Positions 1 through 53,683 of a stretch of DNA of 53,683 nucleotides are shown here, piece by piece (within the stretch, counting starts at the first letter, position 1; each line of letters opens with the position of its first letter). The position numbers were made by a program, and so were the translations under genes. Location of the stretch: assembly GCA_013214705.1 (NCBI GenBank), contig JABSRZ010000013.1, positions 1 to 53,683 of the forward strand, given 5' to 3'. The notes under the pieces are model-generated. The model did not search any database and was not told the DNA's origin. It saw nothing but the letters and a program-made list of their open reading frames with translations. Source of the stretch: Hyphomicrobiales bacterium (GTDB lineage Bacteria; Pseudomonadota; Alphaproteobacteria; Rhizobiales; OSC116).

Positions 1-492
1 TATAGAGATGGCAATGAAGTGATTGCCAAAGTTGCCGGCATTCAAGAATTATTTGCCAGTACTTGCGATTTACGCGAAGCTGCGCCTTATCTTTATGCCA
101 CCAGCGGCGACGCGTGGTTGGCCAATGAAGCGCTAAACGAAGAAGTGTTTGGGCCTTTGGGAATTATTATTAAAGTTACCAATGAAGCGCAGATGGTTGA
201 GATTGCCGCTAAACTCAAAGGCCAGCTAACTTGCACCTTGCATTTGGAAGATGACGATAGCGACCTAGCCCAAACCTTAATGCCGATATTAGAGCGCAAA
301 GCTGGCCGTATATTGGCCAATGGCTTCCCAACAGGCGTAGAAGTTTCTGACACGATGGTGCATGGCGGGCCGTTCCCAGCCTCGACCAATTTTGGCGCAA
401 CATCGGTAGGCACTATGGCCATCAGGCGTTTTCTGCGTCCCGTCTGTTATCAAAATATTCCAACAAGTCTTTTGCCTGCAGATTTGGCTTAA
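1..492 (+). CDS. Aldehyde dehydrogenase, alpha-ketoglutarate semialdehyde type (3' part only)
   Basis: The reading frame is open from base 1, so the 5' part lies outside the window; about 163 codons are visible. The C-terminal part reads GPLGIIIKV, then NGFPTGVEVSDTMVHGGPFP, then FGATSVGTMAIRRFLRPVCYQ and a terminal LLP. This ending is characteristic of NAD(P)+-dependent 2,5-dioxovalerate (alpha-ketoglutarate semialdehyde) dehydrogenases, which oxidise the last intermediate of pentose, glucarate or hydroxyproline breakdown to 2-oxoglutarate. The nucleophilic cysteine and most of the cofactor domain would lie upstream. Its stop codon overlaps the stop of the convergent methyltransferase gene by a few bases. 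A broader ALDH specificity cannot be excluded from the tail alone. Confidence 0.85.
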   Translation, partial: YRDGNEVIAKVAGIQELFASTCDLREAAPYLYATSGDAWLANEALNEEVFGPLGIIIKVTNEAQMVEIAAKLKGQLTCTLHLEDDDSDLAQTLMPILERKAGRILANGFPTGVEVSDTMVHGGPFPASTNFGATSVGTMAIRRFLRPVCYQNIPTSLLPADLA

Positions 493-1262
493 AGCTTGCG
501 AGCGATTGTCAGTATACTTTCAGTCGCTTGTTCTACAAATTCCGTGCCGTCCATTGCGCATTGACATACAATTTCAAACCCGTTTTGGCTGAGCATATCT
601 TGAATTTGTTGTGCAGTGTAAATTTGCAATGTAAAGCTATGGTTTAATTTTTGCACCTCAGCATTGGCTTTTTGAATGGTATATTGATCAAACGAGGTCA
701 AAAGCCCTTTTTCTCGATTGATTTCAGAATGTTGAACATTATGAATCTTGTCACCTTGGGCGGTTTTTGTGGTTTCCATCGCTAAGTTTTCAACCATTAA
801 ATCTGACATCGCGGCCAGATTGAATATGTCGAAAACATAAATGCCGCCTCGGTTTAAATTGCCATTTATATTGTTTAATGTTGTTTCAAAATCTGGTTTG
901 CTCACATGGCCAATGGCGTTAAACATGGTGATGATGGCATCAAATTTGCCAATGTTTAAACTCCGCATATCTCCATCAATAAATTTTATATCTAAATTAG
1001 AGGAAGCCGCTTTTTTGCGTGCAATGTCTAACAGGGCTGGGCTGAAATCTGAGCCGGTTACATTATAACCCTGCTTATTCAGGTAAAATACTTGCGAGCC
1101 TGTGCCGCACGTCATATCTAAAACTGTACATATTTTGTGCTGCTTTAACAGTTGCAGCAATAGTGCATTTTTGTCTTGGGTGTCATCTAATACATTATGC
1201 GCGTCAAAATATTCAGGCATTTGCTGATATTCAAGCGGCAAACCTAATTCAATTTCTTCCAT
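489..1262 (-). CDS. Class I SAM-dependent methyltransferase
   Basis: A 257-residue protein with a clear SAM-binding motif I (TVLDMTCGTGS, residues 46-56), an acidic motif-II strand (YNVTGSDFS) and IDGDMR/FDAIITMFNAIGHV corresponding to later SAM-fold motifs. Methyltransf_11/25-like enzymes of this length act on small molecules. The substrate cannot be read from sequence. The gene lies 24 bases downstream of the co-oriented tRNA-Arg and may be read from the same transcript. It converges on the aldehyde dehydrogenase with overlapping stop codons. Confidence 0.85.
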   Translation of the reverse strand: MEEIELGLPLEYQQMPEYFDAHNVLDDTQDKNALLLQLLKQHKICTVLDMTCGTGSQVFYLNKQGYNVTGSDFSPALLDIARKKAASSNLDIKFIDGDMRSLNIGKFDAIITMFNAIGHVSKPDFETTLNNINGNLNRGGIYVFDIFNLAAMSDLMVENLAMETTKTAQGDKIHNVQHSEINREKGLLTSFDQYTIQKANAEVQKLNHSFTLQIYTAQQIQDMLSQNGFEIVCQCAMDGTEFVEQATESILTIARKL

Positions 1263-1286
1263 AACGTCATCTTTTTATGAAAACTG

Positions 1287-1363
1287 TGGTGACCTCGACA
1301 GGAATTGAACCTGTGACCCCCAGATTAGGAATCTGGTGCTCTATCCAACTGAGCTACGAGACC
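1287..1363 (-). tRNA. tRNA-Arg (anticodon CCT)
   Basis: Reading the minus strand gives a 77-nt cloverleaf. The acceptor arm GGTCTCG pairs with CGAGGTC (two G-T wobbles), the D arm is GCTC...GAGC, the anticodon stem CCAGA/TCTGG encloses TTCCTAA with anticodon CCT, and the T arm ACAGG/CCTGT encloses TTCAATT. Discriminator A is followed by an encoded CCA. This tRNA reads AGG codons. Confidence 0.96.
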
Positions 1364-1452
1364 ACTATTTATATCTAGCAGAGTGAGATTTTGTGCGCCA
1401 TTAAAAAACACTGTAATTAACAGCTCAAGATTTGATAATGCGGTGAATATAC

Positions 1453-1507
1453 CATTTGTGTTGATTAGAATTGTTTATAGTCCAAACTTTCCCAATCAAC
1501 ACAAATG
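1453..1507. repeat. 14-bp perfect inverted repeat with 27-nt loop
   Basis: CATTTGTGTTGATT at 1453-1466 is exactly complementary to AATCAACACAAATG at 1494-1507. The repeat lies in the roughly 360-base space between tRNA-Arg and the end of gcdH, which holds no convincing gene. No T-run follows on either strand, so it is not a standard intrinsic terminator. It could be an RNA-processing hairpin, an operator, or a relic next to a tRNA gene. Confidence 0.6.
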
Positions 1508-1722
1508 AGCCTCCCCCTGCATTTCATCAATTATCGGTGTAGATTTTGTTCGAGCGATTAACACCAGTTTTTAGCGGCTTTATTGGCCAGCCAATTACAG
1601 GTTTTTGCTCTAGAACGAATCATTTTCCCCCAAGTGGGCTGAGTGTTGCACCTATGGTTAATAATGTCAAAACGCTGGCCAAATTAAATTTCAAATTGAT
1701 CCAGATCAAAAACTTTAATCGC

Positions 1723-2949
1723 TCAATTAAACGCCTGTATGCCGGTTTGGGCGCGGCCTAAAATCAACGCATGCACATCATGTGTGCCTTCATAAGTGTT
1801 GACAGCTTCTAGGTTCATCATATGCCTAATCACCCCATATTCGTCACTAACCCCGTTGCCGCCGTGCATATCGCGCGAGGTTCGGGCAATGTCGAGTGCC
1901 TTGCCGCAATTGTTGCGTTTCATCAGGCTAATCAGTTCGGCCGAGGTTTTATGCTCATCGAAAAGTCGACCCAGTTGCACGCAACCTTGCAAGCCGAGGG
2001 CAATTTCGGTCTGCATATCGGCGAGTTTTTTTTGTATCAATTGGTTGGCGGCCAATGGCCGGCCAAATTGTTTGCGCTCCAAGGTATAATTGCGTGAGGC
2101 GTGCCAGCAAAATTCGGCTGCGCCCATTACCCCCCAAGCGATGCCATATCCGGCGCGGTTTAAACAACCAAATGGCCCGGCCAAACCACTGGCATGTGGC
2201 AGTAGGTTTTCATCGGGCACAAAGCATTGTTCCATCATAATCATGCCGGTAATCGATGCCCGTAACGAAAATTTACCATCTATTTTGGGGGTAGATAAGC
2301 CTCTTGCGGTTTCGGGCAAACGGCGGTCTACAATAAAGCCTTTTATTTTGCCGTCATGCGCGTCAGATTTTGCCCAGACGATCAAAATATCGGCAATCGG
2401 TGAATTGGTAATCCAATTTTTGGCACCAGATAGCAAATAACCGCCATCGACTTTTTTGGCACGACACAACATGCCGCCGGGGTCAGAGCCGTGGTCTGGT
2501 TCAGTAAGGCCAAAACAGCCAATTAAGTTGCCGCTGGCCAATTTGGGCAGGTATTTTTTGCGTTGGTCTTCATCGCCATAGGCAAATATTGGGTGCATCA
2601 CCAATGAAGATTGCACAGACATGGCGCTGCGGTAACCACTGTCGACCCGCTCAACTTCGCGGGCGATTAGACCATAGGTGACATAATTGGCATCAACGCC
2701 GCCATATTCGGCCGGCAAGGTGGCGCCAAGCAGGCCTAGCTCGCCCATTTCGGCCATAATTTCCACATCGAATATTTCGTTTCTATGGGCGTTTAATATG
2801 CGTGGCGCTAAGTTATTTTGGCAATAATTATGGGCAGCGTCTCTTATCATCCGCTCGTCTTCTTGCAATTGTAGTTCTAGCAAAAATGGGTCTTGCCACA
2901 CCATATCGGCTAGTTTTTCGCGGGCGGTTTCGGGGCTATTGGTCAGCAT
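1723..2949 (-). CDS. gcdH: Glutaryl-CoA dehydrogenase
   Basis: A 408-residue flavoprotein of the acyl-CoA dehydrogenase family. FAD- and substrate-contact motifs [16 protein letters not shown] and [17 protein letters not shown] are present. The tail [20 protein letters not shown] carries the catalytic base Glu387 in the TYEGTHD context diagnostic of glutaryl-CoA dehydrogenases. The enzyme oxidises and decarboxylates glutaryl-CoA to crotonyl-CoA in lysine/tryptophan catabolism and passes electrons to ETF, whose genes lie at 28.8-30.5 kb. An AGGA ribosome site stands 7 bases before the ATG. No other lysine-degradation genes adjoin it. Confidence 0.93.
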
Positions 2950-2958
2950 TTTAAATTC

Positions 2959-4119
2959 CTAATTTAATGAATTGGCGCCTATGGCAAAATAGGCTTCGGC
3001 AAGCATGTCTTCCAAATAAGCATCGCTCACATTGGTTAATATAATCACGCCTATTTGGCTAGCTGGGTTAAAACCAACAATGGTCGATACGCCATTTTCG
3101 CCGCCCTCATGCCCCCACATCCCGGTTTCACCTTCTAGTTTAAATATATGCAAACCCACTGTTTTGTCTAATTTGGGTATTTGCGGGGTTAACATTTGGG
3201 CAATGGTTTGGGCGTTCAAAATTTGGGTTTTACCGGTCATTTGTTTTCCGCCCAGCATAAGCATGGTTAAAAATTTGCGCATATCGCGCGCGTTAGAGCG
3301 CAGCCCGCCATTGGGATAGTCGGTAAATGTATAATGTTTGATGGCGCTATTTTGGTTATTTTTATCTTCATACGGGGTGACAATGGGGTTTTTCACTCGG
3401 TCTAGCCGCCACTGGGTGGCGTCCATGCCCAAGGGGTTAAATATTTGGGTTTGGCTATAATTGACAAAATTCATACCAGATATTTGCTCGACCAATACCG
3501 CCATTAAGGCACTGGCTTCGTTAGAATATTCAAACCGACTGCCGGGTTTATGTTCATAAAAATTATCATCCGGGTCGTAAAATTTGCCGTTTTTAGTTAA
3601 GTAATTTTCCAAAAAATAATCTAGCTTTACTGGGCTGTCTTGGCCAAAATAATATTGCCCGTCCATCGCCGCGCCATCGGCTATGGCAGATGTATGGGTG
3701 AGCAACATTCTAAAAGTTATTGGTGTTTGGTTAAATGGGTTATCAATGTTAAACGGCAAATAATCGGATATTTTATCATCCAATTTAAACTGGCCTTGCT
3801 CGAATAATTGCATCAAAGCCGTGGCGGTTATTAATTTAGACACGCTGGCCATCAAAAATACATGGTCGGAAGTTAAGGCATTCTTTGTGACCAGATTTGC
3901 GTAGCCAAAATTGGCTTCGTAGATGATATTATTGGCATCAAATACCATTAATGACAGAGCCGGAATGTCCTGATCTCCCATTTCATGGGCGATATAAGCA
4001 TTAAAGTCTGCCAATTCCGCTGGGTCAATTTGGTTGGTTTCAGAGAAGGCAGAATTTGCCAAAGTCAAACCGATGGTGATGAATAAGATGCGGGTGAAAA
4101 TTTGAAAATTTGTTTTCAT
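2959..4119 (-). CDS. Serine hydrolase, beta-lactamase/class C PBP family, exported
   Basis: 386 residues with a Sec signal peptide (hydrophobic core about residues 9-22, likely cleavage near ANSAFS). The serine-hydrolase triad motifs are visible: S92-V-S-K95 (SxxK nucleophile), Y198-S-N200 (YxN), and H337-E-G-G near the C terminus in place of KTG. This pattern fits class C beta-lactamase-like esterases and DD-peptidases acting in the periplasm. Esterase, D-aminopeptidase or peptidoglycan roles cannot be told apart. It starts 9 bases upstream of the gcdH start region and may be co-transcribed with it. Confidence 0.85.
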   Translation of the reverse strand: MKTNFQIFTRILFITIGLTLANSAFSETNQIDPAELADFNAYIAHEMGDQDIPALSLMVFDANNIIYEANFGYANLVTKNALTSDHVFLMASVSKLITATALMQLFEQGQFKLDDKISDYLPFNIDNPFNQTPITFRMLLTHTSAIADGAAMDGQYYFGQDSPVKLDYFLENYLTKNGKFYDPDDNFYEHKPGSRFEYSNEASALMAVLVEQISGMNFVNYSQTQIFNPLGMDATQWRLDRVKNPIVTPYEDKNNQNSAIKHYTFTDYPNGGLRSNARDMRKFLTMLMLGGKQMTGKTQILNAQTIAQMLTPQIPKLDKTVGLHIFKLEGETGMWGHEGGENGVSTIVGFNPASQIGVIILTNVSDAYLEDMLAEAYFAIGANSLN

Positions 4120-4161
4120 AACTTGCCCGCCCTTTTTTGTTTTTCGGCTAAATAACGCCCT

Positions 4162-5103
4162 CTAATGTTTGTGCGCCAAGTGCCGCCCAACAATGGTGAT
4201 AAATATACCACCCAATATAAGCAAAGCGGCGGTCATAAGCCTCACTGTAATGGTTTCATCCACAAAAACAAGGCCACCAAATGCCGCCACTACCGGCACA
4301 GATAGTTGCACCACAGCAGCGGCGGTTAACGCCAGCCCGCGCAAAGCAACATACCAGATTGCATAACCAATGCCCGAAGTAATGGCGCCCGATATGACGG
4401 CGTATAAAACCCCATCGTTGGATAATTGTAAATTTGTCAGATTAAATATAATCAACACGCCAGCAAATGATATGGCGCGCAGAAAATTAAACGCCGTGTC
4501 GGTCAATGGTTCGGCCGAGCTGCGGCCGCGGATTGAATAGATGCCCCAGGCCACGCCAGCCAGCATCATTAGTAACAGGCTAAATAAGTTAGCGTTTGCA
4601 TTGCTGGCATTTAAATCTGGATATATCAAATATACAAAGCCCAAAAACGCCAGAATAATGCCGCTCCATTCGCTTATGTGTAAGCGATTGCCGGCCAATA
4701 ACGAGCTGGCTATCATGCTAATTTGCACCGCAGCAAACAGCACCAACGCGCCGGTGGCGGTGTCTAAATTCACATAGGCGAATGAAAAGCAGGCGGCATA
4801 TAAAAACAGCATTAGCCCAGACATCCAACTGCCCTTAACCTCAAATTCAAAATTTAAGGCCATTTCATAAAGCGAAGTTTTTGGCCTAGGTTTGTTGGTT
4901 GTTTTGGCGGCTGTGGGTCTAATGGGCAGTTTCGGGCGGATGATTAATACCAATATAAACAATATAACCGCGCCAGATAATAGCCGGATAAAGGTAAAGG
5001 AGGCTGGGTCTATGGCGGATTCTGCTAAGGCCAAACGCGCCAATACTGAGTTTGCGGCAAATGCCATGAGCGCTAGAATTGTGGTGATTAAAGTTTTGTA
5101 CAT
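4162..5103 (-). CDS. EamA/DMT-family transporter
   Basis: A 313-residue inner-membrane protein with about ten hydrophobic segments arranged as two EamA repeats. The first begins with a signal-like segment followed by PASFTFIRLLSGAVILF. The second contains AFNFLRAISFAG, and late segments include SGAITSGIGYAIWYVALRGL and QLSVPVVAAFGGLVFVDE, typical of drug/metabolite exporters. A basic cytoplasmic loop lies near residues 62-85. Substrate is unknown; relatives export amino acids or other small metabolites. A TAGG ribosome site precedes the ATG. Confidence 0.88.
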   Translation of the reverse strand: MYKTLITTILALMAFAANSVLARLALAESAIDPASFTFIRLLSGAVILFILVLIIRPKLPIRPTAAKTTNKPRPKTSLYEMALNFEFEVKGSWMSGLMLFLYAACFSFAYVNLDTATGALVLFAAVQISMIASSLLAGNRLHISEWSGIILAFLGFVYLIYPDLNASNANANLFSLLLMMLAGVAWGIYSIRGRSSAEPLTDTAFNFLRAISFAGVLIIFNLTNLQLSNDGVLYAVISGAITSGIGYAIWYVALRGLALTAAAVVQLSVPVVAAFGGLVFVDETITVRLMTAALLILGGIFITIVGRHLAHKH

Positions 5104-5156
5104 ATATAAAGCCTAGCTTTTTTTGGCCACATAAGAAAGTAGATTCAAGCCCAAGA

Positions 5157-6383
5157 TTATACGGCGGGTTTTGGTTTTTTTATCACCACCAGCGTGTAAA
5201 AACTTAAACAGGAAAGGCAGGCAAACAGGGCCATAAAAAATATCATCGAAAACCCAGTATTTTGATAAAACCAGCTGACCAAAAAAGTGGCGGTGGCGGC
5301 AATCATCATTTGCAAAAACCCACTTAAGCCTGAGGCCGTGCCGGCAATTTCGGGTTTAACATCCAGCAACCCGGCAATGGCGTTGGGGCCTATCATGCCG
5401 GCCGAAATGGCGATAACGCCCATCGGGCCAAATAAAATTATCGGGTGGCTATAACCCAAATTAAAGCAATATATGGCCAATATTACCCCCAACAGCATAT
5501 TTATATTGCCAATGTGAATCATTTTATCGGTGCCAATACGGGCAGAAAACCGCCCGACCAAAAAATTACCCAACATATAACCACCACTTACCAACATAAA
5601 GTAGAGCGCATAAATGCCGGGAGTTAAATTCATCAGATCGGAAATTATAAATGGCGCGCCGGTGATGAAGCTAAAAAACACCGCATTGTTAAATGACATA
5701 GACAATGCATAGCCCATATATTCTGGCTCGCGTAGTAATGCCCAATATTGCTTGGGCATGTTGCCCAAATTAAGCTGGGTTACCAAATTAAAATTGGTTT
5801 CGTGCAGGTTTTTATAGGCAATTAAGCCAATAAATATCCCAAACAGGGCGACAAAATAAAAGCTGCCGCGCCAACTAAACCATTGGTCGATATAAGCGCC
5901 GATAATTGGCGCTAGCATCGGTGCTAAAGATACCACCATAATTATATAACCCAAAACCCCAGCGGCGCGTTGTTTGCTATAAATATCGCGGATGATGGCA
6001 CGGGTGATGACAATGCCACTACAGCCGCCCAAAGCCTGTAGCACCCGGGCGGAAATTAAAGTTTCGATATTGGTGGCTAAACCCGATGCCAAACTTGCGG
6101 CGACATAGATGGCGATGCTCCACAGTAAAACGGGTCTGCGGCCATATTTGTCGGATAACGGGCCAATGATCAGCTGGGCAAAAGCCAGAGAGGCCAAATA
6201 AAAGGTTAGGGTTAGTTGCGCCATGCTTTGGGTTGTGCCCAAACTTTCAACCAAGTTTGGCATAGAGGGGATGAATATATTGAGCGCCAATGTGCCGATG
6301 GAGGCCACCGCCACCAGCACCATAATATGCGGTCGGGCGGTGGGTTTTGGGTTATTTTGTTGTGTCATGTCGGCATTAAACAC
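5157..6383 (-). CDS. MFS multidrug efflux transporter, Bcr/CflA type
   Basis: 408 residues with twelve predicted membrane segments. The MFS motif A, GPLSDKYGRRPVLL, lies between TM2 and TM3. The segment RVLQALGGCSGIVITRAIIRD in TM4 is the antiporter signature of the Bcr/CflA subfamily, which exports drugs such as bicyclomycin and sometimes sulfonamides or small peptides by proton antiport. IFIPSMPN near the N terminus also fits this family. A second in-frame ATG five codons in is possible; neither has a strong ribosome site. Confidence 0.9.
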   Translation of the reverse strand: MFNADMTQQNNPKPTARPHIMVLVAVASIGTLALNIFIPSMPNLVESLGTTQSMAQLTLTFYLASLAFAQLIIGPLSDKYGRRPVLLWSIAIYVAASLASGLATNIETLISARVLQALGGCSGIVITRAIIRDIYSKQRAAGVLGYIIMVVSLAPMLAPIIGAYIDQWFSWRGSFYFVALFGIFIGLIAYKNLHETNFNLVTQLNLGNMPKQYWALLREPEYMGYALSMSFNNAVFFSFITGAPFIISDLMNLTPGIYALYFMLVSGGYMLGNFLVGRFSARIGTDKMIHIGNINMLLGVILAIYCFNLGYSHPIILFGPMGVIAISAGMIGPNAIAGLLDVKPEIAGTASGLSGFLQMMIAATATFLVSWFYQNTGFSMIFFMALFACLSCLSFYTLVVIKKPKPAV

Positions 6384-6464
6384 ATTTTGCTTGGTTAAAT
6401 ATAGTCAATAGTATTGATGTTTGGCAACGCGGTTTTGATAGCTAGGTGCCTAGATGGTTTGAAT

Positions 6465-7067
6465 CTACGGGTAAAGCAGGCCATTGACCCAATGACCATC
6501 AATAAGTTTAAATTCACGTCGCTCATGTAGGCGATAATCTTTCATCTGCATAAATTCTATGCGGTGCGGCACAATTCGAAAGCCCGACCAAAAATCAGGC
6601 CGGTGCATTTTGCCCAGAGGCAGTTTTAAGCTTTGTTTGGCTACACGTTTTAACAGGTGTGCATGGCTGGCTAGCGGTTGCGATTGTTTAGATGCCCAAG
6701 CACCAACCCGGCTTTGCATTGGGCGGCTGTCAAAATAAATGTCGGCTTGCGCGTCATCAACTTGCGCACAAACACCTTCAATGCGAATTTGCACATCCAT
6801 AGCGTCCCAATGAAAACACACAGAAACTTTGCCATTTGCCGATATTTCACCGCCCTTGCGCGAGGTTAAATTGGTGTAAAATACAAACCCGGCTTCATCC
6901 CAGTGTTTCAGCAACACGGTGCGGTTAGATGGCTGACCAGCAGCTGACACTGTAGCCAAATTCATTGCGTCTGGATATTTAACATGGGCGTGCTGTTGGG
7001 CTTTTTCAAACCAATGTTTAAACACATTAAATGGGTTTTCGAGTGACATTGTGTTTTCGCTAGACAT
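6465..7067 (-). CDS. pdxH: Pyridoxamine/pyridoxine 5'-phosphate oxidase
   Basis: A 200-residue FMN enzyme that makes pyridoxal 5'-phosphate. Recognised by NLATVSAAGQPSNRTVLLKH near the N terminus, FYTNLTSRKGGEI, SRVGAWASKQSQ and the substrate-binding YRLHERREF (the R-x-H pair). The usual C-terminal R-L-x-P is LLYP here, an arginine-to-leucine change at a normally conserved position. An AAGG ribosome site lies 7 bases before the start. Confidence 0.94.
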   Translation of the reverse strand: MSSENTMSLENPFNVFKHWFEKAQQHAHVKYPDAMNLATVSAAGQPSNRTVLLKHWDEAGFVFYTNLTSRKGGEISANGKVSVCFHWDAMDVQIRIEGVCAQVDDAQADIYFDSRPMQSRVGAWASKQSQPLASHAHLLKRVAKQSLKLPLGKMHRPDFWSGFRIVPHRIEFMQMKDYRLHERREFKLIDGHWVNGLLYP

Positions 7068-7094
7068 GTTCTGGCCTTAAAAATCTGGTTTCAT

Positions 7095-7544
7095 TCAACT
7101 TGCCGATTGTTTTTTTAACAAATCTCTAATTTCGGCCAATAATAGCTCTTGTGCTGGCGGTATAACCGGGGCGGCAGCGGCCACTTCTTCGTCTTTCTTG
7201 ACCGCGTCTTCAATGGCTTCCTTGGCTTTATTAATGCCTTTAACCACAAAAAACAATACAATGGCGACGATTAAAAAACTAATCACATTGTTGATAAAAA
7301 CGCCGTAATTTAACGTCACCGAACCAGCTTCTTTGGCGGCTTCAATGGTGCTAAAAGACACGCCTTTTAGGGTGATGAACAGGTTGGTGAAATCCACCCC
7401 GCCCATAAGCAGCCCAATGGGCGGCATAATAATGTCATTGACCAAAGATTTTACAATGGTGCTAAACGCCCCACCTAAAATAAAGCCGATGGCCAGATCG
7501 ACCATATTGCCTTTGATGGCAAATTTCTTAAATTCATTCAGCAT
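7095..7544 (-). CDS. mscL: Large-conductance mechanosensitive channel
   Basis: A small inner-membrane channel that opens under membrane tension to release osmolytes. It starts [20 protein letters not shown] and continues [24 protein letters not shown], the conserved MscL pore helix; the second membrane helix is near residues 75-98 and a charged bundle helix ends the protein. A GTG three codons upstream (7553) is in frame, but it lies inside the ribosome site GAGGTG that is correctly spaced (6 bases) for the ATG at 7544, so I chose the ATG (149 residues). Confidence 0.95.
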
Positions 7545-7655
7545 AGTGTCCACCTCAGATAAAAGTTAGTTTAGACTAGCCAAAATAGGCGGCAATTCAA
7601 CAAAAAGGCGCAAATGCAAACATTCACGCCGTTAATTTCTGTATAGCAAGGTGGT

Positions 7656-8879
7656 TTATGAATGCATTTTGCGCTTGCGTTCGGCCAGTAGGCGAAGGCG
7701 TAAAGCGTTTAGCTTAATAAAACCGGCGGCGTCATTATGGTCATAAACATCATCTTCTTCAAACGTTACATGCGCTTCAGAATATAATGAATATGGTGAT
7801 TTACGGCTGACAACCGATACATTGCCTTTGTATAATTTCACCACCACTGTGCCTTTTACGGGCTCAGAAGCTTTGTCAATCATGGCTTGCAGCATTTCGC
7901 GCTCGGGGCTGAACCAAAAACCATTATATAGCACTTCGGCATAGCGTGGCATCATTTCATCTTTTAAATGCATGGCGCCGCGGTCAAGGGTGATGCTTTC
8001 AATGCCTCTATGGGCGGTTAGCAATATAGTGCCGCCGGGTGTTTCGTAAATACCGCGCGATTTCATACCCACAAAACGGCCTTCGACTAAGTCTAAACGG
8101 CCAATGCCATTGGCGCCGCCAAGTTCATTAAGCCGGGTTAAAATGGTGGCCGGGCTGAGTATAACGCCGTCGATAGACACCGCGTCACCAGCTTCAAAGC
8201 CAATTTCTACATAGGTGGCTTTGTCGGGCGCAGCTTCGGGGCTAACTGTGCGTTGATAAACATATTCCGGCGCTTCAACCGATGGGTCTTCTAACGCTTT
8301 GCCTTCTGATGAGGTGTGCAATAGGTTGGCATCGACGCTAAACGGCGCTTCGCCGCGTTTGTCAGTGGCAATGGGGATTTGATTTTTTTCGGCAAATTCA
8401 ATCAGCTTGGTGCGGCTAGATAAATCCCACTCACGCCATGGCGCAATCACTTTAATGTCGGGGTTTAGGGCATAATAGCCAAGTTCAAACCGCACTTGGT
8501 CATTGCCTTTGCCGGTAGCACCATGGCTGACGGCATCAGCGCCGGTTTTGGCCGCAATTTCTATTTGTTTTTTGGCAATTAGCGGCCGGGCGATGGCTGT
8601 GCCCAACAGATAAACGCCTTCATATAACGCATTGGCGCGGAACATCGGAAATACATAATCTTTGACAAATTCTTCGCGCACATCTTCGATGTAAATTTCT
8701 TTGATGCCCAATAATTCAGCTTTTTTACGCGCCGGTTCTAGCTCTTCGCCTTGGCCAAGGTCAGCGGTAAAGGTTACCACTTCGCACTCATATTCTTGCT
8801 GCAACCATTTTAAAATAATGCTGGTGTCCAAACCGCCAGAATAGGCGAGTACCACTTTATTTATGTCTTTTTTGTCCAT
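7656..8879 (-). CDS. argG: Argininosuccinate synthase
   Basis: 407 residues, the normal length. The ATP-pyrophosphatase P-loop is [13 protein letters not shown] near the N terminus; [20 protein letters not shown] and APWREWDL are conserved substrate-binding stretches. It condenses citrulline and aspartate to argininosuccinate using ATP, in arginine synthesis; the next enzyme, argH, is at 35.1 kb. It is the last gene of an apparent rlmN - membrane protein - argG run. A GGAA ribosome site precedes the ATG. Confidence 0.97.
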
Positions 8880-8900
8880 TTTATATTCCGTTTTTACAAA

Positions 8901-9329
8901 TTATTCTGAAGGTTGTTGGGCTTTAGGTTTGGGTCGTCGAATGGTCAAAAACCAAAATATATAGCCAGAACAGGCGGCGGCAATCATACCAACAAATGGC
9001 ACCCATAGGCTGGCTTCATCGCCTTTTACCCCTTGCAGACCTGGCAAGAAGAACAGCGTGAGCAAGAGCACAAACAAACCGCACACCATATAATAATATT
9101 TGGAATCTATTTTTTTGAAGAAGGCAAATAAACCCAATATAAGCACCAATGGAGATGAAAAAATAATGATAGACACACTGACCACGGTGATCATATCGAC
9201 GATTAATTTTGTATCGACCTCCACGCCTGAGGCCTTTTGTGGTAGAAAATAGGTAAGGGCCACACACACTGCGCAGAAAATAACCGCGATGAGATAGGCC
9301 ATGGCGACGTTAAAGGTTTTTAAGATCAT
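8901..9329 (-). CDS. Small four-helix membrane protein of unknown function
   Basis: Not recognised. A 142-residue protein with four hydrophobic segments (about residues 8-29, 45-68, 77-95 and 106-129) and a basic, proline-rich C-terminal tail ([12 protein letters not shown]). The start codon overlaps the rlmN stop as ATGA, indicating translational coupling, and argG follows 21 bases later. Charge distribution suggests the C terminus is cytoplasmic. It is probably a lineage-specific inner-membrane protein. The tight placement between two housekeeping genes supports it being real. Confidence 0.75.
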
Positions 9330-10606
9330 TTGGCTCTGACCTTTTTGCTAATTTTACTTGCCGATTTTAATTGCCCACAGGCCGCCATAATGTCGCGTCC
9401 GCGCGGGGTGCGGATGGGGCTGGCATAACCGGCGCGGTTGATAACCTCGGCAAATTTTTCAATTTGCTCCCAGTCCGAACATTCATATTCGCTGCCCGGC
9501 CATGGGTTAAACGGTATTAAGTTTATTTTGGCCGGTATGCCTTTTAGCAACGCCACCAATTGTTTGGCATCGTCAATAGAGTCGTTAATGTCTTTTAGCA
9601 TCACATATTCAAAGGTGATGCGCCGGGCGTTAGACACGCCGGGATAATTGCGGCACGCCTCGAGCAGGGTTTCTAAGTTGAATTTTTTGTTAATCGGCAC
9701 CAATATATCGCGCACATCGTCTTTGACACTATGCAGAGAAATGGCCAACATGCAGCCGGTTTCTTCGCCAATTTTTTCGATAAAATTAACCACGCCTGAG
9801 GTCGATAAGGTGATGCGGCGGCGCGACAAGGCAATGCCATCACCATCGGCCATAATGTTAATGGCGTTTTTAACATGTTCATAATTATACAAAGGCTCGC
9901 CCATGCCCATATAGACAATGTTGCTAATCATGCGGCCGGTTTGTGGCAGGTTTTGGTCTTTGACCCGCTCCATACTTGGCCAATTGCCAATGCGGTCACG
10001 TGCCACCATAATTTGGGCGATAATTTCTTGGCTGGTTAAATTGCGCACCATGCGCTGGGTGCCGGTGTGGCAAAATGTACAGCTTAAGGTGCAGCCGACT
10101 TGGCTCGATACACATAATGTGCCACGGGTTTGCTCGGGAATGTAAACACATTCAACTTCATGGCCGACCGCGTCACCGGCTAATTTTGGCATCCGCATTA
10201 ACCATTTGCGTGTGCCATCAACCGATATTTGTTCCTCGACTATTTCGGGGCGTTCAATCGAATAGTTTTCGGCTAATTTTTGGCGTAAATCTTTGTTAAC
10301 ATTACGCATTTCTGTATAATCTGTAACCCCAGCAATGTAGAGCCAATGCCATATTTGGGCGGTGCGCATTTTAATGGCTTTGTCGGCAATGCCCAACTCA
10401 CTTAAAATGGTTTTTAAGGCTTCACGCGGCATGCCCACCAAATTTGGCAATGTTGTTTTGGTGGCAGCCTCGGTGGCTTCCGGGGTGGCTTCAGCTGAAT
10501 TTTCTGGCGTAGTTTCAGCTACAGCCGCACCCAAAACGCCGTTCTGGGTGGTGGCATTTGCATTTATTTTGGCAATATCTAACGTATGTGACATAAGCAA
10601 GCTCAT
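9326..10606 (-). CDS. rlmN: Dual-specificity 23S rRNA (A2503-C2)/tRNA (A37-C2) methyltransferase
   Basis: A radical-SAM enzyme of 426 residues that methylates C2 of A2503 in 23S rRNA and of A37 in some tRNAs. The iron-sulfur motif is C172-TLS-C176-TF-C179. The C-terminal methyl-carrying cysteine sits in [11 protein letters not shown] (C410), and [10 protein letters not shown] is the SAM-binding GEP motif. The first 50 residues are Ala/Thr/Glu-rich low complexity before the conserved [12 protein letters not shown], making it longer than usual; a start at the fifth codon (Met) is possible. Its stop overlaps the next gene's start. Confidence 0.95.
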
Positions 10607-10697
10607 CTATCTGGAAAGCCAGAGAGGCTCTCACATTTGATGCGTGTATAGCTGAAAATGAAACAGCTGTAAATATCTAGCCGTTAATCGTGTTAAT

Positions 10698-11228
10698 TTA
10701 TAGTTTGCAATGTTTTTTAGCACCGGCAATGGCAGCGGTTATGCCAGCTAGCGAATAAGTATCGGTGGTGTTTGTGCCGCGGGTACTAACGCCTTTAACC
10801 ACCATTTTTTGGCCACGTTTCATAGCGGTCACCAATTGGGTTTGCAATTTGTCGCCAGTTGGCCATGCGGTCTCACCTTGGGCAAATAATGTATAAGACT
10901 TGCTGCCAATGGTGATGCTTGGGCTGGAGTTGGCTTTTAACGGATAACCCATAGACACGCTCACGGCATTTACAGTTTTGTCACTTTGGCTGTGGGTGAC
11001 AGAAAAATAAATAGACCCACGATTAACGCCTTTAGGTAGGCTTTCTGTCGGTTGGGTAACTGCAAAACAAACCATTTTGCCTTTTTCACTATAGGCAAAT
11101 ATTGACCAATCTTTATGTTGTTCAATCGGTTTTGGCTCTTCTGCAAAGCTGGGGGAAGCGCTTAATAATGTTGCAGTCACTAAAATTGTAGATATGGCTT
11201 TTATTTTGCCAAATATTTTGTTCGTCAT
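10698..11228 (-). CDS. Invasion-associated locus B (IalB) family periplasmic protein
   Basis: With the ATG at 11228 the protein has 176 residues and an N-terminal signal peptide (MTNKIFGKIKAISTILVTAT, cleavage near SFA/EE). The mature part matches the IalB family: HKDWSIFAYSEKGKMVCFAV, GSIYFSVTHS, SMGYPLKANSSPSITIGSK, a late MKRGQKMVVKG and a terminal cysteine able to pair with the early one. IalB proteins are common in alphaproteobacteria; the name comes from Bartonella but most hosts are free-living. A start 16 codons earlier would put a charged stretch before the signal peptide, so I prefer the internal ATG with GGAA upstream. Confidence 0.85.
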   Translation of the reverse strand: MTNKIFGKIKAISTILVTATLLSASPSFAEEPKPIEQHKDWSIFAYSEKGKMVCFAVTQPTESLPKGVNRGSIYFSVTHSQSDKTVNAVSVSMGYPLKANSSPSITIGSKSYTLFAQGETAWPTGDKLQTQLVTAMKRGQKMVVKGVSTRGTNTTDTYSLAGITAAIAGAKKHCKL

Positions 11229-11432
11229 GTGTTTTTCCAGCTTTGATTTAGCAAGACATAGAAGTGCTTCTATCAAACTTTATTCACTTTAAGTTAATAA
11301 AACGTTATCAGATCGCGTAACTATAAGTGTTTACACAACTGAAAATGTTTCTCTAAATTCTTGCCCCGATATTTGCACAAATCTAGCGGAAAATAAAGGC
11401 TAAATTATGATGTTACAAATGCATTTATTGGC

Positions 11433-11460
11433 TTGAGCCGCCACCGTTTTTTGCTATTAT
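11433..11460 (+). promoter_or_regulatory. Candidate sigma-70 promoter for ubiG
   Basis: TTGAGC (11433-11438) and TATTAT (11455-11460) are separated by 16 bases and end 30 bases before the ubiG start. The spacing and -10 box are close to consensus. The match is from inspection only. Confidence 0.4.
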
Positions 11461-11490
11461 AGTTAATACTCGTTTTGAAATGAAATAATC

Positions 11491-12258
11491 ATGGTCACAA
11501 AAAAATCAACCACCATTAACCCAGCTGACGTGGCAAATTTTGTAAAAATTGCCGAGCAATGGTGGGACCCTAAAGGCAAATTTGCCCCGCTGCACAAATT
11601 TAACCCGATCAGGCTTAAATATATTCGCAGCCAATTATTGGCGCATTTTAACTTGGCAGCGGCCGAAGGTTTTGATGTAGCGCAACCTTATAACGGCCTG
11701 CGGATTTTAGACATTGGCTGCGGTGGTGGTTTGCTGACCGAACCTATATTTAGGTTGGGGGCAGACATTATCGGCGCCGATGCGGCGGAAAAAAATGTCA
11801 ACATTGCCAGCGCCCATGCGATGGAGCAAGGGTTAGACATAGATTACCGCGCCACAACCTCAGAAGATTTGGCAGCAAATGGCGAAACATTTGACGTTAT
11901 ATTGAATATGGAAGTGATAGAACATGTGGCCGATGTGCCGCTATTTTTATCATCTTGCCAAGCCATGTTAAAGCCCGGCGGCATTATGTTTGTGGCCACT
12001 CTTAACCGCAATTTTAAAAGTTTTGCCATGGCCATTGTGGGGGTGGAATATGTGCTAGGCTGGCTGCCAAAAGGCACGCATAATTGGAGCCAATTTATAA
12101 TCCCCAAGGAATTGCAAGATATGTGCGAAGGGCTAGGCTTAAAACTTATCGATGAAACCGGGGTGAAATATAATCCCCTGAGTGATAGGTTCTCGCTTTC
12201 TGGTGACATGAGCATCAATTATATTCAGGTTTATTCTGAACCCAAGCCCAAGACATAG
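11491..12258 (+). CDS. ubiG: Ubiquinone biosynthesis O-methyltransferase
   Basis: A 255-residue SAM-dependent enzyme that performs both O-methylations in ubiquinone synthesis. N-terminal ANFVKIAEQWWDPKGKFAPL and FNPIRLKYI are specific UbiG signatures. Motif I is ILDIGCGGGLL (residues 72-82), followed by GADIIGADAAEKN and NMEVIEHVADVP. KGTHNWSQFI near the C terminus corresponds to the UbiG membrane-binding region. No strong ribosome site is visible before the ATG. Its 3' flank is the repeat-rich spacer before secA. Confidence 0.95.
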   Translation: MVTKKSTTINPADVANFVKIAEQWWDPKGKFAPLHKFNPIRLKYIRSQLLAHFNLAAAEGFDVAQPYNGLRILDIGCGGGLLTEPIFRLGADIIGADAAEKNVNIASAHAMEQGLDIDYRATTSEDLAANGETFDVILNMEVIEHVADVPLFLSSCQAMLKPGGIMFVATLNRNFKSFAMAIVGVEYVLGWLPKGTHNWSQFIIPKELQDMCEGLGLKLIDETGVKYNPLSDRFSLSGDMSINYIQVYSEPKPKT

Positions 12259-12357
12259 AAAGTTAGCGCTCCTGCCATCACAGGGGTGCTTGCATTTATA
12301 CGTTCTTTCGGCTTCGCCTCTTTCACTGTTGGCGCATTTCGCTGCGCTCAAAGCTTA

Positions 12358-12454
12358 CCTGCGGGCGCACGCCTCCGCGTGCTTGCTACGCCTAACGGCG
12401 GGCCTCAATGGCCAAGTTCGCCAACAAGTTGGCTCGCCCTTTTTACCCACGATC
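12358..12454 (-). repeat. Dispersed intergenic repeat, copy A (minus orientation)
   Basis: First of two facing copies in the 427-base ubiG-secA spacer. The part at 12411-12454 matches 37887-37930 at 43 of 44 positions. Read on the opposite strand, 12358-12439 aligns with 49950-50011 apart from one gap of about 19 bases. It contains a hairpin GCCAAC-AA-GTTGGC and a smaller one, GCACGC-CTCC-GCGTGC. No protein reading frame explains it, and I do not recognise a named family. Confidence 0.75.
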
Positions 12455-12619
12455 AGCATAAATTCGCGGCTCCGAACAGCCGAACACGCGCTCTCTGAAT
12501 ATCACGTTGATTGGGTGCGGGGGGGGCAGACAGAAACTCTGCACAAAGTTACAGGAAGTCTCCCCGAACCAACGAAGTTGGTGAGATGGCCATTGAGGCC
12601 CGCCGTTAGGCGTAGCAAG
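12382..12619. repeat. 33-bp perfect inverted repeat formed by two facing repeat copies
   Basis: Bases 12382-12414 are the exact reverse complement of 12587-12619, with a 172-base interior. The interior also pairs imperfectly near both arms (GCCAACAAGTTGGC against CCAACGAAGTTGG). The structure could extrude as a cruciform or fold in a transcript. It results from copies A and B of the same repeat lying head to head. Confidence 0.85.
12523..12619 (+). repeat. Dispersed intergenic repeat, copy B (plus orientation)
   Basis: Collinear with the copy near amn. GGGGCAGACAGAAACTCTG (12523-12541) recurs exactly at 49914-49932. ATTGAGGCC-(C)GCCGTTAGGCGT (12592-12613) recurs at 49980-50000 with one missing base. 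The spacing between the two blocks is nearly the same in both copies (69 and 66 bases), so this is one element and not chance words. Confidence 0.75.
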
Positions 12620-12666
12620 AGAGCGGAGCGAACGCACGCAGTGTTAAACAGAGAGCGTAGCGAGCG

Positions 12667-12710
12667 TATAAACATGGTAGTTACGCTAGTAACTACCATG
12701 GCAATGTTTA
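12667..12710. other. Hairpin across the secA stop codon
   Basis: GGTAGTTAC-GCTA-GTAACTACC forms a perfect stem (extended to CATGGTAGTTAC/GTAACTACCATG). The flanking TATAAA/TTTATA also pair around a six-base bulge. The SecA stop codon TAG lies in the loop. On the secA strand no T-run follows, so termination is unproven; RNA stabilisation or processing is possible. Confidence 0.5.
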
Positions 12711-15382
12711 TATTTTTTGCCACTGCCGCAGGGGCAGGCGGTGTTTCTGGCTACTTTGCCCCATGTGCTTGGGTCATCTGGGTCAACTGGGCCGGTTTTA
12801 TGCTGCAAAGTTGCGCTTTGCACACCAGCATTGGTCGCGTCTGCATCGCCTTCATGGCTAGCTTCAGCTCCGGCCATGTCATATTCTTCCACATCCGTTG
12901 GCGCTTGGCTTAGCTCTACATGGGCAAGTTGCGCCGTCACTGCTTCGCGCAATTTGTTGAGCATTTCTTCAAACAGGCTAAACGCCTCGGTTTTATATTC
13001 GTTTAACGGGTCACGTTGGCCATAACCGCGCAAGCCAACACCTTGGCGCAAATGGTCAAGGGTAAGCAAATGTTCGCGCCATAAGCTGTCGAGTGTTTGT
13101 AGCAATACGCTGCGTTCGACTTGGCGCATAATGTCTGGGCTAATGCGGGTGGCGCGGGCGGCCATGTCTTCATCGGCGGCTTTTACCAAGCGGTCATGAA
13201 TTTCCTCATCGGCAATGCCTTCTTCATCTGCCCAGCTTTTAAGCGGCAATTGCAAGTTAAATGTGGCGGTAACTTTTTCATTCAAACCTTCTATATCCCA
13301 TTGTTCTGCATAGGCATTTTTGGGTATATATTGGCTAACAAAATCGTCAATCACATCATGGCGCATGTCCATAATGGTTTCGTTAATGGCGTCATCTTCC
13401 ATCAATTCTAAGCGTTGTTCAAAAATAACCTTACGTTGGTCATTCATCACATCGTCAAATTTCAGCAAGTTTTTACGAATGTCAAAATTATGCGCTTCCA
13501 CTTTGCGTTGAGCATTTTCGAGCGCTTTGTTAATCCATGGGTGAGAAATGGCTTCGCCATCCTCTAGGCCAAGCCGGGTTAACATATTTTCCATGCGTTC
13601 GGCCATAAATATGCGCATTAAATCATCTTCAAGCGATACGAAAAATTTCGAATGGCCGGGGTCGCCTTGGCGGCCAGAACGGCCACGCAATTGGTTGTCA
13701 ATGCGGCGGCTTTCGTGACGTTCGCCACTTAATACAAATAGCCCGCCGCGTTTAATCACTTGGGCTTTTTCGGCTTGCACTTCGTCAGTTATTTTTTTAA
13801 CCGCGTCATCGCGTTTAGTGCCGGGTTCAAGCTCGGCTAGTTCTTGCTCAATGCGGATGGCAAGGTTGCCACCGAGTTGAATGTCAGTGCCACGGCCAGC
13901 CATATTTGTGGCAATGGTGACAGCGCCTAGGCGGCCGGCAGCGGCCACAATAACCGCTTCTTGCTCATGGTGGCGGGCGTTTAGCACATTATGTTTAATT
14001 TTGGCTTCGACTAATATACCCGATATCACTTCCGAATCTTTAATCGAACCGGTGCCAACCAAAACCGGTTGTTGGGTTTTTACACATTCTTGAATTTGGT
14101 TTAGCATCGCGGCGTGTTTTTCGGCGCGGGTGCGGTAGACTTGGTCATCATCATCGATGCGGCAGACGTCAACATTGGTGGGCACATCGACCACGTCTAA
14201 TTTGTAAATGTCGGCAAATTCTTCGGCTTCGGTCAGGGCTGTGCCGGTCATGCCAGCTAATTTGTTATAAAGCCTGAAGTAATTTTGAAACGTGACCGAT
14301 GCCAAGGTTTGGCTTTCCGGCTGAATGGTGACCGCTTCTTTGGCTTCTAAAGCTTGGTGCAAGCCTTCGCCATAGCGGCGGCCATCCATGGTGCGGCCGG
14401 TAAATGGGTCGATAATTTTAACTTGGTCATCGCCGACAATATAGTCTTTGTCTTTGTGGTAAATTTTGTGAGCGCGCAACGCTTGGCCAACATGATGAAT
14501 GAGCGAAACATTGGCGATGTCATAAAAAGTCGTCTCCGGGTCCATCAAATTATGCTCAATTAAAATGGCCTCGATATGATCGTTGCCTTCTTCGCTTAAA
14601 TTAACCGACTTGCCTTTTTCATCAATCACATAATCTTCTTCAACCAGCAATTCCATAAGCTTATCAATTGTGGTGTAAAGGTCAGACTTGTCATCTAATG
14701 GCCCACTAATCACCAACGGCGTGCGGGCTTCATCAATTAAAATCGAGTCGACTTCATCGACAATAGAATAGTGATGGCCGCGTTGGGCCATCGCGTCCGT
14801 ATGATATTTCATATTGTCGCGTAAATAATCAAAACCTAATTCATTATTGGTCACATATATAATGTCACGCGCATACATAGCTTTGCGGTCGCCATCATCC
14901 ATACCGCTGACAATAGCACCAACGCTTAGGCCTAGATATTCATAAATTTCGCCCATCCATTGGCTGTCGCGTAGAGCCAAATAATCATTAACGGTGACAA
15001 TATGCACGCCTTTGTCGTCTAAAGCGTTAAGATATGCCGCCAGTGTTGCCACTAAGGTTTTGCCTTCGCCGGTGCGCATTTCGGTAATTTTACCCTGGTG
15101 CAATATAACACCGCCCATAATCTGCACATCAAAATGGCGCAAGCCCAAAGTGCGGACAGAGGCTTCTCTCACCATTGCAAAGGCTTCGGGCAATAATTCA
15201 TCTAGGCCAGTGCCGTTAGCCACCATGGCTTTAAGTTCGGCAGTGCGGCTAATAAATTGCTCAGCCGACAAGGTTTTAGTGTGCTGCTCCAAGTCATTAA
15301 CTTGTTGAACCAGCGGTTTTAAAGCCTTAATTTTGCGATCATTGGCGTTGCCAAACATTCTACGAACTACGGAACCGAGCAT
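12686..15382 (-). CDS. secA: Preprotein translocase ATPase SecA
   Basis: An 898-residue motor that drives Sec-dependent export through SecYEG. Walker A is MRTGEGKT (residues 102-109) and Walker B/DEAD-like is [41 protein letters not shown] and [18 protein letters not shown] mark the second nucleotide-binding domain. The C terminus carries the zinc- and SecB-binding motif [12 protein letters not shown]. An AAGG ribosome site is 9 bases before the ATG. Its 3' end meets a hairpin and the repeat-rich spacer. Confidence 0.98.
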
Positions 15383-15729
15383 TTATATCTACCTTAAAAA
15401 ATCCAATATGCAGTTTCATCAAACACTGCACAAAGCAGAAGTAAGCATCTCTCAATTGCTTGTCAATGAGCACAGGCCATTTTGCGGTCAATAATTGCTG
15501 TTTATGGCTAAAATTTGGGCGATTTGTGGCGGTTTGAGTTTTCGATAAGGATAAACCACAGATAATGGTTAATTTTATAGGTCAATGAGCGCTTATTTTA
15601 GCACAGCAAATTTACTTTAAATCCACCATTATCTTGCCATCATTATGTTTATTCTATCTAATGAATTCAAAGTGATGTGGGTTCGGGGCTAACTCGTTTG
15701 GTCTAAATCAGTAATAAAGTATCGAAATT
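15383..15729. other. Divergent intergenic region between secA and the foldase gene
   Basis: A 347-base spacer with no convincing gene or tRNA. On the secA side it carries a plausible promoter, listed separately. The middle is AT-rich without obvious repeats. No clear consensus promoter was found for the plus-strand gene. Confidence 0.5.
15438..15466 (-). promoter_or_regulatory. Candidate sigma-70 promoter for secA
   Basis: On the minus strand TTGACA (15466-15461) is followed after 17 bases by TACTTC (15443-15438). The -35 box is perfect and the -10 box weak. It lies about 56 bases before the secA start codon. Confidence 0.35.
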
Positions 15730-16605
15730 ATGAATATCAAGCTGTTAAGACATTTTGTCATGACACATAGACCTAAATTTGTGGCCAGCATAGCCTTGTC
15801 AATTTTAGTGGCCAGCGGCGGGGCGCATGCTGCCGAAAACACCGCCAATGATGGCGACAAATTGGTGGCCATTGTCAATGGCATTAACATCCAACAATTC
15901 GAATATGATTTGGCCGAACAATCGTTGCAGGCAGAGTTGGAAAATCTATCCAATTCACAACGCCAACAACGGGTGTTGCAATTCCTCATCGATTTTAAAT
16001 TAATGGGCGAGGCGGCGCGCAGGGCTGATTTGCACAAAAGTCTCGAATTCACTCGCAAAATAGCTTATTTATCTGAGCAGACACTGAATAATCAATATTT
16101 TATAAATAATGTATTGGCGCAAATAGACGATGCTGCGCTGCGCAGTTTTTACGATCAAGAAATGAATAAAATTGTGCCGTCGAGCGAAACTCATATACGC
16201 CATATTTTGTTTGATGATGAGGATAATGGAAAATTAGTGCTGGGTTTGCTAGAAGGTGGCGGCGATTTTATTCAGCTGGCCGAGGAATATTCCATTGGGC
16301 CAAGCAAAACCCAAGGTGGCGATTTAGGCTATTTCCCTGATGGCGAGATGGAACCCGAGTTTTTAGAGGTGATTAAATTGCTAAAAGTTGGCGAATATAC
16401 GCCGGATTTGGTCAAAACAAAATTCGGATATCACATCATTCGGCTCGAAGACATTCGCCAAAAACCATTGCCGACATTCGAGAAAGTCAAAAACAGCCTT
16501 TATGGCATTTTGGTGCAAGAAAAAGCCGACCAATTAAGCGCCGATTTGCGCAAGGATGCACAGATAGAGCTGTTTGTCGCGCCCGAAGCCACACCATCAA
16601 AATAA
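15730..16605 (+). CDS. Periplasmic parvulin-type peptidyl-prolyl isomerase (foldase)
   Basis: A 291-residue exported protein with a signal peptide (hydrophobic stretch about residues 18-32, cleavage near AHA/AE). A SurA-N-like helical region begins LVAIVNGINIQQFEYDL. A parvulin domain follows: ETHIRHILFDDEDNG, GGDFIQLAEEYSIGPSKTQGGDLGYF, and VKTKFGYHIIRLEDIR. These proteins help fold outer-membrane and periplasmic proteins. Translation could instead start at the ATG at 15760, which gives a more ordinary signal peptide; the ribosome site is weak at both. It lies divergent from secA. Confidence 0.88.
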   Translation: MNIKLLRHFVMTHRPKFVASIALSILVASGGAHAAENTANDGDKLVAIVNGINIQQFEYDLAEQSLQAELENLSNSQRQQRVLQFLIDFKLMGEAARRADLHKSLEFTRKIAYLSEQTLNNQYFINNVLAQIDDAALRSFYDQEMNKIVPSSETHIRHILFDDEDNGKLVLGLLEGGGDFIQLAEEYSIGPSKTQGGDLGYFPDGEMEPEFLEVIKLLKVGEYTPDLVKTKFGYHIIRLEDIRQKPLPTFEKVKNSLYGILVQEKADQLSADLRKDAQIELFVAPEATPSK

Positions 16606-16633
16606 AATATAGCGACAAATTAATACACATTTT

Positions 16634-16671
16634 ACATATTAACCCATATCGTACATATTAACCCATATTGT
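16634..16671. repeat. Two tandem 19-bp repeats upstream of argJ
   Basis: ACATATTAACCCATATCGT (16634-16652) is followed immediately by a second copy with a single change (C to T). It lies about 60 bases before the argJ start. It may be a slippage product or a binding site; no known operator was recognised. Confidence 0.6.
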
Positions 16672-16729
16672 GCATAGTCAATCCATGGTTATTGACCTGT
16701 GCCATTTGTCGCGCCTTTAAGGATAATTT

Positions 16730-17959
16730 ATGAATATATCGCCGCTTGCCCCCACTGAGTTTTCGCGCATGCCAGATGTCAAAGGTGTGGCGCTAAAAAT
16801 GTTCGAAACCCGGATGGTTTACAAAAATCGCGATGATTTATTGTTGGCGCAATTTGCTAAAGGTACACAAGTGGCGGGGGTTTTTACCCAATCCAAAACC
16901 TGTTCTGCCGCAGTTGATTGGTGCAAAAAGCACCTCGCAACCGGGCATCAAGCGCGGCTTTTGTTGGTCAATGCGGGTAATAGCAATGCGTTTACCGGCG
17001 CAGCGGGCGAGCGCAGTGTAACCAGTGTTTTTAACCATTTGGCACAAAAATTTAAACTAAAAAATTCCGAAATTTACACCGCCTCAACCGGAGTGATTGG
17101 CGAATTATTATCGGCTGATGATTTGCTAAATGCCGTCGATGCCAACAAATTTTCTACGCCCGAGAATAATTTTATCGGCGCGGCGAATGCCATCCGCACC
17201 ACCGATACCTTTGCCAAATTCTCCAGCCGTCAGGTTGAAATTGCGGGCAATTCGGTCACCATAAACGCCATCGCCAAAGGCAGCGGGATGATCGCGCCGG
17301 ACATGTCAACCATGCTTAGTTTTATATTTACCGATGCCAATATATCCCAACCAGCCTTGCAAAAAATTCTGGTCGCGGCGGTGAAACCAAGTTTTAACGC
17401 CATCACCGTCGACAGTGATACATCGACCAGCGATACGGTTTTGCTGTTCGCCACTGGCCAGTTAGACGCGCCGCAAATAAATGATTCATCCGCGCCAGAA
17501 TTGCAAGATTTTGTAACCGCCATCAATGAGTTATGCCTAGAAATGGCGCAATATATTGTTAGGGATGGCGAAGGCGCACAAAAATTTATCACCGTAAATA
17601 TTGGCGGCGCGGTGGATGATCAGGCGGCGCATAATATTGGTATGTCGATAGCCAATTCACCATTGGTAAAAACTGCCATCGCCGGTGAGGATGCCAATTG
17701 GGGGCGCATCATTATGGCCATTGGCAAATCTGGCGAACAGGCCGATAGAGACCTGATCGAAATAACCATAGGCGGCATAAAAATAACTCAAAATGGCCAA
17801 GTGGTCAAAGGCTATGATGAAGCTCCAGTCACCCGCCATATGCAAACTCAAAACATAATTATTGACGTTTCCATGGGCTTAAGCGACGGCCAAGCCACAG
17901 TTTATACCTGTGATCTAACTCATGGGTATATAACCATCAACGCCGATTATCGTTCATAA
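16730..17959 (+). CDS. argJ: Bifunctional glutamate N-acetyltransferase / amino-acid acetyltransferase
   Basis: A 409-residue ArgJ that recycles the acetyl group from N-acetylornithine to glutamate, allowing a cyclic arginine pathway. The conserved KGSGMIAPDMSTMLSF contains the autocleavage site; cleavage would fall before Thr194, which becomes the nucleophile. The residue before it is serine where alanine is usual. AVTVDSDTSTSD-type motif (ITVDSDTSTSDTVL) and GEDANWGRIIMAIGKSG are present. Strong AAGGA ribosome site 6 bases before the ATG. Confidence 0.96.
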   Translation: MNISPLAPTEFSRMPDVKGVALKMFETRMVYKNRDDLLLAQFAKGTQVAGVFTQSKTCSAAVDWCKKHLATGHQARLLLVNAGNSNAFTGAAGERSVTSVFNHLAQKFKLKNSEIYTASTGVIGELLSADDLLNAVDANKFSTPENNFIGAANAIRTTDTFAKFSSRQVEIAGNSVTINAIAKGSGMIAPDMSTMLSFIFTDANISQPALQKILVAAVKPSFNAITVDSDTSTSDTVLLFATGQLDAPQINDSSAPELQDFVTAINELCLEMAQYIVRDGEGAQKFITVNIGGAVDDQAAHNIGMSIANSPLVKTAIAGEDANWGRIIMAIGKSGEQADRDLIEITIGGIKITQNGQVVKGYDEAPVTRHMQTQNIIIDVSMGLSDGQATVYTCDLTHGYITINADYRS

Positions 17960-18135
17960 TGTCGTCTAAATTGTCGTGTTTGAACGTGAAGTTCGATCAA
18001 CCATACTCCTGTATGCTTTCACGAACTGAACGTCCACCCATCGAAAATTTATTAGACATTAAGACCTATAATTAATTTAAAATTTATTCCCAACTCTATA
18101 TGGTGGGTTGGATTATTGTCTAAAAAGAGAAAAAA

Positions 18136-18567
18136 ATGGCAGAAATAAAATTAGTGGTGGCCTGCGCGCTGATAGATATAGATGGCCGGGTATTGTTACA
18201 ACAACGGCCAGAAGGCAAACAGCATGCGGGCTTGTGGGAATTCCCCGGCGGCAAGGTAGATGCCGGCGAAACCACCAATGATGCCATCATCAGAGAATTA
18301 AAAGAAGAGCTGAATATCGATGTGACGGCGGCTTGTTTAGCGCCATTATGCTTTTCGACCATTGATAGCGAAATAAATACATCAAATTTAGGTTTAGAAA
18401 TTATTCATTTATTAATGCCATTATTTATATGTCGGCGTTGGCACGGCATGGTGCAGCCAATGTTGGGTCAAAATTTAAAGTGGGTACAAGCCAAAAAATT
18501 AAAAAATTACCCCATGCCCCCGGCTGATATCCCTTTTATTCCTAACCTTATAGATATTTTACCATAA
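18136..18567 (+). CDS. mutT: 8-oxo-dGTP diphosphatase MutT (Nudix hydrolase)
   Basis: 143 residues with a complete Nudix box: G39-KVDAG-E45...R53-E54-LK-E57-E58. The preceding VLLQQRPEGKQHAGLWEFPGGK is typical of MutT, which removes oxidised dGTP from the nucleotide pool to prevent A:T to C:G mutations. It is next to argJ, as is common in alphaproteobacteria. The segment between argJ and mutT (176 bases) holds no recognised feature. The ribosome site AGAGA is weak. Confidence 0.9.
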   Translation: MAEIKLVVACALIDIDGRVLLQQRPEGKQHAGLWEFPGGKVDAGETTNDAIIRELKEELNIDVTAACLAPLCFSTIDSEINTSNLGLEIIHLLMPLFICRRWHGMVQPMLGQNLKWVQAKKLKNYPMPPADIPFIPNLIDILP

Positions 18568-18594
18568 TGAATACTAAACCCCGAAAGCCTTAAA

Positions 18595-18762
18595 ATGATT
18601 GCCAAATTAAAATATTTTTATGCCGATATAACTGGCGCCACCGCCGTAGAATATAGCCTTATAGCTGCGGGCATTGGTTTGGCTATTTTTGGTATATTAA
18701 GCGCTATAGGTGTTGATATTGCAGGCGTTTTAACCAGTGTCGACAATTCTATCAATAAATAA
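18595..18762 (+). CDS. Flp-family type IVb prepilin (orphan)
   Basis: A 55-residue protein encoded just after mutT. After a short charged leader it reads DITGATAVEYSLIAAGIG. The prepilin-peptidase site is G14/A15, with Glu at +5 and Tyr at +6, exactly the Flp/TadV processing pattern. A hydrophobic helix of about 22 residues follows. Such pilins are assembled by Tad secretion systems into adhesive fibres, but no tad/cpa genes occur in this window. The leader contains two lysines as expected. The ribosome site is poor (GAAAG). Confidence 0.85.
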   Translation: MIAKLKYFYADITGATAVEYSLIAAGIGLAIFGILSAIGVDIAGVLTSVDNSINK

Positions 18763-18774
18763 TCAGGCTTTGAT

Positions 18775-19629
18775 CTAACCTAAAAAATCGACTAATTTAT
18801 GGTCGGCACTGCCGGGCTTAAGCGGTTTTTGCTGGCTTTTATGTGGCGCCCAGCCGATCAGATTTAAAATATCAAACTGCGCGGTGACGCGGCCATCAGC
18901 TTGGCCAAACCGTTGTTGGTAAATTTGTGCCGCACGGGCAATGACATTGCGAGTTAACGGCTTGCGCTTGTCGGTTTCGATCAAGCAATTTGTCGCCCCC
19001 ATGGCTCTTAAATCTTTAATCAGGCCGAATATATCGTCATAACGCACGGTTAAGCTGTCCATATCCACCACAGGCAAAGCAAAACCAGCGCGTTGTAGCA
19101 ATGCGCCTATTTGTTGCACAGTGGCAAATGGCAATATCCGGTTCGCCGCGCCGCCGGTTAGCTCGGTTTCTGCCACCAGTAGGCTTTCGCGCAATTCACG
19201 CAAACTATCGCCACCAATTAAATTGGCGGCAAATAGGCCATCGGGTTTTAAGGCATATTTCACTTGCGCAAACAGGCCGGGCAAGTCGTTGACAAATTGC
19301 AGACTTAAACATGAGGTGATTAAATTTACCGATTGGGCTTTTAGTGGCAAAACCTCATCAGAAGCGATTATGTCGGCAGTGTTGCCGCTTGGCTCGATGT
19401 TAAAATAGTGTTCGGTCATATTAAGCTGGCGAATTTGCCGCGCAAAACTGCCATTATAGCCGCCAATATGCACCGCCGTTTCAAACTCACGGGTGATTAT
19501 GCCCAAGCGGTCAATCAGGTCGGCTTCGGCATTTTGCAACAAAAACTGGTTGTCTTTTAACGCCGCATGGCCACACACCCGTTGTTGGGCACGGCGGGTC
19601 AATAATAATTGGCGATTGATAATTTGCAT
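18775..19629 (-). CDS. SAM-dependent methyltransferase, BioC/NDUFAF5-like
   Basis: A 284-residue protein with SAM-fold motif AVHIGGYNGSF (about residues 52-62), a central LITSCLSLQFVNDLPGLF, and LKPDGLFAANLIGGDSLRELRESL. Conserved late segments include LQRAGFALPVVDMDSLTVRY and LIKDLRAMGATN, typical of the BioC/NDUFAF5 group. The mitochondrial member assists complex I assembly by hydroxylating an arginine; the bacterial role is not settled. It is divergent from comF, a frequent alphaproteobacterial arrangement. Confidence 0.8.
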   Translation of the reverse strand: MQIINRQLLLTRRAQQRVCGHAALKDNQFLLQNAEADLIDRLGIITREFETAVHIGGYNGSFARQIRQLNMTEHYFNIEPSGNTADIIASDEVLPLKAQSVNLITSCLSLQFVNDLPGLFAQVKYALKPDGLFAANLIGGDSLRELRESLLVAETELTGGAANRILPFATVQQIGALLQRAGFALPVVDMDSLTVRYDDIFGLIKDLRAMGATNCLIETDKRKPLTRNVIARAAQIYQQRFGQADGRVTAQFDILNLIGWAPHKSQQKPLKPGSADHKLVDFLG

Positions 19630-19679
19630 TTTGTCTCACAAGGCTATTTAATGTCTATATCTACTCAAATATAGAGCTG

Positions 19680-20441
19680 TTGCCTATCCTTAATCGCGCC
19701 TTAAATTTTTTAAATCCACCAAAATGCATTCATTGCCATATGCAGGTGTTAGATCAGGCCGGCCTGTGCCTCGATTGTTGGGGCGAAATGCAATTCATTG
19801 CCCAGCCGATATGTGATGTCACCGGCACACCGCTGCCGTATGGCGTAATAGATGGTACAATAGATAACGGCGCGGATAGGTTGCTCAGCATCGAAGCGTT
19901 GCACCAGCCGCCGCACTATTCAAAAGCTCGAATTGCGGTTAAATTTAGCCCGATTTCACGCAAATTAATTCACAAATTAAAATATCAAGACCAGCAGCAC
20001 ATCGCGCCGCTAATGGCCAAGATGATGGTCAATGCCGCCCGAGATATATTGCCAATTGAGCCGCAATCGGCGGTTATTTGCCCAGTGCCACTTTATCATT
20101 GGCGTTATTTTAAACGGCGGTTTAACCAAGCCGATATCCTGGCCAAAAACATTGCCAAGCTGACCAAAATAAATTATATGCCTAAATTGGTCAAACGCCA
20201 CCGCTCGACCAAAACCCAAGTCGGCCTAACCCGGCTTGAGCGGCAAAATAATGTCAAAGGGGCGTTTAAAATTAGCCCAAAATATTGCCAACAAGCGCAA
20301 GGTAAAGTGGTTTTTATTGTCGATGATGTGGTCACCACCGGGGCAACGGTCGATGAGTTGGCCACCAGTTTAATGGCGGCTGGTTTAGGGCCTATCTATA
20401 TTTTGGCGTTTGCCAAGGTGATTAAAGATACAGTCCTGTAA
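19680..20441 (+). CDS. comF: ComF family protein (phosphoribosyltransferase-like)
   Basis: 253 residues. The N terminus carries two zinc-finger pairs, C16-IH-C19 and C30-LD-C33. The C-terminal phosphoribosyltransferase domain has the PRPP loop VVFIVDDVVTTGATVDEL (from residue 210). RRFNQADILAKNIAK is another conserved ComF segment. The family is linked to DNA uptake or gluconate use, but the biochemical role is unclear. I chose the TTG at 19680 because a later ATG would remove the first Cys pair. Confidence 0.9.
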   Translation: MPILNRALNFLNPPKCIHCHMQVLDQAGLCLDCWGEMQFIAQPICDVTGTPLPYGVIDGTIDNGADRLLSIEALHQPPHYSKARIAVKFSPISRKLIHKLKYQDQQHIAPLMAKMMVNAARDILPIEPQSAVICPVPLYHWRYFKRRFNQADILAKNIAKLTKINYMPKLVKRHRSTKTQVGLTRLERQNNVKGAFKISPKYCQQAQGKVVFIVDDVVTTGATVDELATSLMAAGLGPIYILAFAKVIKDTVL

Positions 20442-20551
20442 ATGCGACAACATTATTTTATGACCCATCAATAAAAAGTGATTTTAATTCGCTAAAAATT
20501 CTATATAAAAACTCTATATATATAATCCCGCTATAAATTAAGGCAGCTACC

Positions 20552-20806
20552 ATGGTTAACGTAGAAATTTACACCACCCGAACATGTCCCTTTTGCATCC
20601 GCGCCAAAGCTTTGTTGGCTTCAAAAAATATCGAGTATACCGAAATAGATGTGCAGGCAGACCCTAGAGTTAAAACTCAGATGATCAAACGCTCACAAGG
20701 CGCACGCAGTGTGCCACAAATATTCATCGGCAATGAGCATATTGGTGGTTGTGATGAATTATTTGCATTGGAATCTAAAAATGCATTAGATGTTATGTTG
20801 GCATAG
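20552..20806 (+). CDS. grxC: Glutaredoxin 3
   Basis: An 84-residue dithiol glutaredoxin with the active site T-C12-PF-C15. RSVPQIFIGNEHIGGCDELF provides the cis-proline and GG-cD glutathione-binding motifs. It reduces protein disulfides and glutathione mixed disulfides. AAGG ribosome site 8 bases before the ATG. The nitrilase-family gene begins 2 bases after its stop, so the two are surely co-transcribed. Confidence 0.95.
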   Translation: MVNVEIYTTRTCPFCIRAKALLASKNIEYTEIDVQADPRVKTQMIKRSQGARSVPQIFIGNEHIGGCDELFALESKNALDVMLA

Positions 20807-20808
20807 AT

Positions 20809-21642
20809 ATGGCGCGTAACCTCCAAGTCGCCTGCATTCAATTATGTGCAGGCCAAAATGTCCAAGAAAATATCGACATTGCCGATGGCTTTATTCGCCA
20901 AGCCGCAGCGGCCGGTGCAAAACTTATCGCTACGCCAGAGCAAACCTCTTTAATGGAGTTGGCTGGCGTGGCGTTGTTTGAAAACATCTATTTGCAAGAA
21001 GATTGCCCATCATTCGCGCATTTTAAACGGCTGGCCAAAGAGCTAAAAATCTATCTGTCTATTGGCTCATTGGCGATTTTAAATAAAGATGGCAGCGTGT
21101 CGAACCGGGGTTTTTTGTTTGCACCCGATGGGCATGTGATTAGCCATTATAACAAAATTCATATGTTTGACATGACGCTTGGCGATGGTGAAAGCTATCA
21201 AGAATCGGCAACTTATAAGGCTGGCGAAAACCTGACATTTGTGCAAACTGCATTGTTTGGCTTTGGCCACAGCATTTGCTACGATTTACGGTTTCCGAAG
21301 CTTTACAACAGGTTAGCTCATATGGGTGCCGAAATTATCAGCGTGCCTTCGGCCTTTACCAAAACCACCGGCAGCGCTCATTGGCATATTTTACTGCGCG
21401 CCCGTGCCATCGAAACCGGTAGTTTTATCATGGCAGCCGCCCAAGGTGGCAGACATCAAAATGGCCGCGATACCTTTGGCCATAGCCTCATCATCAACCC
21501 GTGGGGCGAAGTGCTGGCCGAGATGAAGAACGATGAAAATGGCCAAGTGCCAACCGGTTATATAATGGCCGAAATAGACCTAGATGATGTAGCAAAAACC
21601 CGTGAGCGGATACCGGTTTTGCAAAATGAAGGCAATTTTTAA
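20809..21642 (+). CDS. Carbon-nitrogen hydrolase (nitrilase superfamily, Nit-like amidase)
   Basis: A 277-residue amidase with the Glu-Lys-Cys triad E44 (TPEQTS), K116 (HYNKIHMFD) and C157 (SICYDLRFPKLY). HWHILLRARAIETGSFIMAA is another conserved stretch. Best matched by its motifs to Nit1/Nit2-like enzymes that hydrolyse deaminated glutathione or omega-amides; the grxC pairing is consistent with a glutathione-repair role. It sits 2 bases after grxC. Confidence 0.88.
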   Translation: MARNLQVACIQLCAGQNVQENIDIADGFIRQAAAAGAKLIATPEQTSLMELAGVALFENIYLQEDCPSFAHFKRLAKELKIYLSIGSLAILNKDGSVSNRGFLFAPDGHVISHYNKIHMFDMTLGDGESYQESATYKAGENLTFVQTALFGFGHSICYDLRFPKLYNRLAHMGAEIISVPSAFTKTTGSAHWHILLRARAIETGSFIMAAAQGGRHQNGRDTFGHSLIINPWGEVLAEMKNDENGQVPTGYIMAEIDLDDVAKTRERIPVLQNEGNF

Positions 21643-21670
21643 ACCGATAAGTTATTACAAATCTATGAAT

Positions 21671-22390
21671 TTATAATGCCGCGATGATTGGTTTTAAGGC
21701 TTTGATGCGGGCTTTGTTGCTGGGGTAATCGGCTTGGTTGGTAACGTTATATTTGGCCTGAAATATATCCAACCGTTCGAGCAATATTATAGCTTGGGAC
21801 GGCCTATAACCGGCATTGGCAATTAATTTCATGCTATATTTATCGGCCGCCAATTCTTGGGTTTGGTTAAACTGCGCGGCTGAATTTGTGGTGCGCAACA
21901 AATGATGCCCTAGCTGAATGTGCGAAATTTCATGCGCCACCACACTGGCCAATTGGTCATCATTGTCGACAAATTTCATCAAACCAACGGTTACATATAA
22001 ATAGGCAATGCGCGACTGCGAACTTAACGAAAACGCATTCACGCTATCTGAAGCGATGACTATCGGCGTAAATTTTTTATCCAGCAATTGGTTTTTTGCC
22101 AGCAGCTGCTGCATGACGCGGCGTAATTTATTGTTGGTGGCCTTATCTAGGCTCGCCCCGCCTTGTTTGGCGAGGTGTTTTTTATGGGTGGTTTTGATGA
22201 TGTTGTCATATACAATAGACTTATATTGCGGGTTGGCTTTATTGGCCTTATCGGTTTCAACATTTGCCAGTTTAGTGACATCATCGCCATTGACATCAAA
22301 GCTATTGTTTAAGCTAATTAACGGGCTGCAAGCTACCAAGCTTCCCAGCAGCAATGCCACGCCTAATTTTAACAATTTTGCCAAATACAT
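21671..22390 (-). CDS. M48-family metalloprotease, lipoprotein
   Basis: 239 residues with a lipobox L18-V-A-C21, so probably lipid-anchored in the envelope. The zinc motif is H153-EIS-H157 with the third ligand in QELAADKYSMKL (E179). This is the M48 arrangement seen in BepA/LoiP-like periplasmic proteases that handle outer-membrane proteins. It lacks a TPR domain. Last gene of a short operon after hpt and the response regulator (12-base gap). Confidence 0.88.
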   Translation of the reverse strand: MYLAKLLKLGVALLLGSLVACSPLISLNNSFDVNGDDVTKLANVETDKANKANPQYKSIVYDNIIKTTHKKHLAKQGGASLDKATNNKLRRVMQQLLAKNQLLDKKFTPIVIASDSVNAFSLSSQSRIAYLYVTVGLMKFVDNDDQLASVVAHEISHIQLGHHLLRTTNSAAQFNQTQELAADKYSMKLIANAGYRPSQAIILLERLDIFQAKYNVTNQADYPSNKARIKALKPIIAAL

Positions 22391-22402
22391 ATTTCCTCAA
22401 AA

Positions 22403-22795
22403 TCAATCAAATTGTTGGTTGATAATGCCGACCAGATGCGCTAATTCAAACGGTTTTTCGAGAATATCGACCACCAAATTTTCCAAACCATGTGCTCGTT
22501 CGCGTTGCTGGGCATATCCGGTCATCAAAATTATCGGTATGTGCGGCATGTCGCGCGCCACATTTAGCGCCAAGGCGATGCCATCCATAACCGGCATCTG
22601 AATGTCCGATACAATCAGATGAATCTCAGTGCCAGCATGGCTTTGCTCTAACAGTTGCAGGGCTTGTGCGCCATTTTCACTCAGCACAGTTTCAAACCCG
22701 TGGCGGTTCAAGCCGCGCCGTAAAAAATCGGCAATGTCGGCTTGATCCTCAACAATTAGAATTCGCTTTTGGTTAGCCATCATCTTCGTCATCAT
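22403..22795 (-). CDS. Single-domain response regulator (CheY-like)
   Basis: 130 residues forming only a receiver domain. Phosphoacceptor D64 lies in IVSDIQMPVMDG, the acidic pair at E16-D17 in LIVEDQAD, T92 in MTGYA, and K114 in LEKPF. There is no output domain, so it acts by protein contact. The start overlaps the end of hpt by 23 bases; start codons at the fifth or sixth codon are equally possible. The partner kinase is not in this window. Confidence 0.9.
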   Translation of the reverse strand: MMTKMMANQKRILIVEDQADIADFLRRGLNRHGFETVLSENGAQALQLLEQSHAGTEIHLIVSDIQMPVMDGIALALNVARDMPHIPIILMTGYAQQRERAHGLENLVVDILEKPFELAHLVGIINQQFD

Positions 22796-23330
22796 CTACA
22801 ACCACGCCAATAAACGGCAGTTGGCGGTAACCATGTGCCATGTCCATGCCATAGCCAATCACAAATAAATCGTCACAGTCAAAGGCTTTGTGGTCGGGCG
22901 TAATGTCGACAACGCGGTTGTGCGGCTTATCTAACAACACACATGTACGCACGGTTTTGGCGCCGCGCGCATACATTAGATCTTTGGCGAATGCCATGGT
23001 GCGGCCACTTTCCAAAATGTCATCGACCAATAGGATTTCGCGGCCTTTCACTTCATTGGTAATGTCGCGCATAATTTGCACTTTGCCGCTAGATGTCTGG
23101 CGGTCGCCATAGCTAGACAGGGTGATGAATTCAACATCCGGCGTGCCGCCAGCGCGGTGAATGGCGCGTAATAAATCGGCGGCAAATATAAAGCTACCTT
23201 TTAAAATGGAAATCACCAATACATTTTCGGGCAGTTTTGCCGTCACTTCTTTGGCAAGCCGTTCCACTTCGGTGGCTAGGGTTTGTTCGTCATAAAGCAC
23301 TTTTATGTTGGGTTTTTTATTCTGTGTCAT
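22773..23330 (-). CDS. hpt: Hypoxanthine phosphoribosyltransferase
   Basis: A 185-residue purine salvage enzyme that converts hypoxanthine (and guanine) with PRPP to nucleotides. ISILKGSFIFAADLLRAI, the PRPP loop EILLVDDILESGRTM (residues 98-112) and the late DLFVIGYGMD are diagnostic. It ends in an acidic tail VVDDDEDDG. First gene of the hpt - response regulator - M48 protease operon. Confidence 0.94.
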   Translation of the reverse strand: MTQNKKPNIKVLYDEQTLATEVERLAKEVTAKLPENVLVISILKGSFIFAADLLRAIHRAGGTPDVEFITLSSYGDRQTSSGKVQIMRDITNEVKGREILLVDDILESGRTMAFAKDLMYARGAKTVRTCVLLDKPHNRVVDITPDHKAFDCDDLFVIGYGMDMAHGYRQLPFIGVVVDDDEDDG

Positions 23331-23379
23331 GGGTCTATCTTCACTTGTTTGGTCTATCGAGATTTAAAATTAACCGAAA

Positions 23380-24546
23380 TTATTTGCCTGCGAGCTTATT
23401 GTCAATGATAAATTGAAATTTAACTTTTTTGGCTTGGGCAGCGGGGTCTTTCATGCCGGATTTAAATGACACAATTTCACCCGCCGCCAAACTGATTTTG
23501 GCAATGTCAATTGGCCAATTAAATATGTTATTGCCGCCAGCATCGATTAAGTAACCGCGCACCTTTGGCAGTGTTTTGCTGCTATTGCTGCTGTTCATAA
23601 TGCTGCCATTTACCAGCAAGAACTCAATGCCATCTTGGGTTTGGTGACGCACATTAATGTTGACAAATTCCAAACCAATAATGTTGGTTTCAAACCCATA
23701 TAATTCATAAGCCGCCGCACTTTTAGGAAAATAATTTATAATCAAATCTTTACCGATGATAAATGTGCCGAGCAAAATAGAGGCGGCAATGCCTAAACCG
23801 CCCCAATAAATAAGCTTTGATTTTTTACGCCTGAGCGGGTTTTTCCGATAAACAGCCGATTGCGAGGGCAGGGCGCGTTCAAACTCAGCTTCATCGGTTT
23901 GTTGCGGGCGGGCTTTGGCTTTTGCGTCTGCGGTTTTAGCCACTGGCGCATCAAACATATCATCTATAGCGTCTTGGTCGTTTTCTTCGCTGGCATTGTC
24001 GTCGTTTGGATTATCATCGCTTGCATTGTCATCGGTAACGGGCGCGGCAAACATGTCATCTATGGCGTTCTGGTCGTTTTCTTCGCTGCCACCTTCATTG
24101 GCATCAGCAGTTGCGAACATATCATCAATTGAGCTTTGATCGTTTTCTTCGCTGCCACCTTCAATGGCATCAGGGGTGGCGAACATATCATCAATTGAGC
24201 TTTGATCGTTTTCTTCGTTTCCATTTTCAACAGCGTCGGGCGTAGCAAACATGTCATCAATTGAACTTTGGTCATTATCTTGGTCAGCGGGTTTGGTGGT
24301 TTTAGCCGCTTCGACCGTGGTTTTTTTGGCAGGCTTGGCTTTATCAGCAATTTTAGTTTTTTCAGCAGTTTTGGGCTTTTCAGCGGTTTTGGGGCTGGGC
24401 TTTGCCGCGGTTTCCGGCTCTGGTTTTGGGTCAAATTCGCGCCACACATGCGCGCAAGACGAGCATTTCAGCTTCCTGCCTTTTGCCCCCATTTGGTCTA
24501 ATCCAATTGCAAATTTCGTCTCACAATTGGGACAAGTAATTTTCAT
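23380..24546 (-). CDS. MJ0042-type zinc-ribbon membrane protein with acidic tandem repeats
   Basis: 388 residues. A zinc ribbon begins the protein (C5-PN-C8, C28-SS-C31). It is followed by a Lys/Ala/Pro-rich stretch and then five repeats containing NDQxxIDDMF, at residues 91, 113, 135, 157 and 189; the first four are spaced exactly 22 residues. One membrane helix lies near 245-265 and a periplasmic domain follows (DUF3426-like). It is divergent from ftsE, an arrangement frequent in alphaproteobacteria, which suggests a link to division or envelope control. The function is unknown. Confidence 0.8.
   Translation of the reverse strand: MKITCPNCETKFAIGLDQMGAKGRKLKCSSCAHVWREFDPKPEPETAAKPSPKTAEKPKTAEKTKIADKAKPAKKTTVEAAKTTKPADQDNDQSSIDDMFATPDAVENGNEENDQSSIDDMFATPDAIEGGSEENDQSSIDDMFATADANEGGSEENDQNAIDDMFAAPVTDDNASDDNPNDDNASEENDQDAIDDMFDAPVAKTADAKAKARPQQTDEAEFERALPSQSAVYRKNPLRRKKSKLIYWGGLGIAASILLGTFIIGKDLIINYFPKSAAAYELYGFETNIIGLEFVNINVRHQTQDGIEFLLVNGSIMNSSNSSKTLPKVRGYLIDAGGNNIFNWPIDIAKISLAAGEIVSFKSGMKDPAAQAKKVKFQFIIDNKLAGK
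24049..24276 (-). repeat. Tandem 66-bp coding repeats
   Basis: Within the zinc-ribbon gene, three near-identical 66-base units (24276 down to 24079) plus a diverged fourth encode 22-residue repeats rich in Asp, Glu, Asn and Ser. Near-identity at DNA level indicates recent expansion by slippage or recombination, and copy number may vary between strains. Confidence 0.85.
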
Positions 24547-24767
24547 GCCGATTTTGTTCCGCTTTTATAATCGCACTAGCCGCACTATACTGTTTATGGT
24601 TAATAAATAATCAACACATTTTGCCGATATTAACAAGTAGTTAATGTCTAGATGCTAAGAAATTATTTATATTTAGGGTTTTAAACCCAAATATCAGAAT
24701 TTTGCCATAAACCTAACGCATTATATCAAGATATTGATTAAAATTAACTTAAGTGATGGAGTCAGAT

Positions 24768-25430
24768 TTGATCCGATTTGAAAATGTAGGTTTGCGCTAC
24801 GGCATTGGGCCGGAAATATTGCGCAATGTTTCATTTCACATAGAGCCACAGTCGTTTTATTTCATTAGCGGGCCGAGTGGCGCGGGCAAATCTAGCTTGC
24901 TAAATTTAATGTTTTTATCGATGCGCCCAACGAGAGGCTTGGTTACCTGTTTTGGCAAAGATATGTCGACCCTAAACCGCAACGAATTGGCGCAAATGCG
25001 GCGCAAAATTGGCGTGGTATTTCAAGATTTTCGCCTGCTCGACCATTTAACAATTTACGAAAACGTATCGCTGCCATTGCGGGTGCGGGGCTTCCCAGAA
25101 CATACCTACCGCCAAGATGTCATCGAGCTTATGCAATGGGTCGATTTGGGCGATCATATGCACGTTTACCCCAATGTTTTATCTGGCGGCGAAAAGCAAC
25201 GTACTGCCATAGCCCGCGCGGTTATTGGCCAACCAGATTTGCTATTGGCAGATGAACCAACCGGCAATGTAGACCCAGAACTTGCCGCTCGCTTGCTGCG
25301 TTTATTTGTTGAATTGAACAAAATGGGCACCTCAATTGTCATCGCCACGCACGACCATGAGTTGATGAACCAATTTAGGGCGCCGCGCTTAATGTTGGAT
25401 GATGGCGAAGTGTATTTAACTGAACCGTAA
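24768..25430 (+). CDS. ftsE: Cell division ATP-binding protein FtsE
   Basis: ABC ATPase that pairs with FtsX at the division site to activate peptidoglycan hydrolases. Walker A is GPSGAGKSS, the signature LSGGEKQR and Walker B LLLADEPTGN; FQDFRLLDHLTIYENVSLP is typical of FtsE. I place the start at the TTG at 24768, with GGAG 6 bases upstream, giving the standard beginning LIRFENVGLRYG (221 residues). GTG at 24753 and ATG at 24756 are in frame but lack a ribosome site. Followed by ftsX. Confidence 0.94.
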   Translation: MIRFENVGLRYGIGPEILRNVSFHIEPQSFYFISGPSGAGKSSLLNLMFLSMRPTRGLVTCFGKDMSTLNRNELAQMRRKIGVVFQDFRLLDHLTIYENVSLPLRVRGFPEHTYRQDVIELMQWVDLGDHMHVYPNVLSGGEKQRTAIARAVIGQPDLLLADEPTGNVDPELAARLLRLFVELNKMGTSIVIATHDHELMNQFRAPRLMLDDGEVYLTEP

Positions 25431-25451
25431 GCGTCAAATGTGGCAATAACT

Positions 25452-25490
25452 GAGTGTTGAACGAACTGATAATTGAGCGCTGAGCGAACT
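25452..25490 (+). repeat. Imperfect 16-bp direct repeat before ftsX
   Basis: GAGTGTTGAACGAACT (25452-25467) and GAGCGCTGAGCGAACT (25475-25490) differ at three positions, with a 23-base period, in the 88-base ftsE-ftsX gap. It may be a binding site or a chance duplication. Confidence 0.4.
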
Positions 25491-25518
25491 TATAAATGTG
25501 GAATGAGATTAAATCTAA

Positions 25519-26967
25519 ATGGTAAATAGACCACCAAATGACCCGCGATATGCACCACTTCAGACCCAACCCAAGCGGCCTCGGCCGCTTGATGGCGAGC
25601 AAATTTACGTTAATGAGGGCCAGTTTCTCAACCAAGGCCATTATGAAAATGCCGAGCAAGTCCACCATCAGATAGATCAAGATTTAAATTCGCCATATCC
25701 ACCCAGCCAACCAGATTATGGTGCAGTTCAGCCACAGGCGGCCGATCACCACGGCTCAGGACAAAGGCAAAGCCAGGCGCAAGGACATGGGCAAGCACAA
25801 GGGCAGGGGCAAGCACAAGGACATGGGCAAGCGCAAGGGCAGGGGCATTTGCGGCAAGAATTTGTCCAAGGCAGTGAATATCAACAACCACCGAGCGATC
25901 AAAACCCGCCCTTTGCCTCGCCTCAAGCTCATGCGCTTGGCGAACAGGTTATAGAAGATGAAAACCCCAAAAGCGGGGTTGGCAGCATTGCCACATTTGG
26001 CAATTCCTTGGCCAATAAAAACCGCGCACCGTCCAAATTATCGCCCATTATCCCGCGTGATAGCATCATCGGCAAAAGCATATTATTCATCATTGTCGCC
26101 ATGTGCTTTCTGGCCAGTCTCTCGATAGTATTTTTGCTGCTGGTGCAATCTAGTGTCGATGGCTGGACATCAGACATTGGCAAGCAAGCCACCGTGCAAA
26201 TCCTCCCGTCGCCAGAGCGCGATGTCGATGCAGATATTGCCACCGCGTTAAAAATTATCCGCGCCACCAACGGCATTGCCTTGGCCGAACCATTGACCAA
26301 AAACGAAACCGCAAAATTGTTAGAACCGTGGATTGGTGATGGCATTATCGGCCAAGATGCCAACAATAATGACATTTCAATATTAGATGAATTGCCCATT
26401 CCGGCGCTCATCGCCTTGGAATTTATCGCCGGTCATAATGTAGATTTAAATCTGCTCGATGTGGCGCTTAAATCGGCCATACCCGGCGCCAGTGTGGATG
26501 ATCATAAAAAATGGTTATCGCATCTTTCATCCATCGGCAATATCTTGAAAATCTCGGCATTCGCAGTGTTGGCATTGGTCATCGGCATCACCATAACCAT
26601 CATTGTTTTTGCCACCGATGCCGCCCTAAATAGCAATAAAACCAGCATCGAAATATTATTCTTAGTCGGTGCCGAAGAAGGCTTCATCACCAAAGAAGTG
26701 CGTTATCATTTCTTATGGTTAGGCCTCAAAGCCGGGGTTTTTGGCGCATTTATTTGCATCGCCTTCATCTTGTTGCTCGGCCTCGTGGTCAACATAATCT
26801 ACGCCGCCCAATTCGATAATCTCGCTGCCGCCCGCATACTTTTCGGCCAAGTCACCCTTTCCCCTTACCAATATCTCTACCTATTATTGGTGCCTTTATT
26901 CACCACAATCATTGCCGGAATTACGGTACACCTCTCCGCCCGCAAAATTATCAACACTCTGCACTGA
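25519..26967 (+). CDS. ftsX: Cell division protein FtsX with long Gln/Gly-repeat N-terminal extension
   Basis: 482 residues, clearly longer than a typical FtsX of about 300. Residues 1-180 are cytoplasmic, polar and Pro/Gln-rich, with a Q-A-Q-G-H-G repeat at 81-110. TM1 is near 187-210. A periplasmic loop follows containing VDADIATALKIIRATNGIALAEPL, the equivalent of the hydrolase-contacting domain. TM2 to TM4 lie near 343-368, 398-430 and 450-478 in the FtsX/MacB-like permease fold. Partners are FtsE and envelope hydrolases. It follows ftsE after 88 bases. Confidence 0.92.
   Translation: MVNRPPNDPRYAPLQTQPKRPRPLDGEQIYVNEGQFLNQGHYENAEQVHHQIDQDLNSPYPPSQPDYGAVQPQAADHHGSGQRQSQAQGHGQAQGQGQAQGHGQAQGQGHLRQEFVQGSEYQQPPSDQNPPFASPQAHALGEQVIEDENPKSGVGSIATFGNSLANKNRAPSKLSPIIPRDSIIGKSILFIIVAMCFLASLSIVFLLLVQSSVDGWTSDIGKQATVQILPSPERDVDADIATALKIIRATNGIALAEPLTKNETAKLLEPWIGDGIIGQDANNNDISILDELPIPALIALEFIAGHNVDLNLLDVALKSAIPGASVDDHKKWLSHLSSIGNILKISAFAVLALVIGITITIIVFATDAALNSNKTSIEILFLVGAEEGFITKEVRYHFLWLGLKAGVFGAFICIAFILLLGLVVNIIYAAQFDNLAAARILFGQVTLSPYQYLYLLLVPLFTTIIAGITVHLSARKIINTLH
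25780..25851 (+). repeat. Two 36-bp tandem repeats coding Gln/Gly in ftsX
   Basis: A 36-base unit beginning CAAGGACATGGGCAAGC at 25780 is repeated at 25816 with few changes, each containing shorter CAAGGGCAGGGGC subrepeats. It encodes the low-complexity extension of FtsX and is prone to length change. Confidence 0.8.
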
Positions 26968-27151
26968 AGAATACACTGAAAAATAACTTCAATCTTTGTC
27001 GTTAAACCCCTTCAATGGGCGGCCTGCCCATTTGCGCGGGCTTTGCCTAAAATATTTTTGTTATTTTCCAGCGCGGTTGGAATTGGTGTGGTTTTTTTGC
27101 CCCAAGCTCAGCGAATCTGTGTTAGCCTTGGCAAAAATATTAGAGGTCAAA

Positions 27152-27340
27152 ATGTCAGATAATTTTATATATGTAGTTTATGCCGCAATCGTTTTTCTGG
27201 TTGTGGTTTTGGCCACAGGTTTATGGACCATGCTTAAAGGCGGGCGGCCCAACAAATCTCAAAGAATGATGCGCTGGCGCTTGGGTGCACAATTATTATT
27301 ATTGGCCTTGGTGTTTATCTTTGTGTTTTATTATAGATAG
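27152..27340 (+). CDS. Twin transmembrane (HIG1-like) small membrane protein
   Basis: A 62-residue protein with two membrane helices (about residues 5-25 and 43-60) joined by a basic loop KGGRPNKSQRMMRWR. The RMMRWR-LGAQ pattern matches the HIG1-type twin-membrane proteins found beside cobalamin adenosyltransferase and ETF genes in many alphaproteobacteria. I chose the ATG at 27152 because of AGAGG 5 bases upstream; upstream in-frame codons do not look like protein. HIG1 relatives modulate respiratory complexes; the role here is inferred. Confidence 0.82.
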   Translation: MSDNFIYVVYAAIVFLVVVLATGLWTMLKGGRPNKSQRMMRWRLGAQLLLLALVFIFVFYYR

Positions 27341-27350
27341 GCTTTCATCC

Positions 27351-27932
27351 ATGGTTAAACTCAATAAAATCTATACCAAAACTGGCGACAAAGGCTGCAC
27401 TTTGCTGACTTCGGGCGATGTGGTCGATAAATTTAACATCCGCATCGAGGCCTATGGCACGGTCGATGAATTAAACGCTTGTTTGGGCGCGGCGTGTATG
27501 GTGGCGCAAGACAATGCAGAAATAGCTGGTTTATTGCAATCGTTACAACATGACCTGTTCGATTTGGGTGCAGATCTCTCGACCCCGATGGCTAAAAATG
27601 AGCTGACCGACCAAGCCTTGCGCATCATCTCCTCGCAAACCATAGCGCTAGAGCAACATATAGACAGGTTTAACGAGCCTTTGGCCGCGTTAAAAAGCTT
27701 TGTATTACCCAATGGCACCAAATTGGCGGTGCAATTGCATATCTGCCGCACTGTGGCACGCCGTGCCGAGCGTTTGGTGGCGCGCTTAACGCATGATGAA
27801 GGCGCTCAAACCAACCCCGAATGTCTTAAATATTTAAACCGCTTGAGCGATTTGTTTTTTGTTCTTAGCCGGTTTGACAATGAAGTTTCTGGCCAAGGTG
27901 ATATATTGTGGCAACCCGCCAAAAACCGATAA
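27351..27932 (+). CDS. Cob(I)alamin adenosyltransferase, PduO type
   Basis: 193 residues from the ATG at 27351, which gives the standard start MVKLNKIYTKTGDKG. The TGDKG ATP-binding motif, GTVDELNACLG and the late ICRTVARRAERLV are diagnostic. The enzyme transfers adenosyl from ATP to cob(I)alamin to form coenzyme B12. It lies 10 bases after the twin-membrane gene, so probably one transcript. Its presence implies at least one adenosylcobalamin-dependent enzyme outside the window. Confidence 0.93.
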   Translation: MVKLNKIYTKTGDKGCTLLTSGDVVDKFNIRIEAYGTVDELNACLGAACMVAQDNAEIAGLLQSLQHDLFDLGADLSTPMAKNELTDQALRIISSQTIALEQHIDRFNEPLAALKSFVLPNGTKLAVQLHICRTVARRAERLVARLTHDEGAQTNPECLKYLNRLSDLFFVLSRFDNEVSGQGDILWQPAKNR

Positions 27933-27974
27933 TGTCAGTTCTTCTCCCACTATATTAGCCGTAAAGTAGGTTTC

Positions 27975-28688
27975 ATGCCCATCCCGATAGCCGATGTAAA
28001 CCCAACCCCTAAATCTCATCGCTCATTAATCACCTTTATATTAATCGCGTTGAACATTTTGATATTTGTTTTGGTGCAAAACGGCCTGTCTGACCATGTG
28101 AGCCAAGAATCATTGCTTAAATTTGGTTTGATTCCTAGCGTTTTTTGGGGCGAGAACCAATTGCCACAACAATATCAACTATTTTATTATCCACTGACTT
28201 TGGTGACCCATGTTTTTTTACATGGCGATTTAATGCATCTGGCCAGCAATTTAATTATTTTATGGGTATTTGGCGACAATATAGAACAAGCTTTTGGCCG
28301 CATTGGCTATTTGGTTTTCTATCTGGCTGGCGGTTTAGCAGCGGGTTTGCTGCATGCCTATATAGATGCAGGCTCAGTCGCTCCACTTATTGGCGCCTCA
28401 GGCGCAATATCGGCCATTGGCGCGGCCTATTTATTGCTCTACCCACGGGCGGTATTGTGGGTTTTGTTATTTTGGATCATACCGGTTAAATTACCAGCTT
28501 GGGTGGCCATTGGCGCTTGGTTCATCTATCAAATATATGCCAGCATGGCCGCGGGTGAGCAGTTGGTGGCTTGGTGGGCGCATATTGGCGGTTTTGTGTT
28601 TGGCATTGGCTATATTTTAGCTTTCAAACGCCAATTGATAGATGGTTTTTACCGCAAATTATTTAGCAAATCTACAGATATTGGTTGA
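27975..28688 (+). CDS. Rhomboid-family intramembrane serine protease
   Basis: 237 residues with six or seven membrane segments. Catalytic S142 lies in G140-A-S-G143 and H203 in WWAHIGGFVFG; the helix-2 HGDLMHLASN motif supplies the oxyanion residues. It cleaves membrane proteins within or near the bilayer; bacterial substrates are mostly unknown. Starts 42 bases after the adenosyltransferase with an AGG near the ATG. Confidence 0.92.
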   Translation: MPIPIADVNPTPKSHRSLITFILIALNILIFVLVQNGLSDHVSQESLLKFGLIPSVFWGENQLPQQYQLFYYPLTLVTHVFLHGDLMHLASNLIILWVFGDNIEQAFGRIGYLVFYLAGGLAAGLLHAYIDAGSVAPLIGASGAISAIGAAYLLLYPRAVLWVLLFWIIPVKLPAWVAIGAWFIYQIYASMAAGEQLVAWWAHIGGFVFGIGYILAFKRQLIDGFYRKLFSKSTDIG

Positions 28689-28716
28689 TTGTTCTAGATT
28701 GACGTGGCGTGAGCGA

Positions 28717-28745
28717 TTGACAGCTCAATTTGTTAAAGTTAAGTT
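28717..28745 (+). promoter_or_regulatory. Candidate sigma-70 promoter for the etfBA operon
   Basis: TTGACA (28717-28722) is a perfect -35 box. TAAGTT (28740-28745) follows after 17 bases and is a modest -10. The site lies about 60 bases upstream of etfB, in the only sizeable gap before this gene run. Confidence 0.4.
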
Positions 28746-28805
28746 TATTTCAGCCTAATTTAAGTCAAATGAGTGCGGTGGTCACAAACCGTTTAAGGAT
28801 AGATT

Positions 28806-29552
28806 ATGAAAATTTTAGTGCCGGTAAAACGGGTGGTCGATTATAATGTGAAGGTGCGGGTTAAGGCCGATGGCAGCGGGGTCGACACCGCCAATGTTAA
28901 AATGAGCATGAACCCATTTGATGAAATAGCGGTCGAAGAAGCGCTGCGAATTAAAGAAGCCGGCAATGCCGAGGAGGTCATCGCGGTGTCTATTGGCGTG
29001 CAACAATGTCAAGAAACTTTGCGCACAGCTTTGGCGATGGGGGCGGATAGAGCCATTTTGGTCAAAACCGATGCGGCCATCGAACCATTGGCAGTGGCCA
29101 AAATATTGGCAAAAATCACCGCCGATGTCGGCGCGGATCTGGTTATTTTGGGCAAACAAGCCATCGACGATGACAGCAACCAAACTGGCCAAATGTTAGC
29201 CGCTCTGTTGGGCCGCCCGCAAGGTACATTTGCATCAGAACTTAATTTGGCCGGTGGCAAAATTGCCGTCACCCGCGAGGTCGATGGCGGTTTGGAAACC
29301 CTATCGCTTAGCCTACCCGCCGTTGTCACCGCCGATTTGCGGCTTAATGAGCCACGTTATGCCAGCCTACCCAACATTATGAAAGCCAAGCGCAAACCGA
29401 TGGAGCAAGTGGCGGCCGAAGATTATGGGGTTGACTTAACCCCGCGCCATAACGTGATTTTAGTCAGCGAGCCAGCCGCGCGTGAAGCCGGAGTTAAAGT
29501 GGCAAATGTTGCCGAATTGGTGGCAAAATTAAAATCAGTAGGAGCGATATAA
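28806..29552 (+). CDS. etfB: Electron transfer flavoprotein subunit beta
   Basis: 248 residues starting [19 protein letters not shown], with the AMP-binding region [13 protein letters not shown]-like ([14 protein letters not shown]) and a recognition loop [20 protein letters not shown]. Together with EtfA it carries electrons from acyl-CoA dehydrogenases to ETF:ubiquinone oxidoreductase. AAGGA ribosome site. The stop overlaps the etfA start by one base (TAATG). Confidence 0.97.
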
Positions 29553-30493
29553 TGAGCATTTTATTATATGTTGAACATGATGGCACAAATGTAAATGAAG
29601 CCACTTTAAAAGCCGCAACCGCCGCTAGCCAGCTAGCAAGCCATTTGGACAATGCCGAAATACATGCACTGGTTGCCGGGCAAAACAGCCAAGCTGTGGC
29701 CGAACAGGCTGCCAAAATATCGGGCGTTAGGAGAGTTATTCATGTAGATGATGCCGCATATGCACATCCACTGGCCGAAAACCTAACCCAATTGACCAAA
29801 GGTTTAATGGATAATTATTCAGCTTTGGTGGCCGCCGCAACCACAACCGCTAAAAATTTCATGCCCTGTGTGGCGGCGTTGCTCGATGTGATGCAAATAT
29901 CAGAAATTATCAAAGTTAATTCAGCAAACGGGTTTGAGCGTCCAATCTATGCCGGCAATGCGATACAAACGCTCGAAAGCTCAGATGATAAATTAATCAT
30001 CACCGTGCGCACCACGGCGTTTAAAACCGCCACGTTAGACGGTAGCGCCAGTATTACCGCGCAAGATAGTGCTGTCAATACCGCAAGTAGCGCCTTCGTG
30101 AGCGCGCAATTGTCATCCTCCGATCGCCCCGAATTGGCCTCGGCCAAAATTGTCATTTCTGGTGGCCGTGGCATGGGCAGTGGCGAGAATTTTGCGCTGA
30201 TCGAAAAAGTTGCCGATAAGCTAGGCGCAGCCATAGGTGCATCACGCGCCGCGGTCGATGCTGGCTATGTGCCGAATGATTATCAGGTTGGCCAAACCGG
30301 CAAAGTTGTGGCACCAGACTTATATATAGCGGTTGGCATTTCGGGCGCTATACAACATTTAGCCGGTATGAAAGATAGCAAAATCATCGTGGCGATTAAT
30401 AAAGATGAAGACGCGCCGATTTTTCAAGTGGCAGATTATGGCTTGGTAGAAGACCTATTCACCGCCCTGCCAGAATTAGAAAAAGCTTTGTAG
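29552..30493 (+). CDS. etfA: Electron transfer flavoprotein subunit alpha
   Basis: 313 residues. The C-terminal FAD domain carries [39 protein letters not shown]-type and [16 protein letters not shown] motifs. It forms the heterodimer with EtfB and accepts electrons from GcdH and other acyl-CoA dehydrogenases. AGGAG ribosome site 7 bases before the ATG, inside the end of etfB, indicating coupled translation. Confidence 0.97.
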
Positions 30494-30503
30494 GAGATAG
30501 CCA

Positions 30504-31352
30504 ATGGCAATAGAATCAGTAGGAATTATTGGTGCGGGGCAGATGGGCAATGGTATTGCTCATGTGTCGGCATTGGCGGGATATAAAGTCATACTTGTCG
30601 ATATATCGCAGACCGCGCTAGAAAATGCGCTCAAAACCATCGAGAAAAATCTGGCGCGTCAGCTAGAGAAACAAAAGATATCTCAAACTCAAATGGATGT
30701 TGCACTTCGTAATATCGCCATTAATGCCGATGTTGCGGCGCTTAGTGATGTCGATTTGCTGATCGAGGCGGCGACTGAAGATTTTGATTTGAAAATTCGC
30801 ATCTTGTCTAACGCCTTGAAACACATCAAGCAAAATTGTTTGCTTGCTAGCAATACGTCGAGCCTGTCCATAACTAAATTGGCATCGACCACCGACCGAC
30901 CGGAAAAGTTTATCGGCCTGCATTTTATGAACCCCGTGCCAATTATGAAACTGGTCGAACTGATATCTGGCGCGGCCACCAGCTCTGAAACAATGGCAAC
31001 ACTGACCCATTTTGCCGAAAGCTTGGGTAAGACTGTTGCTAAAGCCGAGGACTACCCGGGCTTTATCGCCAACCGGATATTAATGCCGATGATAAATGAG
31101 GCGATTTATACTTTGTTTGAGGGCGTTGGCGATGTCGAGGCCATCGACACCTGTATGAAATTAGGCATGGGACACCCGATGGGGCCGTTGCAACTGGCCG
31201 ATTTTATTGGCCTAGACACTTGTTTGGCGGTCATGAATGTATTGCATGACGGTTTTGGCGACAGCAAATACCGCCCGTGCCCGTTATTGGTAAAATATGT
31301 CGATGCTGGTTGGCTAGGCGTTAAGTCGGGCCGGGGATTTTACAGTTACTAA
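30504..31352 (+). CDS. 3-hydroxybutyryl-CoA dehydrogenase
   Basis: 282 residues. The Rossmann motif is GIIGAGQMGNGIAHV near the N terminus. IGLHFMNPVPIMKLVE supplies the catalytic His, and AEDYPGFIANRILMPMINEA is a family hallmark. The enzyme interconverts 3-hydroxyacyl-CoA and 3-oxoacyl-CoA with NAD(P). It begins 10 bases after etfA with AGGAG upstream. Its position beside etf suggests beta-oxidation; a PHB or crotonyl-CoA role downstream of glutaryl-CoA dehydrogenase is possible. Confidence 0.94.
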   Translation: MAIESVGIIGAGQMGNGIAHVSALAGYKVILVDISQTALENALKTIEKNLARQLEKQKISQTQMDVALRNIAINADVAALSDVDLLIEAATEDFDLKIRILSNALKHIKQNCLLASNTSSLSITKLASTTDRPEKFIGLHFMNPVPIMKLVELISGAATSSETMATLTHFAESLGKTVAKAEDYPGFIANRILMPMINEAIYTLFEGVGDVEAIDTCMKLGMGHPMGPLQLADFIGLDTCLAVMNVLHDGFGDSKYRPCPLLVKYVDAGWLGVKSGRGFYSY

Positions 31353-31381
31353 AAAATTAGTTGTCATTGAGGGTGTCGCAA

Positions 31382-32347
31382 ATGTTCACATGGTTAGATT
31401 TAAAACAAGCCCAAAAGTCAATTTACCAATATATGCCGTGCACGCCACAATATAGTTGGCCATTGCTAAATGAACGGGTTGGCAAAACCGTGTGGGTAAA
31501 GCACGAAAACCATACCCCAACCGGGGCGTTTAAAATACGCGGCGGCTTATTGCACTTATTGCGTTTGAAATCTCAAGGGTTTAATGGCGGGCTTATAACC
31601 GCCACACGCGGCAACCATGGCCAAAGTATAGCTCTTGCTGGCCGCAAAACTGGCATAGCTGTCACCATTATTGTGCCAGAAGGCAATAGCAGCGAGAAAA
31701 ATGCCGCCATGCGGGCTTTGGGGGCAGAATTAATCATCCATGGTCAGGATTTTGATGAAGCCCGGGTGAAAGCGGCTGAACTTAGCCGGAGTAGAAATTT
31801 AACCCCTGTGGCCTCATTTCATGTAGATTTGGTGACCGGGGTGGCCACTTATGCCTATGAGTTTTTTACCAATACACCAGAATTAGACAAGGTATATGTG
31901 GGCATTGGCATGGGCAGCGGCATTTGCGGCCTCATCAGAACGCGCGATTTGTTGGGCTTAAGCACCAAAATCATTGGCGTGGTGTCGACCAACGCGCCGG
32001 CCATGGCTTTGTCGGTAAAACAAGGCCATGTCGTGCAAACCGACACCGCCACTACATTTGCCGATGGTGTGGCCTGCCGCCAACCAGATGCCGCTGCATT
32101 TGAGATCATTAAAAACGGTGCCGACCATATTGTACAAGTGTCGGATGATGAAATTAAAACCGCGATGCGCGTCTATTATACTGACACCCATAACTTGGCC
32201 GAAGGTGCAGGCGCCATCGGCCTTGCCGGTATGATGCAAGAGGTTAAAGCTGGTAAAAATGATGATCATGATTTGTTGGGCACGATATTATCTGGCGGCA
32301 ATATAGATATGGATATTTTTGCCGACATTATTAGCTTGAAAAGTTAA
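31382..32347 (+). CDS. Threonine/serine dehydratase-like PLP enzyme
   Basis: 321 residues from the ATG at 31382, chosen because GAGGG lies 8 bases upstream; a TTG at 31361 is in frame but precedes that ribosome site. PLP lysine is in TGAFKIRGGL. ATRGNHGQSIALAGR is the substrate loop and VGIGMGSGICGL the phosphate-binding glycine loop. It is a fold-type II enzyme resembling catabolic threonine dehydratases or EutB-like dehydratases; no C-terminal ACT domain, so no isoleucine feedback site. It ends the etf gene run. Confidence 0.85.
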   Translation: MFTWLDLKQAQKSIYQYMPCTPQYSWPLLNERVGKTVWVKHENHTPTGAFKIRGGLLHLLRLKSQGFNGGLITATRGNHGQSIALAGRKTGIAVTIIVPEGNSSEKNAAMRALGAELIIHGQDFDEARVKAAELSRSRNLTPVASFHVDLVTGVATYAYEFFTNTPELDKVYVGIGMGSGICGLIRTRDLLGLSTKIIGVVSTNAPAMALSVKQGHVVQTDTATTFADGVACRQPDAAAFEIIKNGADHIVQVSDDEIKTAMRVYYTDTHNLAEGAGAIGLAGMMQEVKAGKNDDHDLLGTILSGGNIDMDIFADIISLKS

Positions 32348-32391
32348 TTTCGGCACAACTGGCCTAGCTTCGGTTTTAACTTCCATCAATT

Positions 32392-33573
32392 TTATGAACC
32401 ATCAATCCTATGAACAAGAGCTTTCAGGCTTGTTTGGCTAATTTCATTGATGCCCAACATCACCATGTTGCGGTCTACTTCTTGTTTGAGCAATTGGGTG
32501 CAATGGGTCACACCTGCCGCCCCACCAATGGCTAGGGCAAATAGATATGGCCGGCCAACAAAGGTGAATTTAGCGCCCAATGCATAGGCTTTTAATATAT
32601 CGGACCCGCGTCTTATGCCGCCGTCTAGCATCACCGGCATGTCGCCAGCTGCGGCCACCATGGCTGGCAAAGCGCGCAAACTGGCTTGTGCGCCATCTAA
32701 TTGCCGGCCGCCATGGTTAGACACTATAATGCCATCGACGCCATATTTTTTGGCCATTATTGCATCTTGCGGGGCAAGCAAGCCTTTAATGACTAAATTG
32801 CCACGCCATTCATCGCGTATCATTTGAATATGCTGCCAAGTTAAGTTTTCTCGAATGCCAAAATTACGAGTTAAGTGTTTAGATAATATAGGCGGCCCGA
32901 CCTCAACATCGAAATTCTCAAATCTGGGTATACCCGATTTAAGCAGAGTTTTTAACCAAGTATTGAACAACCATTTAGGGTGAATAATGCCCTGCCAGGC
33001 CAAGCTTAAGCTCGGCTTAATCGGCGAAGAAAACCCATAACGAGCTTGGTTTTCGGGGTTGCCAGCCGTCGGCACATCGACGGTCATAACCAAGGTTTTA
33101 AACCCGGCCTTTTTCACCCGTGCCAACATGGCCTTTATGCGCCCTGTATCACCCGGTTGGTAGAGCTGATACCAAGTGCTGTCGCCTTCTTTTGCGACAC
33201 GTTCTAGTGGATTAAAGGATGCCGCGCTTAACACCGAGAGTATATTTTGTTGGCTGGCAGTTTTGGCCATGCAAATGTCGCCCTCAAAACAGCACATTGC
33301 GGCCATGCCCATCGGAGCGATGCCAAATGGCGCGGCATATTTATCGCCAAATAAAGTTATCGATTGGCTACGCTTGGTGGTGTCGACCAAATAACGCGGC
33401 ACAAATTCATAACCGTTAAACGCATTGCGGTTGGCCTTTAGCGTCACCCGATCCTCGGCCGCGCTGGCATAATAAGCATAGACTGGCAACGGCAAATGTT
33501 TTTTGGCGGCAATCTGAAAATCATCCAGCGCCCATATTTTGCGCAAGGCTGTTGGTAGTTTGGTTGTCGTCAT
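32392..33573 (-). CDS. lldD: FMN-dependent alpha-hydroxy-acid dehydrogenase (L-lactate dehydrogenase type)
   Basis: 393 residues forming an FMN barrel. FGIAPMGMAAM binds flavin, MTVDVPTAGNPENQARYGF is conserved, H287 in VSNHGGRQLDGA is the catalytic base, and LDGGIRRGSDILKAYALGA binds the FMN phosphate. Such enzymes oxidise L-lactate to pyruvate at the membrane; mandelate or glycolate specificity cannot be excluded. Convergent with the dehydratase gene. Confidence 0.88.
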   Translation of the reverse strand: MTTTKLPTALRKIWALDDFQIAAKKHLPLPVYAYYASAAEDRVTLKANRNAFNGYEFVPRYLVDTTKRSQSITLFGDKYAAPFGIAPMGMAAMCCFEGDICMAKTASQQNILSVLSAASFNPLERVAKEGDSTWYQLYQPGDTGRIKAMLARVKKAGFKTLVMTVDVPTAGNPENQARYGFSSPIKPSLSLAWQGIIHPKWLFNTWLKTLLKSGIPRFENFDVEVGPPILSKHLTRNFGIRENLTWQHIQMIRDEWRGNLVIKGLLAPQDAIMAKKYGVDGIIVSNHGGRQLDGAQASLRALPAMVAAAGDMPVMLDGGIRRGSDILKAYALGAKFTFVGRPYLFALAIGGAAGVTHCTQLLKQEVDRNMVMLGINEISQTSLKALVHRIDGS

Positions 33574-33626
33574 TATCGGCTTTCTATCGGGGCATGGCCA
33601 GAGAGGCGCGCCAGCAAAGGGCTTAA

Positions 33627-33662
33627 TTCAGACATTGGCCTTAGTTCAGACATTGGCCTTTG
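33627..33662 (-). repeat. 18-bp tandem duplication spanning a stop codon
   Basis: TTCAGACATTGGCCTTAG (33627-33644) is repeated at 33645-33662 with one change. On the minus strand this duplicates the last six codons of the secreted-protein gene (G-Q-C-L-N-stop) exactly in frame, leaving a second identical peptide plus stop just after the real stop. Confidence 0.85.
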
Positions 33663-34348
33663 GGGCTGGCCAGTTGGCAAAATTCTATCGGGAAAAAATC
33701 CTTCATATCGCCGATGGCGGTTTCGATAATCGGCGGGAAAACATCGCCTTCAAACCCGGCAGACCGAATGGATTTATGCACGATATATAGGTCGTTTTTA
33801 CCTTTGATTATGGCATAATAAGCCATTTCGCTCATGCCAGCTTTAAGCCCCTTAATGCCATCTGCGGGCAGGGAAGAACAGCCGATCAATGACGCAAACG
33901 CCAGATGGCCGCTCAGTTCACGCTTGCCAAGTTTGGTATATATGGCGGCATCGGGGCAGTTTTCTATCAAATTATTGGCAATAAAATCACTAACCTGCTC
34001 GGGCGAACTTTCGGGGTTAAAATCTTTTATCCCTTGGATGGAAAATAACTCGCTCCATTGGTCGGGGGTTTCATTTTTAGGGATGAATTCAATTAAATAG
34101 GCGGCTTGGTTTTGGCTGGTGTGGCTATGCATCCAATTGACCGGTAAGTTAAACCTAATTTTTTGCGAAAATATTGGCACTTCCACAGTCAGCATAAACG
34201 GTTTGGCGATATCTGTCGCTTCATTTTGGCCGGTTTGTGTGCCAGTGTTAGGATCAATGTTAGTGGTTTCATCGGCCATTACAAAATTAAGGTTTAATAG
34301 CGTCAGTGCCAGCAAAAGCCGGGCAAACAGCTGATAAATTTTTAACAT
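33641..34348 (-). CDS. Secreted protein of unknown function
   Basis: Not recognised. A 235-residue protein with a signal peptide (MLKIYQLFARLLLALTLLNL, cleavage near VMA/DE) and a polar acidic linker. The mature domain contains VEVPIFSQKIRFNLPVNW, LIEFIPKNETPDQWSELFSI and four or more cysteines (near ENCPDAA, LIGCSS, EFCQL, GQCLN), which may form disulfides. TPDQWSE followed by a long alpha/beta pattern is reminiscent of small periplasmic domains but no family is assigned. tlpA, a disulfide-related gene, is immediately upstream on the same strand (50-base gap). Confidence 0.7.
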   Translation of the reverse strand: MLKIYQLFARLLLALTLLNLNFVMADETTNIDPNTGTQTGQNEATDIAKPFMLTVEVPIFSQKIRFNLPVNWMHSHTSQNQAAYLIEFIPKNETPDQWSELFSIQGIKDFNPESSPEQVSDFIANNLIENCPDAAIYTKLGKRELSGHLAFASLIGCSSLPADGIKGLKAGMSEMAYYAIIKGKNDLYIVHKSIRSAGFEGDVFPPIIETAIGDMKDFFPIEFCQLASPKGQCLN

Positions 34349-34398
34349 ATGAAACCCATTATACTTATATTCAACTAAACCAAGATGATTTTAGCTCA

Positions 34399-35013
34399 TT
34401 ATAATTGCGAGTTTATCTCAGCTTGAATTAAATTGATAGCCTCTTCGCTCATCCATTCGGCCGGGCCGAACATCCGCCCAACCTCTTGGCCTTGGGCATT
34501 AATCAACATGGTCATCGGCAGGCCACGGGCGCGCAGGGTGCGCATGGCCTTGGTAGATGGGTCGGCGTAAAGTTGTAGATGTTTAACCTCAATTTCCTCA
34601 AAAAATGCCCGGGCTTTGTCGGTGGCATTGCGGTCGACATTTAGGGTTACCACTTCAAAATTATCACCACCAAGTTTGGCCTGTAATTGGTCTAATGTCG
34701 GCATTTCGAACCGGCACGGCCCGCACCATGTTGCCCATAAGTTGACCAATATGGTTTTGCCTTTAAAGTGCGATAAATCCATATCCTCACCATTCGGACC
34801 AAGAAATTCAACTTTTGGCAGCTCCATTGGCTGCGCATTATATAAAAAAGCTGCCATTTCGCCTTTGGCCATTTTTTGCAATTCACCTAAGGCGCGTTGT
34901 TGGGCGGCCAAATTTTCGTTCTGAATATTTTGATAAATCAGATAGCCACCAAATATTGCGCTCAATATAAAGCTGGTAAAAATTACCAATTTGGTGAAAG
35001 ATTTTTGTGGCAT
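34399..35013 (-). CDS. tlpA: TlpA-family thiol:disulfide oxidoreductase
   Basis: 204 residues from the ATG at 35013, with an N-terminal membrane anchor (about residues 8-27) and a periplasmic thioredoxin fold. The active site is W-C97-GP-C100. [19 protein letters not shown] supplies the cis-proline. TlpA keeps thiols reduced for cytochrome c or cytochrome oxidase assembly. Translation from farther upstream would delete the clean N-terminal anchor and overlap the divergent argH 5' region. Located divergently from argH, as is common in alphaproteobacteria. Confidence 0.9.
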
Positions 35014-35095
35014 TTCTAGTCGTCCTATTCTATTTATCTGTATATGTGCAATCTGTTTGCAACATATAATCAATTTTGTGTTTAAGGGCAATATC

Positions 35096-36496
35096 ATGAG
35101 CGATAAAAAGTCAGCCAATCAAATGTGGGGCGGCAGGTTTGCCGATGCACCCGATGCGCTAATGGAAAAAATTAACGCCTCTATTGGTTATGATCGCCGA
35201 TTTTACACTCAAGACATTGCTGGCTCCAAAGCTCATGCGCAAATGCTCAGTAAATGCGGAATTATTAGTCAAGATGATGAAGCAAAAATCCTTCAAGGTC
35301 TAGACACGATATCGCGAGAAATTGCCGCAGGTGAGTTTGAGTTTAAACCAGCGCTTGAAGACATACATATGAATATAGAAGCGCGGCTTAGAGAGGTGAT
35401 TGGCGAGGCCGCTGGGCGCTTGCATACCGCGCGTTCGCGTAATGACCAAGTGGCGCTAGATTTTAAACTTTATATCCGCGATAGAATTGATGGATTGATC
35501 GACCAAATTAGCGCCTTAATGGCGGTAACGGCCAATAAAGCTGAGCTTTATGCCGATTATGTGATGCCGGGCTTTACCCATATGCAAGTGGCGCAACCGG
35601 TTACTTTTGGCCATCACTTATTGGCCTATGTCGAAATGTTGGCACGCGATAAAAACCGCTTCATAGACGCCCGCAAACGCATGAACCTATCGCCATTGGG
35701 CGCGGCGGCTTTGGCGGGTACCAGCTTCCCGATTGATAGACATATGACCGCGCAAGCTTTGGGTTTTGATGGCCCCGCAAGCAATAGTTTAGACGCGGTG
35801 GCCGACCGCGATTTTGTGATGGAAACCTTAGCAGCGGCGTCGATAACCGCCATTCATCTATCGCGTTTGGCCGAAGAAATGGTGATTTGGTCGACCTCGC
35901 AATTTTCATTCATCAAAATGTCAGATAGGTTCTCGACCGGTTCATCCATTATGCCGCAAAAGCGCAACCCAGATGCGGCAGAGCTTATCCGCGGCAAACC
36001 CGGACGCATCATTGGCGCGTTAACCGCCATCATGATTGTGATGAAAGGCCTGCCAATGACCTATGCTAAAGACATGCAGGAAGACAAAGAACTGACCTTT
36101 GATGCCTTGGACAATTTGGAGCTAAGCTTAGCAGCCATGGGCGGGATGATTGATGACATTACGGCGCATCGGGACAATATGGAAGCGGCGGCAGCTAGCG
36201 GCTTTTCGACTGCAACAGATTTGGCCGATTGGTGCGTGCGGGTGCTCGATATGCCATTTCGTGACGCCCATCATGTGACCGGAAATATCGTCGCCATCGC
36301 CGAGAAAAAAGGCGTGCGAATTGATCAATTGTCGTTGGCCGAAATGCAGAGCGTCGAGATGCGAATTACCACTGAGATTTTTGATGTTTTATCGGTTCAA
36401 AATAGCGTAAAAAGCCGCACAAGTTTTGGCGGTACAGCGCCTGAAAACGTGATAAAACAGGCTCAAAACTGGCAAAAACTGCTCGAAAACAGCTAA
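35096..36496 (+). CDS. argH: Argininosuccinate lyase
   Basis: 466 residues from the ATG at 35096, preceded by AAGGG. It starts [20 protein letters not shown], and [20 protein letters not shown] is the fumarase-superfamily signature carrying the catalytic serine. It splits argininosuccinate into arginine and fumarate, the last step of arginine synthesis. lysA follows 24 bases later; the small lipoprotein gene often found between them is absent here. Confidence 0.97.
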
Positions 36497-36520
36497 AAAA
36501 GACGTAAAAAAGGGCAGAAA

Positions 36521-37786
36521 ATGCACTATTTTGACTATAAAAATGGCGAATTATACGCCGAAAATGTGAATTTAAAACAAATTGCCGCACAAGTTGGCAC
36601 GCCGTTTTATTGTTATAGCGCGGCGACGTTTCGGCGGCATATAAAAATGTTTCAACAATCCTTTGCCGATCGGGATGCGTTAATTTGCTACGCCATGAAA
36701 GCCAATAGCAACCAAGCTATTTTAACCCTAATCGCCAAATTGGGCGCGGGGGTGGATGTGGTTTCGGGCGGCGAAATGTTGCGCGCGGTCAAAGCTGGTT
36801 TCGCGCCAGATAAAATTGTTTATTCGGGCGTGGCAAAAACCCATGCCGAAATAGAATATGGCTTAAAAATTGGCATTCATTGTTTTAACGCCGAAAGTGA
36901 ACCTGAGCTAGAACGGATCAACCAAATTGCTGCCAAAATGGGGGTTATAGCCCCGGTTTCGGTGCGGGTGAACCCAGATGTAGATGCCGGGGGGCATGAG
37001 AAAATTATGACTGGCAAGGCCGAAAATAAATTTGGCATCCCGTGGAAGAAAATTGACGGGGTTTATGAGCTGATTGCTGGGCTTAAGAATTTGCAAGTTG
37101 TCGGCATTGATTTGCACATTGGCAGCCAAATTACTGATTTAAAACCGTTTGCTGAGGCCTTTGAACGGGTCGGCAGTTTGGTGAAGGGCCTGCGCAAAGC
37201 CGGGCATAAAATTGCCCATGTCGACTTTGGCGGCGGCTTAGGTGTGCCTTATAAAAATGACAATGATATACCGCCGCACCCCGATGAATATGCGGCAATG
37301 ATAAATAAAGTGGCGGGCGATTTGGGGGTTAAATATATTTTTGAACCCGGGCGGATGATTGCCGCCAATGCTGGCATTTTGGTCGGCAAGGTTGAATATG
37401 TAAAACATGGTGATGGTCGCGATTTTTTAATTAGCGATGTGGGTATGAATGACTTGATTAGGCCAACATTATATGATGCCTATCATGATATTTTACCGCT
37501 CATTGAGCCGCAAGATGGGTTTGAAACCCAGCTGGTAGATGTGGTTGGCCCGGTGTGCGAAACTGGCGATTATACCGCCAAGGGCCGCGATTTACCAGTG
37601 TTTGAAGCCGGAGATTTATTTGCCATTATGAGCGCAGGGGCGTATGGCGCGGTGCAAGCGGGCACTTATAACACCAGAGCTCTGATACCCGAAATATTGG
37701 TAGATGATGATAAGTTTGCAGTGGTACGCAAGCGGGTCGAAGTTGAGGATATTATTGGCCTAGACTCCGTGCCGGATTGGATTTAG
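36521..37786 (+). CDS. lysA: Diaminopimelate decarboxylase
   Basis: 421 residues of the fold-type III PLP family. The PLP lysine is K60 in ICYAMKANSN, the glycine-rich phosphate loop is HVDFGGGLGVPY, and the C-terminal GPVCETGDY supplies the active-site cysteine from the neighbouring subunit. It makes lysine from meso-diaminopimelate. AGGG ribosome site. Probably co-transcribed with argH. Its 3' flank is a dispersed repeat copy. Confidence 0.97.
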   Translation: MHYFDYKNGELYAENVNLKQIAAQVGTPFYCYSAATFRRHIKMFQQSFADRDALICYAMKANSNQAILTLIAKLGAGVDVVSGGEMLRAVKAGFAPDKIVYSGVAKTHAEIEYGLKIGIHCFNAESEPELERINQIAAKMGVIAPVSVRVNPDVDAGGHEKIMTGKAENKFGIPWKKIDGVYELIAGLKNLQVVGIDLHIGSQITDLKPFAEAFERVGSLVKGLRKAGHKIAHVDFGGGLGVPYKNDNDIPPHPDEYAAMINKVAGDLGVKYIFEPGRMIAANAGILVGKVEYVKHGDGRDFLISDVGMNDLIRPTLYDAYHDILPLIEPQDGFETQLVDVVGPVCETGDYTAKGRDLPVFEAGDLFAIMSAGAYGAVQAGTYNTRALIPEILVDDDKFAVVRKRVEVEDIIGLDSVPDWI

Positions 37787-37822
37787 TTTTTTTGCTTAAC
37801 ACTGCGTGCGCAAACTCCGTTT

Positions 37823-37930
37823 GCTTGCTACGCCCTAACGGGCGGGCCGAACCTAAATTAAATAATTCGCAGGCGAATTAATGGGAGCCAAGTTCGCCAA
37901 CAAGTTGGCTCGCCCTTTTTCCCCACGATC
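37823..37930 (-). repeat. Dispersed intergenic repeat, copy C
   Basis: Occupies most of the 210-base lysA-ada gap. 37887-37930 matches copy A (12411-12454) with one mismatch in 44. The preceding GCTTGCTACGCC and GGCGGGCC words match copy A but with an unrelated insert that forms its own stem, TAATTCGC-AG-GCGAATTA (37863-37880). Its orientation is the same as copy A. Confidence 0.75.
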
Positions 37931-37996
37931 TGTATTAAAAAATATAGTTGTTAAGTTTTCGGTAGCGGTGGATATGGTGGGAGCTATACTGGCTGG

Positions 37997-39055
37997 ATGA
38001 ACCAGACATTATCATTTGACGAAAAATACGCGGCCATCGGCCAACAAGACAGCCGCTATGAAGGTGCGTTTATCACCGGCGTGACATCGACCGGGATATT
38101 TTGCCGTCCCTCGTGCCGCGCGCGGCGGCCGCTACCGAAAAATATTATATTTTACGACACTAGCCAACAAGCTATTCAAGCTGGGTTTCGGCCATGCAAA
38201 ATTTGCAAACCGATGGATTTAGAGGGCGAAGCGCCTGAACATGTGAAATCTATTATTAAAGAATTGCAAGCTGACCCGTATTTAAAAATTAAAGATTGGG
38301 ACTTGCGCCAACGCGGCGTTGAGCCGAGCCAAATAAGGCGATGGTTTCAAAAAAACCACAATATGACCTTTCATAGCTACCAGCGGATGATGCGGATTAA
38401 CCAAGCCTATAACCAAATAAAAGGCGGCAATAGCGTGACCAATGCGGCCTTTGGCATTGGCTATGAGAGTTTAAGCGGGTTTAACGACGGTTATAAAAAA
38501 ATATTTGGCCAAACCGCCACAAATGGCCAAGCTAAGGCTGTTATTAACGTCATTCGCTTCACCACGCCGCTCGGGCCGATGTTTGCCTGCGCCACAAAAA
38601 ATGGTTTATGCTTGCTCGAATTTACCGATAGGCGGATGTTAGAAACCGAATTTAAAGACCTATGCCAGCGCTTTAATGCGGTTATTTTGCCTAGCCTTGC
38701 GCAACAAGAAAATGAGCATTTAGACCAAACTCAAACTCAATTGAGCCAATATTTTGCCGGAGAGCGGCAGGAGTTTGATTTAGAAATGGATTTTGCTGGC
38801 ACTGAATTTCAGCAATCGGTATGGGTTGGGTTGCAGGATATAAAATATGGTGAGACCCGTAGCTACAAACAACAAGCCGCGTTTTTGAACCGGCCAAAAG
38901 CTGTGCGCGCGGTGGCCAACGCCAATGGTATGAATAAAATATCCATCATCATCCCCTGCCACAGAGTGATTGGCAGCGATGGCAACCTGACCGGTTATGG
39001 TGGCGGGTTGGCACGTAAAAAATGGCTGATTGAACATGAGCAAACTCTGAAGTAG
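37997..39055 (+). CDS. ada: Bifunctional Ada protein: methyl-phosphotriester sensor, AraC activator and O6-methylguanine-DNA methyltransferase
   Basis: 352 residues with three domains. The N-terminal zinc site uses C36, C40, C67 and C70 (GIFCRPSC...FRPCKIC); C36 would accept methyl from phosphotriesters. An AraC-type helix-turn-helix (EPSQIRRWFQKNH to YESLSGFNDGYKKIFG) follows. The C-terminal methyltransferase has I-P-C321-H-R-V. It repairs alkylated DNA and activates its own regulon. The gene stands alone, with repeat sequences on both sides, between lysA and carD. Confidence 0.94.
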   Translation: MNQTLSFDEKYAAIGQQDSRYEGAFITGVTSTGIFCRPSCRARRPLPKNIIFYDTSQQAIQAGFRPCKICKPMDLEGEAPEHVKSIIKELQADPYLKIKDWDLRQRGVEPSQIRRWFQKNHNMTFHSYQRMMRINQAYNQIKGGNSVTNAAFGIGYESLSGFNDGYKKIFGQTATNGQAKAVINVIRFTTPLGPMFACATKNGLCLLEFTDRRMLETEFKDLCQRFNAVILPSLAQQENEHLDQTQTQLSQYFAGERQEFDLEMDFAGTEFQQSVWVGLQDIKYGETRSYKQQAAFLNRPKAVRAVANANGMNKISIIIPCHRVIGSDGNLTGYGGGLARKKWLIEHEQTLK

Positions 39056-39061
39056 GTAATA

Positions 39062-39240
39062 AAAAAAGCCTCTCTTTTTCGTTCGCTAAAGCTCACTATT
39101 GGCCCTTGCACCCCAAGGGCACTTCCTCGCTTCGCTCACGGCGCAGGCGCTTGCCTTCGAAAGTTTGCCACGTCGCATAAACGACGGCGCTCAGTCGCGC
39201 TTGTTCAAAAAACCTGGTTTTTCTCACGGGAGAAATACTG
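39062..39240. repeat. Mosaic repeat element partly shared with the amn spacer
   Basis: The 3' flank of ada. GCCCTTG-CACCC-CAAGGGC (39102-39120) is a perfect hairpin. The segment 39203-39240 (GTTCAAAAAAC, then GTTTTT, then CGGGAG and ATACTG) resembles 49854-49894. TCGCTCACGGC also occurs in both. No protein is encoded. It is a looser relative of the other copies. Confidence 0.5.
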
Positions 39241-39255
39241 AAAGGTATAATAAAT

Positions 39256-39286
39256 AAAGCCTCATATTGCGGGAATATGAGGCTTT
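39256..39286 (-). terminator. Intrinsic terminator of carD
   Basis: AAAGCCTCATATT (39256-39268) and AATATGAGGCTTT (39274-39286) form a perfect 13-bp stem with a five-base loop. On the minus strand it is followed by a T-rich run, and it lies 22 bases after the carD stop codon. Confidence 0.8.
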
Positions 39287-39307
39287 GAAATTGTGTGGTT
39301 GTGAGAT

Positions 39308-39886
39308 TTAAGCAGCAGCTGTGTCGGATGAATCTTGTTCAGCTAGTTTGGCTTCCTCGGTTTTTTGACGAGATCTAACACCAATGTTTAAATATTCAAG
39401 CACTTTGGTGACGCCGCCAGCATCGCCTAAATTTTCTATCGCCCCAACTTCGCGCGCTAGCCGCTCTAAAGCCGCTTCATATAATTGGCGTTCAGAATAG
39501 CTTTGCTCTGGTTGGTTTTCGCTGCGATATAGATCACGCACCACTTCTGAAACCAAGATAATGTCGCCACTATTGATTTTTGACTCATATTCTTGTGCCC
39601 GGCGTGACCACATTGTGCGTTTAACCCGTGGGCGGCCTTTTAGGGTTTTTAAAGATTTGGCCAAAGTGGCTTCACCTGACAGGCCGCGCATGCCAACGGA
39701 GCTGGCCTTGCCAACTGGTACACGCAAAGTCATTTTTTCTTTTTCGAATTTTATAACGTATAATTGTAATTCAAGGCCTGCAATTTCTTCTATTTCTATT
39801 GCAGTGATTTGGCCAACACCGTGAGTGGGGTAGACGACCATTTCTTCTTGTTTAAAGCTTAATTTATTGGTAGCTTTAGCAGCCAT
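39308..39886 (-). CDS. CarD family transcriptional regulator
   Basis: 192 residues. The N-terminal RNA-polymerase-interaction domain begins EEMVVYPTHGVGQITAIE. A helical DNA-binding part follows, including RPRVKRTMWSRRAQEYESKI and VSEVVRDLYRSENQ. CarD-like proteins bind the RNA polymerase beta subunit and stabilise open complexes, especially at rRNA promoters. AAGG ribosome site 8 bases before the ATG. It has its own strong terminator. Confidence 0.93.
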   Translation of the reverse strand: MAAKATNKLSFKQEEMVVYPTHGVGQITAIEIEEIAGLELQLYVIKFEKEKMTLRVPVGKASSVGMRGLSGEATLAKSLKTLKGRPRVKRTMWSRRAQEYESKINSGDIILVSEVVRDLYRSENQPEQSYSERQLYEAALERLAREVGAIENLGDAGGVTKVLEYLNIGVRSRQKTEEAKLAEQDSSDTAAA

Positions 39887-40426
39887 ACTTATTACCTTTC
39901 GCTAAGCTTTTGCAACGCATTGTGCGTGGCTAAAAACTTATTACTCATTTCAATGCCAAAATTGGCGTGAAACCGTGATAGCTAATTAAGCCTATAGATG
40001 AGCAGTATATTAGTGACAAATAGACAATAGATAGAAGACACGGAGATGACTTAATTTTGGAGGCGAAAAACCCCCGAAAGAAAAGGCAAGACCAAGTCTA
40101 TCGATGTTTATTTTAAAATGTCAAATATGGAACTCTGCAATCTATATGATATATATTATCGATGTAAAAAATGTTTCTAAATCAAAACAAAGCCTCACAT
40201 CACTTTCTTAGCGTGCCTATACCTATAGCACAAAAATTAACAAATTGCAAAATTATCTGCTGTGCCTATAGTCTAGCTTAATAAGCCAGCTGAATGTGAC
40301 CGATAAGTAAATATAAAAATTAAAACTAGCTTTTGTTTTATAACGGAAATTTAAATTAATTTTTGGCTAACCATAAACATTAACCATATGTTCATAATGG
40401 TTAAGATTATTAAGAAATGTTAATAT
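39887..40426. other. Long intergenic region between carD and the SLC13 transporter
   Basis: A 540-base AT-rich spacer without a convincing reading frame. TGCCTATA occurs twice (about 40214 and 40263). TTAACCAT (40380-40387) and ATGGTTAA (40397-40404) form an 8-bp inverted repeat, about 23 bases before the transporter start, which could be an operator. I see no tRNA or recognised riboswitch. Confidence 0.45.
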
Positions 40427-42211
40427 ATGCAATTGAATATAGATCAGTTAATGGTGTTTGGTTTGCTTGGTTTTGTGTTCGCAATGCTTATTTGGGGTAA
40501 GTTACGATATGATTTGGTGGCATTTGGTGCGTTGGTTATTGCCTTAATTGTCGGCATTGTGCCCACAGAACAAGCGTTTTCTGGCTTTGGCCACCCGGCA
40601 ACTATTATCATTGCGTTGGTGCTGATTGTTTCGCGCGGGTTGCAAAATAGCGGGGCTATTGAGCTGGTGGCGCAAGTTTTGATAAAATCTGGCCGCTCAT
40701 TAACCGCGCATATTGGTGTGATGTCTGGTTTGGTGGCCGCCTTAAGCGCTGTGATGAATAATGTGGGGGCTTTGGCATTGTTAATGCCGGTAGATTTGGA
40801 TGCCGCTAAAAAAGCCAAGCGCAGCCCGGCTTTGACCTTAATGCCGTTGTCATTTGCGTCTATATTGGGCGGTATGGTGACGCTAATTGGCACGCCGCCC
40901 AACATCATCATCGCCTCGTTTAGAGAAAAAACCCAAGGTGAGCCCTTTGCGATGTTTGACTTTGCGCCGGTTGGCTTGGTGGTGGCGGTGGTCGGGGTGA
41001 TATTTATCACCACCATTGGTTGGCGCTTGATACCCAAAGCCGCAACTATTTATAATTCTCCGGCCGAATTGCTGACCGCAGCAGATTATACCGCTGAATT
41101 AAGAGTGGCAGAAGGCAGCAAAGCCATTGACCAAAAAGTGTGTGATTTGGATGAGATTTGCGAAGAAAATGATGTAGCCATTATTGGTTTGGTGCGCAAT
41201 GGCCGCCGCAAAGCTGGGCGAGCGCGGCGCGAACATATACAGGTGGGTGATATTTTGATCATTCAGGCTTCGGCAGAGGATATCGACAGGTTTTTAGGCC
41301 ATTTAAACCTAGAATATGTCGGCTCTGAACAGCATGGGAGCGGCCTAAAAGGAATTGATTTATCACTGGTGGAAGTGGTGGTGGCCGAAAATTCGCGCAT
41401 TGTCGGGCGCACTGCTTATGACATGCGGTTGCTGCACCGCAAGGGTGTGACCTTATTAGGGGTTTCGCGCCAAGGCAAAAAAATTAGCCAACGAGTGCGG
41501 CGCTTAACTCTTAAGGCTGGTGACATATTATTACTATTGGGCCCGTCTAACTCGCTCGATGACACTGTCAACTGGCTTGAATGCCTGTCATTGGCTGAGC
41601 GTGGGCTATCGGTCATCCAGCGAGATAAAGCCATATGGGCGGCGGGTATATTTTTTATCGGTATATTATTGGCCTCATTTGGCTTGTTATATCTGGCGGT
41701 GGCGCTGGCCATTGTGGTGATATTTTACATTTTGCTAAAAATTGTACCGGCGCAGGAAGTTTACCGCTCGGTCGAATGGCCGGTGATTGTATTGCTCGGC
41801 TCGTTAATACCCATTGGCGCGGCGCTAGAAGCCTCTGGCGGCACAGAAACTTTGGCCAATGGCATTGTGGCGTTGGCATCTGGCGCGCCGGCTTGGGTGT
41901 TGCTAACCTTGCTAATGGTGGTGACCATGACCTTGTCTGACGTGTTAAACAACACCGCGACCGCGGTGATTGCTGCGCCGATTGCGGTTAACATTGCCAA
42001 CAGCCTAAACGCCAACCCTGACAGTTTTTTAATGGTGGTGGCGGTGGCGGCATCTTGCGCGTTTTTAACCCCGATTGGGCATAAAAATAACACGTTAATT
42101 ATGGGGCCGGGCGGTTATAAATTTAGCGATTATTGGCGCATGGGTTTGCCGCTAGAATTGTTGGTGATTATGGTGTCTATCCCGGCAATTATGTATTTTT
42201 GGCCGTTATAG
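40427..42211 (+). CDS. SLC13-family permease with two TrkA-C (RCK_C) domains
   Basis: 594 residues. Membrane helices flank a cytoplasmic region (about 205-385) holding two RCK_C modules, recognised by EENDVAIIGLVRNGRR and GDILIIQAS, and RLLHRKGVTLLGVSRQGKK with LKAGDILLLLGPS. Conserved ASILGGMVTLIGTPPNIIIAS and the late AVAASCAFLTPIGHKNNTLIMGPGGY are citrate/sulfate/arsenite (DASS/ArsB-like) transporter signatures. Sulfate or dicarboxylate uptake are both possible. The start codon at 40427 has no strong ribosome site. Confidence 0.85.
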   Translation: MQLNIDQLMVFGLLGFVFAMLIWGKLRYDLVAFGALVIALIVGIVPTEQAFSGFGHPATIIIALVLIVSRGLQNSGAIELVAQVLIKSGRSLTAHIGVMSGLVAALSAVMNNVGALALLMPVDLDAAKKAKRSPALTLMPLSFASILGGMVTLIGTPPNIIIASFREKTQGEPFAMFDFAPVGLVVAVVGVIFITTIGWRLIPKAATIYNSPAELLTAADYTAELRVAEGSKAIDQKVCDLDEICEENDVAIIGLVRNGRRKAGRARREHIQVGDILIIQASAEDIDRFLGHLNLEYVGSEQHGSGLKGIDLSLVEVVVAENSRIVGRTAYDMRLLHRKGVTLLGVSRQGKKISQRVRRLTLKAGDILLLLGPSNSLDDTVNWLECLSLAERGLSVIQRDKAIWAAGIFFIGILLASFGLLYLAVALAIVVIFYILLKIVPAQEVYRSVEWPVIVLLGSLIPIGAALEASGGTETLANGIVALASGAPAWVLLTLLMVVTMTLSDVLNNTATAVIAAPIAVNIANSLNANPDSFLMVVAVAASCAFLTPIGHKNNTLIMGPGGYKFSDYWRMGLPLELLVIMVSIPAIMYFWPL

Positions 42212-42361
42212 ATACAATTGTAACGATCGCATTATCCGATTGTTAACTATTTTAACCCAGTTGGTGGTGAAATTATAGACTTTTGGCTATATCGGTTGGA
42301 CTCTTTATGGTAAATGGTCTAGTTAATATAAATATAATCGAGGCTATTTATTGGTATTGTG

Positions 42362-43489
42362 ATGCGTTTGTTTAAGTTAAGTATAGTTTTGTGTTTGGGG
42401 CTTGTGGTTTCATCTTGCGCCTTAGTGCCCGGGGGCGACATTTTTTTAAGTGACATTGACCGAAAAGCCAGCCAAGAAACCCCTTCTATCACCACAGATG
42501 AAATTGAATTTCACAAAATCACCTCGGCCAATACCAAGCGCAAAGCGGTTAAAAAACGCGAACCTTTCAGAAATGTAAAGCTTGAACAGCAAGTGCGTGA
42601 CTATGTTTATAAAGTTGGCGCTGGCGATGTGCTTAAAGTTGTGGTGTGGGAACATCCTGAATTGCTAAACCTTGGCACAAAAGATGCGGCTATACCGGTT
42701 AGTGGTTTTGAAGTGGATGAGCAGGGCAATATATTCTACCCATTTGTCGGCCTGTTGAATGTGGTTGGCAAATCGACTTATGAAATTAGGGAAATTTTGA
42801 ATATAGCGCTTTCAGAATATATCGAAAATCCGCAAATGGCGGTGACAGTGATTAGATTTGCGTCTAAAAAAATATACTTAACTGGGCAAATAGTAAAACC
42901 ATTGCCATTGGTGATGCAAAAACAAGCCATTACCTTGTTGGATGCGGTTAATTTGGCCGGTGGTGTGCGCCCCAATGCTGACCTAGATGACATTGTGGTG
43001 ATTAGGAATGGCAACCGCCGGCATATCGACCTTTATGCATTGATGCATTATGGCGACATGCGCGAAAATATATTATTGGCCGATGGTGACCAAATACACA
43101 TTGCCAGCCAAAAACCAAAATTTGTGCAAGTGTTGGGGCAGGTGGCCGTGCCAATGATGGTGCCGATAAGCCCCGAAGGCTTAAATTTGGCTGAAGCCTT
43201 AGGCGCAGCGCGCGGCATAAATGAAAGCAGCGCCGACGCATCGGCAGTATATGTGGTGCGCGAGAGTTTCAAAAAAGGCAAAATTGCCAAAGTTTATATG
43301 TTAGATTTAAGCAATATGGTGGCCATGGTATTGGCCGCCAAATTTGAGTTGCAAAATGAAGATATGGTGTATATTGCTAAAGCGCCGATTGTGAAATGGA
43401 ATCAATTCTTATCCATCATCAGCCCGTCATTGGTGGTGCCTGGGGCGGTTAATTCGGCTAAAGACTCGGCAGTGAGCATATTTAACTAG
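42362..43489 (+). CDS. Polysaccharide export outer-membrane lipoprotein (Wza-like)
   Basis: 375 residues from the ATG at 42362; a GTG one codon earlier is also possible. Signal peptide with lipobox V-S-S-C19. The polysaccharide-export domain is YKVGAGDVLKVVVWEHPEL and GNIFYPFVGLLNVVGKSTYEIREIL. SLBB-like segments follow, including IYLTGQIVKPLPLVM and VQVLGQVAVPMMVPIS. It forms the outer-membrane channel for capsular or exopolysaccharide. First gene of a six-gene same-strand operon. Confidence 0.9.
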   Translation: MRLFKLSIVLCLGLVVSSCALVPGGDIFLSDIDRKASQETPSITTDEIEFHKITSANTKRKAVKKREPFRNVKLEQQVRDYVYKVGAGDVLKVVVWEHPELLNLGTKDAAIPVSGFEVDEQGNIFYPFVGLLNVVGKSTYEIREILNIALSEYIENPQMAVTVIRFASKKIYLTGQIVKPLPLVMQKQAITLLDAVNLAGGVRPNADLDDIVVIRNGNRRHIDLYALMHYGDMRENILLADGDQIHIASQKPKFVQVLGQVAVPMMVPISPEGLNLAEALGAARGINESSADASAVYVVRESFKKGKIAKVYMLDLSNMVAMVLAAKFELQNEDMVYIAKAPIVKWNQFLSIISPSLVVPGAVNSAKDSAVSIFN

Positions 43490-43511
43490 CCTAGCGGATG
43501 GAGTGACGTGG

Positions 43512-43943
43512 ATGTTTAAAAATATTTTAGTGGTTTGTGTAGCTAACATTTGCCGCAGCCCAATAGTGGATGTATTGTTGCAGGACGCATTGCCGCTTAA
43601 AAATGTATCTTCGGCAGGCATTAACGCTTTGGTGGGCAAGCCAATGCATGAAAACTCGGTTAAATTAACCGCGCCACTGGGTGTGGATTGTAGTTTGCAT
43701 GCTGCGCGGCAATTAACCGCCGAAATATGCCGCGAAAATGATGTGATCTTGGTGATGGAAAAAGGCCATATAGACGCGGTTATGGCCATTGACCCGACCG
43801 TTAAGGGCAAAATATTTTTGGTTGGAAAATGGCTGGCCGACACCGAAATACCCGACCCCTATAAACAGAGTTTTGAGATGTATGAACATGTGTTTGAGTT
43901 GATTAAAAAATCGACCGACGCATGGGTGAAGAAATTAAAATAA
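43512..43943 (+). CDS. Low-molecular-weight protein-tyrosine phosphatase (Wzb-like)
   Basis: 143 residues from the ATG at 43512, preceded by GGAG at 8 bases. The P-loop is C9-VANIC-R15-S and the general acid D115 is in PDPYKQS. It dephosphorylates the neighbouring tyrosine kinase so that export can cycle. The GTG at 43503 overlaps the ribosome site and is less likely. It lies between the export lipoprotein and the kinase. Confidence 0.92.
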   Translation: MFKNILVVCVANICRSPIVDVLLQDALPLKNVSSAGINALVGKPMHENSVKLTAPLGVDCSLHAARQLTAEICRENDVILVMEKGHIDAVMAIDPTVKGKIFLVGKWLADTEIPDPYKQSFEMYEHVFELIKKSTDAWVKKLK

Positions 43944-43972
43944 TTTATAGTTACGTTATTAGGAATTGAACA

Positions 43973-46162
43973 TTGAGCCAAACCACAGTTGCGTCTGCCC
44001 AGAATGATGATGAAATAGACATTGGCCAGATTATCCATACCTTATGGTTGGGCAAATGGTTGATTATATTTTTAACCTTTATCGGTGGTGCGTTGGGCGT
44101 GGCCTACGCGCTGATGGCGACGCCAATTTATAGCGGCAACGCGTTGTTGCAGGTTGAAGTTAAATCGGCAGGTTTTGCGGGGCTGACCGGCTTATCTGAC
44201 GCTTTTGCCGGCGGCGATGGGGCAGCGACGTCGACCGAATTGGAGATATTAAAATCGCGCAAGGTGGTGGTGCCGACCATAGAAAAATTTAATTTAGAAA
44301 TTGGAGCCAAACCGCTTACATTTCCGATAATTGGGGCGTATTTTTTGCGTACCTATGGGGGCAGTGCGGATTTTGCCACGCCACCATTGGCTGAATATTT
44401 TGATTTTATGAAAGACTATGCCTGGGGCGGCGAGCAAATTATCGTCAACCAATTTAACGTTCCAGAAGGTCTATATAAAACCGGTTTTCAGCTCATTATA
44501 TTGGGTGATGACAATTATAGTTTAAATTTGGATGGTAAAACAGTATTCAAGGGCAAGGTCGGGGTTCAGCACCATATTGATGAGTTAAATATTGACATTC
44601 AAGTGGGTCAGTTAGAGGGCCGGATTGGCACATATTTTAGTTTGATCCGCTATGACCAAGTGTTGGTTATTGATGATTTGGTCAAAAATATCACAGTCGT
44701 GGAAAAGGGCAAGCAAAGTGGCATTATGACCATTAGCATGCAGGGTGAAGATAAAATAAAAATTGTTAAAACCATCGATCATATATTGGCGACTTTTCAG
44801 CAACAAAATATTGAATATAGCAGCATAGAAGCCGAAAGAAGCTTAAAATTTATCGAAGGGCAATTGCCTGAGGCTAATAATGATATGATAATTGCTGAAC
44901 GCGAGATTTATGAATATCGTCTAAACAATAAAACCGTCAACTTAAACCTCAAAACCCAACAATTGTTAAGCCAATTGCTTAAGCTTGAAGAAGGCCTGAA
45001 TGACCTTAAATTATTAGAGCCGGAACTGTCGCGTAAATTTAAAAAGAACCACCCACTATATATAGAATTTTTGCGCAAAAAAGCCGACTTAGAGTCTAAG
45101 AGAAATGACATTGAATTGCAAACCAGCCAAATTCCCACCGAGCAATTTGAAACTTTCAAACTACAAAGAAATGTCGAGCTTAGCCAAAAAATCTATTTGC
45201 AAACTTTGAATAAATTTGAAGAGTTAAAAATCATTAAGGCGGGTACCATTGGGTCTATTCGAATCATTGACCAAACCATTGTGCACCCAAGAGCCGTGAA
45301 ACCGCAAAAAGCCATTGTGGCCATCATCGCGACCTTGTTGGGTTTTATTTTGGCGGTGGCGATAATATTGCTAAAAGCCATGTTGAACAAGGGTGTTGAA
45401 AGCATCGATCAGCTTGAAGATTTGGGTTATAACGTTTATGCCTCTATCCCTGTTAGCCCGACACAGGATAAGCTGAGTAAACGTAAACCCAAAAAAGGTG
45501 TATTGCGGCTGCTGAGCCATTCGCACCCCGAAGAATTGGCGGTTGAAGCCTTGCGTAGTTTACGTACCAGCTTACATTTCGCCATGATGGAAGCTGATAA
45601 TAACATCATTATGCTAACTGGGCCTAGCCCTGGAATTGGCAAAAGCTTTATCTCGCAAAATTTGGCGGCTTTGATTGCCCAGTCTGATAGTAAAGTTTTG
45701 CTGGTGGATATTGATTTTCGGCGTGGGTTGATACATGAGAATTTTGGTTTAGACGCTGCGCCGGGCTTTTCTGACTTTTTATCGGGCGCTAAAGATTTTG
45801 ATGAAGTTTGTCAAAAGACCGAAATTAAAGGTCTAGATGTAATCACCCGTGGTAAAAACCCGCCCAACCCATCTGAATTATTAATGAGTAAAAGTTTCAA
45901 TGATTTTTGCGATAAATATAAAGATGAATATGATTTCATCATTTTGGACACGCCGCCGATATTGGCGGTAACTGACGCGGCGATTGTTGGTAAATTGGCC
46001 GGCACATCGATGATGGTGGTGAAGCAAAGCGTGAATCACTTAAAAGAAATAGAGCAAGCCACCAATAAATTGACCGTCACCGGCGTTGAGATAAGAGGTT
46101 ATATTTTTAATGGCATTAGCAAAAAATCGACCGCCAATCATTACCATTATGAATATAATTAA
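43973..46162 (+). CDS. Polysaccharide co-polymerase / bacterial tyrosine kinase (Wzc-like)
   Basis: 729 residues. An N-terminal Wzz-type chain-length domain has a first membrane helix (about 29-50), followed by a long periplasmic part with coiled-coil character (about 280-400) and a second helix (about 447-467). The cytoplasmic BY-kinase has Walker A GPSPGIGKS (near 549), Walker A' LLVDIDFRRG and Walker B FIILDTPP. The C-terminal tyrosine cluster is short: three Tyr in HYHYEYN. Start is TTG with AGGA 8 bases upstream. It controls polymer length and export. Confidence 0.9.
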   Translation: MSQTTVASAQNDDEIDIGQIIHTLWLGKWLIIFLTFIGGALGVAYALMATPIYSGNALLQVEVKSAGFAGLTGLSDAFAGGDGAATSTELEILKSRKVVVPTIEKFNLEIGAKPLTFPIIGAYFLRTYGGSADFATPPLAEYFDFMKDYAWGGEQIIVNQFNVPEGLYKTGFQLIILGDDNYSLNLDGKTVFKGKVGVQHHIDELNIDIQVGQLEGRIGTYFSLIRYDQVLVIDDLVKNITVVEKGKQSGIMTISMQGEDKIKIVKTIDHILATFQQQNIEYSSIEAERSLKFIEGQLPEANNDMIIAEREIYEYRLNNKTVNLNLKTQQLLSQLLKLEEGLNDLKLLEPELSRKFKKNHPLYIEFLRKKADLESKRNDIELQTSQIPTEQFETFKLQRNVELSQKIYLQTLNKFEELKIIKAGTIGSIRIIDQTIVHPRAVKPQKAIVAIIATLLGFILAVAIILLKAMLNKGVESIDQLEDLGYNVYASIPVSPTQDKLSKRKPKKGVLRLLSHSHPEELAVEALRSLRTSLHFAMMEADNNIIMLTGPSPGIGKSFISQNLAALIAQSDSKVLLVDIDFRRGLIHENFGLDAAPGFSDFLSGAKDFDEVCQKTEIKGLDVITRGKNPPNPSELLMSKSFNDFCDKYKDEYDFIILDTPPILAVTDAAIVGKLAGTSMMVVKQSVNHLKEIEQATNKLTVTGVEIRGYIFNGISKKSTANHYHYEYN

Positions 46163-46183
46163 TATCTAGCCGAGAGTGTAGCC

Positions 46184-46894
46184 ATGTCAGCTGAAAAAAG
46201 TGAATTTCCGCAGCATATTGCGATTATTATGGATGGCAATAGACGCTGGGCCAAAAAGCGGTTTCTGCCGGCCATTGCTGGGCATAAAAAAGGCGTTGAT
46301 GCGGTGAAAGCGGCGGTGAATGCGGCTGATGATTTGGGCGTAAAATATCTAACTTTATATAGTTTCAGCACCGAGAATTGGGATAGAGAACAAGACGAAG
46401 TTGGCGCTTTGATGAAGCTGCTTATCTATGCGTTGAAAAAAGAAGTGGCCGAGCTTAACCGTAAAAATTGCCGTTTGCGGGTGGTTGGGTTTAGGCAACA
46501 TGCCGCCAAAGAAGTGGCAGCTTTATTTGCCGATGCCGAACAGTTGACCAAAAATAACACTGGTTTGCAGTTAAACATCGCTTTTAATTATGGCGGCAAA
46601 CAAGACATTTTGCAGGCCACAAAAAAAATAGCTGCAAAATTGGCAGCAGGCGAGATTGTCGAAGCCGACATTAATGAGCAATTGATGGATGATAATTTAC
46701 TCACCCATGACCTGCCTGACCCGGATTTGGTGATACGCACATCCGGTGAAGTGCGGGTGAGCAATTTCCTAACCTGGCAGACCGCTTATTCTGAATTTAT
46801 ATTTTTAGATATTTTTTGGCCCGAATTTAACAAAAAAATAATGCAGGCGGCCATTGATGAATATGCCAAGCGGCAACGACGCTTTGGTGGTTAA
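46184..46894 (+). CDS. uppS: Isoprenyl transferase (undecaprenyl diphosphate synthase family)
   Basis: 236 residues. Catalytic D17 lies in IAIIMDGNRRWAKKR; YSFSTENW and the C-terminal RTSGEVRVSNFLTWQTAYSEF are family signatures. It makes the long polyprenyl diphosphate that carries glycan units. In most bacteria uppS sits with cdsA, frr and tsf; here it lies inside the polysaccharide-export operon, so it may be an extra copy dedicated to that export. It begins 21 bases after the kinase gene. Confidence 0.92.
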   Translation: MSAEKSEFPQHIAIIMDGNRRWAKKRFLPAIAGHKKGVDAVKAAVNAADDLGVKYLTLYSFSTENWDREQDEVGALMKLLIYALKKEVAELNRKNCRLRVVGFRQHAAKEVAALFADAEQLTKNNTGLQLNIAFNYGGKQDILQATKKIAAKLAAGEIVEADINEQLMDDNLLTHDLPDPDLVIRTSGEVRVSNFLTWQTAYSEFIFLDIFWPEFNKKIMQAAIDEYAKRQRRFGG

Positions 46895-46907
46895 GGAAGA
46901 GGTTTAT

Positions 46908-48386
46908 ATGTTTCGGCTGATCACAATAATCACAGCATTGATTTTTAGTTTGTCAATCAGCGCGACATATGCGGATGAACTTAAATTTCGCATTGCTGCG
47001 GATGCTTTAACCGATCCTAAAACCGCCTTAGAGGGCAATGTTGCAAAATCCATTTTATATCAAACTGATGATGGGGCTTTTTTTGGCGGCACTATATATT
47101 CGGCGGCGTTGGGCAATGCTGGCGGCCTATTTATCGGTGGGTTTGAAGTTGGCCAACAAATAGAGCTTGGGGCAGATTATTTTGCCGAAGCGGCGGTATT
47201 TTTTGGTGGCGGTGGCGGTGCGGGCATTGTTGGCGGTGATGGCATGCTGATCAGGCCACGGCTGAATATTGGCCGTAAATTTGGCAAATATGAAATTTCT
47301 GTCGGCGCATCTTATATGCATGTTACCGGCAGCAACATATCTAGCCCGGTGTTTGAGCTTGCCATTGCAAGCCCGCTAGATTGGCTGTTGGCCGATGGCC
47401 ATATAGATGGATGTGCTGATTGTAAAATAGTGGCATTGTCGCCATTTGTGAGCCTTGAACAAATTGGCGCATCTTACAAAAGTTACATTCCTTTGACCAA
47501 TTTAGCGCCGGGTAAGCGCAGTGGCGGCACTCTTAAAACCATGCAATTGGCTGGCGCTGGCTTGGTGCTGAACATGGATAATATGTGGGGCCAAGGCTGG
47601 CAGAGTTTTATAAATGCCCATGGCGCCATGGGCGGCGATGGCGAAGGCTATGCTGAGATTATTGTCGGAGGTAGATATGGGTTTGATGTCACTGATTGGT
47701 TAAACATCTATGCAGACGCTGGCATTGGTTTTGCCGGTGGTGGCGATGTTGATACCGGCGGCGGGGCGGTTTTTGCCACAAATATTGGGGCGAAATGGCG
47801 TATTTTTGGCACGGCCGATATTGAGGCCTCAGTTGGATATATTGGCGCTTTGGGCGGTGGTTTCCACGCATTGGTGCCGGCCATTAAAATTGGCCTGCCA
47901 CTTGGCTCTGGCGGGCAGGTTGATGTGAATAATTTAAATGCCAGCCATTGGAGCATAACCACTGGCTATAGCATTATACCTGAACATGCTGGCATGCGTA
48001 GTGATGGCGACACCGGGGTTTTGGGCTTAACAGATTTTAAGGGTGACTTATATTTGAGCGATAATTTTTATATGACCGGCCAAGCGATGAGCGTCACCAC
48101 CGGTATGGCCGGCGGCTTTGCCATCGGCTTGGTGGGTGGCGGTGCAAGTTTGCCAATAACTGACAGAATTAGCCTTTCGGCCGAATTATTGTTGGGCGCA
48201 GCGGCAGGCGGCGGCATAATTGTCAATGGCGGGCTGGTGGCCGCAGCGCAACTAGATGTAGATTATAAACTTAATGAAAATATGAGCCTAACTGCAAATG
48301 CTGGGTGGATTAAAGCCGTTAAAGGCGGCCTGAACGGGCCTTTATTGGGAGCGGGATTAAAATTTCATTTTACCAGCTTTAGGTAG
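46908..48386 (+). CDS. Glycine-rich outer-membrane protein of unknown function
   Basis: Not assigned to a family. 492 residues from the ATG at 46908 (AAGGAAGAGG upstream), with a signal peptide (MFRLITIITALIFSLSISAT, cleavage near TYA/DE). The mature protein alternates hydrophobic and Gly-rich strands typical of a beta-barrel, for example GGLFIGGFEVGQQIELGAD, GAGIVGGDGMLI and GGFAIGLVGGG. It ends in aromatic-rich FHFTSF but with a terminal Arg. Position inside the export operon suggests a role in secreting or anchoring the polymer. ISASYMH-type strands support an outer-membrane location. Confidence 0.7.
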   Translation: MFRLITIITALIFSLSISATYADELKFRIAADALTDPKTALEGNVAKSILYQTDDGAFFGGTIYSAALGNAGGLFIGGFEVGQQIELGADYFAEAAVFFGGGGGAGIVGGDGMLIRPRLNIGRKFGKYEISVGASYMHVTGSNISSPVFELAIASPLDWLLADGHIDGCADCKIVALSPFVSLEQIGASYKSYIPLTNLAPGKRSGGTLKTMQLAGAGLVLNMDNMWGQGWQSFINAHGAMGGDGEGYAEIIVGGRYGFDVTDWLNIYADAGIGFAGGGDVDTGGGAVFATNIGAKWRIFGTADIEASVGYIGALGGGFHALVPAIKIGLPLGSGGQVDVNNLNASHWSITTGYSIIPEHAGMRSDGDTGVLGLTDFKGDLYLSDNFYMTGQAMSVTTGMAGGFAIGLVGGGASLPITDRISLSAELLLGAAAGGGIIVNGGLVAAAQLDVDYKLNENMSLTANAGWIKAVKGGLNGPLLGAGLKFHFTSFR

Positions 48387-48400
48387 GTTGAGGAATTTGC

Positions 48401-49237
48401 ATGAATTTACAAAAAAAAGCTGAACAATTATTGGCATTGCACCATGGCGACAAAATGCTGATATTGCCAAACATCACCACGCCAATGGGCGCGCGGATAT
48501 TGCAAGACAGAGAGTTTGGCGCTGTGGCCACGCCTAGCGCTGGCATTGCCGAACAATTGGGTCTGCAAGACGGCGAAATTGTGCCGTTTGAAGTTTTACT
48601 ATTTGTCTTGAAGCAAATTGTCGAGGCCACGGATTTGCCAGTGACGGCAGATATAGAACGCGGATATGCGGCAGATCTAGGCCATTTAAAGCAAAATATT
48701 AGCCAATTATTGAATGTCGGTATTGTCGGGGTGAATGTCGAAGACAGCTTGCACGAGCAATCTGAGAAACAAGGCTTGCGCGACTTGGCTGAGCAAATGA
48801 AGCGCATTGCAGCCATACGTGCCAGCGCCGAACAACAGCGCGTGCATCTGGTGATTAACGCCCGTATAGATGTATTTGTGGCGTGCCCTAAATTGAGCTT
48901 AGACGAAAAAATTGCCACGGCAATAGAGCGCGCTGCGGCCTATAAAGCGGCAGGGGCGGATGTGATATACCCGATTGGGGCGAAAACCGAAACTACGATT
49001 GAACAATTGTTAACCGCGATAGATTTACCCTTAAATATATTGGCATTGCCCGATGCTTTGCCGCTTCGAAAACTCGAACAAATGGGTGTGGCGCGGGTGA
49101 GTTTAGGCCCGTTTTTATACCGCGCCACTGTCGGCACCATGATAGAGGTAATTGACGCCATGCAAGCCTATGGGGATTATGGCGTATTTAACGATAGAAT
49201 TCCTAAAGATGGGCTTGGCAAGTTTTTAAAACCCTAA
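48401..49237 (+). CDS. Isocitrate lyase / PEP mutase family protein
   Basis: 278 residues. MLILPNITTPMGARIL, ATPSAGIAEQLGLQDGE and LPVTADIERGYA match the PEP_mutase family; the DIE acidic residues bind Mg2+. VNVEDSLHEQ and HLVINARIDVFVA follow. The KKCGH loop of true isocitrate lyases is missing, as in many members of this subfamily whose reactions are not defined. It follows the outer-membrane protein by 14 bases with GAGGAA upstream; the operon link may be incidental. Confidence 0.85.
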   Translation: MNLQKKAEQLLALHHGDKMLILPNITTPMGARILQDREFGAVATPSAGIAEQLGLQDGEIVPFEVLLFVLKQIVEATDLPVTADIERGYAADLGHLKQNISQLLNVGIVGVNVEDSLHEQSEKQGLRDLAEQMKRIAAIRASAEQQRVHLVINARIDVFVACPKLSLDEKIATAIERAAAYKAAGADVIYPIGAKTETTIEQLLTAIDLPLNILALPDALPLRKLEQMGVARVSLGPFLYRATVGTMIEVIDAMQAYGDYGVFNDRIPKDGLGKFLKP

Positions 49238-49365
49238 TGGCTGCGCTTGGCGTTTACTTTAATATATTGCGAATGTTGAAATTTATTTTTTATCTGTTAG
49301 GCTTTTTGAATATCGGCTAACCGGCCAGATATTTTAGGCTTTAATATGCATAAGAAGGCAACAAA

Positions 49366-49776
49366 ATGAAAACATCAAAAATTTTAATAGCCATTGCTAT
49401 GGCGACAAGCTTGACCGCTTGCGGTGTTATCGGCGGTTCAAAACCTGCCGTGGTGGTGGTGAAAACACCAGTGGCACCAACGACGGCTGAAATTATGGCT
49501 AGGTTGGACGGGGTTACCATATCCAACAACGTGATTACGGCGACATTCTCGGCTCATGGCACGTCTACAGGTATATTTACTGCCAGCAAAACCAAATATT
49601 CATCGACATGGAGAATTGTTGATGGCAAATATTGCCGCACATTTATAAAAGGCTATGTCGCACCAGAAAAATGCGCCGATGTGGTGGCAGTTTATGATGC
49701 AGATGGCAAAATTATCGGCATTAAGCTAATTGATGAAAAAGCCACAACGGAATATGTGACTGATATGCCGGCTTAA
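49366..49776 (+). CDS. Small lipoprotein of unknown function
   Basis: 136 residues. A signal peptide ends in the lipobox L16-T-A-C19. The mature part contains LDGVTISNNVITATFSAHGT, YSSTWRIVDGKYCRTFIKG and two further cysteines. No family recognised; the WRIVDGKYC segment looks like a small beta-sandwich repeat used by envelope proteins. AAGAAGG ribosome site. It stands alone 128 bases after the operon end and is followed by a repeat element. Confidence 0.75.
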   Translation: MKTSKILIAIAMATSLTACGVIGGSKPAVVVVKTPVAPTTAEIMARLDGVTISNNVITATFSAHGTSTGIFTASKTKYSSTWRIVDGKYCRTFIKGYVAPEKCADVVAVYDADGKIIGIKLIDEKATTEYVTDMPA

Positions 49777-50083
49777 TATCGCTCACGGCCACACCGCGCT
49801 TTGCGCTGGCCTACGCGGGTGCGCCACATAAGTGGCGGCCTCCAATCCGGCTGGTTCAAAAAACACATGAGTTTTTTGAACGGGAGTTATACTGCATCTT
49901 TGTGCTGATGCGAGGGGCAGACAGAAACTCTGAATGTATATGGAACAAAGGGCGAGCCAATTTATTGGCGAACCTGCCGATTGAGGCCGCCGTTAGGCGT
50001 GCGCCCGCAGGGGCCACTGGCCCGCCGAAAGGTGGGCGTAAAAATGCAAACTTCCAGTGCGTTGGCAGGAGTGCCACCAACCC
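49777..50083 (+). repeat. Dispersed intergenic repeat, copy D (structured)
   Basis: Fills the 307-base gap between the lipoprotein gene and amn. It contains GGGGCAGACAGAAACTCTG (49914-49932), a hairpin GCCAAT-TT-ATTGGC (within 49950-49972), GCCGTTAGGCGT, GGGCC-ACT-GGCCC and a GAAA-capped stem (50020-50037). 49950-50011 is the inverted copy of 12358-12439. GTTCAAAAAAC/GTTTTTTGAAC (49854-49881) forms another 11-bp hairpin. No coding potential is convincing. Confidence 0.8.
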
Positions 50084-51571
50084 TTACCTAAAAGCTGGTT
50101 CATTAAAGCTGCGGAGTTTGCGTGAATGTAGGCTTTCGGCTCTGTGTTCTTTGCGCAATATATCTAGCGTTCTAATGCCAATTTTTAGATGCTGCTCTAC
50201 CGATTTTGCATAAAAACTATTGGCCATGCCGGGCAGTTTAATTTCGCCATGCAGCGGTTTATCACTCACACATAGCAAAGTGCCATAGGGCACCCGAAAT
50301 CTAAAGCCGTTGGCGGCAATGGTGGCGCTTTCCATATCGACCGCAATGGCGCGGCTTTGGTTAAATATGGTGGAAAGCTCTTTATATCTTAGCTCCCAAT
50401 TTCTATCATCGGTGGTGACCACAGTGCCAGTTCTGAACCGGTCTTTAATTTTGCGGCCTTTAAGCCCGGTAATGTCGCCGGTGGCTTGCGCCATCGCCAC
50501 TTGCACTTCGGCAATTGTTGGCAACGGCACCCAAGGCGGTAGGTCATTATCCAATACATTATCTATGCGCACATAGGCATGTGCCAACACATAATCGCCT
50601 AATCTTTGGGTTTTACGCAAGCCACCACAATGGCCGACCATGATCCAACAATGCGGGCGCAAAACCGCCACATGGTCGGTTATGGTTTTGGCATTGGATG
50701 GTCCGACGCCGATGTTAATCAGGCTGATGCCCATATTATGCTTATCAGTAAAATGGTATGATGGCATTTGCGGCAATTTATCTAATTCAGGCACATCATC
50801 GACCGAGGATAAATTGTGTTTATTTAACACCACATCGTTGGGCAGTATCAATTCTCTGTCTGATTTTTCATCGGCAATGCGTTTGGCGGCATAGGCGACA
50901 AATTCATCGACATAACGTTGATAATTGGTAAAAATTACAAACCGTTGAAAATGTTTAGGTTGAACGCCAGTATAGTGTTTTAAGCGGTTGAGCGAATAAT
51001 CGATGCGGGGGCCAGTGAATAATGCCAGAGCGCCAACATTGTCTAACTCGGCTTTGTCAAAGGTTGAGTTGGAAATTTCATCGGTAATTACCGACAAGTC
51101 CGGCAAGTGGAAATGCTTGCGCAATTCTGGCAGCATATTGCTATCAAAATTGCCTTTAACTTTATCGATCACAAATGTCATCGGGATAGGTTCGCGGCTC
51201 TCGCCAATGATAACCGGTTGGTTATGGTTTTTGATTAGCTCGGCAATTTGCTCGCGGTAATAGTCGCCCATAATATCGGGGGCGGAAAGGGTGGTGCCAA
51301 AATTACCTTCGGTTGGTAATGTACCCCAAGATTTTGAGGGGTCTACATTAATGTCATCGGCGCCTATGCTGATGCCGATATAAGGGTAACATGGCGTATT
51401 TTCAAAGCCACTAAATTCATTTTTGCTAAAGGCTTCAAAGCCGGTTTTTAAGGCTTGAATGTTTTCTAAATATATTTTTTGTAAATAAGCGACCGCTTCG
51501 TCGGCGTCTAAAAACCATTTGGCTTTTTTAAGGTTGGCAAAAGTAGAGCCGGCTGAGTTTTTTAATTTCAT
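50084..51571 (-). CDS. amn: AMP nucleosidase
   Basis: 495 residues from the ATG at 51571 (MKLKNSAGSTFANL); a start 17 codons earlier is in frame. The N-terminal domain and a purine-nucleoside-phosphorylase domain are recognised by ISLINIGVGPSNAKTITDHVAVLRPHCWIMVGHCGG and IAVDMESATIAANGFRFRVPYGTLLCVSDKP. It hydrolyses AMP to adenine and ribose 5-phosphate, controlling AMP levels. No gene neighbour shares its function. Its 3' end abuts repeat copy D. Confidence 0.93.
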   Translation of the reverse strand: MKLKNSAGSTFANLKKAKWFLDADEAVAYLQKIYLENIQALKTGFEAFSKNEFSGFENTPCYPYIGISIGADDINVDPSKSWGTLPTEGNFGTTLSAPDIMGDYYREQIAELIKNHNQPVIIGESREPIPMTFVIDKVKGNFDSNMLPELRKHFHLPDLSVITDEISNSTFDKAELDNVGALALFTGPRIDYSLNRLKHYTGVQPKHFQRFVIFTNYQRYVDEFVAYAAKRIADEKSDRELILPNDVVLNKHNLSSVDDVPELDKLPQMPSYHFTDKHNMGISLINIGVGPSNAKTITDHVAVLRPHCWIMVGHCGGLRKTQRLGDYVLAHAYVRIDNVLDNDLPPWVPLPTIAEVQVAMAQATGDITGLKGRKIKDRFRTGTVVTTDDRNWELRYKELSTIFNQSRAIAVDMESATIAANGFRFRVPYGTLLCVSDKPLHGEIKLPGMANSFYAKSVEQHLKIGIRTLDILRKEHRAESLHSRKLRSFNEPAFR

Positions 51572-51827
51572 TATATTTCTTTCTACATATATATAGGTAT
51601 GAAAATCGACCATACGACCCACACCTTAACGGGCGAGTATATATTTCTTTGGTTTGATTTGCATTAGTTTTTTGAATAATTTATGAATTTTGCCAGATCG
51701 GCATCATTAGATTTCATATTAACGTTTAGATTATGAACCAAATAAATTTGACCTGTTGTGCAATTAGTCTATAAGACGAGCAACTAAAATATCCGATATT
51801 TATTGATTTAGAACAAGGTATAGAAAA
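51572..51827. other. Divergent spacer between amn and the SulP gene
   Basis: 256 bases, AT-rich, no repeat of note and no tRNA. It must hold the promoters of both flanking genes, but I could not pick out a consensus pair with confidence. Confidence 0.4.
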
Positions 51828-53417
51828 TTGCTTGAAAAATTTATTCAGTTTACCGGCGCCACCGAACCGCTAACCATTGGCAAAATTAAAACCGAAATAT
51901 TGTCTGGTTTAACCGTCGCTTTGGCATTGGTGCCAGAAGCTGTGGCCTTTGCCATTGTGGCAACGGTAGACCCATTGGTTGGCCTATATGCGGCGTTTAT
52001 AGTGGGTTTAATAACCGCTATATTTGGCGGTAGGCCGGGTATGATTTCGGGCGCGACCGGGGCTTTGGCGGTGGTAATGGTTTCGCTTGTGGTCGGCTAT
52101 GGGGTTGAATATCTATTTGCCACTGTGGTGTTGATGGGCATTTTTCAGCTATTGGCGGGGGTGTTTCATCTGGGTAAATTTATCCGCATGGTGCCGCACC
52201 CAGTTATGCTCGGCTTTGTGAACGGCTTGGCGATTGTTATATTTTTGGCCCAGCTTAACCAGTTTAAAGTCAACCCATCAGATAGTGGCTCGGCGTGGCT
52301 AAGTGGCAATGCTTTATATATAATGCTTGGCTTGGTCGGCCTAACCATGCTGATTATGGTTGTTTTGCCAAAATTTACCAAAGCCATACCCGCGCCGTTA
52401 GTGGCAATATTAGTGGTTAGTTTGCTGGTGGTTTTTGGTGGCATAAATGCATCGACGGTTGGTGATGTGGCTTCGGTTGCCGGTGGCTTGCCACAGTTTC
52501 ATTTGCCAATGGTGCCTTTCACCTTCGAAACATTGATTATTATATTGCCCTATGCGTTTATTCTCTCGGCAATTGGGTTGATTGAAAGTCTGTTGACCTT
52601 AAACTTAGTCAACGACATGCTTGGCGGGCGCGGTGGTGCTAGTAAAGAATGTGTGGCGCAGGGTGCCTCTAATCTTGTGACCGGTTTGTTTGGTGGCATG
52701 GGTGGCTGTGCGATGATTGGCCAAAGCATGATTAACGTAAAATCGGGCGGCACAACCCGTATATCTGGCATTGCAGCGGCCATGTTTTTGCTGATTATTA
52801 TATTATTTGCCTCCGGGCTTATCGAACAAATACCATTAGCCGCTTTGGTTGGGGTTATGTTTATGGTGGTTATTGGCACATTTGCTTGGAACAGCCTAAA
52901 AACCATCCGCACCATGAAATTGTCTGACGCTATGGTGCTGGTGCTGGTGACATTTGTAACCGTGTGGCAAGATTTAGCCATTGCCGTGGTCGTAGGGGTG
53001 ATTGTATCGGCACTAGTGTTTGCCTGGGAGGCGGCTAAGCGCATGGGCGCCAAGGTGCATTCGGAAGATGGCTCATTGGTATATAAACTCAAGGGCGTGC
53101 TGTTTTTTGGCTCGGTAGAGAGTTTTAATGAATTGTTTAACATCGAAGATGTGCATGATGACGTGGTGATAGATTTTATCGACAGCCGGGTGAGGGATCA
53201 TAGCGGCATCGAAGCCATCGAAGCGCTGGCGGCTAAATATCATTTGGCCGGCAAAACCTTGCATCTAAGGCATTTATCTAGCGATTGCCGTAATTTATTG
53301 AATAAATCGGCGCGGCAGATGGTAGAAGTGTCCAAAGTCGAAGATCCAAATTATAAAGTGGCAGCAGATTATAAGGGGCATTTCCCCGATGGTGTGAGCC
53401 AAGGCTCGGCTCACTAA
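51828..53417 (+). CDS. SulP-family anion transporter with C-terminal STAS domain
   Basis: 529 residues starting TTG, with AAGG 9 bases upstream. [27 protein letters not shown] is the SulP first helix; [21 protein letters not shown] and [18 protein letters not shown] follow, and ten or more membrane segments are present. [20 protein letters not shown] is conserved. A C-terminal STAS domain (about 430-510) contains [20 protein letters not shown]. It imports sulfate, bicarbonate or similar anions. A strong terminator follows. Confidence 0.9.
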
Positions 53418-53440
53418 ATAAATGTTATAAAAACTAGTGG

Positions 53441-53468
53441 TGCGGGATTTTTTTCCCGCATTTTTTTT
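53441..53468 (+). terminator. Rho-independent terminator after the SulP gene
   Basis: TGCGGGA (53441-53447), a T6 loop and TCCCGCA (53454-53460) followed directly by eight T. The stem, loop and T-run are textbook, 24 bases after the stop codon. Confidence 0.92.
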
Positions 53469-53625
53469 GCAGTGCATAAGTGACGAATAATTGTATAGTG
53501 TTGTTTTAATAGTATCTTTGGCGGTTTTGCGACCTTTTAGAAAGGTCAGGTTTGTTAACCTTTGTTAACATTTTTTGTTATCGGTTGATAAGTGTGCTAA
53601 GCTGCATTTTTGTTCAATTTATGTG

Positions 53626-53654
53626 TTGACGGAAGTTTATGTTTTCCGTATAAC
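53626..53654 (+). promoter_or_regulatory. Strong sigma-70 promoter reading out of the window
   Basis: TTGACG (53626-53631) and TATAAC (53649-53654) are separated by exactly 17 bases. The -10 is followed by CCGCTC. Such near-consensus promoters are typical of rRNA or tRNA operons, but the gene itself lies beyond the window. Confidence 0.7.
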
Positions 53655-53683
53655 CCGCTCATTGAACAGCGGCGCTTAGTGGT

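Follow-up and report, generated by a model that had tools for sequence, protein, structure and literature searches.

A mosaic family of intergenic palindromes, confined to one Hyphomicrobiales genus among the genomes searched, whose hairpin stems change letters and keep pairing

Mosaic repeat tracts and the anatomy of their units

The window analysed here, a 53,683-nucleotide stretch of contig JABSRZ010000013.1 from a Hyphomicrobiales bacterium (assembly GCA_013214705.1), carries tracts of repeated hairpins next to the stops of its genes. The tracts, their units and their hairpins are as follows.

49773-50078, unstranded: mosaic repeat tract D, filling the gap between the convergent ORF stops 49776 and 50084 (self-comparison, ORFs)
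49854-49881, unstranded: hairpin of unrelated sequence, GTTCAAAAAAC/GTTTTTTGAAC, in the inverted left half of tract D (sequence, self-comparison)
49916-49932, plus strand: composite-end motif GGCAGACAGAAACTCTG in tract D (motif match)
49940-50020, plus strand: repeat unit D, shortened, without the variable slot hairpin (covariance model match)
49956-49969, plus strand: H1 of unit D, T-A allele GCCAAT-TT-ATTGGC, with GA on both flanks (sequence)
49976-49987, plus strand: H3 of unit D, GCC-GATTGA-GGC, short form of a two-form element (placed by eye)
49988-49999, plus strand: H4 of unit D, CGCC-GTTA-GGCG, 4-bp form, elsewhere CGCCC-GTTA-GGGCG (placed by eye)
50004-50012, plus strand: H6 of unit D, CCC-GCA-GGG, elsewhere CAC-GCA-GTG (placed by eye)
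50021-50036, plus strand: H7 in tract D, CCCGCC-GAAA-GGTGGG (placed by eye)
12250-12668, unstranded: mosaic tract A/B, between convergent genes, a methyltransferase gene (stop 12258) and secA (stop 12686)
12349-12449, minus strand: repeat unit A (covariance model match)
12367-12382, minus strand: variable slot hairpin of copy A, GCACGC-GGAG-GCGTGC (sequence)
12420-12433, unit strand minus: H1 of copy A, C-G allele (exact match)
12552-12651, plus strand: repeat unit B, with H1 = ACCAAC-GAA-GTTGGT (covariance model match)
37786-37932, unstranded: single-unit tract C, immediately 3' of the stop of a decarboxylase gene
37792-37925, minus strand: repeat unit C, in which a longer hairpin replaces H3 (covariance model match)
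37810-37824, minus strand: variable slot hairpin of copy C, GCAAAC-GGA-GTTTGC (sequence)
37896-37909, unit strand minus: H1 of copy C, C-G allele (exact match)

H1 is one hairpin of a repeat unit of about 100 nt. The 5' part of the unit runs from an A-rich start through GGCGA, H1 and GAAC to H3 and H4, and the 3' part consists of TAGC, the variable slot hairpin H5, GC, H6 and often H7. H3 occurs in two forms, GCCGACTGAGGC or GGCCATTGAGGCC, H4 is CGCC(C)-GTTA-(G)GGCG, H6 is CAC-GCA-GTG or CCC-GCA-GGG, and H7 is CCCGCC-GAAA-GGTGGG. The GTTAGGC within H4 resembles the core box of integron attC sites. A second unit type (L096, L113, L142 and others, in the sister genomes G001, G002 and G005) has CAGCGGCTGAGTGGCTTAGC before the same slot hairpin and a different upstream part.

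Units are often joined head to head into composites, many of which carry GGCAGACNGAAACTCNG at their ends; this motif is absent from the ends of single units. Of six tracts inspected at their ends, five measured 458-522 bp and one 180 bp. No target-site duplication was evident by eye at six composite tracts, some of which lack one or both intact ends. The search for the composite-end motif with up to 3 mismatches returned 105 matches, compared with 50 for a reversed-pattern control, and no autonomous partner element was seen among the matches listed. In the composite centre, no frame starting at the one ATG-containing motif tested is conserved; the 112 reading frames from that motif mostly stop early and disagree with one another, a few being ordinary genes, and a coding function was discarded. 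Repeats of other kinds also occur in the window, namely 66-nt tandem repeats at 23942-24289, apparently within a reading frame, and short direct repeats of 12/18 nt at 25758-25855, within a 482-aa frame (25519-26967).

Covariation and kept pairing in the hairpin stems

The original prediction held that a base pair in the H1 stem had been exchanged between repeat copies, with GCCAAC-AA-GTTGGC in copies A and C and GCCAAT-AA-ATTGGC on the opposite strand in copy D. The first 14-mer was found exactly at 12420-12433 and 37896-37909, both on the plus strand, and the second was confirmed on the minus strand at 49956-49969 as GCCAATAAATTGGC. The only two differences within the 14 nt, C-to-T and G-to-A, lie at mirror positions and change the innermost stem pair from C-G to T-A. 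In copy B (12552-12653), the stem at 12568-12582 is of a third kind, ACCAAC-GAA-GTTGGT. The H1 loop reads AA on the strand used in the original prediction and TT on the strand that we argue below to be the folding one. With up to 3 mismatches, the window held 24 matches to the 14-mer, palindromes being scored on both strands, compared with a shuffled mean of 8.58, and none of 100 shuffles reached this number. The H1 dimorphism alone is weak evidence, because two alleles could trace to a single event.

The analysis was extended to the genome that holds the window (G000; 3.5 Mb, 45 contigs), in which 36 places match an H1 core pattern, and to five further genomes of the genus (G001-G005). The SecA of G000 is about 60% identical to a Sinorhizobium SecA from a plasmid collection, which makes its bearer probably alphaproteobacterial. 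Among the 44 units listed from G000, copy C (long insert) and six GAA-type rows (misaligned at H1) were removed, leaving 37 aligned units, with 21 C-G, 15 T-A and 1 T-C at the dimorphic pair. The covariation test with a shuffled control that the original prediction had called for gave a score of 0.212, compared with 0.082 after shuffling (0 of 500 shuffles as high), and the score fell to 0.056 or less when the pairing partner was slid. Paired cells amounted to 93.5%, compared with 84.4% after shuffling. Further compensatory pairs were present: 8 of the 20 pairs were doubly changed (5.4 after shuffling; 1 of 500 shuffles as high), one in H1, two in H4, four in H5 and one in H6, and 71 cells were doubly changed, compared with 27.7 after shuffling. 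The number of further pair types showed no excess in these 37 units (16, compared with 17.8). Both H1 alleles were found with both H3 forms and with both H4 forms, indicating that the modules recombine or that the changes recur.

Across the genus, compensation goes further, and whole stems are swapped with their pairing retained. The H1 stems of the six genomes include GCCAAC/GTTGGC, GCCAAT/ATTGGC, ACCAAC/GTTGGT, AGCC/GGCT and ACCC/GGGT, together with long stems rich in A/T, found in the low-copy genomes, so that the stem is replaced outright and still paired. In total, 37 of 40 H1 cells were pairable (10 distinct outer arm pairs, 84 instances), compared with a shuffled maximum of 0.900; a few stems are broken by T-C, T-T, C-T or A-C at one pair. 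Under a pattern that does not require the flank, 86 of 105 cases had GA to the left of H1 and 88 had it to the right. These two counts are informative, whereas GA in 37/37 aligned units is not, since those units came from a pattern demanding GA flanks.

The slot hairpin H5 was pairable in 96 of 96 cells (16 distinct stems, 74 instances; five G.T, no A.C, no other mismatch) and, in the comparison with shuffling, in 70 of 70 (shuffled maximum 0.843); both counts leave out GAGAGC-type slots, which with near variants make up 34 of 102 and have just two Watson-Crick pairs beside the loop. The second slot held 47 distinct fillings in 80 instances; most are hairpins, but 18 do not fold under a simple rule. 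When distinct arms were shuffled, the level observed for H4 was reached in 10 of 1000 trials, and H3, H6 and H7 were not significant. Two other pairings were rejected. A closing stem P1 (GGGCG with CGCCC, competing with H4) seemed to covary between two subfamilies but failed by eye in GAA-type copies and in G003 and G004, and a fold joining the 3' arm of H1 to H3 gave, at its diagnostic pair, 11 G-C, 2 A-T, 1 G-T and 10 broken pairs (9 A-C, 1 C-C) in 24 short-form rows. These results show that the hairpin stems change letters and keep pairing, in many copies of the window's own genome and of its genus, which supports the proposal of selection on a folded nucleic acid.

Distribution, genomic place and relation to known repeats

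The covariance model found 55, 74, 44, 7, 5 and 68 units in G000 to G005, respectively, about 250 in all and in every one of the six genomes, and none in 35 other genomes of the order. The G000 search scored 99 of 1941 first-look candidates, and its 55 units are possibly a lower bound. Two sister-genome contigs (G005:C17 and G001:C43) end within or beside a tract; therefore, the copy numbers there may be too low. No phage matched a unit, no plasmid matched a tract and viral contigs lacked the exact H1 pattern, and a phage or plasmid origin was dropped. Exact matches to the H1 pattern, one each in nine unrelated genomes, were taken as chance.

For the genomic surroundings, we took 53 G000 tracts, namely those with query modules rather than all in the genome, using simple ORF calls. 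Both neighbours could be assigned for 49 of them, with 25 convergent, 22 codirectional (15 '++' and 7 '--') and 2 divergent gene pairs; the arrangement at the other 4 of the 53 was not assignable. Stops often lie within 20 nt of a tract. At codirectional tracts, the units listed lean toward the sense strand (15 sense, 7 antisense; by eye, not significant). The CcrM methylation site GANTC is 3.7-fold denser in tracts than elsewhere (2.67 compared with 0.73 per kb; 53 sites in 19.8 kb of tracts and 123 in 168 kb of other fetched sequence), yet it occurs in none of the 37 aligned units.

Elements differ at corresponding sites between genomes. The right-hand flank of site C is shared by G000, G005 and G001, yet the elements behind the same gene differ: in G005 and G001, a different composite of about 500 bp precedes the flank found in G000. 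By eye, G003 and G004 have no repeat behind the stop of this gene, and the next gene there differs. At site D, the AMP nucleosidase gene is followed by a tract in G002 as well and, by eye, by none in G003 or G004. The family has expanded within part of the genus, and its turnover seems fast.

As in the REP/REPIN/BIME families, many short intergenic palindromes occur here at high copy number, partly as inverted doublets, and in mosaic clusters. REPINs are on record as showing compensatory changes in their hairpin arms (PMC3116915), so such changes alone are nothing new, and folded single-stranded DNA is described as the REP/RAYT substrate (PMC8266576). Unlike REP/REPIN sequences, the stems vary and several different hairpins stand in strings; GTAGC precedes many slot hairpins, resembling the GTAG of those families, but so do TTAGC, TTGC and CAGC. 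A further difference is that the four high-copy genomes hold no RAYT above the Pfam cut-off. For PF01797 (Y1_Tnp), G000 gave no match at E ≤ 0.001 and, at E ≤ 0.1, one 14.5-bit match below the cut-off, and none was found at E ≤ 0.1 in G001, G002 (71% complete), G003 or G005. The low-copy genome G004 gave three matches (L210, L212 and L213). Of four short repeat motifs looked for around these G004 genes, a single one, perhaps by chance, lies near each of L210 and L213, and L212 lacks them all.

The CIR elements of Caulobacter and Brucella, compared here by description only, are likewise alphaproteobacterial, about 110 bp long and intergenic, with two hairpin arms and a linker (PMC2229807); they carry CcrM sites, which here are dense in the tracts yet missing from the aligned units. 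Br-REP1/2 of Bradyrhizobium resemble the present family in forming palindrome strings, in lying at 3' ends between convergent genes and in varying strongly in copy number between species, but their printed consensus sequences are other ones, and the section describing them mentions no variable-stem slots (PMC5082802). MITEs such as Correia/NEMIS and RUP are also small, mainly intergenic and without a conserved frame (here judged from one ATG motif); the motif at the ends of composites may correspond to their terminal inverted repeats. Here, no target duplication was evident by eye at the six tracts inspected, and no parent transposon was found. At the level of titles, no description of this family was recognised in the literature on such repeats. 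It has location or lineage in common with Br-REPs and CIRs.

The folded strand and the molecule

On the strand with the GA-flanked H1, stem mismatches comprised 13 G.T and 3 A.C. With more loci, the counts were 15 and 2 once non-unit H4 rows had been removed by eye, one of the 15 G.T belonging to a stem that has lost a base, and 23 and 9 with the H4 rows kept (one-sided 0.010), most low-pairing H4 rows not being units. The G.T excess argues against symmetric duplex recognition or cruciforms, which would give equal numbers of G.T and A.C. The loops have a polarity as well. The anchored loop instances (slots and H1) numbered 323, of which 49 did not fold, and the 274 folded ones comprised 91 GNA, 53 GNNA, 44 GNAB, 24 CNNG and 62 other loops, with 1 TNNC (a TTTA variant) and no TNC. 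The wobble pairs and loop polarity that are kept are thus those of the strand carrying the GA-flanked H1.

In DNA, GNAB loops are stable, as are tandem G.A pairs of the PyGAPu type. GNA and GNNA loops account for over half of the 120 distinct folded sequences (45 and 31, respectively) and are enriched among hairpins of the tracts (86 of 337, 25.5%) compared with those outside (47 of 1063, 4.4%; both strands counted). The third base of GNNA was Y in 36 of 53 instances and, among distinct loops, in 25 (R in 6), unlike the RNA GNRA rule. In DNA, GNA and GNNA loops form extraordinarily stable mini-hairpins (PMC4686876). Folding energies of six units discriminated neither strand nor molecule, with z-scores of -1.1 to -4.2 (plus) and -0.7 to -3.2 (minus) for DNA and -1.2 to -3.1 (plus) and -1.2 to -3.5 (minus) for RNA. 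From the loop sequences, on which this step rests, we moderately favour single-stranded DNA over RNA as the folded form.

The competing possibility that the hairpins are selected in transcripts, as 3'-end terminators or exonuclease barriers, is a serious one, although we think it unlikely. It would suit the preference for convergent and codirectional gene pairs, the nearby stops and the sense lean of codirectional units. The loop families named as stable in RNA are GNRA, UNCG and CUUG (PMC8794818); the C-TT-G loop of H1, read as CTTG in 19 of 91 cases, is of the CUUG type and H7 GAAA of the GNRA type, and the CNNG loops of H1 therefore fit RNA as well. The H1 loop and the sense lean also count against a folded DNA strand. 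In Bradyrhizobium, REP-like elements in 3' UTRs between convergent genes are described as having cDNA read coverage (PMC5082802). On the other side, 25 of 31 distinct GNNA loops break the GNRA rule, and GNA loops dominate elsewhere. Searches of Rfam 15 found, at the gathering thresholds, only a tRNA elsewhere in the window and, for one own-genome tract at E ≤ 5, a chance-level match only.

Template switching within hairpins, in which one arm is copied onto the other, would create paired changes in one event with no selection on folding, and can do so at once (PMC8794818). It would explain why whole stems differ between slots yet stay perfect, and palindromic gene conversion of this kind had already been named as an alternative in the original prediction. 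We consider it a poor candidate, retaining some plausibility: one-sided intermediates exist, mostly G.T on one strand, the anchored loops hold one polarity and the loop sequence is constrained in tracts compared with outside, so that the G.T intermediates and the fixed loop polarity favour selection on one folded strand. The polarity argument is weakened by loop inversions being rare under template switching too (PMC8794818). A dyad-symmetric, operator-like protein site on double-stranded DNA, for which the perfect symmetry of H1 speaks, is very improbable given that the letters of H1 are exchanged from species to species and from copy to copy with pairing kept and that the G.T/A.C asymmetry is unexpected for duplex DNA.

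Our best explanation, for which we regard the case as evenly balanced, is a genus-specific, mosaic, REPIN/CIR-like family of intergenic palindromes maintained through a folded single strand. Its units, about 100 nt long, and its inverted composites, about 460-520 nt long, are short hairpins strung together by conserved linkers. The folded form would be single-stranded DNA, exposed during replication or a strand-transfer step, and the hairpins would copy or protect the element. Such repeats should be least harmful just 3' of stop codons, and at this position they may in addition terminate or shield transcripts. No mobilising gene was found, the Y1_Tnp search of the high-copy genomes having stayed below the cut-off, and the mobilising enzyme appears not to be a Y1/RAYT transposase. 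A fuller proposal would make these repeats mobile and have selection act on nothing but the shape of their single-stranded DNA, with interchangeable GNA/GNNA mini-hairpins in slots between conserved linkers and copying via the folded strand by an enzyme other than a Y1-HUH one; this is speculative, and we think it unlikely.

With about 250 units and many natural paired changes, this family makes it possible to ask whether it is DNA or RNA folding that maintains bacterial intergenic palindromes such as REP-like repeats, and loop statistics provide a means to separate DNA from RNA folding using sequence only.
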